DNA from: Niabella soli DSM 19437
GTDB lineage: Bacteria > Bacteroidota > Bacteroidia > Chitinophagales > Chitinophagaceae
Direction: 5' to 3'
DNA length: 64,000 bases
Assembly: GCF_000243115.2 (NCBI RefSeq)
Contig: NZ_CP007035.1
Location: 2,418,001 to 2,482,000 of the forward strand
Within the stretch, counting starts at the first letter, position 1; each line of letters begins with the position of its first letter. The notes beneath the pieces are model-generated. The model saw nothing but the letters and a program-made list of their open reading frames with translations. It was not told the DNA's origin and searched no databases. Below, one piece after another: positions 1-64,000 of this stretch. The translations under genes and the position numbers were made by a program.

Positions 1-297
1 GAATTAACACAGGACGAACAATTTTGGGCGGGATGTAAGAGCTGCGTGAACTATGAAATTCTTATGAGCAAAGACCGTAAGAATTGCATGTGCACCGCCA
101 TGCTTTATGATCCTAAAGACCATTATGAACCTGAAGAAACAAAAGCGTTTTTTGAGGAAAATAAAACCGGGCTGGAACGCCTGCAGCGTTTTAAACAATG
201 GAAATTCTTAAAAGCTTTCCGGAAAAAAGATAAAACCGGGGGTGGCGCAGGAGGCGGAACATTGAAATCGTTTTTTAAAGGGATGTTTCATTTATAA
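1..297 (+). CDS. 3' end of an unidentified protein upstream of argG (possibly a GNAT acetyltransferase)
   Basis: The reading frame is open from the first base of the window and stops at 297, so about 98 C-terminal residues of a longer protein are visible; an internal ATG at 46 is probably not the true start. The visible part holds a Cys-x-x-Cys pair (CKSC) near its beginning, a second Cys-x-Cys (CMC), a central acidic stretch and a basic, glycine-rich tail (GGGAGGG). It ends 24 bases before argG on the same strand, so it is likely the upstream gene of the arginine operon. In Bacteroidota a GNAT-type acetyltransferase often sits beside argG, which makes that a reasonable guess, but the acetyl-CoA-binding part is outside the window and nothing visible proves it. 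Confidence 0.5.
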   Translation, partial: ELTQDEQFWAGCKSCVNYEILMSKDRKNCMCTAMLYDPKDHYEPEETKAFFEENKTGLERLQRFKQWKFLKAFRKKDKTGGGAGGGTLKSFFKGMFHL

Positions 298-321
298 ATC
301 AAATCATAAGTCAATAATATT

Positions 322-1524
322 ATGGCAAAAAAAGTTGTATTAGGGTTTAGCGGCGGTTTAGACACTTCCTTTTGTGTAAAATATCTTACTGATGAAAAAG
401 GGTATGAAGTACACAGCATTATTGTGAACACCGGCGGCTTCAGCGAAGAGGAGTTGAAAAAGATTGAGGAGCATGCTAAAAAGCTGGGTGTAAAATCGCA
501 TAAAGCAGTAAATGCCGTAAAAAACTATTACGACTCCATTATCCGCTACCTGGTTTTCGGAAATGTGCTCAAGAATAACACATACCCCTTAAGCGTATCT
601 GCAGAGCGCTTAAGCCAGGCGCTGCATATTGCAAAATACGCCCGGGAAATCAATGCCGATGCTATCGCACACGGAAGTACCGGTGCGGGCAACGACCAGG
701 TGCGTTTTGATATGATCTTCCAGATCATGGCCCCGGAAATAGAGATCATCACTCCTATCCGTGATATGAATCTCAGCCGCGCTTCCGAGGTAGAATATCT
801 GCAAAGTAAAGGTGTGGATATGAACTTCGAAAAGTCAGTCTACTCAATAAACAAAGGCCTTTGGGGTACCAGCGTTGGGGGAAAAGAAACACTTTCCTCG
901 AACGGCTACCTGCCGGATGAGGCCTGGCCTACTCCGGTTACCCAAACAGGTACCGAACCCGTTAAACTTTCGTTTGAGCAAGGGGAGCTTAAAAAAGTAA
1001 ATGATGAAACTTTTGACCACCCTACTCAGGCCATTCAACACTTACAGCAAATTGCAGGTCCTTACGGCATCGGGCGTGATATACATGTAGGCGATACGAT
1101 CATTGGTATAAAGGGCCGCGTGGGCTTTGAAGCGGCTGCACCCATCCTGATCATTAAAGCGCACCATGCACTGGAAAAACATGTATTGAGCAAATGGCAG
1201 TTACAGTGGAAAGACCAGCTTTCTTCGTTCTATGGCACCTGGCTGCATGAAGGCCAGATCCTGGACCCGGTAATGCGGGATATCGAAGCCTACCTGGAAA
1301 GCAGCCAGCGCAATGTAACCGGCGATGTGTTCCTGCAATTGCATCCCTACCGCTACCAGGTATTGGGCATAGAAAGCCCTTATGATTTAATGAACAATGC
1401 TTTTGGAAGCTATGGCGAAACCAACAGGAGTTTTACCGGTGATGATGTAAAAGGGTTTACCAAAATATTTGGCAACCAAACTTCCATCTACCACCAGATA
1501 AAAGAACATGCCAACAAGGGATAA
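322..1524 (+). CDS. argG: Argininosuccinate synthase
   Basis: Cytosolic enzyme that joins citrulline and aspartate with ATP to give argininosuccinate, the second last step of arginine synthesis. The N-terminus carries the PP-loop ATP pyrophosphatase motif SGGLDTS (residues 10-16), and the family motif AHGSTGAGNDQVRFD lies at residues 116-130. The 400-residue length is normal for the family. The ATG at 322 gives the expected N-terminus (MAKKVVLGFSGG). It lies 24 bases after the preceding gene and its last codons overlap the following cupin gene by 17 bases, which argues for one transcript with argC further downstream. No riboswitch or ARG-box is recognisable in front of it. Confidence 0.97.
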   Translation: MAKKVVLGFSGGLDTSFCVKYLTDEKGYEVHSIIVNTGGFSEEELKKIEEHAKKLGVKSHKAVNAVKNYYDSIIRYLVFGNVLKNNTYPLSVSAERLSQALHIAKYAREINADAIAHGSTGAGNDQVRFDMIFQIMAPEIEIITPIRDMNLSRASEVEYLQSKGVDMNFEKSVYSINKGLWGTSVGGKETLSSNGYLPDEAWPTPVTQTGTEPVKLSFEQGELKKVNDETFDHPTQAIQHLQQIAGPYGIGRDIHVGDTIIGIKGRVGFEAAAPILIIKAHHALEKHVLSKWQLQWKDQLSSFYGTWLHEGQILDPVMRDIEAYLESSQRNVTGDVFLQLHPYRYQVLGIESPYDLMNNAFGSYGETNRSFTGDDVKGFTKIFGNQTSIYHQIKEHANKG

Positions 1525-1867
1525 TAAAATAGTAAGCGGCGCACAACCGCTTCATTCCTATATCTGGGGAAGAGATTGCACTGCGGCTGTTTTGACCGAT
1601 AATGCATCGCTGTCCATAAAGCAGGAAACCATCCCCACCGGCAACGGTGAGCAATTGCACTTTCATCATACCGCTGTTCAGTTTTTTTTTATATTGAAAG
1701 GCAGGGCTGGCTTTGAGATTGATGCAGTTTTTTATACAGTAAACGCCAACGAGGGGATCCTGATTTATCCCGGCCAAAAGCACCGGGTTTTCAATGAAGG
1801 CATGGAGGAGCTGGAATTTATTGTGTATTCACAGCCTTCAACCAACAATGACCGTGTAAATTTGTAA
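1508..1867 (+). CDS. Small single-domain cupin protein
   Basis: A 119-residue protein with one cupin fold. The first cupin motif is visible as an H-x-H pair in EQLHFHHTAVQFFFILKG (about residues 50-67), and the second as the PGQKHRVFNEG segment (about 88-98), which supplies the usual last metal-binding histidine. Cupins of this size bind a metal and act on or sense small molecules; the substrate cannot be read from the sequence. The start at 1508 lies within the argG 3' end (17-base overlap, different frame), a sign of translational coupling. Its placement between argG and argC suggests but does not prove a link with arginine metabolism. Confidence 0.75.
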   Translation: MPTRDNKIVSGAQPLHSYIWGRDCTAAVLTDNASLSIKQETIPTGNGEQLHFHHTAVQFFFILKGRAGFEIDAVFYTVNANEGILIYPGQKHRVFNEGMEELEFIVYSQPSTNNDRVNL

Positions 1868-1921
1868 TAATAATAAGCTTTTCGTCAGAAAAGAGTTGTA
1901 GATCATAAAAGCAGCGGGGCT

Positions 1922-2224
1922 ATGATTTATATAACGCAGTTGATCTATATAAAAGGCGGACAGGAAGAGGTATTCAATCAGTTTGAAGCCATTGCGATTC
2001 CGTTAATAACGAAATATAATGGCCGGCTTTTGTTGCGCATAAGACCCACAGAAGATTCTTTTATAGAAGAGCATATCGAAAAGCCCTTTGAAATTCATTT
2101 TGTTGAATTTGATACGGAATATGATTTTCAGAATTTTATGAAAGATGAAGAACGAAAGAAAATAGTACACTTAAAAGAGCAATCAATAAAAGCTGTTTTA
2201 TTAGTAAAAGGTGAAAAGGTATAA
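1922..2224 (+). CDS. Small dimeric alpha/beta-barrel-like protein (DUF1330-like)
   Basis: A 100-residue protein starting MIYITQLIYIKGG. The pattern of an opening beta strand, an 'F-x-x-F-E' helix, a proline-containing turn, a second strand with 'NGRLLLRIRP', and a closing 'FEIHFVEFDTEYDFQNFM' strand-helix is that of the DUF1330/EthD-type ferredoxin-like fold. No catalytic residue is evident. It lies 54 bases after the cupin gene and 27 bases before argC on the same strand, so it is probably part of the same transcript. Family assignment is by appearance only. Confidence 0.65.
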   Translation: MIYITQLIYIKGGQEEVFNQFEAIAIPLITKYNGRLLLRIRPTEDSFIEEHIEKPFEIHFVEFDTEYDFQNFMKDEERKKIVHLKEQSIKAVLLVKGEKV

Positions 2225-2251
2225 TCAAACAAAATTATTAAATTAAAAATC

Positions 2252-3232
2252 ATGATAAAGGCCGGAATTATTGGGGGCGCAGGGTATACAGGGGGTGAAT
2301 TAATTCGTTTATTAATCAACCATCCGCAGGTGGATATTGTCTTTATTCATAGCCGCAGCAACGCGGGCAAGTTGGTTACTGATGTACATACCGACCTGAT
2401 CGGCGATACCGACCTTATATTTGCTGATACGATTTCACAAGATATTGATGTGCTGTTTCTTTGTCTGGGGCATGGGGAGTCAACGCGTTTCCTGCAGGAA
2501 ACCCCAATCGATCTTTCTGTAAAGATCATTGACCTGGCAAATGACTTTCGTTTGGTAAAAGACCGCAACCAGCCTTCGCTGAACCGCACATTTATTTACG
2601 GGCTTCCGGAATTAAACCGGGAGGCTATTAAAACAGCTCAAAATATTGCCAATCCCGGCTGTTTCGCTACAACCATTCAAATGGGTTTATTACCCTTAGC
2701 AAGCACCGGCATTTTAAAAGAAATTTATACAACGGGGATCACCGGTTCAACAGGGGCAGGACAAAAACTGGCGGCCACTTCTCATTTCAGTTGGCGCGCC
2801 AATAATATACAAGCCTACAAAACGCTTACCCATCAGCATCTGGGTGAGATCGGCGAGTCGTTGGATCAACTACAACCCGGCACGGAGATCAATCTTAGTT
2901 TTGTACCCTGGCGGGGCGATTTCACACGCGGTATCTTTGTAAGCTCTACCATTACAACAGATCTTTCCCTGGAAGAACTTTACCGGATTTTTGAAGACTT
3001 TTATAAAGGGCATCCGTTCACTTCTGTTAGTCGCGCCCCGATCTTTTTAAAGCAGGTCGTTAATACGAATAAGGCGGTAGTACAACTGGAAAAAGTAGGC
3101 ACGAAGCTCGTAGTGCATTCCGCTGCGGATAACTTATTAAAAGGCGCCTGCGGGCAGGCAGTCCAGAATATGAACCTGATGTTCGGATTAGATGAGCGCA
3201 CCGGACTGAACCTGAAACCTATTGCGTTTTAA
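2252..3232 (+). CDS. argC: N-acetyl-gamma-glutamyl-phosphate reductase
   Basis: Catalyses the NADPH-dependent reduction of N-acetyl-glutamyl-phosphate to the semialdehyde, the third step of ornithine/arginine synthesis. The nucleotide-binding motif GGAGYTGGEL is at residues 8-17 and the active-site cysteine is C137 in NPGCFATT. The 326-residue length is that of the short, bacterial ArgC type. It is the last plus-strand gene of the arginine block and meets the aldo/keto reductase gene tail to tail at a strong hairpin (3240-3268). In Bacteroidota some species use N-succinyl rather than N-acetyl intermediates; the sequence here does not decide this. Confidence 0.96.
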   Translation: MIKAGIIGGAGYTGGELIRLLINHPQVDIVFIHSRSNAGKLVTDVHTDLIGDTDLIFADTISQDIDVLFLCLGHGESTRFLQETPIDLSVKIIDLANDFRLVKDRNQPSLNRTFIYGLPELNREAIKTAQNIANPGCFATTIQMGLLPLASTGILKEIYTTGITGSTGAGQKLAATSHFSWRANNIQAYKTLTHQHLGEIGESLDQLQPGTEINLSFVPWRGDFTRGIFVSSTITTDLSLEELYRIFEDFYKGHPFTSVSRAPIFLKQVVNTNKAVVQLEKVGTKLVVHSAADNLLKGACGQAVQNMNLMFGLDERTGLNLKPIAF

Positions 3233-3239
3233 AGTAAAG

Positions 3240-3268
3240 ACCTGTGAGGTTTTAAAAACCTCACAGGT
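3240..3268. terminator. Bidirectional hairpin terminator between convergent argC and aldo/keto reductase genes
   Basis: Perfect 13-base-pair inverted repeat (arm acctgtgaggttt) with a 3-base loop. It starts 8 bases after the argC stop and ends 8 bases before the stop codon of the minus-strand gene. The same arm sequence, slightly altered, appears at 18866-18898, so it belongs to a repeated family. Confidence 0.75.
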
Positions 3269-3275
3269 TTGTTCC

Positions 3276-4259
3276 TCACTTCAGGATTTTTTCAATAGCG
3301 TTCAGCTCTTCTTTTGAAAACTTTTCATTTTGGAGGCATTTTAACGAATCCAGTAATTGTTCGCTGCTGCTGGCGCCCACCAAAACCGAGGTAATCCGTT
3401 TATCTTGCAGCAGCCACGCAAGCGCCATTTGCGCGAGCGATTGACCGCGTTTTTTTGCTACTTCGTTTAATGCGGTTACCTGTTGCAGTCTTGCCGGTGT
3501 TATTTCCGCCTTTTGCAAAAAGCCATGCTTTTTAGCTGCCCTTGAATTTTTGGGGATCCCTTTTAAATATTTATTGGTCAGTAACCCTTGTGCAAGGGGA
3601 GAAAACGGAATACAGCCCACCCCTTCTTTCTCCAAAAGATCCAGCAAGCCATCCTCTACCCACCGCTCAAACATTGAATACTTGGGTTGGTGGATCAAGC
3701 ACGGAGTTCCCAGCTCTTTCAGTATTTTAAATGCTTTGGCTGCTTCTTCCTTCCGGTAGTTGGAGATACCTACATAGAGCGCCTTTCCCTGGCGTACGAT
3801 AAGATCCAATGCGGTCATTGTCTCTTCCAGTGGCGTTTCGGGATCAGGCCGGTGGTGATAAAAAATATCAACATAATCCAGTTGCATCCGTTTAAGACTC
3901 TGATCCAGGCTGGACACCAGGTATTTTTTAGAACCCCAGTCACCATAAGGCCCATCCCACATGGTGTATCCCGCTTTGGATGAAATGATCAGCTCATCCC
4001 TGTGATTTTTGAAATCGGTATGCAGGATCTTTCCAAAATTGGTTTCAGCCGATCCGGGCGCCGGTCCGTAATTATTTGCCAGATCAAAATGGGTGATTCC
4101 CGCGTCAAAGGCCGTATGCAACGTTTTGCGGTAAACCTTCGGATCATCCACATCGCCGAAATTATGCCACAAGCCTAACGAGAGGGCCGGTAATTTCAGA
4201 CCTGACTTTCCGCATCGGCGGTATTCCATTTCCGTATATCTTGATGGATTAAATTTCAT
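3276..4259 (-). CDS. Aldo/keto reductase (YghZ / L-glyceraldehyde 3-phosphate reductase type)
   Basis: An NADPH-dependent TIM-barrel oxidoreductase. The N-terminal segment NPSRYTEMEYRRCGKSG and the following LPALSLGLWHNFGD are typical of the YghZ (AKR14) subfamily. The catalytic Asp and Tyr lie in FDLANNYGP (about residue 60-68), the Lys in ISSKAGY, and the His in YHHRPDPETP. The start is taken at the ATG at 4259 (MKFNPSRY), because the family begins there; an upstream in-frame extension of 12 residues exists but looks like leader sequence. YghZ-type enzymes reduce L-glyceraldehyde 3-phosphate and methylglyoxal, a detoxifying role; the physiological substrate here is inferred. Confidence 0.9.
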   Translation of the reverse strand: MKFNPSRYTEMEYRRCGKSGLKLPALSLGLWHNFGDVDDPKVYRKTLHTAFDAGITHFDLANNYGPAPGSAETNFGKILHTDFKNHRDELIISSKAGYTMWDGPYGDWGSKKYLVSSLDQSLKRMQLDYVDIFYHHRPDPETPLEETMTALDLIVRQGKALYVGISNYRKEEAAKAFKILKELGTPCLIHQPKYSMFERWVEDGLLDLLEKEGVGCIPFSPLAQGLLTNKYLKGIPKNSRAAKKHGFLQKAEITPARLQQVTALNEVAKKRGQSLAQMALAWLLQDKRITSVLVGASSSEQLLDSLKCLQNEKFSKEELNAIEKILK

Positions 4260-4320
4260 ATTCAATTTTTGTATGATTAAATTTAAAGAGAACAATAAAT
4301 CGCTGAAAAGAGGTCCTTTG

Positions 4321-4380
4321 GGTTACAGGTTCCTGGTTACAAGTTACAGGTAGAACCCTTGGAACCTGAAACCTGTAACC
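4321..4380. repeat. Intergenic inverted repeat built of 'ttacaggt' units
   Basis: The outer 10 bases (ggttacaggt at 4321-4330 and acctgtaacc at 4371-4380) are exact complements, and inner copies of ttacaggt / ggaacctg add further pairing. It begins just after the stop codon of the PBP4-type gene on the minus strand, so it probably ends or trims that transcript. It lacks a clean T-run. Confidence 0.55.
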
Positions 4381-4385
4381 TGCAA

Positions 4386-5756
4386 CTACTTCAATTCATC
4401 CAGCACCCTGTACATCTTCCGGACCAATGAAAGCTGGCTGCCACTATAATTATTTACCAGCATGGAAAAGATATAATTCTTCCCGTCTTTGGATTTTTGA
4501 TACCCCGAAAACCCTTTTACCCGGTTGATCGTACCGCTCTTCATCTTCATATCGTTATATAAAGGAAACGCTTCATAATAATCCGCAAACCAGGGCTGCT
4601 GCTGCGCATATCTTAATACGGTCACCTGCGCTTTTGTGGTGATCCGGTTTTGAGGGGAAAGTCCGGAACCATCATATAAATGCAATGCTTCCGGGTCGAT
4701 GCCCTTATCTTTCCAATAGGCTGTTTCGGCTTCAATGCCGCTTGCTGTTGTACCCAACCCTTTTTGTTTGAGCCCGATTGTTTTCAGTAATGCTTCGCCA
4801 TACAGGTTCACACTTTTTCTTAAAAACCAGTAAATAATTTTTGAGAGATCAGGGGAAGTATTGGTGAAAATCCAGTTTATGTTTTTCTCTTCTTTATCGG
4901 TAGTAATAACTTTATCAGTAGTAAAACGCACCACTCCTTTAAGGTTCGATATAATTGTTTTTACAAATTGATTGGCCGGATCATACAGGGAACCGGAAAC
5001 AACAAATTCATTTTTTCCTGAAGGGATCGATCCGGTAAGGATCCCGGTTTTGGCACCCATAGAGGGATAATAGAGGTTACTGTTATCCCCTGAAGTGGGG
5101 CTTCCCGCCTCCGCCCTTGAGGCAATAGTATAATCATAGAGATGCGGCTCTGTTTTTACGACGGTAACCGGACTGCCCTGTGCGCCTGATTTTAACACCA
5201 GGTCAAACTGGTTTTCCCGCCAGTTAACGGCCTGTGCGCCGGCTCCGTAGTAATTGCCCAGGTCTTCCCAGATCCATCCCCCCGGAATAGTCTGCTGGCC
5301 CCAGGGGCCGGTATAAAGTATAACGGAATTCAGCTCTTTGACGCCGGCTTGCTGTACTGCTGCTTTTAGCTTTGCCAGGAATACGGCATCCTTTGTTTCT
5401 TCCCACCGCCAACTGGCCAGCGTAGGGTCGCCGGAAGGAACTACATACAGGCTTTTCCCTTTGGGTGTGTTAACAATGCCAAACTTTGTTTCGTAAGTGA
5501 AATCTTTTCCCAGCACATCAAAGGCCGTTGCCGCTGTTATAATTTTTTCTGTGGATGCCGTAGCCATTCCAACGCTGCTGTTCTGATCAAAAACCACTTC
5601 CCCGGATCCTGCATCAATCACATACAGGGAGACCAGTGCGTGTTTTAGCTGCTCATCAGTAGTAAAGGCTTCCATAGCCGTATTTAATTTGGTAGCGGGC
5701 TGCCCTTGTCCCCAATACCAACTCAAACCAAAAAACAAAAGAAATCCCCATTTCAT
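4386..5756 (-). CDS. dacB: D-alanyl-D-alanine carboxypeptidase/endopeptidase (PBP4 type)
   Basis: Periplasmic peptidoglycan hydrolase of peptidase family S13 that trims or opens D-Ala cross-links. Residues 1-19 form a signal peptide. The three penicillin-binding motifs are present: S68-T-E-K71 (serine nucleophile and lysine), SGLSPQN near residue 360 in the place of SxN, and K406-S-G-T409. The 456-residue length fits PBP4. A TAnnTTTG box (5783-5790) lies 27 bases before the ATG, in the short gap to the upstream gene, so it may be transcribed on its own or together with that gene. Confidence 0.93.
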   Translation of the reverse strand: MKWGFLLFFGLSWYWGQGQPATKLNTAMEAFTTDEQLKHALVSLYVIDAGSGEVVFDQNSSVGMATASTEKIITAATAFDVLGKDFTYETKFGIVNTPKGKSLYVVPSGDPTLASWRWEETKDAVFLAKLKAAVQQAGVKELNSVILYTGPWGQQTIPGGWIWEDLGNYYGAGAQAVNWRENQFDLVLKSGAQGSPVTVVKTEPHLYDYTIASRAEAGSPTSGDNSNLYYPSMGAKTGILTGSIPSGKNEFVVSGSLYDPANQFVKTIISNLKGVVRFTTDKVITTDKEEKNINWIFTNTSPDLSKIIYWFLRKSVNLYGEALLKTIGLKQKGLGTTASGIEAETAYWKDKGIDPEALHLYDGSGLSPQNRITTKAQVTVLRYAQQQPWFADYYEAFPLYNDMKMKSGTINRVKGFSGYQKSKDGKNYIFSMLVNNYSGSQLSLVRKMYRVLDELK

Positions 5757-5782
5757 AGACGTACTATTAAAAAGGGAAAATA

Positions 5783-5790
5783 CAAATTTA
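5783..5790 (-). promoter_or_regulatory. Candidate Bacteroidota -7 promoter box for dacB
   Basis: Read on the minus strand this is TAAATTTG, matching TAnnTTTG, 27 bases upstream of the dacB ATG. No convincing -33 TTTG was found. Confidence 0.4.
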
Positions 5791-6744
5791 TTACCTGAAA
5801 TTAAATAAAGTAGCCGTGAACATTCCCCGCTCCCGCTTTTTAAAGATGATATCCCAGTTCCCGCTGTACCGCAATACGCTCGGGACGAGCAACCGGCCTA
5901 CATGCGTAAGCTCTACTTCCATATGTACATCAAAATCATAGGCACCGGTATTATAGCTGAGATCGTAGGTTCTCCCCAATATTTCGAAGTTGCGATCGTT
6001 AAACCAGGTAGTCATGTTATCATATACAATGCTGTTACGCTGGGAGCTGGTCAGCCCTGGTTTTGCCTTGATCTCAAATTTATAAGCACGCTGGCCATTG
6101 TACATCACATAATCTATATTATAATCATAAAGATCCGCAATGCGCGGATCAAAAACATTGCTCTTTTCCCCCATAAAAGGAATACCTGGAATTCTTTTCC
6201 CCGGATTAAAGAAAAGCATCTTTAATTGTTCCTTTCTTTTCTCAATACCCGATTTATCTTTTGGGTTCAGGCCGGCGTTCCCTACAATATTATTTTCTCC
6301 GCAAACCTTTCCAACCGTGAAAAAGAGCCCGGCATATAACTCAGCAGTGTAATAATTATAGCCGCCGCCACGGTCCACCATATCGCCCGTGGTTTTTTCA
6401 TATTCTTTGGTCATGGTTCTGCAACCGCCACTGTACGTCTGATGCGTTTTGCTGTCGAGCGAAGCTATTTGCCGCCCCTGCTTGTCTTTCATCACAATAT
6501 TATTCAGCGAGGAAAAATTAAGGACCCGCAGGTTCTTAAAAGCCTTATAAAAAGTAGTGTCTTTTTTTACCCGGTCGATAAAACTGGGCACATTCAATTT
6601 ATTATTGATGACCACGTCCGAAAGGGTAATCATTTGGGCCAGCCGCTCATTCTCCAGCGAATCCTGGGTTTCCAGACTAACCTGCGCGTTAACGATCGCG
6701 CCCATCCCCATAAAAAATAAAAGAAATAAAAACCGTTTCTTCAT
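5791..6744 (-). CDS. Secreted protein of unknown function
   Basis: A 317-residue protein with an N-terminal signal peptide (KKRFLFLLFFMGMGAIVNA, cleavage after the Ala of NAQ). The mature part has a cysteine in SGGCRTMTKEYE and another in KVCGENN, and a C-terminal half of alternating beta-strand pattern (YAYKFEIKAKP-like, 'DNMTTWFNDRNFEILGRTYDL', 'VHMEVELTHVGRLLVPSVLRY') that ends in an aromatic residue pair. This pattern resembles LolA-like half-barrel or outer-membrane-associated proteins, but I do not recognise the family. It lies 35 bases upstream of dacB on the same strand, which suggests an envelope role. Confidence 0.8.
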   Translation of the reverse strand: MKKRFLFLLFFMGMGAIVNAQVSLETQDSLENERLAQMITLSDVVINNKLNVPSFIDRVKKDTTFYKAFKNLRVLNFSSLNNIVMKDKQGRQIASLDSKTHQTYSGGCRTMTKEYEKTTGDMVDRGGGYNYYTAELYAGLFFTVGKVCGENNIVGNAGLNPKDKSGIEKRKEQLKMLFFNPGKRIPGIPFMGEKSNVFDPRIADLYDYNIDYVMYNGQRAYKFEIKAKPGLTSSQRNSIVYDNMTTWFNDRNFEILGRTYDLSYNTGAYDFDVHMEVELTHVGRLLVPSVLRYSGNWDIIFKKRERGMFTATLFNFR

Positions 6745-6790
6745 CGTGCAAAGAAAAACAAAGGGTTGTTAACAGCAACAAAAGATTTTA

Positions 6791-7768
6791 TCATAGGGCT
6801 AAAAGGCTGCAGCCGCGAACGTCCGCATGATCCATCCGGCCCAATACCTCAAAAGAACTATTTTCATATACCTGCCCGAGATCATCGGTGGCTATAAATG
6901 CACAAGAGTAGATATTAGCCAGATCAATAATATTTAAAACCCCTTTCCCGGGTTTTGTTGAAACAGCAAGCGGGTCGTCTTCCTCCCTGGTTACCGCCCG
7001 CATCCACGGCGGGGTCCGAAAAATACCATCCCCCTTTGAGTAGGCCTGGGAGAGCAGTTCCGTCATTCCGTATTCCGAATGTACTTTAGGCACGCCGAAT
7101 CCCTGTCGCAACAGATCGTGCACTTCGGCGCGGATCAGCTCCCGTCGCCTTCCCTTCATTCCCCCGGTTTCCATAACGATCGTATGTTCCAGCTTTTGCG
7201 GGAACAGCCGGGCAAAATCAAGCAATGCATAGGTTACTCCTATCAGCAGGGTTTTTTGTCCCTGCGCTTCAAGACCGGCCAGGGTTGCAGCAAGCGCTTC
7301 CCAGTCATCCAGGTAAAATCCGCTTTGCGGATGCCGGCTCGCCCGGACCAGGTGGTCTACCATAAATACCAGTGAAGAATTTCCCCTTTCCAGGTAGGAA
7401 GGCAATAATCCTATTACACAATATTGCTCCACAGGGCCATAAAAGCGGGTAAAGGTTTGCATAAAGCTTTGGGTGTACAATCCGGTGTCTTTAACCCAGT
7501 GCCTGCTATTGACGGTTGTGGTGGTGCCACTGCTTTCAAAAAACACTTCGGGCTCAAAATCAGTTGTGGTAACCGCATGCGTCTTAAAAAACCGGATCGG
7601 TAAAAAAGGAATAGCTGCTATTGTTTTAATACGCCCGGTATCGCACCCGATGGCTTGCACATATTCCCGGTAAATACTGTTATTCTCATATTGATAAAAG
7701 AACAGTTCCGTTGCTACTGCCTCGAAACTGCCTTCATCAACTGAAAATATTTTATCTTTTAGCTGCAT
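6791..7768 (-). CDS. LuxE-like acyl-protein synthetase / adenylate-forming enzyme
   Basis: A 325-residue protein of the LuxE family, relatives of the ANL adenylate-forming enzymes. The nucleotide-binding motif is FFESSGTTTTV (about residues 76-86) and the adenylation-type motif HSEYGMTELLSQAY lies near residue 243. LuxE activates fatty acids for reduction in luminous bacteria; in Bacteroidota lone LuxE-like genes are common and their acyl substrate is unknown. There is no luxC, luxD or luxAB nearby. It is divergent from the UbiA-like gene, and each has its own promoter box in the 72-base gap. Confidence 0.85.
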   Translation of the reverse strand: MQLKDKIFSVDEGSFEAVATELFFYQYENNSIYREYVQAIGCDTGRIKTIAAIPFLPIRFFKTHAVTTTDFEPEVFFESSGTTTTVNSRHWVKDTGLYTQSFMQTFTRFYGPVEQYCVIGLLPSYLERGNSSLVFMVDHLVRASRHPQSGFYLDDWEALAATLAGLEAQGQKTLLIGVTYALLDFARLFPQKLEHTIVMETGGMKGRRRELIRAEVHDLLRQGFGVPKVHSEYGMTELLSQAYSKGDGIFRTPPWMRAVTREEDDPLAVSTKPGKGVLNIIDLANIYSCAFIATDDLGQVYENSSFEVLGRMDHADVRGCSLLAL

Positions 7769-7781
7769 TAAAATTGTCGCT

Positions 7782-7790
7782 GCAAAAATA
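7782..7790 (-). promoter_or_regulatory. Candidate promoter box of the LuxE-like gene
   Basis: Reads TATTTTTGC on the minus strand (TAnnTTTG match), 14 bases upstream of the ATG, which implies a very short leader. A TTTA at the right spacing may stand in for the -33 TTTG. Confidence 0.4.
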
Positions 7791-7814
7791 CAACTCTGTG
7801 ATCTTTAAAGAAGT

Positions 7815-7823
7815 TAAGTTTGC
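7815..7823 (+). promoter_or_regulatory. Candidate promoter box of the UbiA-like gene
   Basis: Reads TAAGTTTGC, a full TAnnTTTG match, ending 17 bases before the ATG at 7841. The in-frame TTG at 7820 lies inside this box, so it is unlikely to be the start codon. Confidence 0.5.
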
Positions 7824-7840
7824 AGAAGAAACGGGCTAAA

Positions 7841-8710
7841 ATGGTTACAAAAGGACGCAATGTTTTCGACTTTATTGTTTTCAGCAATTTGTTTATCACT
7901 TTTTGCGCGGTAGCCATGTGCATCTGCACCATCGCCTCTTTTAACCTGGGCAAATTACCTGCAAATTTTGTGGCATTTGTTTCATTTTCCACGCTGGCCA
8001 GTTATAGCATTCACTGGTACCTTACCAATGCAGACATAGAGATTACTGCCAGTCGCACCGACTGGCTGAAACAACATAAACAAATACACGCGTTGTTCTT
8101 TATTGTCAGTGCGGTAGGAACAGGGGTTTATCTCCTGCGGCTGGTGGAATATTGGCTGTACCTGTTGCCGGCTGTTGGATTAACCGTCCTGTATAGCGCG
8201 CCAAAGTTCCCGCATCCTTTTTTTAAAAAGCTGGGAAAATATATTTTGGGAAAAACATTTTTGCTGGCTGCGATGTGGACCTATGTAACGGCGGTACTGC
8301 CTTTTTTTATAGTACACGCCTCCTGGGAAGCGTCTTTTTATATTTATGTTATCAACCGGTTTGCATTGTTGTTTGCTATCTGCATTTTGTTTGATATACG
8401 GGATCGCCAATTTGATAAACAAACAGGGGTAAAAAGCCTGATAACGATCCTCCCGATGAAAAAAATAAAAATTCTTTTCACCGTATTTATCTTGTTAAAC
8501 TTTGCCAGTTCATTCATACTATATATTTATTCTCAGGAAATTATAACTATTATCTTCCTGGCGCTGCCCGCGGTGTTCACCTATTTTTTATACCCCTTCG
8601 CAATAAAATCTAAGAATGATTACCTTTTTTATTTTATTTTAGACGGCCTAATGGCGCTTACTGCGGTGTTATATTTTATAAAAAATGTTTTTGAAATGTA
8701 TATACAGTAG
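7841..8710 (+). CDS. UbiA-like polytopic membrane protein
   Basis: A 289-residue protein with about eight hydrophobic segments. The second signature of the UbiA prenyltransferase family is visible as DIRDRQFDKQTGVKSL (about residue 190), which in the family binds Mg2+-diphosphate. The first signature (NxxxDxxxD) is not clear; the equivalent loop reads YLTNADIEI. It could therefore be a UbiA relative with altered chemistry. The ATG at 7841 was chosen because a promoter box covers the upstream TTG at 7820. The neighbouring LuxE-like gene is divergent, which might point to a shared lipid pathway, but that is speculative. Confidence 0.75.
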   Translation: MVTKGRNVFDFIVFSNLFITFCAVAMCICTIASFNLGKLPANFVAFVSFSTLASYSIHWYLTNADIEITASRTDWLKQHKQIHALFFIVSAVGTGVYLLRLVEYWLYLLPAVGLTVLYSAPKFPHPFFKKLGKYILGKTFLLAAMWTYVTAVLPFFIVHASWEASFYIYVINRFALLFAICILFDIRDRQFDKQTGVKSLITILPMKKIKILFTVFILLNFASSFILYIYSQEIITIIFLALPAVFTYFLYPFAIKSKNDYLFYFILDGLMALTAVLYFIKNVFEMYIQ

Positions 8711-8745
8711 GAGGAGTTAGCACAGAAATTGATAGAAATTGAATT

Positions 8746-9018
8746 ATGCATACTTCATTTAATAAAATAGTCCACTTTACCCGCCTTATTAAAATTAACG
8801 GCCGATTGAGAGAGTTTAACTACCGGAAAAATAATAATGCCGGCGCTTATGTTTTTGACGTTGATACGGCTGACGAGCGGGGTAATCGCCTGTTTTTCAG
8901 ACTTATAAAAGAAGAAAATACCTGGCAACTGACCTCAAAACTTCCGATGCCTGAATGGATCACCGACAACCGGGAACTATTAATTACAGAACTGGAAGAA
9001 GGCGTGTTGAATAATTAA
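8746..9018 (+). CDS. Small conserved-looking protein of unknown function
   Basis: A 90-residue protein without signal peptide or membrane segment. It reads as a small alpha/beta domain: 'NKIVHFTRLIKINGRLREFNYRK', then 'YVFDVDTADERGNRLFFRLIKEENTWQL' as two or three strands, then an acidic C-terminal helix (ELLITELEEGVLNN). It follows the UbiA-like gene by 35 bases on the same strand and is probably cotranscribed. I do not recognise the family. Confidence 0.65.
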   Translation: MHTSFNKIVHFTRLIKINGRLREFNYRKNNNAGAYVFDVDTADERGNRLFFRLIKEENTWQLTSKLPMPEWITDNRELLITELEEGVLNN

Positions 9019-9056
9019 CACCTTAAAAAATAACACAGGAATGTGGATGGCCAATC

Positions 9057-9602
9057 TTAATGTGCAACCGCTTCATTCCTGCGAAATCGCGCTGCAACAG
9101 CTTTTAATTCGTCCTCGCTCATCCGGGAAGTTTTTCTCAATACAGAGATAAAATAATCAACTTCCGGCTTACTCGCAGGACAGCCGGTATTATTTCCATC
9201 TGGCAGCATAGAGGTAGCTAACGGCTTGCCTGTGCTGTCATATACGACCCAGAGCGGGATACCGGAATGCTCATTTTTATAAAGTGCGTATACAGAATCG
9301 GCTCCCGGATTTTCCAGGCGTTTATTAGCAGCAGACTCCAGAACGGTCAGGTGCTTTATTACATAATTTTTCTCAAATGCTGCTTTACAGGATGGGTCAT
9401 TGAGCGAAGTATCCATTTTATGACACCACCCGCACCAGGATGCGTGAAAGATCAAAAGCACTTTTTTATTGTCCTTTTTTGCTTCGGCATAGCCTTGTTG
9501 CAACACATTTGCGGCAGAAAGCGGCGCCGGCGGTTCCTGGGCGCCCGTTTTTGTATTTAGAATGGTTAAAACCAGCAATAGGATAAGGGTCAGTTTACTC
9601 AT
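9057..9602 (-). CDS. Secreted thioredoxin-fold protein
   Basis: A 181-residue protein with signal peptide ([21 protein letters not shown]) and a thioredoxin fold with the redox motif SWCGWCHKM (C57 and C60). The '[13 protein letters not shown]' context is that of the DUF255/thioredoxin_7 group of periplasmic disulfide reductases in Bacteroidota. A further cysteine pair outside the motif (C-K-A-A-F and T-G-C-P) may be structural. The ATG at 9602 gives a clean signal peptide; a longer reading to 9647 adds residues without signal character. It diverges from pdxJ over a 51-base gap. Confidence 0.85.
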
Positions 9603-9653
9603 GCGGTATGCGTTTGCTCCGATATAAAAGTACAAAAAAGTGTACATTGCAGC

Positions 9654-10379
9654 ATGACAAAACTATCCGTGAATATAAATAAAATAGCCACCCTGCGTAA
9701 TGCGCGCGGGGGCAATAACCCGGACCTGGTGAAAATGGCGCTCGATGCAGAAACTTTTGGCGCTGATGGTATTACGGTGCACCCCCGCCCTGATGAACGC
9801 CATATCCGGTACCAGGATGTTCGCGATCTGAAGCCATTGCTGACCACAGAATTTAATATTGAAGGCAATTGTAAGGAGCAAAAATTTATTGACCTGGTGC
9901 TGGAAGTAAAGCCGGATCAGGTTACCCTGGTGCCAGATGCTACCGGTCAGTTGACCTCCGATCACGGCTGGGATACGATTAGTAATAAAGACTATCTAAC
10001 GGGGATCATCGGAACCTTTAAAAAAGCGGGTATAAGGGTATCGATTTTCGTAGATCCGGATGAGAAAATGGTAGCCGGCGCTGCGGCAACAGGAACGGAT
10101 CGTATAGAATTGTATACCGAAGGATATGCCCGGAATTTTCCCGTAAATAAAGAACAGGCAATCGCCCCTTACATAAAAGCCGCGGAACAGGCCCGCAGCC
10201 TGGGTTTGGGGCTAAACGCCGGTCATGACCTGGACCTCAAAAACCTGAACTACTTCAGTCGCCAGATCCCCTGGCTCAATGAAGTGAGTATTGGTCATGC
10301 CCTGATATGCGACACCCTTTATTTGGGTTTTGAAAATACCATCCAATTATACAAAAGACAACTGCAGCACAACCTGTAA
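9654..10379 (+). CDS. pdxJ: Pyridoxine 5'-phosphate synthase
   Basis: Condenses 1-deoxyxylulose 5-phosphate with 3-amino-2-oxopropyl phosphate, the last ring-closing step of DXP-dependent vitamin B6 synthesis. The TIM-barrel protein shows the family N-terminus [17 protein letters not shown], the [12 protein letters not shown] segment with substrate-binding His and Arg, the EGNC segment, and the phosphate-binding GHDLDLKN and SIGHALI segments near the end. At 241 residues it has the usual length. The stop lies 28 bases before the M14 peptidase start on the same strand. Confidence 0.96.
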
Positions 10380-10407
10380 TATATTACCCACACAATTGCT
10401 TCCTGAT

Positions 10408-12141
10408 ATGATGCGAAAACCTTTTATTGCCCTGGTCCTTATTGTTCTTGGCCTGAATGCAACAGCCCAAAAAATGACCACCCTTTTTGAAACAAGCGGC
10501 GGCAAACAAACTCCCGAATACAAAGACATTATTAGCTGGTGGCAGCGATTAGACCAGGCCTCTCCGCTGGTGACCATGAAAACCATGGGAATGACGGATG
10601 CCGGCTACCCGTTGCACCTGGTTATTGTGAGCAACGGGTCTTTTACAGGTTTTAAAGAGGCCCACAACCAAAAGAAAACGGTATTGCTGATCAATAATGG
10701 CATCCACCCGGGGGAGCCGGATGGTATTGATGCCTCTATGTTGCTGGTGAGGGACATTGTTGAAAAAAAGACAGCATTGCCCAACAATATCATATTGGCC
10801 ATAATCCCGGTGTATAATATTGGCGGCTGCCTGAACCGCAGTGCTTATTACCGGATCGACCAGGACGGCCCGGAGGCTTTTGGATCAAGGGGCAACTCCC
10901 AGGGGCTGGATCTGAACAGGGATTTTATTAAATGTGATTCAAAAGAAGCCTTCGCGTTTGCAGAGATCTTTCACCAGGCAGATCCGGATATCTTTATCGA
11001 TAACCATGTGAGCAATGGAGCAGACTACCAGCACATTATGACGCTCCTGGCTTCCCAGCACAATAAATTGGGGGGCAAGATGGGCGAATATATGAATAAG
11101 CAATTTGAGCCGGCCCTGTATTCCCTTATGAAAAAGGAAGGCTATGACCTGATCCCTTACGTAAACGATTTTGGTGAAAATGTAACCGATGGATGGAACG
11201 AGTTCTGGGACAGCCCCCGGTATTCCAGCGGCTATGCTTCGTTATTTCAAACCTTCGCTTTTGTGCCCGAAACACATATGTTAAAGCCCTATTCATTGCG
11301 CGTGAAGGCAACCTATGCCCTTATGAAAAGTTTTATAAGTTTTGCCAGGGACAATGGGTTACAATTACAGGAGTTAAGAAAAGAGGCCCGCAAGGAAGTC
11401 ATCAGCGCCACCCGGTTTGCTTCCTCCTACAAAGTAGATTCATCTGCTGCCACCACCATTACTTTTAAGGGATTCGAAGCCGTAAGAAAGAAGAGCGCAG
11501 TTTCAGGCTTACCAAGATTATTTTATGATCGTACCAAACCATTCACCAAACAGATACCTTTTTACAACCAATATACTATTCAAAGCTATGCCACTAAACC
11601 GCGTGCTTATATTATCCCCCAGGGATGGTGGAAGGTTATTGATCGGTTAAATGCCAACAAAATAATTATGCGGCCGCTGGGCAGGGACTCCACAATAAAA
11701 GTAGAAGCCTATTATATAACAAAATTCAGATCAGCCGCTACTCCCTACCAGGCGCACCACGCCAATACAAATGTTGAAGTGGAGCGAAAAGAACAAACGC
11801 TTACTTTCAGAAAAGGCGACTGGCTGATACCCATGAACCAGGAGGGAAACCGGTTCCTGATGGAAACACTGGAACCTTATTTTGAGGACAGTTATTTTTC
11901 CTGGAATTTCTTTGATGGCATTCTAAATAATATGGAAGGCTACTCCGCCTATCATTACGAAGACATCGCTGCCGCTGATGTTGAAAAGGACCCGGAACTG
12001 AAAAGACTCCTGGAGCAAAAGCGGGCAGCGGATACCAGCTTTGCCCATAGTGCATCGGCGCAGCTTAGTTTTATTTTTAATCACTCTCTTTTTAAAGACC
12101 CCAACTATATGCGTTATCCTGTGTTCAGGATCAATGAGTAG
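10408..12141 (+). CDS. Secreted M14-family zinc carboxypeptidase
   Basis: A 577-residue protein with signal peptide (RKPFIALVLIVLGLNATAQ). The zinc site of M14 peptidases is visible: H100-P-G-E103 and the later His in DNHVSNG (H200); the arginine-rich LDLNRDF segment near 168-174 is also family-typical. The C-terminal 250 residues form an extra beta-rich region seen in long Bacteroidota M14 proteins. The start at 10408 (MMRKP) was chosen because the in-frame extension to 10330 lies inside pdxJ and would bury the signal peptide. The last 11 bases overlap the convergent lipoprotein gene. Confidence 0.88.
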   Translation: MMRKPFIALVLIVLGLNATAQKMTTLFETSGGKQTPEYKDIISWWQRLDQASPLVTMKTMGMTDAGYPLHLVIVSNGSFTGFKEAHNQKKTVLLINNGIHPGEPDGIDASMLLVRDIVEKKTALPNNIILAIIPVYNIGGCLNRSAYYRIDQDGPEAFGSRGNSQGLDLNRDFIKCDSKEAFAFAEIFHQADPDIFIDNHVSNGADYQHIMTLLASQHNKLGGKMGEYMNKQFEPALYSLMKKEGYDLIPYVNDFGENVTDGWNEFWDSPRYSSGYASLFQTFAFVPETHMLKPYSLRVKATYALMKSFISFARDNGLQLQELRKEARKEVISATRFASSYKVDSSAATTITFKGFEAVRKKSAVSGLPRLFYDRTKPFTKQIPFYNQYTIQSYATKPRAYIIPQGWWKVIDRLNANKIIMRPLGRDSTIKVEAYYITKFRSAATPYQAHHANTNVEVERKEQTLTFRKGDWLIPMNQEGNRFLMETLEPYFEDSYFSWNFFDGILNNMEGYSAYHYEDIAAADVEKDPELKRLLEQKRAADTSFAHSASAQLSFIFNHSLFKDPNYMRYPVFRINE

Positions 12142-12670
12142 CTGGAGCTGTTGAATCTGCGCCGCTTGCGGGCTGATCCGGTTCTGCAAACATGAAACCG
12201 TTCATTGCCGCAAAACGGGTCTGGCTGGCTTTCATGCGTTCTTCAACATCAGGCTGCGCCGACAATTTTTGATACATATCATTGGTAAGTTTCAATCTTG
12301 CGGCCTGGTCGGGCGCATTACCGATCTGCTTATAGGTGCTGTACACATCCTTCAGGTATTCAAAATACCGGATCACAACGATTTTAAAATCATCACCACC
12401 AGTAAAAGAGGACGTCTTTATGTTGTTTAAGGTATCGATCTTTCCTTGCAGCAGCGACTCCATTTTACCACCAACGCCGGCGAGCCCGGCATAATTGGAG
12501 TTATCACCAAAATTTTTAATTTCATTTTCAGCAGTGCGTATCGGCTCGGCCAGACTCTGCTGCATTGTCACCACCTCATCGCTGTACTGCTTTGCTGTCA
12601 TGGTGGCTTTACTTTTACAGGCAACCACGGCAACCAGCACCAGGGAAAAAAACAAAATGCTTCGTTTCAT
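12131..12670 (-). CDS. Lipoprotein of unknown function
   Basis: A 179-residue protein with a lipoprotein signal peptide: hydrophobic stretch LFFSLVLVAVVAC with the lipid-accepting cysteine at C18. The mature part is mostly helical and rich in Gln, Lys and Glu (EVVTMQQSLAEPIRTAENEIKN, DMYQKLSAQPDVEERMK), similar in style to envelope proteins that wrap as helical bundles. The tail is Ala/Pro/Thr-rich and disordered. Family unknown. It is convergent with the M14 peptidase gene, overlapping it by 11 bases. Confidence 0.8.
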   Translation of the reverse strand: MKRSILFFSLVLVAVVACKSKATMTAKQYSDEVVTMQQSLAEPIRTAENEIKNFGDNSNYAGLAGVGGKMESLLQGKIDTLNNIKTSSFTGGDDFKIVVIRYFEYLKDVYSTYKQIGNAPDQAARLKLTNDMYQKLSAQPDVEERMKASQTRFAAMNGFMFAEPDQPASGADSTAPATH

Positions 12671-12712
12671 ACTACTTGTTAAGTTAATCGGGAAATGTTA
12701 AACGTGGTACCT

Positions 12713-12780
12713 GGCCGGTAAAGCGGTAAATCAGGGAGCATTTAAAGACAGCAGCTTCCCGCTTTTCCGGTATCCCGGCT
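12713..12780. repeat. Dispersed intergenic hairpin, copy A
   Basis: Begins gccggtaaagcggtaa and ends cttttccggtatcccggct, so the ends pair (gccgg with ccggc) and inner parts pair imperfectly. A related element lies at 60041-60116 with the same ends (gccggtaaggcggt ... tttccgggttcccggct), and a partial one at 51501-51540. It is the only recognisable content of the gap 12671-12864. Confidence 0.55.
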
Positions 12781-12864
12781 ATTGATACACATCTCCTTTA
12801 TGATTCATCCATTTGTCGATTCACGTTTCAAGACACTATCCATTACATTTCAATTAACAGAACA

Positions 12865-14391
12865 TTACTCCGCAACTTCCTGTGGAGGGAGCGGGTTATT
12901 TTTCATTTTATTAGCATAATAGTAATAAATAGGCACTCCGATAATAACAATAATCAGGCCGAACAGTGAGGTTTTTGTTTTTGCATATAGTAACCCCACG
13001 CCCAATGTTCCCGCCATCAGCAGGTAAATGATGGGGATCAAGGGATAACCAAATGCTTTATACGGGCGTTCCGCATCCGGACGTTTCTTTCTAAGGATAA
13101 ATACGCCTACAATGGTTAGTATGTAAAACACTACAGTAATAAATACCACATAGTCAAGCAATAAACCATACTGTCCGCTTAAGCATAAAATACTGGCCCA
13201 TATACATTGTGCCCATAATGCCCATTGGGGAACCGCATTTTTATTTAAGGTACCGGCCTGCGGCAAAAACAGCTTGTCCTTGGCCATGGTATAATAAACC
13301 CGGGCCCCCGATAAAATAAGCCCGTTATTGCAACCAAAGGTGGAGATCATGATCATAATGGCTATAATTGCGGCGCTATACCCCCCGAAAATAGTGGAGG
13401 CCGCCGCTGTTGCCACGCGATCCTGCACGGCAAACGCAATATTGGGCGTTGTCACTTCAGGAGCATAGGCCGCTGCGCCATTGCCTGCTGACGGGATCAT
13501 TGGCAGCACTGCGATGTACATGACATTTACCAGGATATAAACAACGGTAACGATCAGTGTTCCCAAAAACAAGCTCAGGCCCACATTGCGTTTAGGGTTC
13601 TTGATTTCACCGGCAATAAAGGTCACGTTTTCCCAGGCAACACTGCTGAAAACGGATCCCACCATTGCACCGCTGATAAGGCCCAATGCGACCATCATGG
13701 TAGCTGGTTCCCTGAAGGCGGCCCATCCCAGTTTGGCTCCGGAACTATCGGTTACGGCTTCCGTGAATTTCATTGAAAATCCGGTGGCCCAGTTGGCATT
13801 CCAGATATCGGCTTTAGCCGCCAATAAAATACCGAACACGATGAGCCCGAACAGAGAAAACAATTTGACCACGGTAAAAATAGTCTGAATCAATTTTCCT
13901 TCCTTGACGCCGCGCGTGTTAATGAACGTGAGAAAAATAATTAATAAAATAGAAACCAACTGAGCCGGGAATAATTTTACCGGCCCCAGTTGAAACAACA
14001 GATTTTTTTCATCCATGGTAAGCGCAGGAATAAAATAGCCGGCAAACTTGCTGAACGCCACGCCTACAGCGGCTATTGTGCCCGTTTGAATAACGGAAAA
14101 GAAACTCCAGCCATATAAAAAACCCAATAACGGGTTGTAGGCTTCTTTCAGGTATACATACTGACCGCCCGCTTTGGGAAACATGGACGAAAGTTCTCCA
14201 TAAGTAACCGCAGCAAAAACAGTCATTAAGCCGGTAATTACCCACAACGCGATCAACCATCCGGCGGACCCTACCTGCCGGGTCATATCCGCGGCAACAA
14301 TAAAAATTCCCGAGCCGATCATAGAGCCGGCTACGATCATCGTGCCATCAAATAAGTTGAGCGATTGCTTAAACGTAACTTTTTCAGCCAT
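12865..14391 (-). CDS. APC-family amino-acid permease
   Basis: A 508-residue inner-membrane protein with about 12 membrane segments. The first segment contains the substrate-binding signature GSMIGSGIFIVAAD (about residues 22-35) and the consensus amphipathic region TYGELSSMFPKAGGQYVYLKEAYNP follows segment 2-3, both typical of the LAT/APC amino-acid transporter group. A long external loop around residues 200-225 (DIWNANWATGF...) is a Bacteroidota feature. The transported amino acid cannot be told. Single gene, ending 194 bases from the lipoprotein gene. Confidence 0.92.
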   Translation of the reverse strand: MAEKVTFKQSLNLFDGTMIVAGSMIGSGIFIVAADMTRQVGSAGWLIALWVITGLMTVFAAVTYGELSSMFPKAGGQYVYLKEAYNPLLGFLYGWSFFSVIQTGTIAAVGVAFSKFAGYFIPALTMDEKNLLFQLGPVKLFPAQLVSILLIIFLTFINTRGVKEGKLIQTIFTVVKLFSLFGLIVFGILLAAKADIWNANWATGFSMKFTEAVTDSSGAKLGWAAFREPATMMVALGLISGAMVGSVFSSVAWENVTFIAGEIKNPKRNVGLSLFLGTLIVTVVYILVNVMYIAVLPMIPSAGNGAAAYAPEVTTPNIAFAVQDRVATAAASTIFGGYSAAIIAIMIMISTFGCNNGLILSGARVYYTMAKDKLFLPQAGTLNKNAVPQWALWAQCIWASILCLSGQYGLLLDYVVFITVVFYILTIVGVFILRKKRPDAERPYKAFGYPLIPIIYLLMAGTLGVGLLYAKTKTSLFGLIIVIIGVPIYYYYANKMKNNPLPPQEVAE

Positions 14392-14447
14392 TTTTTTATT
14401 TTAACAGACAAAATAAGATTTAATTATAAAAAAACGGCAAAAAAAAA

Positions 14448-14464
14448 CCTTGCAGTAAGCAAGG
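14448..14464 (-). terminator. Rho-independent terminator of the OmpH-like gene
   Basis: On the minus strand a 6-base-pair stem (ccttgc / gcaagg) with a 5-base loop is followed by nine or more T residues, starting 24 bases after the stop codon at 14489. Confidence 0.85.
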
Positions 14465-14488
14465 TGTTGGCCGGCGCTTCTTTAAAGA

Positions 14489-15097
14489 CTACTTTTTATC
14501 CTTCTCATATTGATCATTGAGGCCTTTCAATACTTCGTTGGTAATATCGTATGCGGTATCCTTGTAATAAAAAAGGCCGGGCTCATAAGAAAAAATAAAA
14601 GAAAAGGTTTTATCAGCATTAAACACTTTCAGATAATCCACTATTTTCTTTTGAACGCTGGATACTTTGGTATTAACAAAATTGTTATACTCTTCCGTCA
14701 GATTCCGCTGCTTTTCAGCAATCTGTTGCTGGCTGGCGTCCACATCCTGTTTCGCCTCCATGTATTGTTGTTCCGTCATACTGCTGCCTTTCTGCTGATA
14801 GTCGTTCACTTTAGCCCGGAACGCTTTCTGCATGGTTTCCAGCACCGCATTCATTTCATTTTGCTTTTTCTTTATTTCGTCCTGTGCATTTTTGGCTACC
14901 GCGTATTTGTCCTGTATGGTATCCATATCGATGTAGGCAAACAACACTTTTTTACTCAGCATGGAGTCTTTGTCTTTAGACAATACATCTCGGGCCCGGG
15001 GGCCTTTGCTTTCAGGGCCTCCGCTAAATTGTTTATACAGCAAAAAAGCCACAGCAATTATCAATAGTCCATTAACAGCCAGAAGCGCATTCTTCAT
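14489..15097 (-). CDS. OmpH/Skp-like membrane-anchored coiled-coil protein
   Basis: A 202-residue protein with an N-terminal membrane anchor (LLAVNGLLIIAVAFLLYKQF) that is likely uncleaved. The next part reads KKVLFAYIDMDTIQDKYAVAKNAQDEIKKKQ, matching the Skp/OmpH start ('I-A-x-V-D-x-x-x-I') followed by a long helical hairpin rich in Lys, Glu and Gln, and ends in a beta segment near 165-180. Skp-type proteins chaperone outer-membrane proteins in the periplasm; a role here is inferred from the fold. It lies upstream of the permease, separated by a terminator, and downstream of the nusG terminator, so it is its own unit. Confidence 0.8.
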   Translation of the reverse strand: MKNALLAVNGLLIIAVAFLLYKQFSGGPESKGPRARDVLSKDKDSMLSKKVLFAYIDMDTIQDKYAVAKNAQDEIKKKQNEMNAVLETMQKAFRAKVNDYQQKGSSMTEQQYMEAKQDVDASQQQIAEKQRNLTEEYNNFVNTKVSSVQKKIVDYLKVFNADKTFSFIFSYEPGLFYYKDTAYDITNEVLKGLNDQYEKDKK

Positions 15098-15199
15098 TTC
15101 TCAATTTTTACAGTACCGATTATTACAATCTGCAATATAAGAACGAACATAAAATATTACAACAAAAAAGTTTATCTTAGGATAGCGTTAACAGGAAAA

Positions 15200-15230
15200 A
15201 ACCGCTCCAACGTGGCGAAGGAGCGGCTTT
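15200..15230 (-). terminator. Rho-independent terminator of the tRNA-tuf-secE-nusG operon
   Basis: On the minus strand agccgctcc pairs with ggagcggt around an 11-base loop and is followed by a T-run (ttttttcc). It sits 20 bases after the nusG stop. Because nusG is followed by this terminator, rplK is not its next gene, unlike the usual arrangement. Confidence 0.85.
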
Positions 15231-15249
15231 AATAACTATTGCAGCAGGT

Positions 15250-15843
15250 TTAAACAATTTTTTCTACCTGCATATAATTCAGCTCAACCGGGGTAGAGCG
15301 GCCAAAGATCTTAACCGTAACTTTCAGTTTCTTCTTTTCATCATTCACTTCTTCAATAACTCCGTTAAAGTCGTTGAACGGTCCTTCAACGATCTTAATG
15401 GTTTCCCCTACAATAAAGGGCTCAACCATACTTACGCCACCGGCTTCCGCCATTTCGTCCATACGGCCCAGCATTTTATTCACTTCAGCCTTCCGGAGTG
15501 CGATGGGATTGTCTTTTCCAAGAAAATGAATAACGCTGTTGGTATTCACCACCAGGTCGCGCAAATCATCCGACATCTTTCCATCCAGCACCTCAACCAT
15601 CACATAACCCGGATAATAGTTCCGCTCGCGCATTACTTTTTTCCCGTTCTGCACTTTATAAACCTTCTCAACAGGTAAAAATACCTGCTTCACCACTTTA
15701 TCAAAATCACTTCTTGATATTTCTTTATCCAGATACTCCTTTACCTTTTTCTCTTTTCCGCTAACCACGCGCAATACATACCATTTGGTATCTTGCTGGG
15801 GTGCTTCAGGAGCGATATTATCTGTTATGATTGTTCCTTCCAT
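15250..15843 (-). CDS. nusG: Transcription termination/antitermination factor NusG
   Basis: Binds RNA polymerase and couples it to Rho or to the ribosome. The 197-residue protein has the NGN domain (KWYVLRVVSGKEKKVKEYL at the start, then 'YYPGYVMVEV' near residue 75-85) and the C-terminal KOW domain (FIVGETIKIVEGPFNDFNGVIEEV). It follows secE by 6 bases on the minus strand, as in most bacteria. In this genome it ends at a terminator instead of leading into rplK. Confidence 0.97.
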   Translation of the reverse strand: MEGTIITDNIAPEAPQQDTKWYVLRVVSGKEKKVKEYLDKEISRSDFDKVVKQVFLPVEKVYKVQNGKKVMRERNYYPGYVMVEVLDGKMSDDLRDLVVNTNSVIHFLGKDNPIALRKAEVNKMLGRMDEMAEAGGVSMVEPFIVGETIKIVEGPFNDFNGVIEEVNDEKKKLKVTVKIFGRSTPVELNYMQVEKIV

Positions 15844-15849
15844 TATATA

Positions 15850-16047
15850 TTACTTATAAAGGATTTTGTATAAAAAGTTCAGCCCGCCGCCGGCCAGGAA
15901 GTCCATCAGCCAGATCACCAGCGTGATTATGATAGTAGCGCCCAGCACAATCATGGTAGACTGCTGTAATTCAGCCCATGTTGGCCAGGTCACCTTCTCG
16001 GTAAGCTCTTTGTAGCTGTTTTTTACGTAATTGCCAAATTTGTTCAT
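15850..16047 (-). CDS. secE: Preprotein translocase subunit SecE
   Basis: A 65-residue protein with the amphipathic helix YVKNSYKELTEKVTWPTWAEL and one membrane segment (MIVLGATIIITLVIWLMDFLA), the short single-helix type of SecE. It stabilises SecY in the SecYEG channel. It lies between tRNA-Trp and nusG on the minus strand, the canonical position. Confidence 0.95.
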   Translation of the reverse strand: MNKFGNYVKNSYKELTEKVTWPTWAELQQSTMIVLGATIIITLVIWLMDFLAGGGLNFLYKILYK

Positions 16048-16136
16048 TTGCTTAAGTTGATACGTTGGCTGGTTAAAAAGTTAACAAGGAACAACCCTGT
16101 AAACTAATAACTTTTCAACTTTTAAACTATCATTAG

Positions 16137-16207
16137 CACGGGCACAAGGATTCGAACCCTGATCAAAGGTTTTGGAGACCTCTATTCTACCATTGAACTA
16201 TGCCCGT
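16137..16207 (-). tRNA. tRNA-Trp (CCA anticodon)
   Basis: The acceptor arms 5'-ACGGGCA and TGCCCGT pair fully, the anticodon loop reads CTCCAAA, and the T loop contains GTTCGAATC. The discriminator base is G, as expected for Trp. It is 90 bases upstream of secE, the usual Bacteroidota place. Confidence 0.97.
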
Positions 16208-16211
16208 GTAT

Positions 16212-16412
16212 TGCCGGGATAAACCCGGCAGAAGAACTTTTAACAGACAAATAAATAAGATATGCATCTTCTCTATTCTTCCTCCCGATAGCTATTGGGA
16301 GAACTATGCCTGTTTAAAGACAATAGTCATTAGTCAATAGTCCATAGAAACACAGACCGTTGACCAATGACTCTTGACTATGTTATTTATAGCCATGGAC
16401 CATTGACCATGA
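16212..16412. repeat. Cluster of short palindromes and 'gaccattgac'-type repeats between tuf and tRNA-Trp
   Basis: Three parts are visible: a perfect 7-base-pair hairpin (tgccggg ataaa cccggca, 16212-16230); a near-perfect 20-base palindrome (ctcccgatagctattgggag, 16282-16301), a common Bacteroidota intergenic element; and from about 16319 a run of imperfect direct and inverted repeats of the type agtcattagtcaatagtccat / gaccaatgactcttgactatg. The last type recurs between rpoC and rpoB (23249-23287). All lie within the tRNA-tuf-secE transcript and may act as processing hairpins. Confidence 0.55.
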
Positions 16413-16422
16413 ACTATAGACT

Positions 16423-17610
16423 TTACTTAAGAATCTCAGTAACCTGACCCGCACCTACTGTACGTCCACCTTCACGAATCGCAAACTTCAAACCTTTTTC
16501 CATCGCGATCGGAGTGATCAGTTTAACGGTGATGGTTGTGTTATCACCCGGCATAACCATTTCAGTTCCTTCAGCTAAAGAAACCTCTCCGGTTACGTCT
16601 GTTGTACGGAAATAGAACTGAGGACGGTATTTGTTAAAGAACGGAGTGTGACGTCCACCTTCATCTTTGCTCAGTACATACACTTCAGCTTTGAATTCAG
16701 TGTGCGGAGTGATAGAACCTGGCTTACAGATTACCATACCACGACGGATCTGAGTTTTTTCAATACCGCGTAACAGCAGACCTGCGTTATCACCAGCTTC
16801 ACCTTCATCAAGGATCTTACGGAACATTTCAACACCTGTTACAGTAGAAGTCAATGGTTTTTCCATCAGACCTACGATTTCTACAGCTTCACCGGTTTTA
16901 ACTTTACCTCTTTCGATACGACCAGTAGCAACGGTACCACGACCAGTGATAGAGAATACGTCCTCAACACTCATCAGGAACGGAAGATCGATCGGACGGG
17001 GAGGCAGGGGAATATAGCTGTCAACAGCATCCATCAGTTCAGTGATCGCACCAATCCATTTTTCGTCACCAGCTAAAGCACCGGTAGCAGAACCTTTGAT
17101 GATTGGAGTGTTGTCGCCATCGAAACCACGTTTTGTTAACTCATCACGTACTTCCATTTCAACCAGATCCAACAGTTCAGGATCATCCACCAGGTCAACT
17201 TTATTTAAGAAAACCACCATTTTAGGTACACCAACCTGTGCAGCCAAAAGGATGTGTTCTTTTGTTTGAGGCATTGGACCATCTGTAGCAGCTACTACCA
17301 GGATAGCACCATCCATCTGAGCAGCACCAGTGATCATATTTTTAACGTAGTCGGCGTGACCGGGACAGTCTACGTGTGCATAGTGACGGGTAGCTGTTTC
17401 ATATTCCACGTGTGCGGTATTAATGGTAATACCTCTTTCTTTTTCTTCAGGTGCTCCATCAATATCGTCATATTTTTTTGCCTGCGCCAAACCTTTTTTT
17501 GCAAGAACTTCGGTAATAGCGGCAGTCAAAGTGGTTTTACCATGGTCAACGTGACCAATGGTACCAATGTTTACGTGGGGTTTCTCCCTCTTAAAGGTCT
17601 CTTTTGACAT
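16423..17610 (-). CDS. tuf: Elongation factor Tu
   Basis: GTPase that delivers aminoacyl-tRNA to the ribosome. The 395-residue protein has the GTP-binding motifs GHVDHGKTT (residues 18-26), [14 protein letters not shown] (switch I), DCPGHADYV (switch II) and NKVD, and the C-terminal domains with [13 protein letters not shown] and the end [10 protein letters not shown]. It lies between tRNA-Thr(GGT) and tRNA-Trp on the minus strand, as in other Bacteroidota. Confidence 0.99.
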
Positions 17611-17731
17611 TGTTATCTTTTTTTAATTGTTTTTATAATTGTTTATGCTATGAACGCGTCCAACCGGGGTCAGATGCTCATTCGTTTTAAATCGTTTGTT
17701 TGTGTTACAGCATCTAATATAAAAAAAGAAG

Positions 17732-17803
<72 letters not shown>

Positions 17804-17884
17804 GATCTCAGTTGATAGCCCTGGACCTGGCCTTACACAAATCCCCGCCCTTCGCGGGACAGGCTCAACTACAAACGAAACAGA

Positions 17885-18103
17885 GCGGGAGACGAGGCTT
17901 CCCGCACGGCGGGACCACCTATAAGCCTGGACTCGACCAAACGGCTACCAAATCTTCCGCAAAAAATTCTTATAAAGAACTATTTACTTCGTGAGCGGGA
18001 GACGAGGCTTCCCGCTTCGCGGGACCACCTATAGGCTTGAACGCGACCAAACGGCTACCAAATCTTCCACAAAAATTCTTATAAAGAATTGTTTACTCCG
18101 TGA
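17885..18103. repeat. Two tandem 110-bp repeats derived from the neighbouring tRNA-Gly
   Basis: Copies begin at 17885 and 17995, and the functional tRNA-Gly begins at 18104, so the period is 110 and 109 bases. Each copy starts gcgggagacgaggct and later reads ccacctata and gctaccaaat, as in the tRNA-Gly gene (plus-strand view), but the T loop has been replaced by a hairpin (tcccgc ... gcggga), the anticodon region has diverged (no GGA left) and the 5' half of the tRNA is lost. The rest of each unit is a spacer with its own small palindrome (aattcttataaagaatt in copy 2). The copies cannot fold as working tRNAs. Confidence 0.8.
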
Positions 18104-18175
18104 GCGGGAGACGAGGCTCGAACTCGCCACCTATAGCTTGGAAGGCTATCGCTCTACCAAATGAGCTACTCCCGC
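18103..18175 (-). tRNA. tRNA-Gly (TCC anticodon)
   Basis: Acceptor arms GCGGGAG and CTCCCGC pair fully. The anticodon loop is TTCCAAG between GATAGCC-type stems, giving TCC. D arm and T arm (GTTCGAGCC) are intact. Two decayed tandem copies lie immediately downstream in the transcription direction (17885-18103). Confidence 0.96.
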
Positions 18176-18180
18176 TTAAT

Positions 18181-18315
18181 CAATGTGAAAAATATGGAAA
18201 TATGAAGATGTGGAAATGGACCTCATATCACAAAACAAATTTCACAATTTTAAAGAACTACAAATATGCGTGCCGTTTTTCACACTTACACATCAGCACA
18301 TTTACACATTTATTC
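18181..18315. repeat. Imperfect inverted repeat of 'atgtggaaatg / catttacaca' units between tRNA-Gly and tRNA-Tyr
   Basis: The left part (gtgaaaaatatggaaatatg, gatgtggaaatgg) and the right part (ttcacacttacacatcagc, acatttacacattt) can pair imperfectly. The same kind of units occurs at 44752-44832 and 45708-45775, so this is a dispersed family rather than a feature of the tRNA operon. Confidence 0.5.
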
Positions 18316-18317
18316 TG

Positions 18318-18400
<83 letters not shown>

Positions 18401-18486
18401 TTTTCTAGTTAGCCGGTTTACAGGTTTAAATGCTGACAAGGAGTACCTTGTTAACTTATAAACCCATCAACTTTTCAACTAAAATG

Positions 18487-18559
18487 AGCCGAAGAAGGGA
18501 GTCGAACCCGCGACCTGCTGATTACAAATCAGCTGCTCTACCAACTGAGCTACTTCGGC
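18487..18559 (-). tRNA. tRNA-Thr (TGT anticodon)
   Basis: Acceptor arms GCCGAAG and CTTCGGC pair fully; the anticodon loop TTTGTAA gives TGT. It is the first gene of the tRNA-tuf-secE-nusG transcript, with a promoter-like box 79 bases upstream. Confidence 0.96.
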
Positions 18560-18637
18560 TTATTTAAAGAACTTTTTTCTTCTTGAGTGTGCTTAAATTG
18601 ACCAAGCAAAACAAACCACCTCTCAAAATTTGGAAAG

Positions 18638-18645
18638 CAAAAGTA
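18638..18645 (-). promoter_or_regulatory. Candidate promoter box of the tRNA-tuf-secE-nusG operon
   Basis: Reads TACTTTTG (followed by C) on the minus strand, matching TAnnTTTG. It lies between the rpoC terminator and the first tRNA, where a new promoter is needed. No clear -33 TTTG was found. Confidence 0.45.
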
Positions 18646-18835
18646 AGGGAATTTCTTCATCTAATTAAATTTTGCTGCTTACTTTTTTTTATACTTTTTT
18701 TTACCCGGCCTTTTTAAAACCAGCAATACATCCCAAACAGCAAAAAAGCCTGGTTTTTAACCAGTTTGCCCCCGGCAAGGCCCTTTCCGGGCGCCTTTGC
18801 AGGTAGTAACTTTGCAAGGCCGTATATTAAAAAAA

Positions 18836-18860
18836 AGGAGCGGCTTTGAAAGCCGCTCCT
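18836..18860 (-). terminator. Rho-independent terminator of rpoBC
   Basis: Perfect 12-base-pair stem (aggagcggcttt / aaagccgctcct) with a one-base centre, followed on the minus strand by eight T residues. It lies 40 bases after the rpoC stop and cuts rpoBC off from the tRNA-tuf block. Confidence 0.9.
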
Positions 18861-18865
18861 GGTAT

Positions 18866-18898
18866 AAACCTATAAGGTTTCCAAAACCTCATAGGTTT
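18866..18898. repeat. Hairpin directly after rpoC, related to the argC hairpin
   Basis: Arms aaacctataaggttt and aaacctcataggttt pair with one mismatch. It begins one base after the rpoC stop codon. The sequence is close to the hairpin at 3240-3268 (acctgtgaggttt). With 18836-18860 it makes a double hairpin at the end of the rpoBC transcript. Confidence 0.65.
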
Positions 18899-18899
18899 G

Positions 18900-21800
18900 T
18901 TATTCTTCTTCATCGAAGGACATTGCTTCACGCGCTGTCTGCAACAATTCATATTCTTCCTTGCTGCCTACGATCATGTTCTCAAACTCGCGCAAGCCCG
19001 TACCCGCAGGGATATGGTGCCCGGTGATCACATTCTCTTTTAGCCCCATCATATCATCCGCTTTACCGTGGATGGCCGCCGACGAAAGTACTTTCGTAGT
19101 TTCCTGGAACGAAGCGGCAGAGATCCAGCTTTGTACCCCAAGAGAAGCCTTGGTAATACCTAACAACGTTGGAGCTGATGTAGCCGGCTGTGCATCACGG
19201 AATTCAACCGTTTTCTTGTCGTTACGACGCAATACGGAGTTCTCTTCGCGCAGTTCCCGCAGGCTGATGATCTGACCTGCACGGAGTTTTCCTGAATCAC
19301 CCGGATCGGTGATCACCTTCTTCTCGTATACAAAGTCGTTCTCATCCACAAATTCAAATTTATCTACCAGGTCATCTTCAAGGAAGCGGGTATCACCCGG
19401 ATCCACGATGCTTACTTTGCGCATCATCTGGCGCACGATCACCTCGATGTGTTTGTCGTTGATACGCACCCCTTGTAAACGATACACTTCCTGGATCTCA
19501 TTTACTACGTACTGCTGTACAGCAAATGGTCCCTGGATGGAAAGGATATCCTGCGGAGAAATTTGTCCGTCAGACATTGCAGTACCTGCTTTCACAAAGT
19601 CGCCATCCTGTGCCAGGATCTGTCTTGTTAAAGGAACCAGGTATTTGCGGGTTACGCCATCTTTTGCTTCGATGATGATCTCGCGGTTACCGCGCTTCAC
19701 AGCACCCATAGTAACCACACCATCGATCTCAGAAACCACAGCAGGATTGCTTGGGTTCCGTGCTTCGAACAATTCGGTTACACGAGGCAGACCCCCGGTG
19801 ATATCCTTCAGCTTACCTAAGATACGCGGTATTTTTACCAGCACCTTTCCGGCTTTTACCTCATCGCCGTCATCCAGCATCAGGTGGCTACCGGTAGGTA
19901 AGTTGTACGATTTATTTTCTTTACCTTCTACTACAATAGAAGGGATCTTTGTTTTATCGCGGGTTTCAATAACCACTTTCTCACGGTGACCGGTTTGTTC
20001 ATCTGCTTCTTCACGGTAAGTTACCCCTTCGATCACATTCTCAAACTTCAGTACCCCGTCAACTTCAGCAACAATTACGTTGTTGTAAGGATCCCATGAA
20101 CAGATCGCTTCCCCTTTGGTAACCTTATGTCCGTCTTTCACCAATAATGTAGAACCATAAGGAATATTATTAGTAATTAATAAACGGTCATTTTTGGTAT
20201 CAATGATCCGCGCTTCACCAGTACGGCCGATTACCACACGCACTTCATCGCCTTCGGCATTGGTTGTGATAACAGAGCGCACCCCGTCAAACTGGATCGT
20301 ACCATCAAACTTAGCAGCCAGTGTAGATTCTACTGAAGCAGAACCGGCCACACCACCCACGTGGAAGGTACGCAGGGTTAACTGGGTACCGGGCTCACCG
20401 ATGGACTGTGCGGCAATGATACCAACCGCATCGCCTTTTTGTGCCAGGATACCTGAAGCCAGGTTCTTACCATAGCACTTCACACAACAGCCGCGCTTGC
20501 TTTCGCAGGTCAGTACAGAACGGATCTCGATCGATTCAATTCCCGCCGCTTCAATCGCACGGGCTTTCTCAGCGGAGATCTCGGTACCAGCTTCCAGCAG
20601 TAATGTGTCTGATTGCGGATCATAAATATCGTGCAAGGACGTACGGCCTTCGATCCGGTCTGCCAGGTGCTCGATAATATCTTCGTTATCTTTTAAGGCT
20701 GAAATAGAAATACCACGCAACGTACCGCAATCTTCTTCAGTGATCACCACATCCTGGGCCACATCCACCAGACGACGGGTCAGGTAACCCGCATCCGCTG
20801 TTTTCAACGCCGTATCGGCCAAACCTTTACGCGCACCGTGGGTAGAGATGAAGTAATCCAATACATTCAGTCCGCCTTTAAAGTTAGACAGGATCGGGTT
20901 CTCAATAATCTCAGAACCGGTAGAGCCTGATTTCCGTGGCTTGGCCATCAATCCCCTGATACCCGCCAACTGCTTGATCTGCTGCTTGCTACCACGGGCT
21001 CCGGAATCCAGCATCATATAAACAGAGTTGAACCCTTGTTTATCGGTGCTTAGTTCGCGGATCAGCGTTTCTGTTAACCGGGTATCCACACGGCTCCAGA
21101 TATCCACGATCTGGTTATAACGCTCGTTGTTGGTGATCAATCCCATGTTATAGTTCTCCCACACTTCATCCACCTCTCCTTTCGCATTATCCAGCAATTC
21201 CTGTTTAATATCCGGAATGATCAGGTCATTGATACTAAAGGATAAACCACCCTGGAAGGCTGTACGGAATCCTAATTGTTTAATATCATCCAGGAATTTA
21301 GCGGTTTTAGGTACATCGGTAATCTCGATGATATCGCCGATGATCTCCCGCAAATTCTTTTTAGTCAGTAAGGCATTTACAAAACCTACTTCCTCTGGTA
21401 CATTCTGGTTGAAAATAACCCGGCCAACCGTTGTTTCCAGTAATTTATTTTCAAGCTCACCGGTCTTTTCATTACGCACCCGGGTCTTCACTTTGATCCA
21501 TGCATGCAGATCCACGCGCTTTTCATTTAAAGCGATGATCACTTCTTCTGCAGAATAAAAGGCTTTCCCTTCCCCGTTCACTTTTTCAGTTTCGGTAGAT
21601 TTTTTACCCTTGGTGATATAGTACAGTCCCAACACCATGTCCTGAGAAGGCAGCGTAATAGGCGTACCATTCTGTGGGTTCAGGATGTTGTGCGAAGCCA
21701 GCATTAACAACTGTGCTTCCAGGATTGCTGCATTGCTCAAAGGCACGTGCACCGCCATCTGGTCACCATCGAAATCCGCGTTGAACGCTGCGGTTACCAA

Positions 21801-23195
21801 TGGGTGTAGCTGGATCGCTTTACCTTCGATCAGCTTGGGCTGGAACGCCTGGATCGATAAACGGTGCAGTGTTGGGGCACGGTTTAACATTACCGGGTGT
21901 CCTTTTAAAATATTTTCCAGGATATCCCAAACCACCGCTTCTTTTTTATCCACCAGCTTACGGGCAGATTTCACGGTTTTTACGATACCTCTTTCAATTA
22001 ATTTGCGAATGATAAATGGCTTGAACAACTCTGCCGCCATATCTTTTGGCAGGCCGCACTCATGCATTTTCATTTCAGGGCCTACCACGATTACAGAACG
22101 ACCGGAGTAGTCTACACGTTTACCCAACAGGTTCTGACGGAAACGGCCTTGCTTTCCTTTCAGTACATCGCTCAATGATTTCAATGCACGACCGCCTTCG
22201 GCTTTAACGGCATTGGATTTTCTTGAGTTATCAAATAAAGAATCGATCGCTTCCTGGAGCATACGCTTTTCGTTACGCAGGATCACTTCAGGCGCTTTGA
22301 TCTCCATCAAACGTTTTAAACGGTTGTTACGGATGATCACCCGGCGATACAGGTCATTCAGATCAGAAGAAGCAAAACGACCACCATCCAAAGGAACTAA
22401 CGGACGCAGTTCCGGCGGAATAACGGGGATGTATTGCATCACCATCCACTCCGGACGGTTAGTGATTCTTGTATTGGCATCACGGAACGCTTCTACTACG
22501 CTCAAACGCTTTAAGGCGTCTGCTTTACGTTGCTGGGAAGTTTCAGTAGCCGCAGAGTTTCTTAAGTCAAAAGATAACTGATCCAGGTCGATGCGCTGCA
22601 ACAGGTCATGCACCGCTTCCGCACCCATTTTTGCAATGAATTTTTGAGGATCGTCATCCGGCAGGTACTGGTTGTCTTTGGGAAGCGTATCCAGGATGTC
22701 CAGATATTCTTCTTCTGTTAACAGATCGCCATAATTCTGACCTTTATCAGCACGTACCCCCGCTTGGATCACCACATATCTTTCGTAGTAAATGATGGTC
22801 TCTAATTTTTTAGAGCTCATCCCCAGCAGGTAACCGATTTTGTTAGGCAAGGATTTAAAATACCAGATATGCACTACAGGTACCACCAGTTTAATATGGC
22901 CCATGCGCTCGCGACGTACTTTCTTTTCAGTAACCTCTACACCGCAACGGTCGCACACAATACCTTTATAACGAATACGTTTATACTTTCCACAAGCACA
23001 TTCATAATCCTTAACGGGTCCGAATATTCTTTCACAAAACAAACCGTCCCGCTCCGGTTTGTAAGTACGATAGTTAATAGTTTCAGGCTTTAATACCTCA
23101 CCATGACTTTTCTCCAGGATCGTATCCGGAGAAGCCAAACCGATGGTGATTTTTGAAAACGCTGCCTTTGGGCGATTGTCTTTTTTAGTAGCCAT
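18900..23195 (-). CDS. rpoC: DNA-directed RNA polymerase beta' subunit
   Basis: Catalytic subunit of RNA polymerase, 1431 residues, normal for Bacteroidota. The N-terminal zinc ribbon is visible as [20 protein letters not shown]; the active-site Mg2+ motif is [16 protein letters not shown]; the bridge-helix/trigger-loop region contains [20 protein letters not shown] and [16 protein letters not shown]. The second zinc site is [13 protein letters not shown]. It follows rpoB by 95 bases, a gap that holds a long hairpin (23249-23287), and ends at two hairpins. Confidence 0.99.
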
Positions 23196-23248
23196 TAGAT
23201 TATTTCTAATTTAGAATTTTTTTAAGTTGAAAATGTACCTTCCATAAA

Positions 23249-23287
23249 TTAAGTCCATGGACCATTGTCTATGGTCCATGGACTTAA
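23249..23287. repeat. Perfect 17-bp hairpin between rpoB and rpoC
   Basis: Arm ttaagtccatggaccat (23249-23265) pairs exactly with 23271-23287 around the loop tgtct. There is no T-run beyond a short one, and the hairpin lies inside the rpoBC transcript 4 bases after the rpoB stop. Its core (atggtccatgg) is shared with the repeats before tRNA-Trp near 16390-16412. Confidence 0.75.
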
Positions 23288-23290
23288 AAA

Positions 23291-27094
<3,804 letters not shown>

Positions 27095-27239
27095 ATATAT
27101 AAACCCGGTTTTTTTAATGATCGATTAGGGACAAAACAAAATCAGGATCACTTTTACTGCTAAAAGAAATCCATTGAAATTCAATTACTTGAACAGGTTT
27201 TGTTTAATCAAATTTTTATTGGCCAAAATAAAAGGAAGG

Positions 27240-27247
27240 CAAAGTTA
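27240..27247 (-). promoter_or_regulatory. Candidate promoter box of rpoBC
   Basis: Reads TAACTTTG (then C) on the minus strand, matching TAnnTTTG, with TTTC 20 bases upstream in place of the -33 TTTG. It would give a leader of about 140 bases. An own promoter is required because rplL no longer lies upstream. Confidence 0.5.
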
Positions 27248-27650
27248 CGAAAAACTTTGGAAAGAAGGAAACTTCTCACAATAATATTGCCAGAGTTATT
27301 CACAAACAATTTTTAAGATTATAAACTATTGATTGTAAATATCTTAAAAATACAAACTTTATAACAAAATCTGGTTATCAACAAGTTGGCCGGTACAGCT
27401 AAATTTCAGTGTCGCGGCGCTTCAGTGCGCTATTTTTTTGAACTGGAAATGCAGCGAATGATAAACCCCGTCCGTACCGGCACGGGCGGGCATTAAGAAC
27501 TAAGATGCTCATTAAACCGTTTCCTTAACGAGCTTAATATCTTAATGGTTTAAAAAAATTTCGTTGTGTGGCCTTCAGTCTGTCTCATAATAAAGTATTA
27601 CCTTCCTTTACAGATAACCCTCTTTTGTTAACCACCCTAAACCTCGCACC
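27248..27650. other. Gap between rpoB and the helix-hairpin-helix gene
   Basis: No gene seen. The stretch is AT-rich near rpoB. Around 27465-27490 is a GC-rich hairpin-like element (cccgtccgtaccggcacggg), and 27494-27555 holds two imperfect inverted copies of a 'taagatgctcattaa / ttaacgagcttaatatctta' sequence. These may be relics at one edge of the inserted segment. Confidence 0.4.
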
Positions 27651-28577
27651 ATGAAAAAGACACTGATCAAAGAGTACCTCCAATTTACAAAAAAGGAGCA
27701 GTTGGGCCTATTGGCATTGCTGACGATCATCCTTGTTTTCACGATCCTCCCCTTTATCAATCCCAGGTCAAAAACGATCGAAAAAGATCCGTTAGTTGAA
27801 AATGCTGTTGCAGAACTAAAGAATAAAACATCAAAGAACAATGATAACACAGGTAATTCTTACACCCGGGATGACCGTTACAATCGCTCTTTTTCCATTG
27901 CCGCGTCCAAAGGAAGGCTGTTTAATTTTGACCCGAATACCATTGACGAAGCTGGCTGGAAAGAATTGGGGTTAAGAGAACGCACCATTCGTACCATACT
28001 AAATTATCGCAGTAAAGGCGGGCGCTTTCGTAAACCCGATGATCTTCAGAAAATTTATGGGCTGCATACCGATGAATTTGAGCGGCTGAGGCCTTACATA
28101 GTTATCCGTGGTCAGCAGTTCAGTAGTCAGTCGCGACCGTTCCAAAAGCCGGATGCGCCCTCCTATCTGCCGCGTAAGGCTATCACTCCGATTGACATCA
28201 ATACCGCTGATACCTCCGCCTATATTGCGTTGCCGGGCATCGGTAGCAAACTGGCCGCAAGGATTGTTAATTTCCGGAACAAACTGGGCGGCTTTTACAG
28301 CATTGAACAGGTGGGCGAAACCTATGGGGTGCCTCCTGAAACTTTTGAAAGTATAAAACCCTATTTGCAGACCGGTGCCGGGGATATAAAAAAACTGGAT
28401 ATCAATGCGGCTACTTATGCGGAACTAAACGCCCATCCCTACATCAGCGGTAAGCTGGCGTATCTGATCGTTAAACAGCGCAAAACAACGCCCCTTGCAT
28501 CTGCCGAAGCATTGAAAGAGCTGGTTGCCCAAACCAATGATTCGTTCGAAAAAGTGGCTCCGTATATCAGCTTTTAA
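27651..28577 (+). CDS. Membrane-anchored helix-hairpin-helix DNA-binding protein (ComEA-like)
   Basis: A 308-residue protein. Residues 17-37 form one membrane segment (EQLGLLALLTIILVFTILPF), followed by a charged linker and three helix-hairpin-helix units: about residues 85-145 (FDPNTIDEAGWKELGL...), 180-240 (DINTADTSAYIALPGIGSKL...) and 250-305 (DINAATYAELNAHPYISGKL...). The middle unit keeps the canonical PGIG turn. This organisation is that of ComEA-type proteins, which bind incoming DNA at the cell envelope. It lies beside the Wadjet operon on the same strand, but a 321-base gap separates them. Confidence 0.85.
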   Translation: MKKTLIKEYLQFTKKEQLGLLALLTIILVFTILPFINPRSKTIEKDPLVENAVAELKNKTSKNNDNTGNSYTRDDRYNRSFSIAASKGRLFNFDPNTIDEAGWKELGLRERTIRTILNYRSKGGRFRKPDDLQKIYGLHTDEFERLRPYIVIRGQQFSSQSRPFQKPDAPSYLPRKAITPIDINTADTSAYIALPGIGSKLAARIVNFRNKLGGFYSIEQVGETYGVPPETFESIKPYLQTGAGDIKKLDINAATYAELNAHPYISGKLAYLIVKQRKTTPLASAEALKELVAQTNDSFEKVAPYISF

Positions 28578-28898
28578 TTCTATGTCGTTTACTCAAGCTT
28601 TCTCACTTAAAGGACGAAGTGTTTACAATTGTGATTGATTACCTGCAGAGAAGATAAAGTGAATGGTAAGTAGTGAATGGTGAATGGATTGTTCACGTTT
28701 AAAAAGACTGGGATTTTTTCGATTTAACCCCCATTCAATTTAAAATCTGTGCAGATCTGTGCTTTCTGTGAGAAAAAATCAGGATCAGCAAAATCAGCGG
28801 GCTAATAATCCACAAAAAGACCACATCGTTTTTTACTGATTTCCTTTTATAAACAGAATCCTGTATTTTGCGCGCCCCCTTTTTAAGGGTTGCTTATA
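28578..28898. other. Gap between the helix-hairpin-helix gene and jetA
   Basis: No gene seen. It contains repeated 'gaatggtaagtagtgaatggtgaatgg' units (about 28660-28690) and a stretch with the wording 'atctgtgcagatctgtgc ... aatcagcggg' (about 28745-28802), a type of dispersed sequence often seen between Bacteroidota genes. Just before jetA is tattttgcgcg (28864-28874), one base short of a TAnnTTTG box. Confidence 0.4.
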
Positions 28899-30368
28899 AT
28901 GACGAAAGAGAATATTGGCACACTGATACAACTCTCCCCTGCCCTGCAAATGCTCCGGCTGCGGAATGCAGGCTGGGTATTGCCTTTTTTATTTGAAGCC
29001 TTTAAAGAAAGCCGGAAAATGGTGCTCCGCGAAGACGAATTGATCACAAAACTTTCGGAAACGCTGAGTCTGATTGCAGACGGCACGGAGGACCTGGAAG
29101 AAGCCCGCATCGAATTTGGAGAAGATGAGGAAAGCCGCAGCCGCAAATACCTGGTTAACTGGGTACAAAAACGGATCCTTCAGGACTTCCCCGATACGGA
29201 AGGACATACCAACTACCAACTGAGCGCTTACACCGAAAAAGTATTTCAATGGATGCAAAACCTCCAGGCCGGTCAGCACCATGTAGGTACGGAAAGCCGG
29301 TTTAAAATGCTGTTTAGTTCGCTGCGCGATATGGTGGAAAATACCGAAGATGATCGTGAAAAGAAATTACAGCAGCTTAAAGACCGCAAAGCCGAACTGG
29401 ATAAAGAAATTAAAGCGCTGGAAATGGGCGTGGCGCCACAGCGCTACAACAATGCCCAGGTACAGGAACGGCTCGACTTATTTATCAAACTCTGTTATGA
29501 GCTGATCGGTGATTTTCGGGAGGTGGAAGACAATTTTAAACAGATCCACCGCAATATTGTAGAACAGCACACAAAGGCGGAACAAAACAAAGGCGCCATC
29601 CTGGGCTTTGCCTTTGAATCCTATGATGCCCTGCGGGGCAGCAACCAGGGGAAAAGTTTTTATGCGTTCTGGGATTTCCTCATCTCACGCAGCGGGCAGG
29701 AAAACTGGCGCCAGCTTACCGAGCAATTATTACAACTTTTACAAGACCGCGAACTGGAAGCCGACACTGATTTCCTGCGCAATATCAAATCCTTTTTGCT
29801 GGAACAGGGAAAAGCCGTGTACGAAGCCAATGATAAGATGGCGGAAAAGCTCAGTCGCATTATCAGTGAAAAAGAAATCGCCCGGCATCGCAGGCTGCGG
29901 CAACAGATCAGCAATATCAAAGAATTGATCTTTGACCTCATGGAGGACGAAACAGTTACCGCCGGCATCCCGGTAACGGACCCCGTTGAGATAAAAATTG
30001 CAATGGACCGCAAGCTGGTGCTGGAGCAAAAGACAATCGCGGGCACGCTGAAACAACCAATTGCAGGCATTGAAAAAATTGAGGATGTGGACCGCTTCAA
30101 CCGGCTACTCAACACCAGCTTTATTGACAAAAAGATACTGTGGAGGAAAGTAGAAGAAGTATTGCAAAAAAAACAAACCGCTACGCTGAAGGAAATTATC
30201 GAGACCACCTCTCTGGACAATGGCCTGGCAGAGGTGATCAGCTATTACAGCTTCCTTCGCGAAAAAGCGAAACACGTGCAGGTGCTGGCTGATACCACAG
30301 AACTGATTCCTATTGACAAAGCAGCCACCAAATTCGTGGAAGTGCCTTACTTGTTATTCAGTAAATAA
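28899..30368 (+). CDS. jetA: Wadjet type I defence protein JetA (DUF3375, kleisin-like)
   Basis: First gene of a four-gene SMC-type plasmid-defence operon. JetA is the MukF-like kleisin subunit that bridges the JetC motor. The protein (489 residues) shows the JetA/DUF3375 look: an N-terminal winged-helix region (LIQLSPALQMLRLRNAGWVLPFL), a long charged helical middle (EKKLQQLKDRKAELDKEIKALE), and a C-terminal winged-helix part ending PYLLFSK. The ATG at 28899 was chosen over a TTG at 28890. It ends 7 bases before jetB. Assignment rests on gene order, sizes and the JetC/JetD motifs. Confidence 0.9.
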   Translation: MTKENIGTLIQLSPALQMLRLRNAGWVLPFLFEAFKESRKMVLREDELITKLSETLSLIADGTEDLEEARIEFGEDEESRSRKYLVNWVQKRILQDFPDTEGHTNYQLSAYTEKVFQWMQNLQAGQHHVGTESRFKMLFSSLRDMVENTEDDREKKLQQLKDRKAELDKEIKALEMGVAPQRYNNAQVQERLDLFIKLCYELIGDFREVEDNFKQIHRNIVEQHTKAEQNKGAILGFAFESYDALRGSNQGKSFYAFWDFLISRSGQENWRQLTEQLLQLLQDRELEADTDFLRNIKSFLLEQGKAVYEANDKMAEKLSRIISEKEIARHRRLRQQISNIKELIFDLMEDETVTAGIPVTDPVEIKIAMDRKLVLEQKTIAGTLKQPIAGIEKIEDVDRFNRLLNTSFIDKKILWRKVEEVLQKKQTATLKEIIETTSLDNGLAEVISYYSFLREKAKHVQVLADTTELIPIDKAATKFVEVPYLLFSK

Positions 30369-30375
30369 AGAAAAA

Positions 30376-30966
30376 ATGTCAGAAAAAATATATGCTTTCA
30401 CCCCGGTGTTTGTGAAGCTTTTAAAAGGTCCTGTGGAGTATCTTGAAAAAAGCAACTGGGAAAAGCTGTTACAATATAAAACAGAATTAACCGCCTTTTT
30501 GCAGCAATTAGGGTTAGCACTGGTACTGGATGAGCAGGACGGTTATGCCTATATTAAACACAATACTGCGGAAGAAGATACCACCAGTGTAAGTTGGGTG
30601 CAGCGCCGGTCTTTAACCTACGATGAAAGTGTGCTCCTGGTATTGCTGCGCGATATGATGGCAGAATTTGAAGTGGGTGAAGCCACACACCGCGAGCTGG
30701 TAAAAAAGCGCCGGGAAATAAAAGAATATGCCGAACTGTTCTTTCGTGAAAATGCCAGCCGGGTAAAAATGCTGAAAGATATCGACCGGCTGATCGACCG
30801 TGCCGAAGAAAACGGGTTCCTGGAACAGGCCGAAAATCATGACGTGGCCGATGAACAAAAATTCCGCATCCGGAAAATCATCAAGGCAAGAGTGGACAGT
30901 GAAATTTTAGAGGATTTTAAAAACCAACTAACAGCACATGCAGCTAAGCGTATTCAGCACGGATAA
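30376..30966 (+). CDS. jetB: Wadjet type I defence protein JetB (DUF4194, MukE-like)
   Basis: A 196-residue winged-helix protein that binds the JetA kleisin. Features are the N-terminal YAFTPVFVKLLKGPVEYLE, the central SWVQRRSLTYDESVLLVLLR and the 'RLIDRAEENGFLEQAE' helix-turn-helix, followed by KFRIRKIIKARVDSEILEDF, all in keeping with JetB. The ATG at 30376 follows the jetA stop by 7 bases; a longer reading would start inside jetA. Its last 29 bases overlap the start of jetC. Confidence 0.9.
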   Translation: MSEKIYAFTPVFVKLLKGPVEYLEKSNWEKLLQYKTELTAFLQQLGLALVLDEQDGYAYIKHNTAEEDTTSVSWVQRRSLTYDESVLLVLLRDMMAEFEVGEATHRELVKKRREIKEYAELFFRENASRVKMLKDIDRLIDRAEENGFLEQAENHDVADEQKFRIRKIIKARVDSEILEDFKNQLTAHAAKRIQHG

Positions 30967-33900
30967 TGAAAAAAGCGGATTCCGGTTACAATACATGGAA
31001 GTATTTAACTGGGGAACTTTCGACGATAAAATTCATACCATTCACCCTGACGGGGAAACCAGTTTATTAACCGGCGCTAACGGAAGTGGCAAAACCACTT
31101 TTGTGGATGCGCTGCTGACCCTCATCGTTCCCGAAAAAAGATACCGCTTTTACAACCAAAGCAGTGGCAGCGAAAAAAAAGGCGACCGCACAGAAGAGAC
31201 CTATGTCCTGGGCGGATACGGTACCATCAATAGTGAAACCGGTGTAACCCGGAGCCTGTACCTGCGCGAAAAGAAAGAAGAAGCTTATAGCATCCTCCTC
31301 GTGAACTTCACGAACGAAGACCTGCAGGAAGTAACCCTTTTCCAGGTAAGGTATTTCAACAATGGTGAGTTAAAACGCCAATTTGGTGTGGCGCGTAAGA
31401 GCCTGCACATCGAATCCGATTTTAAACCCTTTGATCTGGGCAATGCCTGGAAAAAGCGCATTGACAAACAGTACAACCAGGGCAGTCGTAAACAAGTAGA
31501 CTGGTTTGATTCAGCCAGCAAATATGCACAGCGCCTGGTAGAAGTACTGGGCATGCAAAGCTTACAGGCCTTAACACTATTTAACCAAACCGTGGGCATT
31601 AAAGTGCTCGGCAATCTGGATGATTTTATCCGCACCCATATGCTGGAGCCCCGGGATATGGAAACAAAATTCCAGGAACTGAAAAAACACCTGGGAACCC
31701 TGCTGGATGCGCAACGGAATATTGAAAAGGCAGAAGAACAGATCCGGTTGCTGCAACCGATCCAGGAACATTATGCCGCATTTGAAAATCTTAAAACCGA
31801 ACAGGAACAACTCCGCCAATCCATTCATACAGCAACCATTTGGAAAAGTTTTACACAGGCCGCACTGCTGCAAAACGCGCTGGAGCAGGATAACGCAGCT
31901 ATTAAAGAAACAGAAAAACAGGTGGCATTCGTAAAACTGGAAATTGACCGGTTACATGAATCCGAACGTGTAACCCGCAATCAGATCGATCAAAACAAAG
32001 CCGGCCAACGCCTTAAACAATTAGAGCAGGAGCTGCAAAACTTGCACGCGCGTAAAAAAACGACCGAAAGCAATTTGGTGCTTTTTACAAACTGGTGCGC
32101 CACTTTACATTTTGAAGAAAAAACAGCACCGGATGAAGAGGCTTACAAACGCATTTTAAAAGAAATAAGTCGCGCCGGAATGCGGCTAAGCCGGGAACAG
32201 CGGCTCAACGAAGATGATGAATTTGATGCAAAGACACAGCTACAAAAATCGAACGAAGAAAAAACAAAAATTGAAACAGAGCTAAATATATTATTGCACA
32301 GCAAAAGCAATATTCCCGCGCACCTCATTCGGTTACGTCAGGACCTCTGCCAGGCGCTAAAGCTGGACGCAGACGATTTGCCCTTTGCAGGCGAATTAGT
32401 GCAGGTTAAAGCCGGAGAACAAATGTGGCAGCCGGCATTGGAAAAGCTGCTGCATTCATTTTCCCTGCGCCTGTTGGTGCCGGATAAATACTACAAAAAA
32501 GTTACCCGCTATATTAACCAAACCTCTTTGGGTACGCGGCTTGTTTACTACCATGTAAAAGAGAGCATGGCTGTTTTGGCCGAAGACCAAACTGTTTTTT
32601 ATAAATTAGATTTCCACCCGGATCATCCATTGTCAAACTGGTTGCAGCAGCAGATCATTCAGCAGTTTGCACACGTTTGCCTGGAAGATGAAAAAACAAT
32701 TGAACGCTATCAAAAAGCAATTACCCTAAATGGGTTGATCAAAAACAGGGACCGCCATGAAAAAGATGACCGGCCCGGCGGCAGCGATGCGAGCCGCTAC
32801 GTAATGGGCTGGAATAACGAGCACAAAAAAGAAGCGCTAATTACACGTAGACATGCGCTGACAACCATTATAAACCAATCTGCTGAAATCATTGAGCGCG
32901 CCCAAAAAAAAGCAGATCGTTTACAAAAACAATTCAACGCGTTAAGCCGCCTGCAGGAACATGAAGGCTTTGAAACCATTGATGTGGAGCAGCTTCAACG
33001 GCAAATACACCAAACCGAAAGCCAGGTTAAACAATTGAGTGAAAGTAACGACCAGCTAAAAGAACTTACACGGCAGTTGGAACAGTTGCTGCAGGAAAAA
33101 ACTGCAATGGATGTTAAACGGGAAAAGCTAACCATTGAAAAAACCACGCTGCAAAATCAGGTAGATGCCATGTTGCAGCGCCAGGCGGCGCTTGAGCCTC
33201 TTTTAGAACTTATTACACCTAATGATAAAGACCAGTTACTTCAGTTTCAGCAACAGCATCATGCAACATTGAGCGCTGTAACCCTGCATAACATTGAAGG
33301 TGTTTATTTCAATTTTAAAGAACAACTGGAGGCAGCAGCGACTGCCGCCCAAACACGGCTTTTCAAAGAAGAAAATAAGCTAAACAAAGCCATCACCCAG
33401 ATCAGGAACCCCGCCCCCGCTATATTACAACGGTTTCCGGGCTGGAATGGGGATGTGCAGCATTTACCGGAAGACGCGGCGTATGCCGGTGAGTTTTTGG
33501 AATGGTTAAAAAAATTAGAAATAGAAAATCTTCCCAAATACCGGAAAGATTTTGAAAACTTCATCAATGATACCATTACCTACAAAATTGGCGGATTAAA
33601 TGAAGAAATGGAAAAATGGGAACGGGAGATCAATAACAGCGTTGATAAGCTGAACCAGTCGCTGGGCCACATCAATTTCAACCGGCTGCCCGACACTTAT
33701 ATTCAGTTGGGCAAACGAAAAGTACAGGACAGCAATGTACATGCTTTTCGCAATGCGTTGTTAGAAGCTTTACCCCAGGCGGCCAACTGGCAGCAAAGCA
33801 GCTTTGAAGAAAAGGCCATTCATTTTCGCGAAAAAGTGCAGCCCCTGATCGACAACCTGGACGAAAGCGAAACCTATCGCGCCCGCGTAATGGATGTGCG

Positions 33901-34318
33901 TAATTGGTTCGAGTTCTGGGCCGATGAAAAATACCGCAATACCAATGAGCTCAAAAAGACCTACCGGCAGATGGGACAGCTTTCCGGGGGAGAAAAGGCG
34001 CAACTTACCTACACTATCTTGTGCAGCGCTATTGCTTACCAGTTTGGCATCACCCGGGAGGGGAAGAACAGCCGCAGCCTGCGTTTCATTGCTGTGGATG
34101 AAAGCTTCAGCAACCAGGACGAGGATAAAGCTACTTACCTGATGGAGCTTTGCAAACAGTTACATTTGCAGTTGCTGGTAGTAACACCTAGCGATAAAAT
34201 ACAAATTGTACAGGATTACATCGCCCATGTGCACCTGGCACAGCGGGTAAACAACCGGCATAGTATCATGTACAATATGACCATTAAAGAATTGCAGCAA
34301 CAAATGAAAAAAGAATGA
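30938..34318 (+). CDS. jetC: Wadjet type I SMC-like ATPase JetC (MukB-like)
   Basis: Loop-extruding motor of the Wadjet complex, 1126 residues. The N-terminal ATPase half has the Walker A motif GANGSGKTT (residues 46-54). A long coiled-coil region occupies roughly residues 230-450 and 640-940, with a globular hinge near 480-600. The C-terminal half has the signature GQLSGGEKAQL (about residue 1012) and the Walker B segment LRFIAVDESFSNQDEDKA (about 1048). All motor motifs look intact. It overlaps jetB by 29 bases and jetD by 4 bases (ATGA). Confidence 0.96.
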   Translation: MQLSVFSTDNEKSGFRLQYMEVFNWGTFDDKIHTIHPDGETSLLTGANGSGKTTFVDALLTLIVPEKRYRFYNQSSGSEKKGDRTEETYVLGGYGTINSETGVTRSLYLREKKEEAYSILLVNFTNEDLQEVTLFQVRYFNNGELKRQFGVARKSLHIESDFKPFDLGNAWKKRIDKQYNQGSRKQVDWFDSASKYAQRLVEVLGMQSLQALTLFNQTVGIKVLGNLDDFIRTHMLEPRDMETKFQELKKHLGTLLDAQRNIEKAEEQIRLLQPIQEHYAAFENLKTEQEQLRQSIHTATIWKSFTQAALLQNALEQDNAAIKETEKQVAFVKLEIDRLHESERVTRNQIDQNKAGQRLKQLEQELQNLHARKKTTESNLVLFTNWCATLHFEEKTAPDEEAYKRILKEISRAGMRLSREQRLNEDDEFDAKTQLQKSNEEKTKIETELNILLHSKSNIPAHLIRLRQDLCQALKLDADDLPFAGELVQVKAGEQMWQPALEKLLHSFSLRLLVPDKYYKKVTRYINQTSLGTRLVYYHVKESMAVLAEDQTVFYKLDFHPDHPLSNWLQQQIIQQFAHVCLEDEKTIERYQKAITLNGLIKNRDRHEKDDRPGGSDASRYVMGWNNEHKKEALITRRHALTTIINQSAEIIERAQKKADRLQKQFNALSRLQEHEGFETIDVEQLQRQIHQTESQVKQLSESNDQLKELTRQLEQLLQEKTAMDVKREKLTIEKTTLQNQVDAMLQRQAALEPLLELITPNDKDQLLQFQQQHHATLSAVTLHNIEGVYFNFKEQLEAAATAAQTRLFKEENKLNKAITQIRNPAPAILQRFPGWNGDVQHLPEDAAYAGEFLEWLKKLEIENLPKYRKDFENFINDTITYKIGGLNEEMEKWEREINNSVDKLNQSLGHINFNRLPDTYIQLGKRKVQDSNVHAFRNALLEALPQAANWQQSSFEEKAIHFREKVQPLIDNLDESETYRARVMDVRNWFEFWADEKYRNTNELKKTYRQMGQLSGGEKAQLTYTILCSAIAYQFGITREGKNSRSLRFIAVDESFSNQDEDKATYLMELCKQLHLQLLVVTPSDKIQIVQDYIAHVHLAQRVNNRHSIMYNMTIKELQQQMKKE

Positions 34319-35463
34319 TACCCGCATTTGCAAAACAGTTGAACGGCCACTACCGTTCTTATTTAAAGAACCTCGTTGCGGTAGCTCCATTTTCCCCGAT
34401 TGTATTAAGAGGGGAAAAAATGAAACCCCAAACAACTGTTGAGCTGCACCAGGCGATCAGCGCCTTTCAGCAATTTGAGAAAAAGCCAGGCGTCCCGGGC
34501 TGGGAAATAGAATGGGAATCCTGGTTCAGCAGGAAACTGGGCGCCCAGCAATGGCCATCCCGCATATTGATCAATAGCGAAGAAGATTATCTGTTCCTTC
34601 TGAAGAAAGAAACCGAAGTTGCTGCTTTTAAAACCCAATTACAACGGCTGCTGCATTGGCAACCCGCCATTCAACAGCTATTGCTCTCGCATCCCGAAAT
34701 GGTGTTACAGTTTTCTCTGGTATGGGAACAATTGATGGCAACAACAGATTATTTGTTAAACCATGAGGTGCGCGGACTGTACCTCCGCAGCATTGCAGTT
34801 CCGGCCCACACGAAATTTATCGGAGAAAATAAGAGCACGATCATCCGGCTGCTCAACTGTATCGCTCCCGATCGTTTTCCGGCCGGTGATGCTATCGAAG
34901 CAACGCTGCAATTAAAAACAAAGCCTGCTCTGTACCTGATGCGCTGGCTCGACCCTGATCTGGCAAGCCAATACACACCCAATATGGAATTTTTCGCCAT
35001 TCCCATTGATGTTCTTTCAAAAAACAATTGGAATGTAGCGGAAATATGGCTGGTGGAGAATGAAACCAATCTTTACCTGCTGCCCCGTCGCAAAGAGGCG
35101 CTTGCCGTTTTCAGCCGGGGATACGCGATGGAAGGGTTAAAAGAAATTCCGCTTTTTCGCCAAACGAGATTATTTTATTGGGGCGATCTGGATGAGGATG
35201 GCTTTATAATGCTGAATCGTATGCGCTGGCACTATCCCAAACTGAAAAGTGTATTCATGGGCGAGAGCACCCTGATCAATCATGCCGCTGAATTTGACCG
35301 GCAGCCGGCAAATTACAAGACCGCTGCTAATAGCCTGGACCTTTTAACACCTACAGAAAAAGCGGCCTTTAATATTCTTAAGCACCACAATGGCCGCCTG
35401 GAACAGGAAAGAATCCGGCAGGATTATATTTGGAAGAAATTGAGCAGATCTGAACTTGGATGA
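34315..35463 (+). CDS. jetD: Wadjet type I nuclease JetD (DUF3322-DUF2220, Toprim)
   Basis: DNA-cleaving subunit that cuts plasmids trapped by JetABC. The 382-residue protein has an N-terminal DUF3322-like arm and a C-terminal Toprim fold with the metal-binding acidic cluster YWGDLDEDGFIMLNRMR (D291, D293 and D295 by count). An acidic position in the earlier part of the fold (LYLLPRRKEALAVFSRGY region) precedes it as expected. The start ATG overlaps the jetC stop (ATGA). No damage is visible, so the four-gene system looks complete and likely active. The operon has no recognisable terminator; REP-like palindromes follow. Confidence 0.93.
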   Translation: MIPAFAKQLNGHYRSYLKNLVAVAPFSPIVLRGEKMKPQTTVELHQAISAFQQFEKKPGVPGWEIEWESWFSRKLGAQQWPSRILINSEEDYLFLLKKETEVAAFKTQLQRLLHWQPAIQQLLLSHPEMVLQFSLVWEQLMATTDYLLNHEVRGLYLRSIAVPAHTKFIGENKSTIIRLLNCIAPDRFPAGDAIEATLQLKTKPALYLMRWLDPDLASQYTPNMEFFAIPIDVLSKNNWNVAEIWLVENETNLYLLPRRKEALAVFSRGYAMEGLKEIPLFRQTRLFYWGDLDEDGFIMLNRMRWHYPKLKSVFMGESTLINHAAEFDRQPANYKTAANSLDLLTPTEKAAFNILKHHNGRLEQERIRQDYIWKKLSRSELG

Positions 35464-35515
35464 TAATATTCCTGTGTCAATGTTATAAAACCGAAGAAGA
35501 GAAGATTATATCGCA

Positions 35516-35990
35516 CTCCATACAACGGGTAGCCACTACGTGGCACGTTCAACCACCGCGTTCACTTTCTAAAAATGGGTAATGCCCACGGCATTCACGG
35601 GCGAAATTGCCAATCTCCCCCCGGTGAGCAATGTCTTTAAATCAGGGCGTTGTCCGCTCCATTTGGAGCAACGTGTTTATAGCACTGTTAAAAATGAGGG
35701 TTTGGCTCCATAGGAGCCCCGTATCTACGCGGCGTCCTAACGGAGCCGGTTTCTCAGGTCGCACCATTCTACAAACACATGGCTCCTTTGGAGCCAAATC
35801 GCTGCCGCATTGAGGCAATACCAACTAAACTCAAAAGAAGATGCCAGTGTTCTTTTAATGCCTAATTAGTATAAAATCTAAAAGGTCAGCCCCCTTTTCC
35901 AATCTTGTTCCAGAGGAACGAACCCTTTGTAGCCGCATAGCGGCGCATTTGATCCGGTGTGCCGTAGGTACACCCCTTTATGCAGGCATA
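35516..35990. repeat. Cluster of REP-like palindromes between jetD and rplL
   Basis: At least nine short palindromes are spaced over 475 bases: gccactacgtggc (35532-35544), aatgcccacggcatt (35581-35595), gctccatttggagc (35656-35669), ggctccataggagcc (35704-35718), tggctcctttggagcca (35780-35796), gttccagaggaac (35907-35919), gccgcatagcggc (35932-35944), ggtgt...acacc (35956-35974) and tatgcaggcata (35980-35991). Several are followed by a short conserved tail of the type tttgtag or tttatag. This is the look of REP/BIME elements moved by RAYT (Y1) transposases; no transposase gene is in the window. The rest of 35464-36083 holds no gene. Confidence 0.7.
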
Positions 35991-36031
35991 AGAATAATTT
36001 TGCCGGCACTTCACAAAAAGATTTCCACAAT

Positions 36032-36061
36032 AAAAAAAGCAATCCTTTCGGATTGCCTTTT
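36032..36061 (-). terminator. Rho-independent terminator of rplKAJL
   Basis: On the minus strand gcaatcc pairs with ggattgc around a 4-base loop and is followed by seven T residues, 22 bases after the rplL stop. It ends the ribosomal operon before rpoB, which is normally cotranscribed. Confidence 0.9.
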
Positions 36062-36083
36062 TATTTTCTTATTAAAGTAAGAA

Positions 36084-36458
36084 TTAAGCTACCTCAACTT
36101 CAGCGCCTGCTTCTTTCAGTTTAGCAGCGATGTCTTCAGCTTCAGCTTTAGATACACCTTCTTTAACTGGTTTCGGAGCACCGTCAACTAATTCTTTAGC
36201 TTCTTTCAGACCTAAGCCAGTTAAGTCTTTAACGATCTTAACAACGTTCAGTTTAGAAGCACCTGCACTTTTCAGGATTACATCAAATGCAGTTTTTTCT
36301 TCAGCTGCGGCTGCACCACCGTCGCCACCACCAGCTACTACTACTGCTGCTGCAGCAGGCTCAATACCATATTCAGATTTTAAGAAATCTGCTAATTCCT
36401 GTACTTCTTTTACAGTTAAACCTACCAGGTTTTCTGCTAATGCTTTAATATCTGCCAT
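36084..36458 (-). CDS. rplL: 50S ribosomal protein L7/L12
   Basis: Stalk protein of the large subunit that recruits translation GTPases. The 124 residues show the N-terminal dimerisation part ([21 protein letters not shown]), an Ala/Gly-rich hinge ([20 protein letters not shown]), and the C-terminal domain with [20 protein letters not shown] and [21 protein letters not shown]. It follows rplJ on the minus strand with a 112-base gap. A clean terminator (36032-36061) follows; rpoB does not. Confidence 0.98.
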
Positions 36459-36570
36459 TTTGTTTGAATTTTTACCGTCTTCATTTCCTCCTGATCATTA
36501 TCGGGATCGGATCCGACGGCGGTTTTAAAAAAATTGTTTTAAAATATATGTTTGTTACAATATATACCAA

Positions 36571-37155
36571 TTACTCTGCTGCGGGTGTTGCATCAGCGGC
36601 AGGAGCATCTGCTGCAGGTGCTGCTGCTTCGGGAGCTGCAGGCGCTGCTTCAGCAACGGCGTCTGCGGCTTCGGGCCGGTTTTGCAACGCACCGATAACG
36701 CGCTGAATGGGTGACAACAACAGTCCGATAACATCGCCAATCAATTCGTTCTTGGTCTTGATCTTAACCAGACTTGCCAATTGATTATCGCCAACGTATA
36801 CATCACCGTTAATGAACGCCAGCTTTAATTCGGGCTTTTCTGCTTTTGCTTCGCTTCTGAAAGAGCTCAGGATCACAGCGGGTTCTTTGGGGTTCTCAGA
36901 GAACATCAAAGCGGTTACCTTGTGCAGGGAATCATAAACGCCTGAATATTTTTCAGCGTCCAAAGATTCCAGCGCTTTTTTGATCAATGTATTTTTCGCA
37001 ACTTTCATTTCAACATTCTTGTTGAAACAAGCGCGACGCAGCTTACCTACCTGATCTACACTTAAAGATTCAGTATCGGTAATGTAAAAATTTTCATATT
37101 GAGAGAATTTGCTCTTCAGCAATTCGATCACTTCTGTTTTTTGTTCTTTAGTCAT
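36571..37155 (-). CDS. rplJ: 50S ribosomal protein L10
   Basis: Forms the base of the L7/L12 stalk and is the autoregulator of the operon. The 194 residues begin TKEQKTEVIELLKSKFSQYENFYITD and contain the L10 core (KVAKNTLIKKALE, VTALMFSENPKEPAVIL). The C-terminal part has an Ala/Pro-rich tail of about 30 residues after the L12-binding helix (AVAEAAPAAPEAAAPAADAP...), longer than in the Escherichia coli protein but common in Bacteroidota. It lies 43 bases after rplA. Confidence 0.97.
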   Translation of the reverse strand: MTKEQKTEVIELLKSKFSQYENFYITDTESLSVDQVGKLRRACFNKNVEMKVAKNTLIKKALESLDAEKYSGVYDSLHKVTALMFSENPKEPAVILSSFRSEAKAEKPELKLAFINGDVYVGDNQLASLVKIKTKNELIGDVIGLLLSPIQRVIGALQNRPEAADAVAEAAPAAPEAAAPAADAPAADATPAAE

Positions 37156-37198
37156 TTTATTTAAAGTTTGACTGTTCTAAAATGTGGATTCCGGCAAC

Positions 37199-37894
37199 TT
37201 ATTGCACAAAAGATTTTGTGTCCAAAGGAATACCAGGGCTCATAGTGCTGGCCAGGCTGATTCCTTTTAAATAAGTTCCTTTCGCCGTGGTCGGTTTCGC
37301 CTTGATCAGCGCGTTCAGCAGCTCCTGGCCGTTTTCAGCGATCTTATCAGCGCTGAAGCTTACGCGACCAATAGAAGCGTGCACGATACCCGCTTTATCA
37401 ACCTTAAAGGCAATTTTACCACCTTTTACTTCGTTAACTGCAGCAGCCACGTCATTGGTAACAGTACCTGTTTTAGGGTTCGGCATCAGGTTACGGGGAC
37501 CTAAGATTTTACCCAGTTTACCAATTTTAGGCATCACAGCGGGTGTAGCAATAACTACATCCACATCTGTCCAGCCACCTTCAATTTTTTGAACAAACTC
37601 ATCCAAGCCAACAAAATCAGCGCCTGCACCAATTGCATCCGCTTCTTTATCGGGTGTACAAAGTACCAGTACTTTTTTTACTTTACCGGTTCCGTGCGGC
37701 AACGTTACGGTGCCACGGATCGCCTGATCAGCTTTTTTAGGGTCAACGCCCAAACGAACGTGCAGATCAACAGAAGCGTCGAACTTTGCAACATTTATAT
37801 CTTTTACCAATGCAGAAGCTTCTTTCAGCGAATAGGTCTTGTTCGCGTCCAGCTTTGCATTTGCAACTTTTCTTTTTTTACTAATGAATGCCAT
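37199..37894 (-). CDS. rplA: 50S ribosomal protein L1
   Basis: Binds 23S rRNA at the L1 stalk and represses its own operon. The 231 residues show family segments such as [20 protein letters not shown] and [17 protein letters not shown], and end with [18 protein letters not shown]. It lies 55 bases after rplK, 43 bases before rplJ. Confidence 0.98.
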
Positions 37895-37949
37895 TTTAAA
37901 TTCTTTTTAGTTCTTTGCCTTCCCCTTCAGGGGAATCAAAAGGGGTGAG

Positions 37950-38393
37950 TTAATTTTCCCATGGGGCTTTACCTTCAACATTCAGTCCCATGCTGCGTGC
38001 AGTACCAGCTACCATTTTCATAGCAGACTCAACGGTAAAGCAGTTCAGGTCAGGCATTTTGTCTTTTGCAATAGCCTCAACCTGTTCCCAGCTTACCTTG
38101 CCCACTTTAGCACGATTGCTTTCTTTAGAACCTTTTTGAATTTTAGCGGCTTCCATCAGTTGAATGGATGCGGGAGGAGTTTTGATTACAAATTCAAAAC
38201 TTTTGTCGCTATAAACTGTGATTAACACGGGAAGTACTTTTCCCATTTTGTCCTGGGTACGGGCGTTAAACTGTTTGCAGAATTCCATGATGTTTACACC
38301 TTTGGAACCTAACGCCGGCCCAACCGGAGGTGCGGGGTTGGCCTGGCCACCCTTTACCTGTAGCTTTACAAAGCCAGAGATTTCTTTTGCCAT
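37950..38393 (-). CDS. rplK: 50S ribosomal protein L11
   Basis: Binds the GTPase-associated 23S rRNA region. The 147 residues include the family N-terminus [23 protein letters not shown] and the C-terminal rRNA-binding part ending [11 protein letters not shown]. It is the first gene of the operon here: nusG, which usually precedes it, lies more than 22 kb away. A promoter box is located 100 bases upstream. Confidence 0.98.
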
Positions 38394-38492
38394 TTTATTC
38401 GATTTATTGGTTCAAACGTGACGCATCGGGCGCCACTCCCAAATTCCTCCATCCCGCCAAGGGCGAGACTATAAAAGAACTAATTGGGGTTG

Positions 38493-38500
38493 CAAAGGTA
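38493..38500 (-). promoter_or_regulatory. Candidate promoter box of the rplKAJL operon
   Basis: Reads TACCTTTG (then CA) on the minus strand, a full TAnnTTTG match, about 100 bases before the rplK ATG. A TTTTCC stands where TTTG would be expected. The leader would be about 90 bases, room for an L1-type regulatory structure, though none could be folded by eye. Confidence 0.55.
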
Positions 38501-38587
38501 GGTGAAAGAATGGAAAACTTAGAATTTAGAATTCAAAATTTACAATGATGTTGTAAATAATTAATAATGAATGTATTAGGAAAGTCC

Positions 38588-38617
38588 CGTAAGGGCGAAA
38601 AATTTTTCGCCCTTACG
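38588..38617. terminator. Perfect 15-bp hairpin after the MsbA-like gene
   Basis: Arms cgtaagggcgaaaaa and tttttcgcccttacg are exact complements without spacer. It lies 6 bases after the stop of the ABC transporter gene on the minus strand and before the rplK promoter, so it insulates the two. Factor-independent action is likely but there is no T-run outside the stem. Confidence 0.7.
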
Positions 38618-38623
38618 TATTCC

Positions 38624-40444
38624 TTATTTTATATTCCCGTCCTGCAAATGCACCAATTTTCTATAAATCCCCGATTCGATCTGTAGCAATTGGTCATGCG
38701 TGCCTCTTTCGGCAATTTCGCCTTTATTCAAAACGATTATTTCATCAGCATGCCTTACCGTGCTCAGTCGGTGGGCAATCACCAGGGAGGTCCGGTTTTG
38801 CATCATATTATTGATAGCATCCTGCACTAATCGCTCGCTTTCGGTATCCAGGGAAGAGGTTGCTTCATCCAGAATAAGGATCGGCGGGTTTTTTAAAACC
38901 GCCCGGGCAATAGTTAGCCGCTGTTTTTCGCCGCCGCTCAATTTAGCGCCGCGGTCGCCAATATTGGTATCCAGTTGTTGCGGTTTATTTTCAATAAAAC
39001 GCCAGGCATTGGCTATTTTGGCGGCATTTTCAATTTCATACAACGGGGCATCCGGATCAGCCAGCGTAATATTATTGCCAATGGTATCGTTAAACAGGAT
39101 CGGCTCCTGGCTTACGATACCTATCTGTTTTCTTATCGATTCTATACTGTAGTCTCTAATATTAACACCATCAAAGAGGATCTCCCCGGAAGTTACCTCA
39201 TGAAAACGCGGCACCAGGTCGGCCAGAGTGCTTTTTCCCGCCCCGCTGCTGCCCACCAGCGCTATGGTTTTCCCCTTGGGGATAAACAGGTTGATGTTTT
39301 TAAGGATGGGCGTCTCATTATAGGCAAATGATACATTCCTGAATTCAATACCTTCATTGAAGATTGCCAGTTTTTGAGTACCGCGGTCTTCAATTTTTTC
39401 CGGAACAGACAGCAGCGCCTCGATCCGTTCAATAGCAGCAGCGCCCTCCTGCACTTTGAAGAAAGAGGCCGCTAACGATTTAGCCGGGTTGATCATCATG
39501 GCGAATATGGCGATAAACGAAATAAGATCGCCAGGACCTAAGGTATTTCCGTTGAGAATAAGATTCGCCCCAAAATAAATGATCACACATAATACGATCA
39601 CCCCCAGCAATTCTGTTAAGGGCGAAGCCAGGTCCCTGCGGGCTGCCATCTTTTTGTTGATGCCCAGCAGGGTATTGTTCAGATTGACAAACCGGTTGTT
39701 TAAAATTTTTTCAGCAGTAAATGCCTTAATAATGCGAATACCGGTTAAGGTTTCATCTAATATAGATAATGTATCGCCCACCCGGAGTGATGCAGCATTG
39801 CTTTGCTTTTTAAGGGTTCTGCTGATGCGCCCGATAATAAAGGCTGTCGCTGGCAACAGGATCAGCAAAAACGCTGAAAGGCCGGGGCTGATGGCGATCA
39901 TTGCCACCAGGTAGCAGATCACCATCACGGGATCTTTTATCAACCCTTCAAGGGTATTGACCACAGAACTTTCGACAAGACCCGCATCATTGGTCATCCG
40001 GCTCATGATATCCCCTTTTTTCTGATCGGAAAAATAGCCCACCGGCAAACTGAGCACTTTGGCGTACAGATCATTTTTTAAATGAATAATGATGGAACTC
40101 CTCACCGGCACTGAAATAAGCGAGGAAACATACAACAACAGGTTCTTTAGAAAAATAGAAAAGATCACCAGCGCACAACAAAGGAATACGGCGTGCATTT
40201 GATGCCCTTCATTGACTTGTTCTGCTAATATTGCACCGATATAGCGCCCTCCCGGAATTTTGTTTAATATACTTTGACCGCCAATACCCTCTACTTTAAA
40301 AATAAGCGACATTAGCGGCGCCAGCATCCCCAAAGAAACCACCGAAAGTAAAGAAGCGATGATCGTAATGGAAATATACAGGATGATCTTTCCTTTATAA
40401 TAGCCGATATACTTAAAGAGCCGTCTGAATTTTTTTAGTTTCAT
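38624..40444 (-). CDS. ABC transporter, fused permease and ATPase (MsbA-like exporter)
   Basis: A 606-residue half-transporter that works as a homodimer in the inner membrane. Six membrane segments occupy about residues 15-315; the ATPase has Walker A GSSGAGKST, Q-loop QEPILFN, signature KLSGGEKQRL and Walker B ILILDEATSSLD, followed by the His switch (VIAHRLS). The closest type is MsbA/lipid-A or glycolipid flippases. It is downstream of three glycan genes on the same strand, with its own promoter box, so export of a glycolipid is a fair inference; it could also be a general lipid or drug exporter. Confidence 0.9.
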   Translation of the reverse strand: MKLKKFRRLFKYIGYYKGKIILYISITIIASLLSVVSLGMLAPLMSLIFKVEGIGGQSILNKIPGGRYIGAILAEQVNEGHQMHAVFLCCALVIFSIFLKNLLLYVSSLISVPVRSSIIIHLKNDLYAKVLSLPVGYFSDQKKGDIMSRMTNDAGLVESSVVNTLEGLIKDPVMVICYLVAMIAISPGLSAFLLILLPATAFIIGRISRTLKKQSNAASLRVGDTLSILDETLTGIRIIKAFTAEKILNNRFVNLNNTLLGINKKMAARRDLASPLTELLGVIVLCVIIYFGANLILNGNTLGPGDLISFIAIFAMMINPAKSLAASFFKVQEGAAAIERIEALLSVPEKIEDRGTQKLAIFNEGIEFRNVSFAYNETPILKNINLFIPKGKTIALVGSSGAGKSTLADLVPRFHEVTSGEILFDGVNIRDYSIESIRKQIGIVSQEPILFNDTIGNNITLADPDAPLYEIENAAKIANAWRFIENKPQQLDTNIGDRGAKLSGGEKQRLTIARAVLKNPPILILDEATSSLDTESERLVQDAINNMMQNRTSLVIAHRLSTVRHADEIIVLNKGEIAERGTHDQLLQIESGIYRKLVHLQDGNIK

Positions 40445-40463
40445 TAATATAATTAAAAGCGAA

Positions 40464-40471
40464 CAAAGGTA
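40464..40471 (-). promoter_or_regulatory. Candidate promoter box of the MsbA-like gene
   Basis: Reads TACCTTTG on the minus strand, matching TAnnTTTG, 19 bases upstream of the ATG. Confidence 0.5.
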
Positions 40472-40509
40472 CTTTTAAAAAATGGGGCGTCGATGTAATT
40501 CTGACTATA

Positions 40510-41619
40510 TTACTTAATGGCACCCAAACAGTCCTTGATCACATTAAGATAAGCATATCCATTCACCGCATCCGGTTCTACATAGTTTCCTTCTGCCCAT
40601 TCATTCCATGATTTAATAACCAGGAACTGTTCACTACTTTGTTTTTCTTTTAAGAAGTCAATCGCCTTCAATAACTGTAATCGAAAGAGTTCAGGTGTCG
40701 TGTTTGTAATAACCACTCCATTTTTACCACTTCGGGGAGTATTATCCCAATTGGGTAGCACCATTGGAAAAACAGTTCCTTTATTATTTTCAAACAATAT
40801 TCTGTCAACTATCTCCCGCTGGTCAATGCGAACAACTTTTTGGTACTGTTTCCCAAAAAGGCTTGAAGACATTGTACGTAACACTTTATAGAAAAGCCTT
40901 TTTCTTTCTTTTCGGATAAGGTCGTATTTAACTTTGTTGTATGCAAAAGAAATTCTCCCATCAAAGCCTGTTGCTATACTATCCCAACCATCGGGATTAA
41001 TATTTGAGGCAACAATATACAAACCTTTCAACCCTCTCTTCAACGCTTCATTGCGTAAGCTCGTAAGGTAGGCCTTCGGATCAGGCAATCCCACACCATC
41101 ATAGATAATAAAAAGCGGACAATCATTTACCCTTATATAACGCGGATCTTCAAATAATTTTATCAGGTAATCAAAATGCTGTTGTATATCGCCTTCCGGA
41201 TATTCCTGTTTAATCAAGACCTTGTCTGGGCTCCCGTGCCAAATGCCGCTCCAACTTTCATTTGCCCAGCATACACAGAAAGGGAAGTCTGGCTTTTTAG
41301 ATTCTATTACTTCAGTCAAAGGTCGTTGCAGCAATTGGCGTCCATTACCAAACCAATAATGATAATAAATAAATCCATGCACCCCATACTCTCTGGCCAT
41401 TTTTGCCTGAGCTTCTCTTACCTCCGGAATTCTTAAGTCATAATAACCCAAATCTGCCGGCACTACAGGTTGTTGATGCCCTTTGAACAAGGGTTTCGCT
41501 TTGCCAACATTGGTCCACTCCGTAAATCCCTTACCCCACCACTCATCATTTTCTGGAATAGGATGAAACTGCGGCAGGTAAAAAGCGAGACACTTAATAT
41601 CTGTACTTACCTCATTCAT
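40510..41619 (-). CDS. WbsX-like glycan-processing protein
   Basis: A 369-residue protein of the WbsX/GH99-like family. The N-terminus CLAFYLPQFHPIPENDEWWGKGFTEWTNV is the family hallmark, followed by GFIYYHYWFGNGRQLLQRP and the ICWANESW-like segment VCWANESWSGIWHG, and near the end SWNEWAEGNYVEPD. Such proteins occur in O-antigen and rhamnan/capsule loci, either as glycosyltransferases or glycoside hydrolases (endo-mannosidase-like TIM barrel); the reaction here is not certain. Its first 8 bases overlap the end of the GT4 gene, so both are cotranscribed. Confidence 0.85.
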   Translation of the reverse strand: MNEVSTDIKCLAFYLPQFHPIPENDEWWGKGFTEWTNVGKAKPLFKGHQQPVVPADLGYYDLRIPEVREAQAKMAREYGVHGFIYYHYWFGNGRQLLQRPLTEVIESKKPDFPFCVCWANESWSGIWHGSPDKVLIKQEYPEGDIQQHFDYLIKLFEDPRYIRVNDCPLFIIYDGVGLPDPKAYLTSLRNEALKRGLKGLYIVASNINPDGWDSIATGFDGRISFAYNKVKYDLIRKERKRLFYKVLRTMSSSLFGKQYQKVVRIDQREIVDRILFENNKGTVFPMVLPNWDNTPRSGKNGVVITNTTPELFRLQLLKAIDFLKEKQSSEQFLVIKSWNEWAEGNYVEPDAVNGYAYLNVIKDCLGAIK

Positions 41620-42802
41620 AACCTTTTATATCAGTAAATTTCCGCGAAAGAATCTTTAAAAAATGTTGCCGGCTGTGATTTTTCTGAAAAAACCGAGCGC
41701 CGTCTTCCTTCATCTCATCATAATAGACACTGTCTGACAATAATTTATTTATCGCATTCCCAAACGCTGTTCCCGAATTTGCCACCACACAACCATTCCC
41801 CGTCTTATTCAGCAACCCATCCACACCCTTTGGTGTGCAAACCACAGGCAGTCCGTAAGACAAAGCTTCTATTACTTTTATTTTTACCCCCGTACCCGTT
41901 AACATAGGGCAGATAGCCACGCGTGCCTGTAAATAATAGGGGGTTAAATCATCCGCGTAGGGAATCTTTTCAATAGCCGGATGATCCTGAACATGTTTAT
42001 GAATGCCCCCTATTACGCATATACGAAGTGATGGATCCAACCTGGGATATACTTCTTTAAAGAACCATTCGGCAGCCTTTATATTATGCCGGTTATCGCT
42101 TGCCACATATAAAAGGTCGTATTTTTTATCGGGTTGATCTTCCACCGTATGATCTGTAGTGGCATACGGAATATGCACTACTTCTTTTTCTGTAAATTGT
42201 CTGAACAGATATTGCTCCTCAACAGATATAGTCCATATTTCATCGAAAAAGTTCACCCTTTTCATTTCATCTGCAAAAGCATGACCTATATTGAAATGTT
42301 TCCAGACCGTTTCCTGGGCTGTCATAAAATCATGCGTATCGATAATTAATTTTGCATTACCCGTATAACGATTATCCCTGATAAAATTGGCCCAATGCAC
42401 ATAACTGATCACGATATAATCATAGGTGTTTTTCTTAAGGATTTTGTTAAACGTCTCTTGATTGTAAACAGTTACGAAATTCCCCAGGGAGCGCTTCGGC
42501 GAAAGATCACGTACCAGCCTTTGTGCCCGGTAGCGTAGCCAACTGTCCAGCTCCCCTGGCCCTTTTGGTTTCCGGCTTAAGCTAAAAACAGACCGCACCA
42601 GCCCTGTATTCTTTATTTGCCTTACTTCTTCTGTGCTCATCGGCGCGCCCCAGGTATCTGTACTATGCGCATAATCAACTGTAAGTCCGCAAGCCCGGAA
42701 GCCCTCCAGCAATGCCCAGGCTCTTGTAATAGCACCGGCATTATTTTTAGCGATATTAAACGGAATAAAATAAAGAAGTTTTTTACTATTCGTCGTATCC
42801 AA
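41612..42802 (-). CDS. Glycosyltransferase family 4-type protein
   Basis: A 396-residue GT-B fold enzyme. The N-terminal part (KLLYFIPFNIAKNNAGAITRAWALLEGF) and the linker with IWTISVEEQYLF fit the donor-independent half. The C-terminal half shows AVICPMLTGTGVKIKVIEALSYGLPVVCTPKGVDGL, typical of GT4/GT1 nucleotide-sugar binding with the E-x-x-x-x-x-x-x-E-like segment shortened to IEALSYGLP. It probably adds a sugar to a surface glycan. It follows the GT2 gene by 30 bases and overlaps the WbsX-like gene by 8. Confidence 0.88.
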   Translation of the reverse strand: MDTTNSKKLLYFIPFNIAKNNAGAITRAWALLEGFRACGLTVDYAHSTDTWGAPMSTEEVRQIKNTGLVRSVFSLSRKPKGPGELDSWLRYRAQRLVRDLSPKRSLGNFVTVYNQETFNKILKKNTYDYIVISYVHWANFIRDNRYTGNAKLIIDTHDFMTAQETVWKHFNIGHAFADEMKRVNFFDEIWTISVEEQYLFRQFTEKEVVHIPYATTDHTVEDQPDKKYDLLYVASDNRHNIKAAEWFFKEVYPRLDPSLRICVIGGIHKHVQDHPAIEKIPYADDLTPYYLQARVAICPMLTGTGVKIKVIEALSYGLPVVCTPKGVDGLLNKTGNGCVVANSGTAFGNAINKLLSDSVYYDEMKEDGARFFQKNHSRQHFLKILSRKFTDIKGYE

Positions 42803-42832
42803 AACAATCTTTTAAAAAATGGTATAACTATT

Positions 42833-43636
42833 TCAGGCCTCCAGGTACCCGTTGGGCCGGTAACTATATTTATAATTTACGGTTTCCCGGTAAATGCTTT
42901 CATTCTGATCCAGGTTACCGCGGGAATTAAAGGTGTGGAAGATATGATAGGTAACGGCGGCCAGCTTTAACTTTTTCATCTTTACGCCAAGGTTCATCAG
43001 GCGCTCGCCCAACTCCGAATCTTCCCGGCCCCAGCCCTTGAAGCCGCTGTAGTAACCGTTTACCTTTACGTAATCTTTTTTCCAGAATGCCAGGTTACAT
43101 CCCTTTACTTTATGCGAATGACAGGGGTTTACCTTAAAGCACCACGAAAAAATAGGAACGCGCAACGAATTGAACCGGTTCCGCAAGCCCCGCATAAAAG
43201 AATGCAAACTTTCGATGTTCCTTGTCTGAAGCAGCTCCAGGCTACGCCATTTGGAGATCAGCGCCCGGCTTCCCTGTACAAAAAAACCGCTCCGGGCGCC
43301 TTTGATATGATCGGCAATAAATTCCCGGTGCATTACGATATCGCCGTCAATCTCTATAATATAATCTGCCCTGATTTCCTTTATCGCTTTGTTCATGATC
43401 AGGCTTTTCCTAAAGCCCCTGTCATCATGCGATATGTGCTTTATCGCAATACCATACTTTTCCTGAAACGCTGTTATACACTGTGCCGTATACGGATCAT
43501 CTCCGTCTTCTGCAATAATAATTTCGTCGGGCTTCCGGCTTTGATATAATACACTTTTTAATACCAGTTGTAATGCCTCGGGCCACTTGTAAGTAGCAAT
43601 TAATAATGCTACGGTAAAGGGTGATTTTGTCGTCAT
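42833..43636 (-). CDS. Glycosyltransferase family 2 protein
   Basis: A 267-residue GT-A enzyme. It starts VALLIATYKWPEALQLVLKSVLYQSRKPDEIIIAEDG, has the metal-binding D-x-D in YIIEIDGDIVMHREF (about residue 97), and the C-terminal galactosyltransferase-like motif GFKGWGREDSELGERLMNLG (about residue 205-225). This combination is seen in chondroitin-polymerase-like GT2 proteins of Bacteroidota. It is the first gene of the three-gene glycan unit on the minus strand and diverges from the JmjC-type gene. Confidence 0.9.
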   Translation of the reverse strand: MTTKSPFTVALLIATYKWPEALQLVLKSVLYQSRKPDEIIIAEDGDDPYTAQCITAFQEKYGIAIKHISHDDRGFRKSLIMNKAIKEIRADYIIEIDGDIVMHREFIADHIKGARSGFFVQGSRALISKWRSLELLQTRNIESLHSFMRGLRNRFNSLRVPIFSWCFKVNPCHSHKVKGCNLAFWKKDYVKVNGYYSGFKGWGREDSELGERLMNLGVKMKKLKLAAVTYHIFHTFNSRGNLDQNESIYRETVNYKYSYRPNGYLEA

Positions 43637-43854
43637 TGTTTTCCAACGTGTTTTTGAATGGAGAAAGCGCGGTATTGAATAGTTTCAACTCCTTAACAAT
43701 AACGCAAAGAATAGCTAAACGCAACAATTTTGACTACAAAAACCGAATGAAGTTGCGCTTTTTATCATTTTTTTTACAAAATCTTTGCAAAAAACTGGCT
43801 TTACCCGCAAACATTCCTCCCCGGAAGACTTACTACATTTATAAAAACTATCAT

Positions 43855-43863
43855 TAAATTTGC
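43855..43863 (+). promoter_or_regulatory. Candidate promoter box of the JmjC-type cupin gene
   Basis: Reads TAAATTTGC, a full TAnnTTTG match, ending 15 bases before the ATG at 43879. Confidence 0.5.
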
Positions 43864-43878
43864 CGTTTATTTTGATTT

Positions 43879-44742
43879 ATGCAGCTACAGGAATTAGACA
43901 AGTTGGAATCCATCAGTCCGGAAGATTTTAAAAAGAAGTATTATCAGCAATGCAAACCGGTTGTAATAAAAGACCTTGCCCGGCAATGGCCGGCGTTTAC
44001 CAAATGGAACTGGGACTATTTTATTAATATAGTGGGTGAAAAGGAAGTAGGCGTTTACAACAATGTAAAAAGCGACTCGTACACACCCATAAATACCGCG
44101 GATGCCTACATGAAATTTGGCGAATACCTGGAGCGGGTAAAAAAAGGGCCGGTGGACCTTCGCATCTTTTTGTTTAATATCTTTCAGCATGCTCCCCAGA
44201 TCGTGGGCGACTTTTCCTGGCCGGATGCCTATATGACAGGGTTTGTTAAAAAATTCCCGATGTTATTTGTAGGGGGCGAAGGCGCCATCACCCATATGCA
44301 CTTCGATATTGATATGAGCCATATCCTGCACACCCAGTTTATCGGCAAAAAAAGGGTATTACTCTTCCCTTTCGAAGAACAACATAAACTGTATAGAAAA
44401 CCCTGGGAAGTATTAAGCTTAGCTAATTATGCGCATTACCACGAAAAATTCGATTACGACAATTTCCCCGCAGTTAAAAATGCACAGGGCTATGAAGTAA
44501 TCCTGGAACACGGCGATACTTTATTTATGCCCGCAGGCTATTGGCATCATATGGAATATATTGATGCAGGTTTTGCCATGAGTTTAAGGGCCCTTCAAAG
44601 CAGCCTTTCCGGCAAGTTAAAAGGCGCCTGGAACCTCTTTGGCATGCGTAATATTGATACCCTTATGAAGAAAACGGCGCCAAAATGGTGGTACGACCGT
44701 AAAATAAAACAACTGCATGCGGCAGCGGAACAAACATTATAA
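43879..44742 (+). CDS. JmjC/cupin_8-type 2-oxoglutarate oxygenase
   Basis: A 287-residue protein of the cupin_8 (JmjC-like) group. The N-terminal PEDFKKKYYQQCKPVVIKDLARQWPAF is family-typical. The iron-binding facial triad is visible as H141-F-D143 in ITHMHFDIDMSH and the distal His in GYWHHMEYIDAG (H223 or H224); basic residues KKRVLLFP follow for 2-oxoglutarate. Related enzymes hydroxylate proteins such as ribosomal proteins or modify small molecules; the substrate is unknown. Single gene, divergent from the glycan unit. Confidence 0.87.
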   Translation: MQLQELDKLESISPEDFKKKYYQQCKPVVIKDLARQWPAFTKWNWDYFINIVGEKEVGVYNNVKSDSYTPINTADAYMKFGEYLERVKKGPVDLRIFLFNIFQHAPQIVGDFSWPDAYMTGFVKKFPMLFVGGEGAITHMHFDIDMSHILHTQFIGKKRVLLFPFEEQHKLYRKPWEVLSLANYAHYHEKFDYDNFPAVKNAQGYEVILEHGDTLFMPAGYWHHMEYIDAGFAMSLRALQSSLSGKLKGAWNLFGMRNIDTLMKKTAPKWWYDRKIKQLHAAAEQTL

Positions 44743-44751
44743 TAATTTGAA

Positions 44752-44832
44752 AATTTGAGAATGTGCAAATGTGGAAATGGCTTTTTACCCGGTAACAACC
44801 GGTTCCATTTTCAAATCTTCAAATTCCCAAAT
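44752..44832. repeat. Long imperfect inverted repeat after the JmjC-type gene
   Basis: The left arm (aatttgaaaatttgagaatg, gtgcaaatgtggaaatgg) and the right arm (ccattttcaaatcttc, aaattcccaaatt) pair over about 30 bases with mismatches, around a centre with a second small hairpin (accggtaacaaccggt). It may end the transcript. Related to 18181-18315 and 45708-45775. Confidence 0.6.
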
Positions 44833-44880
44833 TATAGAATTACTTTTATAGGGATCATTTCATAATAAAAGTTTTTTGTC

Positions 44881-45672
44881 ATGAAAATAGCCCTGGCTGC
44901 TCCCCCATTTCCCCAATCTATTGACGACGGTTTATTTTGGCTTGGTCAACTTGTAAAAGAAGCTGCTAGCCAGCAAGCTGAAATCGTTTGTTTCCCTGAA
45001 TCATTTATTCCCGGCTATCCGGGTATGGGATATCCTGAAAAAGATCGTAGTGCAGACAAATTGCAAGACGCATTGGATAAGGCTTGTGTTATTGCTGCAA
45101 AAAATACCATTTGCATCATCCTGCCAATGGACTGGCCATGCCAATCCGGCTTTTTGAATGTGGCGTTCGTTATTTCGGCTGAGGGCATTGTATTGGGCTA
45201 CCAGGCAAAAAATCAATTGGATCCTTCCGAAGATACTTTTTGGACACCCGGCACCCAAAGAACTATTTTTGAAGTAAAGGGTGTAAAGTTTGGCATTACA
45301 ATCTGTCATGAAGGATTCCGCTATCCTGAATCGGTCCGTTGGGCTGCCCGCAACGGAGCTGCAATTGTTTTTCATCCCCATTTTAATGGCAGCAATACCC
45401 ACGGTATTTCGCTTACCGAATGGGGTCATAAAAACAATCCTTATTATGAAAAAGCCGCTATATTAAGAGCGATGGAGAATACCATCTATTTTGCCAGTTG
45501 TAATTATGCCTCCTTGTATCCGGAATCTGCCAGCAGCCTCATTGACCCAACAGGCAATTGTACAATACATGCCGAATATGGTAACCCGGGGGTAATAACG
45601 GCAAACATTGATCCGGCTTTGGCAACCGGCCTTTTGGCAAAAAGGTTCAAACCTGAAAATTATTCTCTTTAA
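44881..45672 (+). CDS. Carbon-nitrogen hydrolase (nitrilase superfamily)
   Basis: A 263-residue alpha-beta-beta-alpha enzyme. The catalytic triad is visible: E40 in CFPESFIPGYPG, K110 in GYQAKNQLDPSED and C142 in GITICHEGFRYPES. This group cleaves amides or nitriles (omega-amidase, N-carbamyl hydrolase or nitrilase types). The C-terminal part NYASLYPESASSLIDPTGN is family-typical. The substrate cannot be told. Single plus-strand gene, 138 bases after the JmjC-type gene. Confidence 0.88.
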   Translation: MKIALAAPPFPQSIDDGLFWLGQLVKEAASQQAEIVCFPESFIPGYPGMGYPEKDRSADKLQDALDKACVIAAKNTICIILPMDWPCQSGFLNVAFVISAEGIVLGYQAKNQLDPSEDTFWTPGTQRTIFEVKGVKFGITICHEGFRYPESVRWAARNGAAIVFHPHFNGSNTHGISLTEWGHKNNPYYEKAAILRAMENTIYFASCNYASLYPESASSLIDPTGNCTIHAEYGNPGVITANIDPALATGLLAKRFKPENYSL

Positions 45673-45707
45673 TTTGAAAACAGCTTCCTGCTAAGAAACG
45701 GGTTGAT

Positions 45708-45775
45708 TTTCACATTTACACATTCTCACATTTACTCATTTTCAAATCTTCAAATCTTCAAATTCTCAAATTGAG
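45708..45775. repeat. 'tcacatttacaca / tcaaatcttcaaat' repeat between nitrilase gene and aroE
   Basis: A run of near-identical short units (cacatttacacattctcacatttactc, then tcaaatcttcaaatcttcaaattctcaaat). It looks like one arm of the inverted repeats at 44752-44832 and 18181-18315, here without its partner. Confidence 0.55.
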
Positions 45776-45803
45776 CAATTACCCCTTTTACATTTCTTAT
45801 TGA

Positions 45804-46538
45804 TTATTTTTCATTCCATATCCTCCAGCTCTCTTCCGCCTGCCCCACCAGCATATCATATCCATTTTTAACAAGGGCGCCTCTTTGCTGCCCTTCGTTT
45901 AAGAATGCGGTCAGCGGCGGGTTATAGACCAGGTCATACAGGTAATGCCTGGGAGTGAGCAAATCATAAGGGATAGCGGGCTTACCTTCTGTTTTGGGGA
46001 AACTGCCCAACGGCGTTGAGTTGATAATGAGTGTGTACGTATTCATTACTTCGGGTGTAAGGTCGTTGTACGTCAGCACTCCTTCTTTTGGCGACCGGGA
46101 TACATATTTGTAAGTAATACCCAATTTATTTAATACATATTTTACGGCCCTGGCAGCGCCGCCGGTTCCCAGGATCAACGCATGCGTATGATGTGCTTGT
46201 AATTGTTGCAACAAGGTGGTTTCAAAGGCCGCTGCATCGGTATTATAGCCTTTTAACCGGCCCGCTGTTATTTTTATGCAGTTGCAGGCGCCTATAGCCG
46301 CAGCTTCACTATCCACTTCATCCAAAAAGCGAAGCACTTCCTGCTTATAGGGAATGGTAACATTAAACCCCTGCAGCTCCGGATAGGCGGATAAAATATC
46401 CGCCAGGTGTCCGATGGCAGGAATTTCAAACAGTTCGTATCGGCAATCAGCAATGCCTTCTCTTTCAAATTTATCTGTAAAGAATTTTTTTGAAAAAGAC
46501 TGGCTTAAGGGAAATCCGATTAAACCATACAGTTGCAT
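45804..46538 (-). CDS. aroE: Shikimate dehydrogenase
   Basis: Reduces 3-dehydroshikimate with NADPH in the aromatic amino-acid pathway. The 244-residue protein shows the shikimate-binding GFPLSQSFSKKFF and NVTIPYK (catalytic K65), the NADP-binding ILGTGGAARAVKYVL, and NSTPLGSFP. The length is typical of the shorter Bacteroidota form. Its start overlaps the stop of the comA-like gene by one base, so both are cotranscribed from the promoter at 47336-47343. Confidence 0.95.
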   Translation of the reverse strand: MQLYGLIGFPLSQSFSKKFFTDKFEREGIADCRYELFEIPAIGHLADILSAYPELQGFNVTIPYKQEVLRFLDEVDSEAAAIGACNCIKITAGRLKGYNTDAAAFETTLLQQLQAHHTHALILGTGGAARAVKYVLNKLGITYKYVSRSPKEGVLTYNDLTPEVMNTYTLIINSTPLGSFPKTEGKPAIPYDLLTPRHYLYDLVYNPPLTAFLNEGQQRGALVKNGYDMLVGQAEESWRIWNEK

Positions 46539-47311
46539 CAGAACGCTGTTTTATTGTCGAGGTATAACTCGAACGTATCTCCTCTCAGCCCGATGCGCAT
46601 AGCTTCCAGGGCAATTACTTCGTTTGGCGGTATATTGCCCAAATTGGCATTACAGCCCACCAGTTCCAGAAAATACAGTTGTTGTGCTTTTTGCGGCGCC
46701 TCCCAAATAATCTTTTCAGAAGGGATCTGCGTTAAGATCTCCTGCACCAGCCCCTCGCGCACTTCCCCTGTTCCGCGGTAGATCCCCACATTCCCCGCCT
46801 CGCGCGCTTCCGCTATTACATAAGAAGAACCGGCTTCCAGCTCTGCTTTCATCAGCTCAATCCATTTATAGGGGGGAATAATATGCGTGGCGTCTTTACT
46901 GCCCACCTCGCTTAAAACCGTTCCATGTTGGGTCAGTTTTTCAATATAACCGCATTTCTCCGCGTGCGGAACCGTAATGGAACCATCGCTTACTTCCATA
47001 TAGCTGATCCCGAAGTGCTTACAGATAGCGATATAGTCATCAACCTGGTTGCGCACCAAATAAGCCTCAAACAAGGTTCCTCCAAAATAAACCGGAATAT
47101 CATAAGACCGGTACACTGCAATTTTTTCTTCCAGGTTGGGGGTCACTACGGCCGTACCAAATCCCAGTTTTACTATGTCAACATGAGGGTAAGAAACACT
47201 CATAAAGCTTTTGGCTTCATCAACACTTAACCCCTTATCCATTACCATTGTAATGCCATTGGTACGCGGGCGCACGAGCCGTTCCGGCATTTGTGTTAGA
47301 TTAAACTTCAT
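46538..47311 (-). CDS. comA: Phosphosulfolactate synthase (ComA family)
   Basis: Adds sulfite to phosphoenolpyruvate to give (R)-phosphosulfolactate. The 257-residue TIM-barrel protein shows the family segments RPRTNGITMVMDKGLS, DIVKLGFGTAVV, YFGGTLFEAYL, YMEVSDGSITV, EVGSKDATHIIPPYKWI and EARESGNVGIY-like EAREAGNVGIYRGTGEVRE. In methanogens it starts coenzyme M synthesis; in bacteria it can supply sulfolactate or cysteate. In Bacteroidota cysteate is a precursor of sulfonolipids (capnine). It overlaps aroE by one base, and a serine-palmitoyltransferase-like gene lies 2.9 kb away. Confidence 0.92.
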   Translation of the reverse strand: MKFNLTQMPERLVRPRTNGITMVMDKGLSVDEAKSFMSVSYPHVDIVKLGFGTAVVTPNLEEKIAVYRSYDIPVYFGGTLFEAYLVRNQVDDYIAICKHFGISYMEVSDGSITVPHAEKCGYIEKLTQHGTVLSEVGSKDATHIIPPYKWIELMKAELEAGSSYVIAEAREAGNVGIYRGTGEVREGLVQEILTQIPSEKIIWEAPQKAQQLYFLELVGCNANLGNIPPNEVIALEAMRIGLRGDTFELYLDNKTAF

Positions 47312-47335
47312 CTGGTATCACATTATAAATGGGCA

Positions 47336-47343
47336 CAAAAGTA
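47336..47343 (-). promoter_or_regulatory. Candidate promoter box of comA-aroE
   Basis: Reads TACTTTTG on the minus strand, matching TAnnTTTG, 24 bases upstream of the ATG at 47311. Confidence 0.45.
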
Positions 47344-47472
47344 ATTATTTTACACTAGTTTAGCTCACCGGGATGGAATATATGTATGGAAAACCCGGCA
47401 AACAGGCTCTGTTAATTGATAAATCCTACTTAATTTATTACCCATATTTGTGTATCTAGGACCTCATTTACT

Positions 47473-47480
47473 TATTTTTG
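47473..47480 (+). promoter_or_regulatory. Candidate promoter box of the class A PBP gene
   Basis: Reads TATTTTTG, matching TAnnTTTG, 38 bases before the ATG at 47519. Confidence 0.4.
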
Positions 47481-47518
47481 GTTCCTGATTATTTTATAAA
47501 CATTATATCATTCACTAT

Positions 47519-49933
47519 ATGAAGCGTTCGGTTCGCATCTTCTGGCGATGTTTTTTTATTTTGTTCGGCCTGGGAGTTTTAACAATCCTTCTGGCCAATT
47601 GGGGTGTATTTGGTAAAATGCCTTCGATTGAGGAACTGGAGAACCCTACCATTACACAGGCTTCGGAAGTATTTGCTGCGGATGGTACGCCTATGGGTAA
47701 ATATTACCTGCCAAACGGCAACCGTACTTTAGTAAAATACCGCGACATCTCTCCCAATGTGATCAATGCCCTTATTGCCACAGAAGACAAGCGCTTTTAT
47801 GACCATGCGGGCATCGATCTGAAAGGAACCCTTCGCGCTATATTTTTACTGGGACGGGAAGGCGGCGGCAGCACCATCACCCAACAGTTATCGCTGGCCC
47901 TGTTTGCCCAAAGAGCCAGCAACAGAGCCGTTCGTGTTATTCAGAAACTGAAAGAATGGATCATTTCCGTGAAACTGGAACGTAACTTTACAAAAGAAGA
48001 GATCATCGCTTTATACCTCAACGCCATTCCGTTTAGTGATAACGTATATGGGATCCGCAATGCCGCAAAGACCTGGTTTCAGAAAGAACCGGACCGTTTA
48101 AGTGTTGAAGAAGCGGCTTTGCTGGTAGGTATGATCAATGGGCCGGGCATTTATAATCCCCGAAGAAATCCCAAGCTGGCGCTGGACAGGAGAAACCTGG
48201 TAATTACCCGTATGGTGGAGAATGGCAACCTTTCTTCGGCCCAGGGGCAGCAACTCCAGGCAACCCCTATCCGCTTAAACTATAAAAAGATAGATGAAAA
48301 TACAGGCTATGCCCCTTACTTCAGGGACGTGCTAAGGGATGAGCTGAAAACTATTTTAAAAGGCCTGAAAAAGCCGGACGGTTCTTCCTACAGCCTCTAT
48401 GAGGACGGGTTGAAGATCTACACCACTATTAATCCGTTGATGCAACAATACGCCGAAGAAGCAGTATACATGCAGGCCCCCAACCTTCAACGGGCGCTGG
48501 TCCGACAGTCGTTTATCAAAGACGGGTCGGTCTGGAAGGGTCATGAAAATATTTTGGAGCGCGCGATGAAAGAAAGCGATCGCTGGAAAAATATGGCCGA
48601 TGATGGTTTTAGCGATAAAGAGATCAAGGCTACTTTTTTCAAACCAGTACCCATGAAGGTATTTGCCTGGAACGCCAACAAAAGCAAAGACACCGTAATG
48701 ACGCCTTATGATTCGATCAAATACCACAGAACAATGGTACAATCGGCCTTTATGGTGATGGACCCCGTTACGGGGGAAGTAAAGGCCTGGGTAGGGGGTA
48801 TCGATTTCAAAACCTATAAATACGACCATGCGAACCTGAGAACCAAAAGGCAGGTAGGATCTACGATCAAGCCTTTTTTATATGCCGATGCGGTGGAAGA
48901 AAGAAACATGACCCCGGAAACAATGGTAGAAGATGTGCAGCAGGATTTTGGGAACGGACAGTTGGTTCCGGCAACCAGCAAATCATGCTCTGGGCGTACC
49001 ATGACGATGGCCTCTGCCTTAGCCTGGTCAAAAAACTGTGCAACAGCCTATATTATGAAACAGGTGGGCACTGCCCAGTTTGTCAATTTCCTGCAGCGGA
49101 TCAACATCCCCACTAAGGTCCCCAGTTTCCCTTCCATTGCGCTAGGCGCCTGCGAGCTCTCCCTCTTTGAAATGATGTGGGGCTATTCCATTTTTGGCGG
49201 GCGTGGCTTTTCCACAAAACCTTATTTTATCAGTCGCATTGAAGACCGGAACGGTAATGTTATTAAACGGTTTGATTATAGTGTAAACCGGAAGGAGGCG
49301 ATTAGTGAAGCCACGGCCTATACCATGACCCGGATGATGCAGGGTGTGGTAGACAAAGGTACCGCTGCCGGGCTGCGGGCACGATTGGGCGCGGCTGAAA
49401 TGGCCGGGAAAACCGGTACCACCAATGATAATGCCGATGCCTGGTTCATGGGTTTCACCCCGCAGTTATTAGGCGGTGTTTGGGTGGGTTGCGACGACCG
49501 CTTCATCCGTAATGACAGTAAAGGCGGGTTCGGAGGCGAAGCGGCACGGCCTATCTGGGAAGCCTTCTTTAGAAAAGTATATGCAGATAAATCATTGGGT
49601 ATTAACCGGGATGAAAAATTTCCGGAACCGCCCACCATGGATAATGAAACCCTGAGCGCGGACCCGTCGATCTATGTAACTTCTGATAGTACGTCGCCCA
49701 CCGCGGAAGGAGCAGATGCCGGCGTGGGTTCCGCGCAGGATTATATGCAAAATAACCAGGAATATATAGGGCCTGAATCCAAACCCATACAGGATGACAG
49801 CAAACCGCAAAGGGACTCTGTAAAGAAAGACGCTACCAAACCGGCAAAAGAAAAGCCCATCGGTGCACCGGACGAGCCCAGGAAAAAGAAGGGCCTGTTT
49901 AACCGGATCTTTGGCAAAAAAGAAAAGAATTAA
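47519..49933 (+). CDS. Class A penicillin-binding protein (PBP1A type)
   Basis: Bifunctional peptidoglycan glycosyltransferase and transpeptidase of 804 residues. One N-terminal membrane segment (IFWRCFFILFGLGVLTILLANWG) is followed by the GT51 domain with the catalytic Glu in IATEDKRFYDHAGID (E89) and GGSTITQQLSLALF; the transpeptidase has GSTIKPF (S448, K451), SKN in WSKNCATAYIM and AGKTGTT. The last 120 residues are a charged, disordered tail (KPQRDSVKKDATKPAKEKP). It is a single gene with a promoter box and a small hairpin after it (50056-50080). Confidence 0.95.
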   Translation: MKRSVRIFWRCFFILFGLGVLTILLANWGVFGKMPSIEELENPTITQASEVFAADGTPMGKYYLPNGNRTLVKYRDISPNVINALIATEDKRFYDHAGIDLKGTLRAIFLLGREGGGSTITQQLSLALFAQRASNRAVRVIQKLKEWIISVKLERNFTKEEIIALYLNAIPFSDNVYGIRNAAKTWFQKEPDRLSVEEAALLVGMINGPGIYNPRRNPKLALDRRNLVITRMVENGNLSSAQGQQLQATPIRLNYKKIDENTGYAPYFRDVLRDELKTILKGLKKPDGSSYSLYEDGLKIYTTINPLMQQYAEEAVYMQAPNLQRALVRQSFIKDGSVWKGHENILERAMKESDRWKNMADDGFSDKEIKATFFKPVPMKVFAWNANKSKDTVMTPYDSIKYHRTMVQSAFMVMDPVTGEVKAWVGGIDFKTYKYDHANLRTKRQVGSTIKPFLYADAVEERNMTPETMVEDVQQDFGNGQLVPATSKSCSGRTMTMASALAWSKNCATAYIMKQVGTAQFVNFLQRINIPTKVPSFPSIALGACELSLFEMMWGYSIFGGRGFSTKPYFISRIEDRNGNVIKRFDYSVNRKEAISEATAYTMTRMMQGVVDKGTAAGLRARLGAAEMAGKTGTTNDNADAWFMGFTPQLLGGVWVGCDDRFIRNDSKGGFGGEAARPIWEAFFRKVYADKSLGINRDEKFPEPPTMDNETLSADPSIYVTSDSTSPTAEGADAGVGSAQDYMQNNQEYIGPESKPIQDDSKPQRDSVKKDATKPAKEKPIGAPDEPRKKKGLFNRIFGKKEKN

Positions 49934-50055
49934 TCCAGGAAATAGTTTTTTTAAGCAACTGTATCAATAATATTTCTCTTTTGGGTCAGTGAAGACATTG
50001 ACCGTGGCGTGGCAATGGTTTGTGTCTTCACAAATCTATTATGATCAGCCATTGA

Positions 50056-50080
50056 TTCCGGTTTCATTATTATACCGGAA
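50056..50080. repeat. Small hairpin after the PBP gene
   Basis: Perfect 7-base arms ttccggt / accggaa around an 11-base loop, 123 bases after the PBP stop. A second, imperfect hairpin (aaaggag ... ctccttt) follows at about 50090-50114. No T-run. The gap 49934-50170 otherwise holds nothing recognisable. Confidence 0.4.
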
Positions 50081-50170
50081 ACACAGGAAAAAGGAGCATT
50101 TGACACCCTCCTTTAAAAGCAACATCCGGCCTCACACATTATTGAGAACTAATATTTCCTGCATCGTCTT

Positions 50171-50179
50171 TATATTTGC
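50171..50179 (+). promoter_or_regulatory. Candidate promoter box of the alpha-oxoamine synthase gene
   Basis: Reads TATATTTGC, a full TAnnTTTG match, 30 bases before the ATG at 50209. It covers the in-frame TTG at 50176, which supports the downstream ATG as start. Confidence 0.55.
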
Positions 50180-50208
50180 ACATTATTTTACCAAAAATCA
50201 ATCAGTAT

Positions 50209-51465
50209 ATGGCAGATATTTTTGAGCGGTTGATAAAAAATTATGGACCGATCGGGCAGCACCGTGAAAGAGCGCATGGATATTTCGCATTCCCAAAACT
50301 GGAGGGCGAAATAGGAAGCACTATGAAATTCAGAGGGAAAGATGTTATTGTATGGAGTTTGAATAATTACCTTGGTTTAGCTAATCATCCTGAAGTCAGA
50401 AAAGCGGATGCAGAAGGCGCCGCACAATATGGGCTGGCTTTGCCTATGGGAGCAAGAATGATGAGTGGCAACTCTAACCTCCACGAGCAACTGGAAACAG
50501 AACTGGCCGCCTTTGTACATAAAGACGACGCCATCCTCGTAAACTTTGGTTACCAGGGTATGGTAAGCCTTATTGATGTTTTGTGCAGCCGCCACGATGT
50601 AATTGTTTACGATGCGGAAAGCCACGCCTGTATCATTGACGGCCTGCGTTTGCACGCCGGGCACCGTTTCGTATTTAAGCATAATAATATTGAGGATTTC
50701 GAAAAGCAAATGGATCGCGCCACTGCGCTGATTGAAAAACAAAAATCAGGCGGCATCCTTGTTATTACCGAAGGCGTATTTGGCATGGCCGGCGACCAGG
50801 GTAAATTGAAAGAAATCGTTGCCTTAAAAAGCAAATACAACTTCCGTTTATTAGTGGATGATGCGCATGGATTCGGAACCCTGGGAAAAACAGGCGCCGG
50901 CGCAGGTGAAGAACAGGGCGTTCAGGATCAGATCGATGTTTACTTTTCTACATTTGCCAAATCGATGGCATCTATCGGGGCCTTTATTGCCGGCGACCGT
51001 CAGATCATCGACTACATCCGCTATAACATCAGAAGCCAGATCTTCGCCAAAAGTTTACCAATGCCCCTGGTGGTGGGTAACCTCAAGCGGCTGGATTTAT
51101 TACGCACCCAACCGGCACTGAAGGAAAAACTGTGGGACAACGCGTTGAAATTGCAAAAGGGCTTAAAGGAACGCGGCTTCGACATCGGAACCACTGATTC
51201 TGTGGTAACACCTGTTTACATGAAAGGAGGCGTTGAAGAAGCTACCGCGATGGTTATGGACCTTCGGGAGCATCATAAGATCTTTTGTTCAATTGTAGTA
51301 TATCCTGTTATTCCAAAAGGACATATCATTTACCGGCTGATCCCGACTGCTACGCATACAGATGCAGATATCGAAGCTACTTTAAATGCATTCTCAGACG
51401 TAAAAGCAAAACTGGACGCGGGGGCTTATAAAACCAATGCGATCCCGGATATGGCGGAACATTAA
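50209..51465 (+). CDS. PLP-dependent alpha-oxoamine synthase (serine palmitoyltransferase / 2-amino-3-ketobutyrate CoA ligase group)
   Basis: Condenses an amino acid with an acyl-CoA and releases CO2. The 418 residues show SLNNYLGLANHPEV (residues 50-63), the cofactor-binding LLVDDAHGFGTLG (D217, H220) and the PLP lysine K251 in FSTFAKSMASIGAF. Members differ in amino acid and acyl chain: Kbl uses glycine, serine palmitoyltransferase uses serine, and the sulfonolipid enzyme uses cysteate. Sequence inspection alone cannot separate these, though Bacteroidota usually keep this type for sphingolipids or sulfonolipids. The ATG at 50209 follows a promoter box. Confidence 0.92.
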   Translation: MADIFERLIKNYGPIGQHRERAHGYFAFPKLEGEIGSTMKFRGKDVIVWSLNNYLGLANHPEVRKADAEGAAQYGLALPMGARMMSGNSNLHEQLETELAAFVHKDDAILVNFGYQGMVSLIDVLCSRHDVIVYDAESHACIIDGLRLHAGHRFVFKHNNIEDFEKQMDRATALIEKQKSGGILVITEGVFGMAGDQGKLKEIVALKSKYNFRLLVDDAHGFGTLGKTGAGAGEEQGVQDQIDVYFSTFAKSMASIGAFIAGDRQIIDYIRYNIRSQIFAKSLPMPLVVGNLKRLDLLRTQPALKEKLWDNALKLQKGLKERGFDIGTTDSVVTPVYMKGGVEEATAMVMDLREHHKIFCSIVVYPVIPKGHIIYRLIPTATHTDADIEATLNAFSDVKAKLDAGAYKTNAIPDMAEH

Positions 51466-51500
51466 TTAGCCGAAGTTTTTTAGGTATTGAAAGGCAATGG

Positions 51501-51540
51501 GCCGAGAAGCCGGAAAAGCGGGAAGATTTTGGATCTTCTC
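51501..51540. repeat. Partial copy of the dispersed 'gccgg ... aagcggg' element
   Basis: Reads gccgagaagccggaaaagcg then ggaagatttt, and its gaagat pairs with atcttc. The motif 'ccggaaaagcggg' is the reverse complement of the right arm of copy A (cccgcttttccgg at 12759-12771). Confidence 0.5.
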
Positions 51541-51598
51541 CTAGTAACTTACTGTATTCACCGCATGCTCGGCAAAAAATACTTTTCGCCCCAATAAC

Positions 51599-51637
51599 AA
51601 AGCGGTCCGCCGGATTCAAAACCCGGCGGACCGCTTT
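51599..51637. terminator. Strong bidirectional terminator hairpin
   Basis: Perfect 15-base-pair stem (aaagcggtccgccgg / ccggcggaccgcttt) with a 9-base loop, between the convergent oxoamine synthase and secreted-protein genes. It serves both strands. Confidence 0.8.
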
Positions 51638-51662
51638 GCTTTAAAAAACTATGTCGTGAGAA

Positions 51663-52073
51663 TTATTTCACCTCGTTTACAACAACGTCTTCAACAACGG
51701 TAGCAGTTTTGCTTACGTTGTAAACTTTAGAAGTGTTGTTGGTTAAGTCGTTCACTTCAAAAGTTAATTTAGCGCCTTCTGGTAATACGCTGTCAAACTG
51801 GTAGTTACGAACAACTTTAGTACCGGCTACTGTTTCGTTGTATAATACCACACCGCTCTCGTCTTTGATAGCAATGGCGTAAGAACCTTTTGTAAGGTTA
51901 TTCAAACGCAGTTGATATACGGGTAATTGTGTTTTAGAGCTGATGTACTTCAGTTCAACAGGGTTGCCCACATTGTCGTCTGCTTTTACAGTTGTAGCTA
52001 CTGAAGTTGCTAAAATTGCAGCCAGTGCAATAGATAATACGCTTGTTTTAATTACATTCTTTTTCATGATCAT
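51663..52073 (-). CDS. Small secreted protein of unknown function
   Basis: A 136-residue protein with signal peptide (MKKNVIKTSVLSIALAAILATSVATTVKA, cleavage after VKA). The mature part of about 105 residues looks like one small beta sandwich (YISSKTQLPVYQLRLNNLTKGSYAIAIKDESGVVLYNETVAG), with the pattern of type-9 or gliding-associated beta domains and of DUF3244-like proteins. No cysteine. Two start codons (52073 and 52067) are possible; ATGAAA at 52067 is the more usual. It follows a 38-codon ORF on the same strand by 61 bases and may share its promoter at 52396-52427, giving a leader of about 315 bases. Confidence 0.8.
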   Translation of the reverse strand: MIMKKNVIKTSVLSIALAAILATSVATTVKADDNVGNPVELKYISSKTQLPVYQLRLNNLTKGSYAIAIKDESGVVLYNETVAGTKVVRNYQFDSVLPEGAKLTFEVNDLTNNTSKVYNVSKTATVVEDVVVNEVK

Positions 52074-52085
52074 TTTCTTTTTAAT

Positions 52086-52101
52086 GCCGTTTCAAAACGG
52101 C
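52086..52101 (-). promoter_or_regulatory. Leader hairpin 13 bases before the secreted-protein gene
   Basis: Perfect palindrome: gccgttt, two-base loop, aaacggc. It lies between the 38-codon ORF stop and the ATG of the next gene, where it could affect translation or RNA decay. Confidence 0.5.
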
Positions 52102-52133
52102 GAGTTATATTAATATTGTTTATTCCTTGTTCT

Positions 52134-52250
52134 TTATTTAATGTAAACATCTTTATACTTGATGTTGGTGTCGGTAGTCGTAAGGGTATTTGAAAAAATA
52201 ACGCCTAAACGATACGCAACGTCTGCTACTTTGCTTAATATAGTTTTCAT
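52134..52250 (-). CDS. Short ORF of 38 codons with strong ribosome binding site
   Basis: Reads MKTILSKVADVAYRLGVIFS, continues with a Thr-rich turn (NTLTTTDTN) and ends KYKDVYIK, then TAA at 52134. A clear Shine-Dalgarno (aaaggagac) lies 5-12 bases before the ATG at 52250, exceptional in a genome that rarely shows one. Upstream is an ideal promoter (TTTG, 20 bases, TAGCTTTG) at 52396-52427, so transcript start is expected near 52389 and a 139-base leader precedes the ORF. The product is a possible small peptide or a regulatory leader peptide for the secreted-protein gene; no known family is recognised. Confidence 0.6.
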   Translation of the reverse strand: MKTILSKVADVAYRLGVIFSNTLTTTDTNIKYKDVYIK

Positions 52251-52395
52251 TTTATGTCTCCTTTGTTTTAATTCAAAAAAACGTTATCATCATGGTCAGT
52301 ATCGCCGGGCGGCAAAACAAAACGAGACAAGCAAGTCGAATTGGTGAGCTCAGATTCGGTGACTATGTAGGGCACCTTTTTCTTGATTGACAACA

Positions 52396-52427
52396 CAAAG
52401 CTACGCCCCTCAAAACGCCGGCGCAAA
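52396..52427 (-). promoter_or_regulatory. Promoter with both Bacteroidota boxes, upstream of the 38-codon ORF
   Basis: On the minus strand: TTTG (52424-52427), spacer of 20 bases, TAGCTTTG (52396-52403). This is the only place in the window where I found both -33 and -7 boxes exact and at ideal spacing. Between it and the ORF start is 145 bases of leader with a weak hairpin around 52335-52357 (cgaatt ... attcg). The stretch 52428-52594 holds no gene. Confidence 0.65.
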
Positions 52428-52594
52428 CCAATGTTTCAATCTCAATAGGGTGTTTAGCAAAATAGAAAATATTACAAACAATTAATTATTAGCACATTAC
52501 AAATGAAAGGAACATGATACCCAACCTGCAAAACCGCGCTGTAAAACACGCATTATACCGCAGGAATACGCAACTAATTTCCAGTCCGGGGATT

Positions 52595-54094
52595 TCAATG
52601 GTCTTCTTTTTCCGGGAACTTGCCAACGCTCCATTCAATAAAATCAAAGTAACTCAGGAGGTCAGCTTCTGCAGTTGTTTTACCAGCGGCATCCCGGAGC
52701 GGTTGCAGTTGTTGCCATAGTTGCCGGTTTTTATACTTCGGGTTCAGAAAAGGGCGCAATGCTACAATTTTGAACAAATATTTTTCAAGGGGCAGTAAAC
52801 CATTTTTACCGCTAAAGAACCGCTTGTAAGATCTTATTTCATAGTCAAGGTATTCAAGATCTTTCATTTCATATTGCAATACAATATTGAACAGCCGGCA
52901 CACCCGGTAACAGGGCAATGAATAGTTGATCGTCTTTTTTAGCAATACTTCATTCAAGAAACGAATAGCCTTTTTAAAATTCTTTGTATGATAAAAACAC
53001 AGCGCTGTATAAAAAAGAAGCTCCGCCTGCTTTTTATCATGTACCATAGGAAAATCTTTATAACTGGATCTGGGTGTTGCGTCGATCTTATCAATTGCCG
53101 TTTTCCAGTCTTTTTGAAAAGCATACAGGTTGAGTTCATATAGCAACCCGGTTTTTTTAACCAGGGAGCGAAAATAATCCGGATAAGCCGGCCGGTCCAG
53201 TTGGTACAGCTTTTCAATAAAATAAGGCATTTCTGAGTCATGACGGATCATTCTCAGGCTTTCCAAAATGCCATCCAGGGTAGCATAATAATCCATAGGC
53301 GGGTGCGGAAGCCGGACCAGGTGTTTTTCAAAAAGATTGTTCAGCACATAAAAGGTTTTTAATGCCGATTGATAGTCCCCAATGCGGGTAAAATAAAAAG
53401 ACTGGAACAACAGGTGCAATTGCTGGGATTCCAGGTGATGCCTGGTTTTGTTATTTACAATGGCCAGTTCACTAAGCACCAGATCATCCAGTATCACTTT
53501 TTTTGCAGTGGTATTCGCGGACGTGGTATGGGTTAACCGGTGCTTTAATATTTCATAAAGGGCATGATGCTCCTGGGCGTTTCGTAAATCCCGCAGCAGC
53601 TCTCTTGCTGCCTGCTGTTCGGCAATGAGCGTTTTTTCGCTGATGCCCTCAAAATTCGTTTCCGAAAAAATATTCAACTGCTCTCTTTTTAAAATATATT
53701 TCAAAGAAAGTTGTTGAATATTGTCTGCCGCCGGTAGCAGATTGTTGATTTCCGCGATGGCCTGTTCCGCCAGGTTGCGTTGCCGGAACAGATCTATTTT
53801 CATAAGACCATACATCAGTTTAAAAGAGAGATCATTTTTTATTTTATTTTGTATCAATACATCCGTGATCGACTGAAACAAATAATCGGCGCTGCTTTCC
53901 ATGGAAGAGTTAGGGAATTTTTTTTTGAACGCCGTTTTTAATTGCTTCCAGTCTGCCTGCTCGGATTGGTCAATAAGATCAAAAAGAAATACATAGGCCT
54001 TGCTTTGCTGCTGCTTTTTGGTGGCCATTTTGAATTGCCGCTTTTCCGATGACGAAAGCGATTTTACTAATCGAAGCATAACCGGTCCTTTCAT
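52595..54094 (-). CDS. Helical-repeat protein of unknown function
   Basis: A 499-residue protein without signal peptide or membrane segment, almost entirely helical. Helix pairs repeat about every 35-40 residues (for example AIAEINNLLPAADNIQQLSLKYILK, then KTFYVLNNLFEKHLVRL, then AELLFYTALCFYHTKNFKKAIRF), which suggests TPR- or ARM-like repeats. The N-terminal segment VMLRLVKSLSSSEKRQFKMATKKQ is a frequent start of such Bacteroidota proteins. A start at 54079 (MLRLV) is also possible. Function unknown, likely protein binding. Confidence 0.75.
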   Translation of the reverse strand: MKGPVMLRLVKSLSSSEKRQFKMATKKQQQSKAYVFLFDLIDQSEQADWKQLKTAFKKKFPNSSMESSADYLFQSITDVLIQNKIKNDLSFKLMYGLMKIDLFRQRNLAEQAIAEINNLLPAADNIQQLSLKYILKREQLNIFSETNFEGISEKTLIAEQQAARELLRDLRNAQEHHALYEILKHRLTHTTSANTTAKKVILDDLVLSELAIVNNKTRHHLESQQLHLLFQSFYFTRIGDYQSALKTFYVLNNLFEKHLVRLPHPPMDYYATLDGILESLRMIRHDSEMPYFIEKLYQLDRPAYPDYFRSLVKKTGLLYELNLYAFQKDWKTAIDKIDATPRSSYKDFPMVHDKKQAELLFYTALCFYHTKNFKKAIRFLNEVLLKKTINYSLPCYRVCRLFNIVLQYEMKDLEYLDYEIRSYKRFFSGKNGLLPLEKYLFKIVALRPFLNPKYKNRQLWQQLQPLRDAAGKTTAEADLLSYFDFIEWSVGKFPEKEDH

Positions 54095-54278
54095 AAATAT
54101 TATTTATTCAATTTTAATGCTAATATAAAAATTTAATAATCAAATAAATACATTAATTACAGCATAGTAATTGCCAGCATGATTATTTATTTTTAAAATA
54201 TTGGCTTTAGGAACAATTGGTTCCGGTCTTATTTTCGATAGCGAAATGCAATGGTGCTATTTCACCTAAAAGTTAACG

Positions 54279-55208
54279 ATGCGTGTTCCAAAAATTGCTG
54301 TAGTGGGCAGTACCAATATGGATATGGTGGTAAATGCTGAACGGATTCCCGTGCCGGGGGAAACGATCCTGGCATCCAATTTTTTCATGAACCCTGGAGG
54401 CAAAGGGGCTAACCAGGCAGTGGCAGTGGCCCGCATGGGCGGCGATGCGCTGTTTGTTTCAAAAGTGGGCAATGATGTATTCGGACGGCAATCTTCCCAA
54501 TTGTTCAATGAGGAAGGCATCGACACCCGTTTTATGCTGTCTGATGAAGTGCTCCCATCCGGCGTGGCGCTGATCACTGTGGATCAAAAAGGTGAAAACA
54601 GCATCGTGGTAAGCCAGGGGGCCAACAATTCGTTGCTTCCGGCGGATTTCACGAGCGAGGTATTAAACGAACTCGAACAATGCAATATGCTGTTAATGCA
54701 GTTCGAGATCCCGATGGAAACCATTCTTTTCATTGCCAAATACGCGGCATCCCGGAATATAAAAGTGGTGGTAAACCCCGCTCCTGTACAGGATATCCCT
54801 GCCGAATTATTACAGTATGTACACATTATAACACCTAATGAAACCGAGGCCGGGCTGCTTACCGGAACCAAAGTCAGGAGTCTTGCCAGTGCGCAGCAAG
54901 CGGCTAAAATGATCATGGAAAAGGGTGTTCCAATCGTGATCATTACCTTGGGTGCCCAGGGCGCTTTGGTATGCGAGAACGGACGCATGTCGGTAGTGCC
55001 CGCAGCACCCGTAACAGCAATAGACACAACCGCTGCCGGTGATGTGTTTAACGGCGCATTGGTAGTAGCGCTTTCAAACGGGATGCCGATCCCGGAAGCT
55101 ACAAAATTTGCGTGCAGGGCAGCAGCGCTTTCCGTAACCAAAGAGGGCGCGCAATCTTCTATCCCCTACTACAACGAAGTAATTGCTGGTTTTATTAAAC
55201 AGGGATAG
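54279..55208 (+). CDS. rbsK: Ribokinase
   Basis: Phosphorylates ribose with ATP. The 309-residue PfkB-family protein starts KIAVVGSTNMDMVVNAERIPVPGET, has the first signature NPGGKGANQAVAVARMGGDA and the second, catalytic one IDTTAAGDVFNGALVVAL, with Asp of AAGD as base. The 'STNMDMV' start is characteristic for ribokinase rather than fructokinase. It is first of three plus-strand genes with the GH127 enzyme and a sugar transporter, 37 bases before the next, so release and uptake of a pentose followed by phosphorylation is plausible. Confidence 0.93.
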   Translation: MRVPKIAVVGSTNMDMVVNAERIPVPGETILASNFFMNPGGKGANQAVAVARMGGDALFVSKVGNDVFGRQSSQLFNEEGIDTRFMLSDEVLPSGVALITVDQKGENSIVVSQGANNSLLPADFTSEVLNELEQCNMLLMQFEIPMETILFIAKYAASRNIKVVVNPAPVQDIPAELLQYVHIITPNETEAGLLTGTKVRSLASAQQAAKMIMEKGVPIVIITLGAQGALVCENGRMSVVPAAPVTAIDTTAAGDVFNGALVVALSNGMPIPEATKFACRAAALSVTKEGAQSSIPYYNEVIAGFIKQG

Positions 55209-55245
55209 GTTATAAAACTATTGTTCAGACTATAAAAAGGCGATC

Positions 55246-57090
55246 ATGCTTCTTCAAAAGATCTTTTCAACATTGCTCATTACGGGCACCCTGCTTGCGG
55301 CAGCCCAGGCGCAGGAAACAAAGCGACCGGTTCAAAAAGTCAACTTTTTAGTACCCTCCGCGTACGCTATCCAATTGCCCGAAACAGATCAATTGACGGG
55401 CTACCTGGGTATGCGTTATACGTATAATCTCCGGAACCGGTTATTAAAAATTGATGAAAAAGGGATCCTGGAAGGCTTTCAGTCCCGACCGGGAAAACAA
55501 CGCTGGATAGGCGAACATGTTGGAAAGTACCTTGAAGCGGCGGCCAATACCTGGATCATCACAAAGAATGCTGCGCTAAAAACCCAAATGGACCGCATCT
55601 TCAATGAACTGATCAAAACACAGTTACCGGACGGCTACCTGGGCACGTATTTGCCCGACAGTTACTGGACCTCCTGGGATGTATGGGTACATAAATATGA
55701 CCTGGTGGGATTGCTGGCTTATTACCGGGTAACCGGCGACCGGCGGGCTTTAACGGCTGCTGTTAAAGTGGGCGACCTGCTGCTGAAAAATATTGGCGAC
55801 CTGCCCGGGCAGAAAGATATTATAAAAACCGGCTCCCATGTAGGAATGGCCGCAACTTCTGTTATTGATCCGATGACAGATCTGTATCAATGGACAGGCG
55901 ACCGCCGTTATCTTGACTTTTGTAAGTATATCATTAAGGCTTATGATCATCCCGCTGGTCCGTCTATTGTAACCACGCTGCTAAAAGAAAAACAGGTAGA
56001 TAAAGTGGCCAACGGCAAAGCCTATGAAATGCTGTCGAACCTGGTGGGAATTATTAAATTGTATCGTCTTACCGGGGATGAAAAATACCTGCAGGCCTGC
56101 CGTAATGCTTTTGATGACATCGCCGCTAAACGCCTGTTTGTTACTGGCACGACCAGCGACCATGAACGTTTTATGCCCGACAATATATTGCAGGCAGATA
56201 CAGCGGCCCATATGGGCGAAGGTTGTGTAACCACTACGTGGATCCAGTTTAATGTGCAGTTATTTGCCATAACCGGCGATCTGAAGTATTACAATGAAAT
56301 TGAAAAATCCGTTTACAATCATTTGCTGGGTGCGGAAAACCCGGAAACAGGCTGCGTTAGTTATTATACGCCCTTAATCGGAATAAAACCGTACCGGTGC
56401 AATATTACCTGTTGTTTATCCAGCGTGCCCAGAGGCATTGCGCTGATCCCCTACCTCAACTACGGAAAGCTGAATAATCGCCCTACAGTGTTGCTATACG
56501 AAGCCGCCGATATTAAGGACCGCGTAGTAACCGCCGGCGGTAGGGAAACCCCGGTAGCGCTGCAGATCAATACAACCTTCCCCAAAGAGGGAAAAGCCAC
56601 GATAAAAGTAGCGCTTCCTTCAGCAGCCCGGTTTGCCTTGCAATTACGTGTTCCCGCCTGGGCAAATGGATTTAAAGCTGTAATAGCGGGTAAAACCTAT
56701 ACAGCGCAGGCAAATGAACTGGTGGTGATCGACCGGAACTGGGCGCGTGAAAACATCATAGCCATTTCATTTGAAATACCCGTTACTGTTTTGCAGGGGG
56801 GAGCCAGCTATCCCAATTATATCGCAATAAAAAGAGGGCCACAGGTGCTGTCGGCAGATCAATCGCTCAACCCGTCTTTTGATATTACAAAAACAGCCTT
56901 CAGGACCCCGGTTGCGGTTCAGTTAACCAGTACGCCTGCTAAATTGCCTGCGCAATGGATCGGGAAGCAGGCCTATTCAGTTACTTTTAAAACCGGGACT
57001 AATAAAGAACAGCCGGTTTTGCTGGTGCCTTATGCAGAAGCCAGCCAAACGGGCGGTGATGCAAGTGTGTGGATCCCTGCCGGAAATTAA
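55246..57090 (+). CDS. GH127/DUF1680 family glycoside hydrolase (beta-L-arabinofuranosidase type)
   Basis: A 614-residue secreted protein with signal peptide (LQKIFSTLLITGTLLAAAQAQ) and an alpha/alpha barrel (GRNRLLKIDEKGI-like start, LPDGYLGTYLPDSYW, VWVHKYDLVGLLAYY). The zinc and catalytic site of GH127 is visible as the Glu in MGEGCVTTTWIQ (E325, C327) and the CC pair in NITCCLSSVPRG (C389, C390). Known members cleave beta-L-arabinofuranose from glycans; the specificity here is not proven. It is in a unit with ribokinase and a sugar transporter. Confidence 0.9.
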   Translation: MLLQKIFSTLLITGTLLAAAQAQETKRPVQKVNFLVPSAYAIQLPETDQLTGYLGMRYTYNLRNRLLKIDEKGILEGFQSRPGKQRWIGEHVGKYLEAAANTWIITKNAALKTQMDRIFNELIKTQLPDGYLGTYLPDSYWTSWDVWVHKYDLVGLLAYYRVTGDRRALTAAVKVGDLLLKNIGDLPGQKDIIKTGSHVGMAATSVIDPMTDLYQWTGDRRYLDFCKYIIKAYDHPAGPSIVTTLLKEKQVDKVANGKAYEMLSNLVGIIKLYRLTGDEKYLQACRNAFDDIAAKRLFVTGTTSDHERFMPDNILQADTAAHMGEGCVTTTWIQFNVQLFAITGDLKYYNEIEKSVYNHLLGAENPETGCVSYYTPLIGIKPYRCNITCCLSSVPRGIALIPYLNYGKLNNRPTVLLYEAADIKDRVVTAGGRETPVALQINTTFPKEGKATIKVALPSAARFALQLRVPAWANGFKAVIAGKTYTAQANELVVIDRNWARENIIAISFEIPVTVLQGGASYPNYIAIKRGPQVLSADQSLNPSFDITKTAFRTPVAVQLTSTPAKLPAQWIGKQAYSVTFKTGTNKEQPVLLVPYAEASQTGGDASVWIPAGN

Positions 57091-57117
57091 AAATCGTTAA
57101 TCTTTTAATCACTATGT

Positions 57118-58119
57118 ATGTTTATAGTAGCTAATTATTCGCTGGCGGTATTCTTTTGCGTAATCACCATGCTGTGCTGGGGCTCCTGGGCCAATACACA
57201 AAAACTGGCAGCCAAAACCTGGAGGTATGAATTTTTTTATTGGGATTATGTGATCGGGGTATTGTTTTTCGCCCTGATAGCCGCTTTTACATTGGGTAGC
57301 CATGGTGAGCAGGGGCGCAGCTTTCTGAACGATCTGGCACAGGCCGACACTAAAAATATAGGAAGCGCTTTCCTGGGTGGCGTGATCTTTAATGCCGCCA
57401 ATATTTTGCTATCGGCAGCCATTGCATTATGCGGTATGTCGGTGGCCTTTCCCGTAGGCATTGGAATTGCTCTTGTATTAGGCGTTGTGGTCAATTATTT
57501 TGGCGCCGAAAAAGGCGATCCCCTGCTGATCCTTTTGGGGATTGTGTTGATCACCATTGCTATTATATGCAATGCCCTTGCGTATAAGAAAGCACAGGTA
57601 GGTGCACAGAAGGCTTCTGCAAAAGGGATCGCCCTTTCCATCGTTGCGGGACTGATCATGGCCTTCTTTTACCGTTTTGTTGCGGCCTCGATGGATCTTT
57701 CCAATTTTGAAAGCCCGGCGGCCGGAAAAATGACGCCCTATACCGCCGTCGTTATTTTTGCAACAGGTATTTTTATCAGTAATTTTTTATTTAACACAAT
57801 CGCCATGAAAAAACCGGTTCAGGGAACACCGCTATCTATTTCGGGCTATTTTAAAGGGAATTTTAAAACCCACCTGGTGGGTGTATTAGGCGGAATGATC
57901 TGGTGTGTAGGGCAATCGTTCAGTCTTATCGCATCCGGTAAAGCCGGCGCGGCCATCTCTTATGGGCTGGGCCAGGGAGCAACCCTGGTGTCTGCGCTCT
58001 GGGGAATATTCATCTGGAAAGAATTTAAGCAGGCACCTCCGGCAGCCAACCGTTTAAACCTGGGCATGTTTGTGCTGTTCGTAGCCGGGCTTATTGCGCT
58101 GATCTGCGCAGGCTCCTAA
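57118..58119 (+). CDS. GRP-family sugar transporter (glucose/ribose uptake type)
   Basis: A 333-residue inner-membrane protein with about ten membrane segments of the drug/metabolite transporter fold. The start SLAVFFCVITMLCWGSWANTQKLA and the segment ALCGMSVAFPVGIGIALVLGVVVNYF, with the GRP-typical 'SFP-GIG' pocket, mark the glucose/ribose porter type. As last gene of the ribokinase-GH127 unit it likely takes up the sugar freed by GH127. A short stem (aacaac a gttgtt, 58122-58134) follows the stop. Confidence 0.88.
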   Translation: MFIVANYSLAVFFCVITMLCWGSWANTQKLAAKTWRYEFFYWDYVIGVLFFALIAAFTLGSHGEQGRSFLNDLAQADTKNIGSAFLGGVIFNAANILLSAAIALCGMSVAFPVGIGIALVLGVVVNYFGAEKGDPLLILLGIVLITIAIICNALAYKKAQVGAQKASAKGIALSIVAGLIMAFFYRFVAASMDLSNFESPAAGKMTPYTAVVIFATGIFISNFLFNTIAMKKPVQGTPLSISGYFKGNFKTHLVGVLGGMIWCVGQSFSLIASGKAGAAISYGLGQGATLVSALWGIFIWKEFKQAPPAANRLNLGMFVLFVAGLIALICAGS

Positions 58120-58655
58120 GCAACAACAGTTGTTATTTGTCCCTGGCGATGTTGCCATTGCAAGGGCAGCCGGAGAATGACGGCATCGAAACCTGTCCAT
58201 ATAAACCCGTTACGGGCGTAATTACATGCGCTCCGTCTGTTTTCAAAAATTTTCCGCTTTTTATGCAACCGCAATTGTGCATTATTCGTCATTATCAGCA
58301 TAATGGGTAAAAAAAATCCCCAACATTGTACTTGTTGGGGACCTTCATCAAAAACCATTAACCATTAAACCTTATCCTATGAAAATTCAATACCAAAATT
58401 AGACACTAATTATTATTTTTCAAAGTCAATATCCGGATAAAAAATAATTTTCACATTTTATTATGACTTTTTGTGCCTATAATTCCCTAATGAGTTAACA
58501 ATCAGATGAAAAGAAAAATATCTCCCGCTCCGGCATTTTTATTCCGGAAGGGCCGCCAAAAACAGTTCTGCTTTTAAACAATATAATTAAACAACAGTAC
58601 CGAATGTAACCAATAAAGCAGCGACTTTTGAGACAGCCGCTTTTTTATATTCGTT
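58120..58655. other. Gap between the sugar transporter and the DsbD-N-like gene
   Basis: No real gene seen. It holds the hairpin at 58310-58341, followed by a stretch that reads like a Bacteroidota leader (accattaaccattaaacc, ttatcct) and ATGAAAATT at 58379, which stops after seven codons. This may be the relic of a lost secreted-protein gene. A further hairpin (tccgg ... ccgga) lies near 58531-58550. Confidence 0.45.
58310..58341 (-). terminator. Terminator-like hairpin
   Basis: tccccaac pairs with gttgggga around a 9-base loop; read on the minus strand it is followed by eight T residues. The nearest minus-strand gene that could use it is the DsbD-N-like gene, about 315 bases upstream. Confidence 0.6.
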
Positions 58656-59108
58656 TTAGCCCAAAGGAATAGTAAAAGGCACTTTCTTAGGGGGTAAACA
58701 TTTTTTATCATCGCAGGTCTGGTATTCAACTGTTCCTGCCAAAGAGGTCTTTGCGTTTGCTTTTAATGTTACCTTTTGCACAAAAGTGACGGTTTTGCCA
58801 TATTGATAGGCTGTGGAATTGGTGGTAGCATCATGCGCCTTTTCTAATTTCCCCACTTCCTTTACCCCACCGGTACGCACCACCAGCGGGTTTCCGGTAA
58901 AATCAATTTTTGTAGGATACGCAATAGCGCCTTTGGGCTGCTGCTGCGCGTACAGGTGCCAACCGCTTTGCAGGGTGGCCACTAATTGCACTTCATATAC
59001 TTTATCGGCTACTTTTTTTGCAGAAAACTTCCAACTCGCAGGGTCCGTTTGAGCTTTTGTTGCTCCAAATGCACCAATAGCTAAAATTCCCAAAATAATA
59101 TGCTTCAT
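58656..59108 (-). CDS. DsbD N-terminal-domain-like periplasmic protein
   Basis: A 150-residue protein with signal peptide (KHIILGILAIGAFGATKA). The mature part looks like the periplasmic alpha domain of DsbD: WHLYAQQQPKGAIAYPTKIDF near the middle and VEYQTCDDKKCLPPKKVPFTIPLG at the end, with two cysteines spaced C-D-D-K-K-C in the position of the redox pair. It lacks the membrane and thioredoxin domains, so it would work with a separate transmembrane partner to pass electrons to envelope proteins. Such stand-alone domains are common in Bacteroidota. It follows purQ by 53 bases. Confidence 0.88.
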   Translation of the reverse strand: MKHIILGILAIGAFGATKAQTDPASWKFSAKKVADKVYEVQLVATLQSGWHLYAQQQPKGAIAYPTKIDFTGNPLVVRTGGVKEVGKLEKAHDATTNSTAYQYGKTVTFVQKVTLKANAKTSLAGTVEYQTCDDKKCLPPKKVPFTIPLG

Positions 59109-59161
59109 TAATTACACGGTTTTATATTAAAAATACCTGTTACAGATAGCAGACGTCAGGA

Positions 59162-59875
59162 TCAGGGAACAAGTTGTTTGGCCATTAACAATGATGTCAG
59201 GATTTTTTTACCGTCCTCGTTTCCCAAAACAGCGCTGCAGGCACGTTCGGGGTGCGGCATCATTCCAAATACATTTCTTCCTTCATTGGTGATCCCTGCA
59301 ATATTGTCAATCGCTCCATTGGGATTACTTGCGGAGGTTTCCTTGCCATTTTCATCGCAATAGCGGAAGATGATCTGGCCATTGGCTTTTAACTGATCCA
59401 GCGTAGCTGCATCCGCATAATAGCGGCCTTCACCATGCGCCACCGGAATTTTATACACTTCCTGAAATACATCAGCATCGCCGGCAATCGCATCTTTATA
59501 AAAACCATCCGCCTTAAGAAATATATTCTTACATATATATTGCTGACGCTCATTGCGCAACAATGCGCCGGGCAATAATCCGGATTCGCATAGGATCTGG
59601 AAACCGTTGCAAACGCCGTATACTTTGCCTCCCCTGTTAGCAAAGGCAATTACCTGTTGCATAATGGGGCTGAAACGGGCAATGGCTCCGCAACGCAGGT
59701 AATCTCCATAGGAAAACCCGCCCGGCAGTATAATGCAATCTTCAGTAGAAAAGGCGCTCAGGTCTTCACTTTTATGCCATAGAGCCACAACTTCCTGATT
59801 CAGATCATATTGCAGCGCATCCAGCATATCTCTGTCGCAATTAGAACCAGGGAAAACAACTACTCCAAATTTCAT
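59162..59875 (-). CDS. purQ: Phosphoribosylformylglycinamidine synthase, glutaminase subunit
   Basis: Supplies ammonia for the fourth step of purine synthesis together with PurL and PurS. The 237-residue protein has the triad of class I glutamine amidotransferases: C89 in VYGVCNGFQIL, and H208 and E210 in MMPHPERA. The N-terminal FGVVVFPGSNCDRDM is typical. The ATG at 59875 was chosen because the longer reading begins with a TTG inside the promoter box (59903-59910). PurL and PurS are not nearby. Confidence 0.95.
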   Translation of the reverse strand: MKFGVVVFPGSNCDRDMLDALQYDLNQEVVALWHKSEDLSAFSTEDCIILPGGFSYGDYLRCGAIARFSPIMQQVIAFANRGGKVYGVCNGFQILCESGLLPGALLRNERQQYICKNIFLKADGFYKDAIAGDADVFQEVYKIPVAHGEGRYYADAATLDQLKANGQIIFRYCDENGKETSASNPNGAIDNIAGITNEGRNVFGMMPHPERACSAVLGNEDGKKILTSLLMAKQLVP

Positions 59876-59902
59876 TCGTATAATTTTATCGGTTTTACCG
59901 TG

Positions 59903-59910
59903 CAAAGATA
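59903..59910 (-). promoter_or_regulatory. Candidate promoter box of purQ
   Basis: Reads TATCTTTG (then CA) on the minus strand, a full match to TAnnTTTG, 27 bases upstream of the ATG. Confidence 0.55.
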
Positions 59911-60040
59911 GCCAATACCGCCCTTTTTATTACATCCAATTTCGCCCCGGAATGCGCTCCTAAGTTTCCCGCTGATCTCGCAGACTACCGCAGAACGAGA
60001 GCCGAGCTCATTTGCGGAGCTCACTAAAAAGTATTTTTTG

Positions 60041-60116
60041 AGCCGGTAAGGCGGTGAAGCGGTAAGTCTTAATAGATTGAAAAACAACACCCTCCCGTCT
60101 TTCCGGGTTCCCGGCT
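60041..60116. repeat. Dispersed intergenic hairpin, copy B
   Basis: Ends agccgg and ccggct are complements, with imperfect inner pairing. The left end gccggtaaggcggtgaagcg and right end tttccgggttcccggct match copy A at 12713-12780. A separate palindrome (gagctc, 7-base loop, gagctc) lies at 60004-60022. The gap 59911-60197 holds no gene. Confidence 0.55.
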
Positions 60117-60197
60117 AATCGTTGGCTCTCGGCTTTTGATCAGCCCCGCGTATTTGCAGGAAAATAATCGCCTTTAGGTTTAGCCAAAAAATATTTC

Positions 60198-61190
60198 TTA
60201 CAGGAATGTATGGGTCATTTCGATAGCGACAATATAAACTACTGTAAGCCAGAAGGCAATAATGGGGTAAATTTTCAACTCGCTGTTCAAATATCCAAAA
60301 GCGTGCACGGCGGCGCAGGGCACCAGTATCAACACCCAGTTTGTAAAATCATTACCGGGGTTTATCAATGCGATGATAACGGCTGTGGCCAAATACAGCA
60401 GGCAAAGGATCCATCCTTTTCTGACCTGCATCAGCATTTTTGAGGCAAGGCGGTTGATATAATAAATACCCGCTAAAAGCGGCAGGATGATCAAAAATAA
60501 AGCCCCGGCAAACCAGGGAGTCTGCTCCCCGGGATGAAACCCGATACTAAAGGGCTCTATCATAGTAGCGACCATGCCCCATTGATCAGACAAAAACAAA
60601 TAGGTAAGATAAAAATAGTAGGGCGTGGTAAACCCGATTAACAGCAGCAACCATTCGTTCAAACGAAAAGGCCTTAAAAAGGCTAATGCGGCCAGGCTCC
60701 AAAAAAGAAAAAGGACAGCCGGCTGAAAAAACATGCTTGCCAAGGCACAGGCCAGCCCGCAATTAAAGATGGCTCCTTTTGCATTGGAATTGCTTTGTGC
60801 CCGAAAAATAAAAATGAATGCGGCCAGAAAGAAAAGGGAGCAGAACAGGGGGCCGGATAAATAGTTGAACTCAGGAATAAACGACGATACCAGCATCAGC
60901 GTCATCCCCGGCAGGTAATTGGGTTTGTTTACCAGGCGCTGATTATTGACAAAAATAGTAACCAGGTAGGCCTGCCAGAAAATAAGCAGCAGGGCCAGCG
61001 TACCATATATTGAGGGGAAGACCGCAGCAACGGGGTTAATGAACTTTACAAACCGATCGTACAAAAACCCATCCTGTGACCGGAGGACGACGGCCGGGTG
61101 GCCCAATATCCAGGGCAATTTGAGCAAAATACCCAATATGAAAATCATTATAAGATTTCCCGGGTTCTTCTGTTTGAAAACTCCAATCAC
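60198..61190 (-). CDS. Polytopic membrane protein (DUF6427-like)
   Basis: A 330-residue protein with eight to nine hydrophobic segments. The start GVFKQKNPGNLIMIFILGILLKLPWIL and the central YLPGMTLMLVSSFIPEFNYLSGPLFCSLFFLAAF resemble the DUF6427 proteins of Bacteroidota, whose role is unknown. No conserved catalytic residues. It follows the Gly/Tyr/Trp-rich secreted-protein gene by 65 bases on the same strand, so both may be cotranscribed. Confidence 0.75.
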   Translation of the reverse strand: MIGVFKQKNPGNLIMIFILGILLKLPWILGHPAVVLRSQDGFLYDRFVKFINPVAAVFPSIYGTLALLLIFWQAYLVTIFVNNQRLVNKPNYLPGMTLMLVSSFIPEFNYLSGPLFCSLFFLAAFIFIFRAQSNSNAKGAIFNCGLACALASMFFQPAVLFLFWSLAALAFLRPFRLNEWLLLLIGFTTPYYFYLTYLFLSDQWGMVATMIEPFSIGFHPGEQTPWFAGALFLIILPLLAGIYYINRLASKMLMQVRKGWILCLLYLATAVIIALINPGNDFTNWVLILVPCAAVHAFGYLNSELKIYPIIAFWLTVVYIVAIEMTHTFL

Positions 61191-61255
61191 AGCTACAGTC
61201 AGTTATATTAAATCGAGTCTTTTGCTCCTTTTAGCAGGAACACATTTCAACGATC

Positions 61256-62821
61256 TCAGAAGGTTACTTTGGCAAAGGAAATATTCCTTTTATACAGGTA
61301 CGGAATGATCATTGTTGTGGCGCCTACCTGTTTGCCATAACGGGGCATGAAGTTAATAAATTTATCTTTCGCTTCCATGGGTTCGTTTTCGGTCAATTGC
61401 CCCTCTTCCGTAATCACCACATCATCCAGATCTGCAATTTTGCCCTGTTCATTCATTACAAAGTGCATCTGATCGTCCTTTAACAATACCTGGTAGGAAA
61501 TGGTGCCATCGGTACCCGACTCCGATTGGTTTTTATAAATAATATTTTCAGTTACCCTGTTCCCTTCCCTGTCAAAAGAAAATACCGCCAGGTTGCCTGC
61601 ATTATACCGGACATAGTCGTACCCGCTTCCTAAACCGCCCCACCAATAACTTCTGTAAAAGAATGGGGAGTAATAGTAATAGGGCGACCAGTACCCTCCC
61701 CAGCCCCAACCCCAGCCACCACCGTAAAAGCCATAAGGGCTGCCATAAAATCCGTAAGGGCCGCCCCAGTATCCCCAGCGATCCCATCCCCCGCCGGTGG
61801 TATACAACGCTTCGGCAGCAACGGAAAAACCGCCATTCTGGTGAATAATAATACTGTTGATAAAAAGATCGTTAAAGGCCGTTTTACTATTGGCCCTTCC
61901 GCTCATTTTTTTCTTCAACTCCTCATTAAAAGGAGTCGTCTTTTCAAATACTGTCCGGAGATTATCGATACCGATCGCATTCGCGTACAACCCTGCAATA
62001 TTGCCTCTTTTCTTTTCGGCATAAAAAGAAGTAAGCAGATAACGATTGTTTGCATCATCGGCTTTTAGTTTTATGTCGTCCAGGAAAAGATTATTGATCG
62101 AAAGCGGGCGTTCCTGGCATTCGCGGCTATCCGGCCGTTTTACCAGCAAAGCGGCGTCCTGAATGTCCCCGCTGGAAAGGCGGTTATATTTTACAAAGGC
62201 AAAGTCGCCGTTATCGGTCAGGCTATACCCGGTAAGATAATTGCCGCTTTTTTTCATCGGCACCCCAAACCGGTTTTCCTGAAGCGGCGCCAACGCCGCA
62301 TCGAATAACTTTTCTGTAAACAGGTGCAGTGCCCGGTCTTTTTTATTTATTTTAAACACCGCAAGCTTTGAACGATCGCTGTTTTGAATGATTGTATAGA
62401 TCTTCCGGTCCGCTTTGTAGGCGATCATGGTTGTATCCAGTACCACCGGGGCCTGTAAAATGCTGCCGTTAGCTTCAACACGGGCAGCGTTGCAAAAAAC
62501 AATATTCCCCTGTTGGAACTGGTACACCAGGTATGCAAAGTTGGAAAAAGTAAAGAAGCTCACATCCAGCAGCTCATTTTTTTTAGGCAGCAGCGTAATG
62601 GGCACTGTTTGTAACTGCTGCATATTTTCATTGAAAACAGCTATCTGGTGACTTCCCTTTACTTCTTTATAAATAAGATAATTACTGGCCAGTTTTCCGA
62701 TGATCTCAAAATTCATTTTTGGGACATCCGTGTTATTTACATCTGCGTACACAATACTTTGCGCCCCTGCAACGTTTATAAGGCTAAAACAGAGTAACAG
62801 ATTAAAAATCAACTTTTTCAT
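61256..62821 (-). CDS. Secreted protein with a Gly/Tyr/Trp-rich segment
   Basis: A 521-residue protein with signal peptide (KKLIFNLLLCFSLINVAGAQ). The bulk has an alternating beta-strand pattern in a WD- or propeller-like manner (NYLIYKEVKGSHQIAVFNENMQQLQ, FAYLVYQFQQGNIVFCNAARVE), and near residues 345-410 is a low-complexity segment of Gly, Tyr, Trp and Pro (GGGWDRWGYWGGPYGFYG and following). The ATG at 62821 is preferred, since the longer reading to 62899 has no signal features. Family unknown; the aromatic-rich loop suggests surface exposure or adhesion. Confidence 0.75.
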   Translation of the reverse strand: MKKLIFNLLLCFSLINVAGAQSIVYADVNNTDVPKMNFEIIGKLASNYLIYKEVKGSHQIAVFNENMQQLQTVPITLLPKKNELLDVSFFTFSNFAYLVYQFQQGNIVFCNAARVEANGSILQAPVVLDTTMIAYKADRKIYTIIQNSDRSKLAVFKINKKDRALHLFTEKLFDAALAPLQENRFGVPMKKSGNYLTGYSLTDNGDFAFVKYNRLSSGDIQDAALLVKRPDSRECQERPLSINNLFLDDIKLKADDANNRYLLTSFYAEKKRGNIAGLYANAIGIDNLRTVFEKTTPFNEELKKKMSGRANSKTAFNDLFINSIIIHQNGGFSVAAEALYTTGGGWDRWGYWGGPYGFYGSPYGFYGGGWGWGWGGYWSPYYYYSPFFYRSYWWGGLGSGYDYVRYNAGNLAVFSFDREGNRVTENIIYKNQSESGTDGTISYQVLLKDDQMHFVMNEQGKIADLDDVVITEEGQLTENEPMEAKDKFINFMPRYGKQVGATTMIIPYLYKRNISFAKVTF

Positions 62822-62988
62822 AAAACGTTTAATATTCGTTCCATAAAGGTACAGTTTTACTTTATATGAAAAATGAGCTTTTACTACGGCCCGTTGCAAA
62901 GGGGAAATATAATGATTAGCAAAAAAAATAAGTTTTTTTCTTTACTGATCTTTTATATAATCTTTGCCGGTTATTTTTGGTATTTAGA

Positions 62989-62996
62989 TAAATTTG
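62989..62996 (+). promoter_or_regulatory. Candidate promoter box of kup
   Basis: Reads TAAATTTG, a full TAnnTTTG match; TTTG at about 62964 stands 22 bases upstream as -33 box. It is only 10 bases before the GTG start, so the transcript would be nearly leaderless. Confidence 0.4.
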
Positions 62997-63006
62997 AATT
63001 TCAAAA

Positions 63007-64000
63007 GTGAAACTTTCAACCAATAAAGCAACAGCCGCAGGGTTGTTGATCGCTTTAGGGATTATTTACGGGGATATAGGCACTTCTCCTTTATACGTCT
63101 TAAATGAGCTTATAAACGGGAAGACCATTACAACTGAGCTGATCGTTGGAGCGCTATCCCTGATCATATGGACGCTAACCCTGCAAACCACCGTTAAATA
63201 TGTGTGGCTGACGCTAAAAGCCGACAACAGGGGTGAAGGCGGCATTTTCAGCCTGTATACACTGGTACGCCGACGACGAAAGTGGCTCGTGTTACCCGCA
63301 ATGATCGGGGGAGCTTCCCTGCTTGCTGACGGTATGATCACCCCGCCCATTTCCATCACTTCTGCTGTTGAAGGCTTGCGCAATATTCCCGCACTCAGTT
63401 TTTTGGGAGAAAGAGAAAATGTTCATATTATTATGTACATAGTTATCGGCATCCTTATCGTGCTGTTCTTTGTACAACAGTTCGGGACCCTTTCTATAGG
63501 AAAAGCTTTCGGGCCGGTAATGTTTATCTGGTTCAGCATGCTGGCGGTTTTAGGCATCATGCACCTGAGCGACGACTGGAGCATTTTGCGTGCTTTCAGT
63601 CCCCATTATGGTATTGAGCTGCTGACCAAATATCCCAAAGGATTTTGGCTGCTGGGCGCCGTTTTTCTTTGTACTACGGGGGCGGAAGCCTTGTATAGCG
63701 ACCTGGGCCATTGTGGCCGGGGCAACATACGCGTAAGCTGGATCTTTGTAAAATCCTGTTTGATACTCAACTATTTGGGGCAGGGCGCTTTTTTACTGTC
63801 CCATTATGAAGGCATTCAGTTCCCAACGGCTACCAGCAACCCGTTTTTTGCTTTAATGCCGGATCATTTCCTGGCGATCGGCGTTGTTGTGGCAACTATT
63901 GCGGCCATCATTGCCAGCCAGGCGTTAATTTCAGGGTCTTTTACGCTTATTGGCGAAGCCATTCGTTTAAACCTTTGGCCGCGGTTAAAAATCAACTACC
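63007..64000 (+). CDS. kup: Kup-family potassium transporter (5' part, runs off the window)
   Basis: About 331 N-terminal residues of an expected 630 or so. The start GLLIALGIIYGDIGTSPLYVL is the Kup/HAK signature, followed by GGIFSLYTLVRRR, GASLLADGMITPPISITSAVEGL and ALYSDLGHCGRGNIRVSW. The protein takes up K+ with protons across the inner membrane. The start is GTG at 63007: a stop (TGA at 62995) lies four codons upstream in frame and there is no ATG. The gene continues beyond 64000. Confidence 0.93.
   Translation, partial: MKLSTNKATAAGLLIALGIIYGDIGTSPLYVLNELINGKTITTELIVGALSLIIWTLTLQTTVKYVWLTLKADNRGEGGIFSLYTLVRRRRKWLVLPAMIGGASLLADGMITPPISITSAVEGLRNIPALSFLGERENVHIIMYIVIGILIVLFFVQQFGTLSIGKAFGPVMFIWFSMLAVLGIMHLSDDWSILRAFSPHYGIELLTKYPKGFWLLGAVFLCTTGAEALYSDLGHCGRGNIRVSWIFVKSCLILNYLGQGAFLLSHYEGIQFPTATSNPFFALMPDHFLAIGVVVATIAAIIASQALISGSFTLIGEAIRLNLWPRLKINY

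Follow-up and report, generated by a model that had tools for sequence, protein, structure and literature searches.

How an operon for plasmid defence comes to stand between the genes rplL and rpoB, and what has become of this operon among related bacteria, are the questions raised by a 64,000-nucleotide stretch of the Niabella soli DSM 19437 genome (contig NZ_CP007035.1, positions 2,418,001 to 2,482,000), here called the window. An earlier sequence-only reading had described a complete type I Wadjet operon inserted at this locus. We consider it very probable that JetABCD of N. soli is a complete Wadjet I in a variable slot, and that relatives of N. soli repeatedly lost jetD, with JetABC acting there most likely as an MksBEF-like accessory motor. 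The features of the locus are listed in Table 1.

Table 1. Features of the rplL-rpoB locus of N. soli, in positions of the window.
Feature	Position	Strand	Evidence
rpoB, left flank	23291..27094	-	TIGR02013 1840 bits
ComEA-like helix-hairpin-helix protein, divergent from rpoB	27651..28577	+	Pfam HHH_3 3.4e-37
jetA, kleisin (DUF3375)	28899..30368	+	PADLOC JetA1 5.3e-193; Pfam PF11855 2.5e-83
jetB, KITE subunit (DUF4194 / MksE-like)	30376..30966	+	PADLOC JetB1 1.2e-48; Pfam PF13835 7e-38
jetC, SMC ATPase	30938..34318	+	PADLOC JetC1 E=0 (1126 bits); PDB JetC 8dk2 9.3e-50
jetD, Toprim nuclease	34315..35463	+	PADLOC JetD1 3.2e-88; Pfam JetD_C 6.7e-36, DUF3322 1.3e-26
jetD 3' end, counterpart of the L124 remnant	35369..35468	+	81% identical to L124 9390-9489; blastn and tblastn
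Stretch without called gene, dispersed repeats	35464..36038	.	own-genome matches
Hairpin with T tail, intrinsic-terminator-like (scored on +)	36039..36056	.	consensus match only
rplL, right flank	36084..36458	-	TIGR00855 5.5e-36

The four genes follow the jetA-jetB-jetC-jetD order of Wadjet type I and form an operon by gene spacing: all are open reading frames, with a gap of 7 bases between jetA and jetB and overlaps of 29 bases between jetB and jetC and of 4 bases between jetC and jetD, in agreement with the sequence-only reading. The start of jetA is the ATG at 28899, and a TTG at 28890 lies in the open frame as well. The PADLOC profile search proposed by that reading gave the type I models JetA1, JetB1, JetC1 and JetD1 as best matches of the four subunits, and DUF3375, DUF4194, DUF3322 and JetD_C each score above the Pfam cut-off in the operon proteins. 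The catalytic motifs that it had reported as intact could be located in both enzymes: JetC contains Walker A (GANGSGKTT at 46), the signature (LSGGE at 1015) and Walker B (FIAVDE at ~1050), and JetD contains the Toprim acidic motifs VENE at 247 (which gives E248), GDLDEDG at 290 and LEQER at 362. Moreover, JetD aligns with the solved chains of MksG (PDB 8b7f, 3.2e-18) and JetD (8q72, 1.8e-9), and E248 of the window protein is aligned with the mutated position in the latter chain, which is named JetD(E248A). The 8b7f chain is presumably the Corynebacterium glutamicum protein. Judged from gene order, profiles and motifs, the window operon is a complete and ordinary type I Wadjet, and probably a working one.

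That the operon encodes a housekeeping MukBEF or condensin rather than a Wadjet is scarcely credible. Reviews describe JetABC as structurally MukBEF-like, and the SMC-kleisin-KITE plan is common to both; however, the MukB equivalog model scores only 18.3 bits where its cut-off is 699, which upholds the earlier exclusion of MukBEF, whereas the PADLOC type I models match with E-values down to 0, the nuclease JetD is encoded in the window and ScpA of Smc-ScpAB is already there. A nuclease-free MksBEF identity was rejected for the window operon as well, in which jetD is present. By homology, JetABC would form a dimer of SMC motors that extrudes a loop of DNA; when the substrate is a small closed circle, the motors would, as assumed for the family, meet and trigger the cut by JetD, so that plasmids would be destroyed by JetABCD, and by the same analogy the complex would be biochemically active in N. 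soli. A plasmid origin of the operon was also considered and discarded (blastn of 28899-30899 against 72,556 plasmid records, no match). N. soli itself is reported to be without plasmid, an observation which fits a Wadjet and proves nothing.

The position of the operon on the plus strand between rplL and rpoB, both encoded on the opposite strand, was described correctly, apart from the omission of the ComEA-like gene between jetA and rpoB. The junction is not, as had been supposed, one of the most conserved: rplL lies upstream of rpoB within 25 kb in 69 of 126 Chitinophagaceae genomes (out of 195, those with both gene positions among the matches listed), the gap in these ranges from 0.17 to 21.6 kb and is at most 500 bp in only 23 of the 69, and elsewhere the two genes are apart. 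The 48 cases with the genes on different contigs are partly due to assembly breakage, so that gap lengths are taken from the 69 arranged cases alone. The commoner resident of the junction is the ComEA-like gene, which occupies 22 of the 43 long junctions in relatives, where further cargo includes LacI regulators, GH92, SusC/SusD-like proteins, glycosyltransferases, asparagine synthase and unknowns. A defence hotspot or island was considered and rejected: among 64 of 99 junction ORFs scanned (at least 70 aa, other than ComEA, from 26 of 43 loci, two junctions >19 kb being left out), PADLOC gave eight models (PDC-S05 three times, mad3, AriA, mad8, PDC-M43B, mad1), each in one of the 64 ORFs, so that a defence-like gene is present at the junction now and then. 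Because the ComEA-like gene is frequent and no PADLOC family is repeated, the placement is, by its gene content, a general cargo slot and not a defence island. A search for mobile-element borders in the operon flanks revealed dispersed repeats only: the stretch at 35464..36038 matches 41 places in the N. soli genome, its own position among them (40 of 65 candidates were scored), and the matches are due mainly to 35523-35595, 35650-35801 and 35903-35979. The hairpin lies just past the rplL stop, and a near-identical one is found in the sister MAG L124 (Niabella sp. BIN26).

This MAG bears directly on the age of the placement. A recent arrival of the defence operon in this strain alone, at a junction that is conserved elsewhere, would be in line with the lack of any other jetC copy in the N. 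soli genome and with the junctions of relatives, where none of 60 loci, 43 of them long, contains jet genes; in this respect the comparison showed the placement not to be common to relatives. The MAG contig of L124, however, carries jetABC at the same rplL-rpoB site, with dS of about 0.4-1.2 between the two for jetA, jetB and both ends of JetC, which contradicts the supposed strain-specific arrival, and the junction is variable family-wide, making a recent insertion highly improbable. JetC residues ~280-870 diverge from L124 far more than both ends, giving the gene a mosaic appearance. The operon most likely entered the slot before N. soli and Niabella sp. BIN26 split. In L124, jetD has been deleted to a ~100-bp 3' remnant; entry of the operon into the slot between rplL and the ComEA-like/rpoB block would have been followed by loss of jetD in relatives that kept jetABC.

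The absence of jetD is not confined to this MAG. JetC was found in 42 of 195 Chitinophagaceae genomes, one of them (G123) with a weak short match only, and 25 genomes including N. soli contain the JetC kind of the window (51-77% identical to it). Among these 25, jetD adjoins jetC in 8 (with one intervening ORF in G028), lies, as a related jetD, about 73 kb from jetABC in G119, and belongs, or apparently belongs, only to a second set in G036 and G023; the remaining 14 have the nuclease-free composition without JetD/MksG, with both JetD Pfam domains, the N-terminal one included, missing genome-wide in 14 of 14. On the 86-row JetABC tree, 52 of 69 loci of the window's clade have no jetD beside jetC, whereas all 11 outgroup rows carry it. 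The tree dropped 20 duplicates and the loci L116, L177, L178, L188 and L190 (frameshifted, truncated or without jetA/jetB); L155 and L163, whose jetD is cut by contig ends, were counted as jetD-bearing and left out of the JetD tree, and two of the 52 jetD-less loci (L122, L141) have <0.8 kb beyond jetC. As L115 and L118 outside the window's clade also have no jetD, loss is not special to this clade. Counted from lists, JetD occurs in 26 of 40 JetA genomes inside Chitinophagaceae and in 20 of 22 from the rest of its taxonomic order.

The JetABC lineage of Chitinophagaceae thus appears, from trees and gene neighbourhoods, to have shed jetD repeatedly. At least 15 state changes of jetD are forced by the starred branches of the tree, and about 20 losses (23 counted) are needed if jetD was never regained. 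These change counts are blind to gain versus loss, and with 18 maximal clades carrying jetD against 23 without it, and a recognisable remnant at only one of the 52 jetD-less loci (L124), an ancestral nuclease-free JetABC might instead have gained jetD many times and never lost it. This is very unlikely: the outgroup rows uniformly carry jetD, L124 kept a deletion remnant, and JetD distances follow those of JetABC (r = 0.87 over 15 rows; none of 2000 permutations reached this value). The JetD tree agrees with the JetABC tree near the window, much of the clade's JetD tree being poorly supported, and this fit together with the distance correlation points to inheritance plus loss. Because of the single remnant, the loss reading rests elsewhere on trees and flanks. 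Three of eight jetD-bearing versus jetD-less pairs have a collinear flank beyond jetD and five do not; jetD is absent in situ with a collinear downstream flank in L173 versus L129 and L165 versus L101, and one of the three pairs has 3.5 kb of other DNA where jetD would stand.

Without JetD, the remaining operons might be decaying, idle leftovers of defence, as the frameshifted jetA, jetB and jetC of Niabella defluvii (L177) would suggest. We regard this as distinctly unlikely, since jetA, jetB and jetC are under purifying selection, with dN/dS of 0.005-0.086 (12 pairs with adjacent jetD absent on both sides, some sharing a member), all 52 jetD-less JetC rows retain Walker A and the signature, Walker B being matched in 50 of them, and a common downstream neighbour is kept in 14 Chitinophaga-type loci. 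In the two Walker B misses, the anchor was apparently set on an earlier SGGE string.

It is likewise unlikely, though less so, that another effector, nearby or elsewhere, stands in for JetD. The distant jetD of G119 demonstrates that unlinked partners exist, and seven Flavitalea/Puia-type loci have a 235-253 aa ORF after jetC (no Pfam match, one tested). The N-terminus of JetB, which a review gives as the site of a contact with JetD, is similar in appearance in jetD-bearing and jetD-less loci, and the column contrast (12 columns conserved only with JetD versus 2 of the opposite kind, 17 versus 52 rows, uncorrected for kinship) is too weak to use, so neither revealed a clear loss of the JetD docking surface and some jetD-less complexes could use a partner missed by the two Pfam models. 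Against such a replacement, no candidate frequent enough to serve across lineages came up among the 18 largest neighbour clusters listed: those of at least 7 jetD-less loci are confined to one lineage and lineage-mixing ones comprise at most 6 loci. Furthermore, a scan of ten neighbours gave metabolic proteins, glycosyltransferases and unknowns, and the genome-wide absence of both JetD domains also stands against it. All 23 genomes tested contain ScpA of Smc-ScpAB, and JetABC of the jetD-less relatives is most likely a nuclease-free, MksBEF-like accessory SMC motor beside Smc-ScpAB. That a plasmid-cutting Wadjet was turned many times, about 20 if jetD was never regained, into such a motor for the cell's own use is for us an evenly balanced proposition; repeated conversion into a motor that is kept would mean that selection maintains JetABC for a function that does not depend on JetD.

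The window operon shares with Wadjet type I (JetABCD; EptABCD, MksBEFG) the gene order, the four subunits, the type I models and the ATPase and Toprim motifs, and differs by its place between rplL and rpoB and by belonging to a JetABC clade usually without jetD. As far as the available text on Pseudomonas aeruginosa describes its nuclease-free SMC complex MksBEF, relatives of N. soli have the same composition, with the kleisin, KITE and SMC subunits but no nuclease, and with ScpA present; in contrast, jetD loss is repeated here within a single family that also offers a deletion remnant and nuclease-bearing sisters, and the window keeps JetD. With MksBEFG of C. glutamicum the system would have plasmid defence in common, and its JetD aligns with the MksG chain, whereas the sequences are distant and nuclease loss is no topic in the accessible part of that study (PMC10123090).

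A review (PMC10586767) describes as unsettled where Wadjet came from and how it is related to other SMC complexes. In this one family the nuclease-loss step is visible repeatedly, in one case through a deletion remnant whose sister operon is intact, and repeated jetD loss makes the proposed route from Wadjet to MksBEF testable; if the operon predates their split, N. soli and its sister MAG would be a natural before-and-after pair for an MksBEF-type origin. The presence of jetA, jetB and jetC alone is no safe sign of plasmid defence. If the nuclease-free reading is true, JetABC would be kept for chromosome folding or another DNA-handling task, and both its role without JetD and the change from defence to chromosome motor could be tested in ordinary soil bacteria.

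ORF calling on the window reproduced the four jet genes proposed in the sequence-only reading, with the same coordinates, 7-base gap and overlaps of 29 and four bases, and in a PADLOC check all four matched Wadjet type I (JetA1, 5.3e-193; JetB1, 1.2e-48; JetC1, E = 0; JetD1, 3.2e-88), an assignment with which Pfam and PDB comparisons agree. The alternative of a MukBEF system found no match, the MukB model scoring 18.3 bits against a cut-off of 699. As had also been claimed, the window proteins keep the ATPase motifs of JetC (GANGSGKTT, LSGGE and FIAVDE) and the acidic motifs of JetD (VENE and GDLDEDG), and E248, contained in VENE, aligns to the mutated position of 8q72, a chain named JetD(E248A). 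Excerpts of published work describe JetABC as the sensor, which extrudes loops, and JetD as the subunit that cuts, with circular DNA as the target of cleavage (PMC10586767, PMC10123090, PMC10512200). Judging from these published systems, JetABC of the window would sense by loop extrusion and JetD would cut circular DNA. The genome is a single contig of 4,697,343 bases, and an excerpt of its description lists no extrachromosomal elements beside a chromosome of 4,697,343 bp (PMC3569382).

The junction carrying the operon had been called one of the most conserved in bacteria, which does not hold in this family. When rpoB and rplL were searched in 195 Chitinophagaceae genomes, 126 had both positions among the matches listed, and among these matches rplL lies upstream of rpoB within 25 kb in 69/126 genomes, with gaps below 500 bp in 23, of 0.5–1.5 kb in 16, 1.5–5 kb in 14 and 5–25 kb in 16, while the two genes are on different contigs in 48/126. 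In a further 9/126 of the matches listed they share one contig but are widely separated or differ in strand; some members of the Chitinophagaceae thus have a disrupted version of the classical ribosomal-protein/RNA-polymerase cluster. Junctions with gaps of about 1 to 17 kb (43; loci L031–L073), two longer and 14 short ones were fetched. A ComEA-like gene stands beside rpoB on the opposite strand in 22 of the 43 long junctions (L031–L049, L052, L068 and L070), as in the window; it is divergent from rpoB and interrupts the rplL-rpoB unit, and rpoBC there presumably has its own promoter. An extra ORF lies between the 3' end of the ComEA-like gene and rplL in 12 of these 22, the place that jetABCD takes in the window. 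The cargo at other family junctions comprises regulators, glycoside hydrolases, SusC/SusD-like proteins and unknowns, eight PADLOC models matched, each in one of the 64 ORFs scanned (26 loci; 64/99 ORFs), and jet genes were absent from all 60 junction loci of relatives examined. Given this mixed cargo and the scattered PADLOC matches, the slot holds general cargo, which in the window stands between two convergent gene ends.

Features of the rplL-rpoB slot in the window
Feature	Position	Strand	Remark
rpoB	23291-27094	-	flank of slot
ComEA-like helix-hairpin-helix gene	27651-28577	+	between rpoB and rplL, alongside jetABCD
jetABCD	28899-35463	+	Wadjet type I operon
JetC middle module	31775-33547		divergent from sister locus L124
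last ~100 bases of jetD	35369-35468		81% match in L124
dispersed repeats	35464-36020		41 matching places in the N. soli genome, itself included
terminator-like hairpin	36039-36056		in slot
rplL	36084-36458	-	flank of slot

JetC relatives occur in 42/195 family genomes (G123 with a weak, short match only), and 25 genomes, the window's included, carry the window's kind of JetC (51–77% identity); the surroundings of the other 24 were fetched. In eight of the 25 jetD follows jetC (the window, G028, G084, G109, G180, G015, G126 and G002), with one ORF between in G028. The JetD_C domain is absent genome-wide from 14/25, all 14 of which lack DUF3322 as well, and ScpA of Smc-ScpAB is present in 23/23 genomes checked. 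JetD adjoins a second, distant JetC in G036; in G023 it lies on another contig and is taken to be part of the second set of that genome. Genome G119 (locus L201), of the same genus, encodes a JetD related to the window's some 73 kb away from its jetABC, measured to the nearer end, and no second JetA was found in it; its Wadjet is unlinked or scattered. At L126, L157 and L169 about 0.76–1.6 kb separate jetC from jetD, with a RibD-like gene in the gap in L157, as though jetD were on its way out of the operon. Across the order, by a count of the matches listed, JetD accompanies JetA above cut-off in 26/40 genomes inside the family, many of them the same as in the JetD_C survey, versus 20/22 outside, where the two JetD-less genomes have a completeness of 82% and 78%. 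Scanning genome contigs yielded 79 loci, and none of the six from other Niabella (pedocola, whose contig stops 0.76 kb past jetC, drilacis, aurantiaca, defluvii, BIN26 and BIN29) has jetD beside jetC. The defluvii locus (L177) shows frameshifts in jetA, jetB and jetC, either true decay or a noisy assembly.

The absence of jetD is read from these sequences as loss, not gain. In the JetABC tree (86 rows) jetD is present in 11/11 outgroup rows (Flavobacteriaceae, Cyclobacteriaceae and others) and missing from 52/69 rows of the window's clade, including jetD-free clades of 14 Chitinophaga-type and eight Niastella/Longitalea/C. costaii rows; of six more rows adjoining the window's clade, two lack jetD and the other four carry it. 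The starred branches require 15 or more changes of jetD state, and assuming no regain there are 23 losses, two outside the window's clade, an approximate count from a quick tree in which some long branches meet. The JetD tree places the window outside the unlinked JetD of G119 and the trio L126, L157 and L169 (98/93), matching the JetABC tree; the two trees disagree on a weak branch within the trio, and elsewhere in the JetD clade most of the branching is unresolved. JetD and JetABC distances correlate (r = 0.87, 15 rows; 0/2000 permutations as high). L124, the locus of the sister MAG Niabella sp. BIN26 (RpoB 99.5% over 443 residues compared, RplL 100%, ComEA-like gene 85%), has jetABC at the same rplL-rpoB site, and past its jetC stop the sequence jumps to the last bases of jetD and then to the end of rplL. 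When 52 jetD-less loci were searched with JetD by tblastn, over at most 4 kb past jetC, L124 alone showed a remnant. Among eight jetD-bearing/jetD-less pairs compared downstream, jetD is missing between collinear flanks in L129 versus L173 (89% over 2.8 kb downstream) and L101 versus L165 (66%), about 3.5 kb of other DNA replaces it in L153 versus L154, and in the other five the DNA that follows close to jetC is not collinear.

Comparison of the window with L124 gives 95–97% identity for JetA and JetB and almost as much for the two ends of JetC (dS 0.4–1.2 and dN 0.00–0.04 across all of these), but JetC residues ~280–870, taken to be the arms and hinge, have dN of 0.17–0.56 and mostly saturated dS. 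This saturated synonymous change points to a putative exchange of the middle part of JetC, either in the window's lineage or in that of L124; no close donor was found among the few relatives compared.

Purifying selection acts on jetABC: dN/dS of jetA, jetB and jetC is 0.005–0.086 in 12 pairs of which neither member has jetD next to it, some of these pairs having a member in common, 0.027–0.049 in three jetD-bearing pairs, and 0.040, 0.025 and 0.110, respectively, between window and L124. For jetD it is 0.09–0.11 in two of the three jetD-bearing pairs, the third having no computable dS. Walker A and signature motifs are kept in 52/52 jetD-less rows and Walker B in 50/52, the two misses apparently reflecting a motif search anchored on an earlier SGGE string. 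The 14 Chitinophaga-type loci have in common a downstream ORF of 118–129 aa, weakly cupin-like (below the Pfam cut-off), and jetABC thus seems to keep one genomic address there.

By title or start of abstract, no description of jetD loss in Bacteroidota was found among the matches listed in the openly licensed literature, which is no proof of novelty. Excerpts of a review describe P. aeruginosa MksBEF as nuclease-free (PMC10586767), and it takes part in chromosome segregation according to that review and an excerpt of PMC7485682. By analogy, JetABC of the jetD-less relatives would be a nuclease-free motor.
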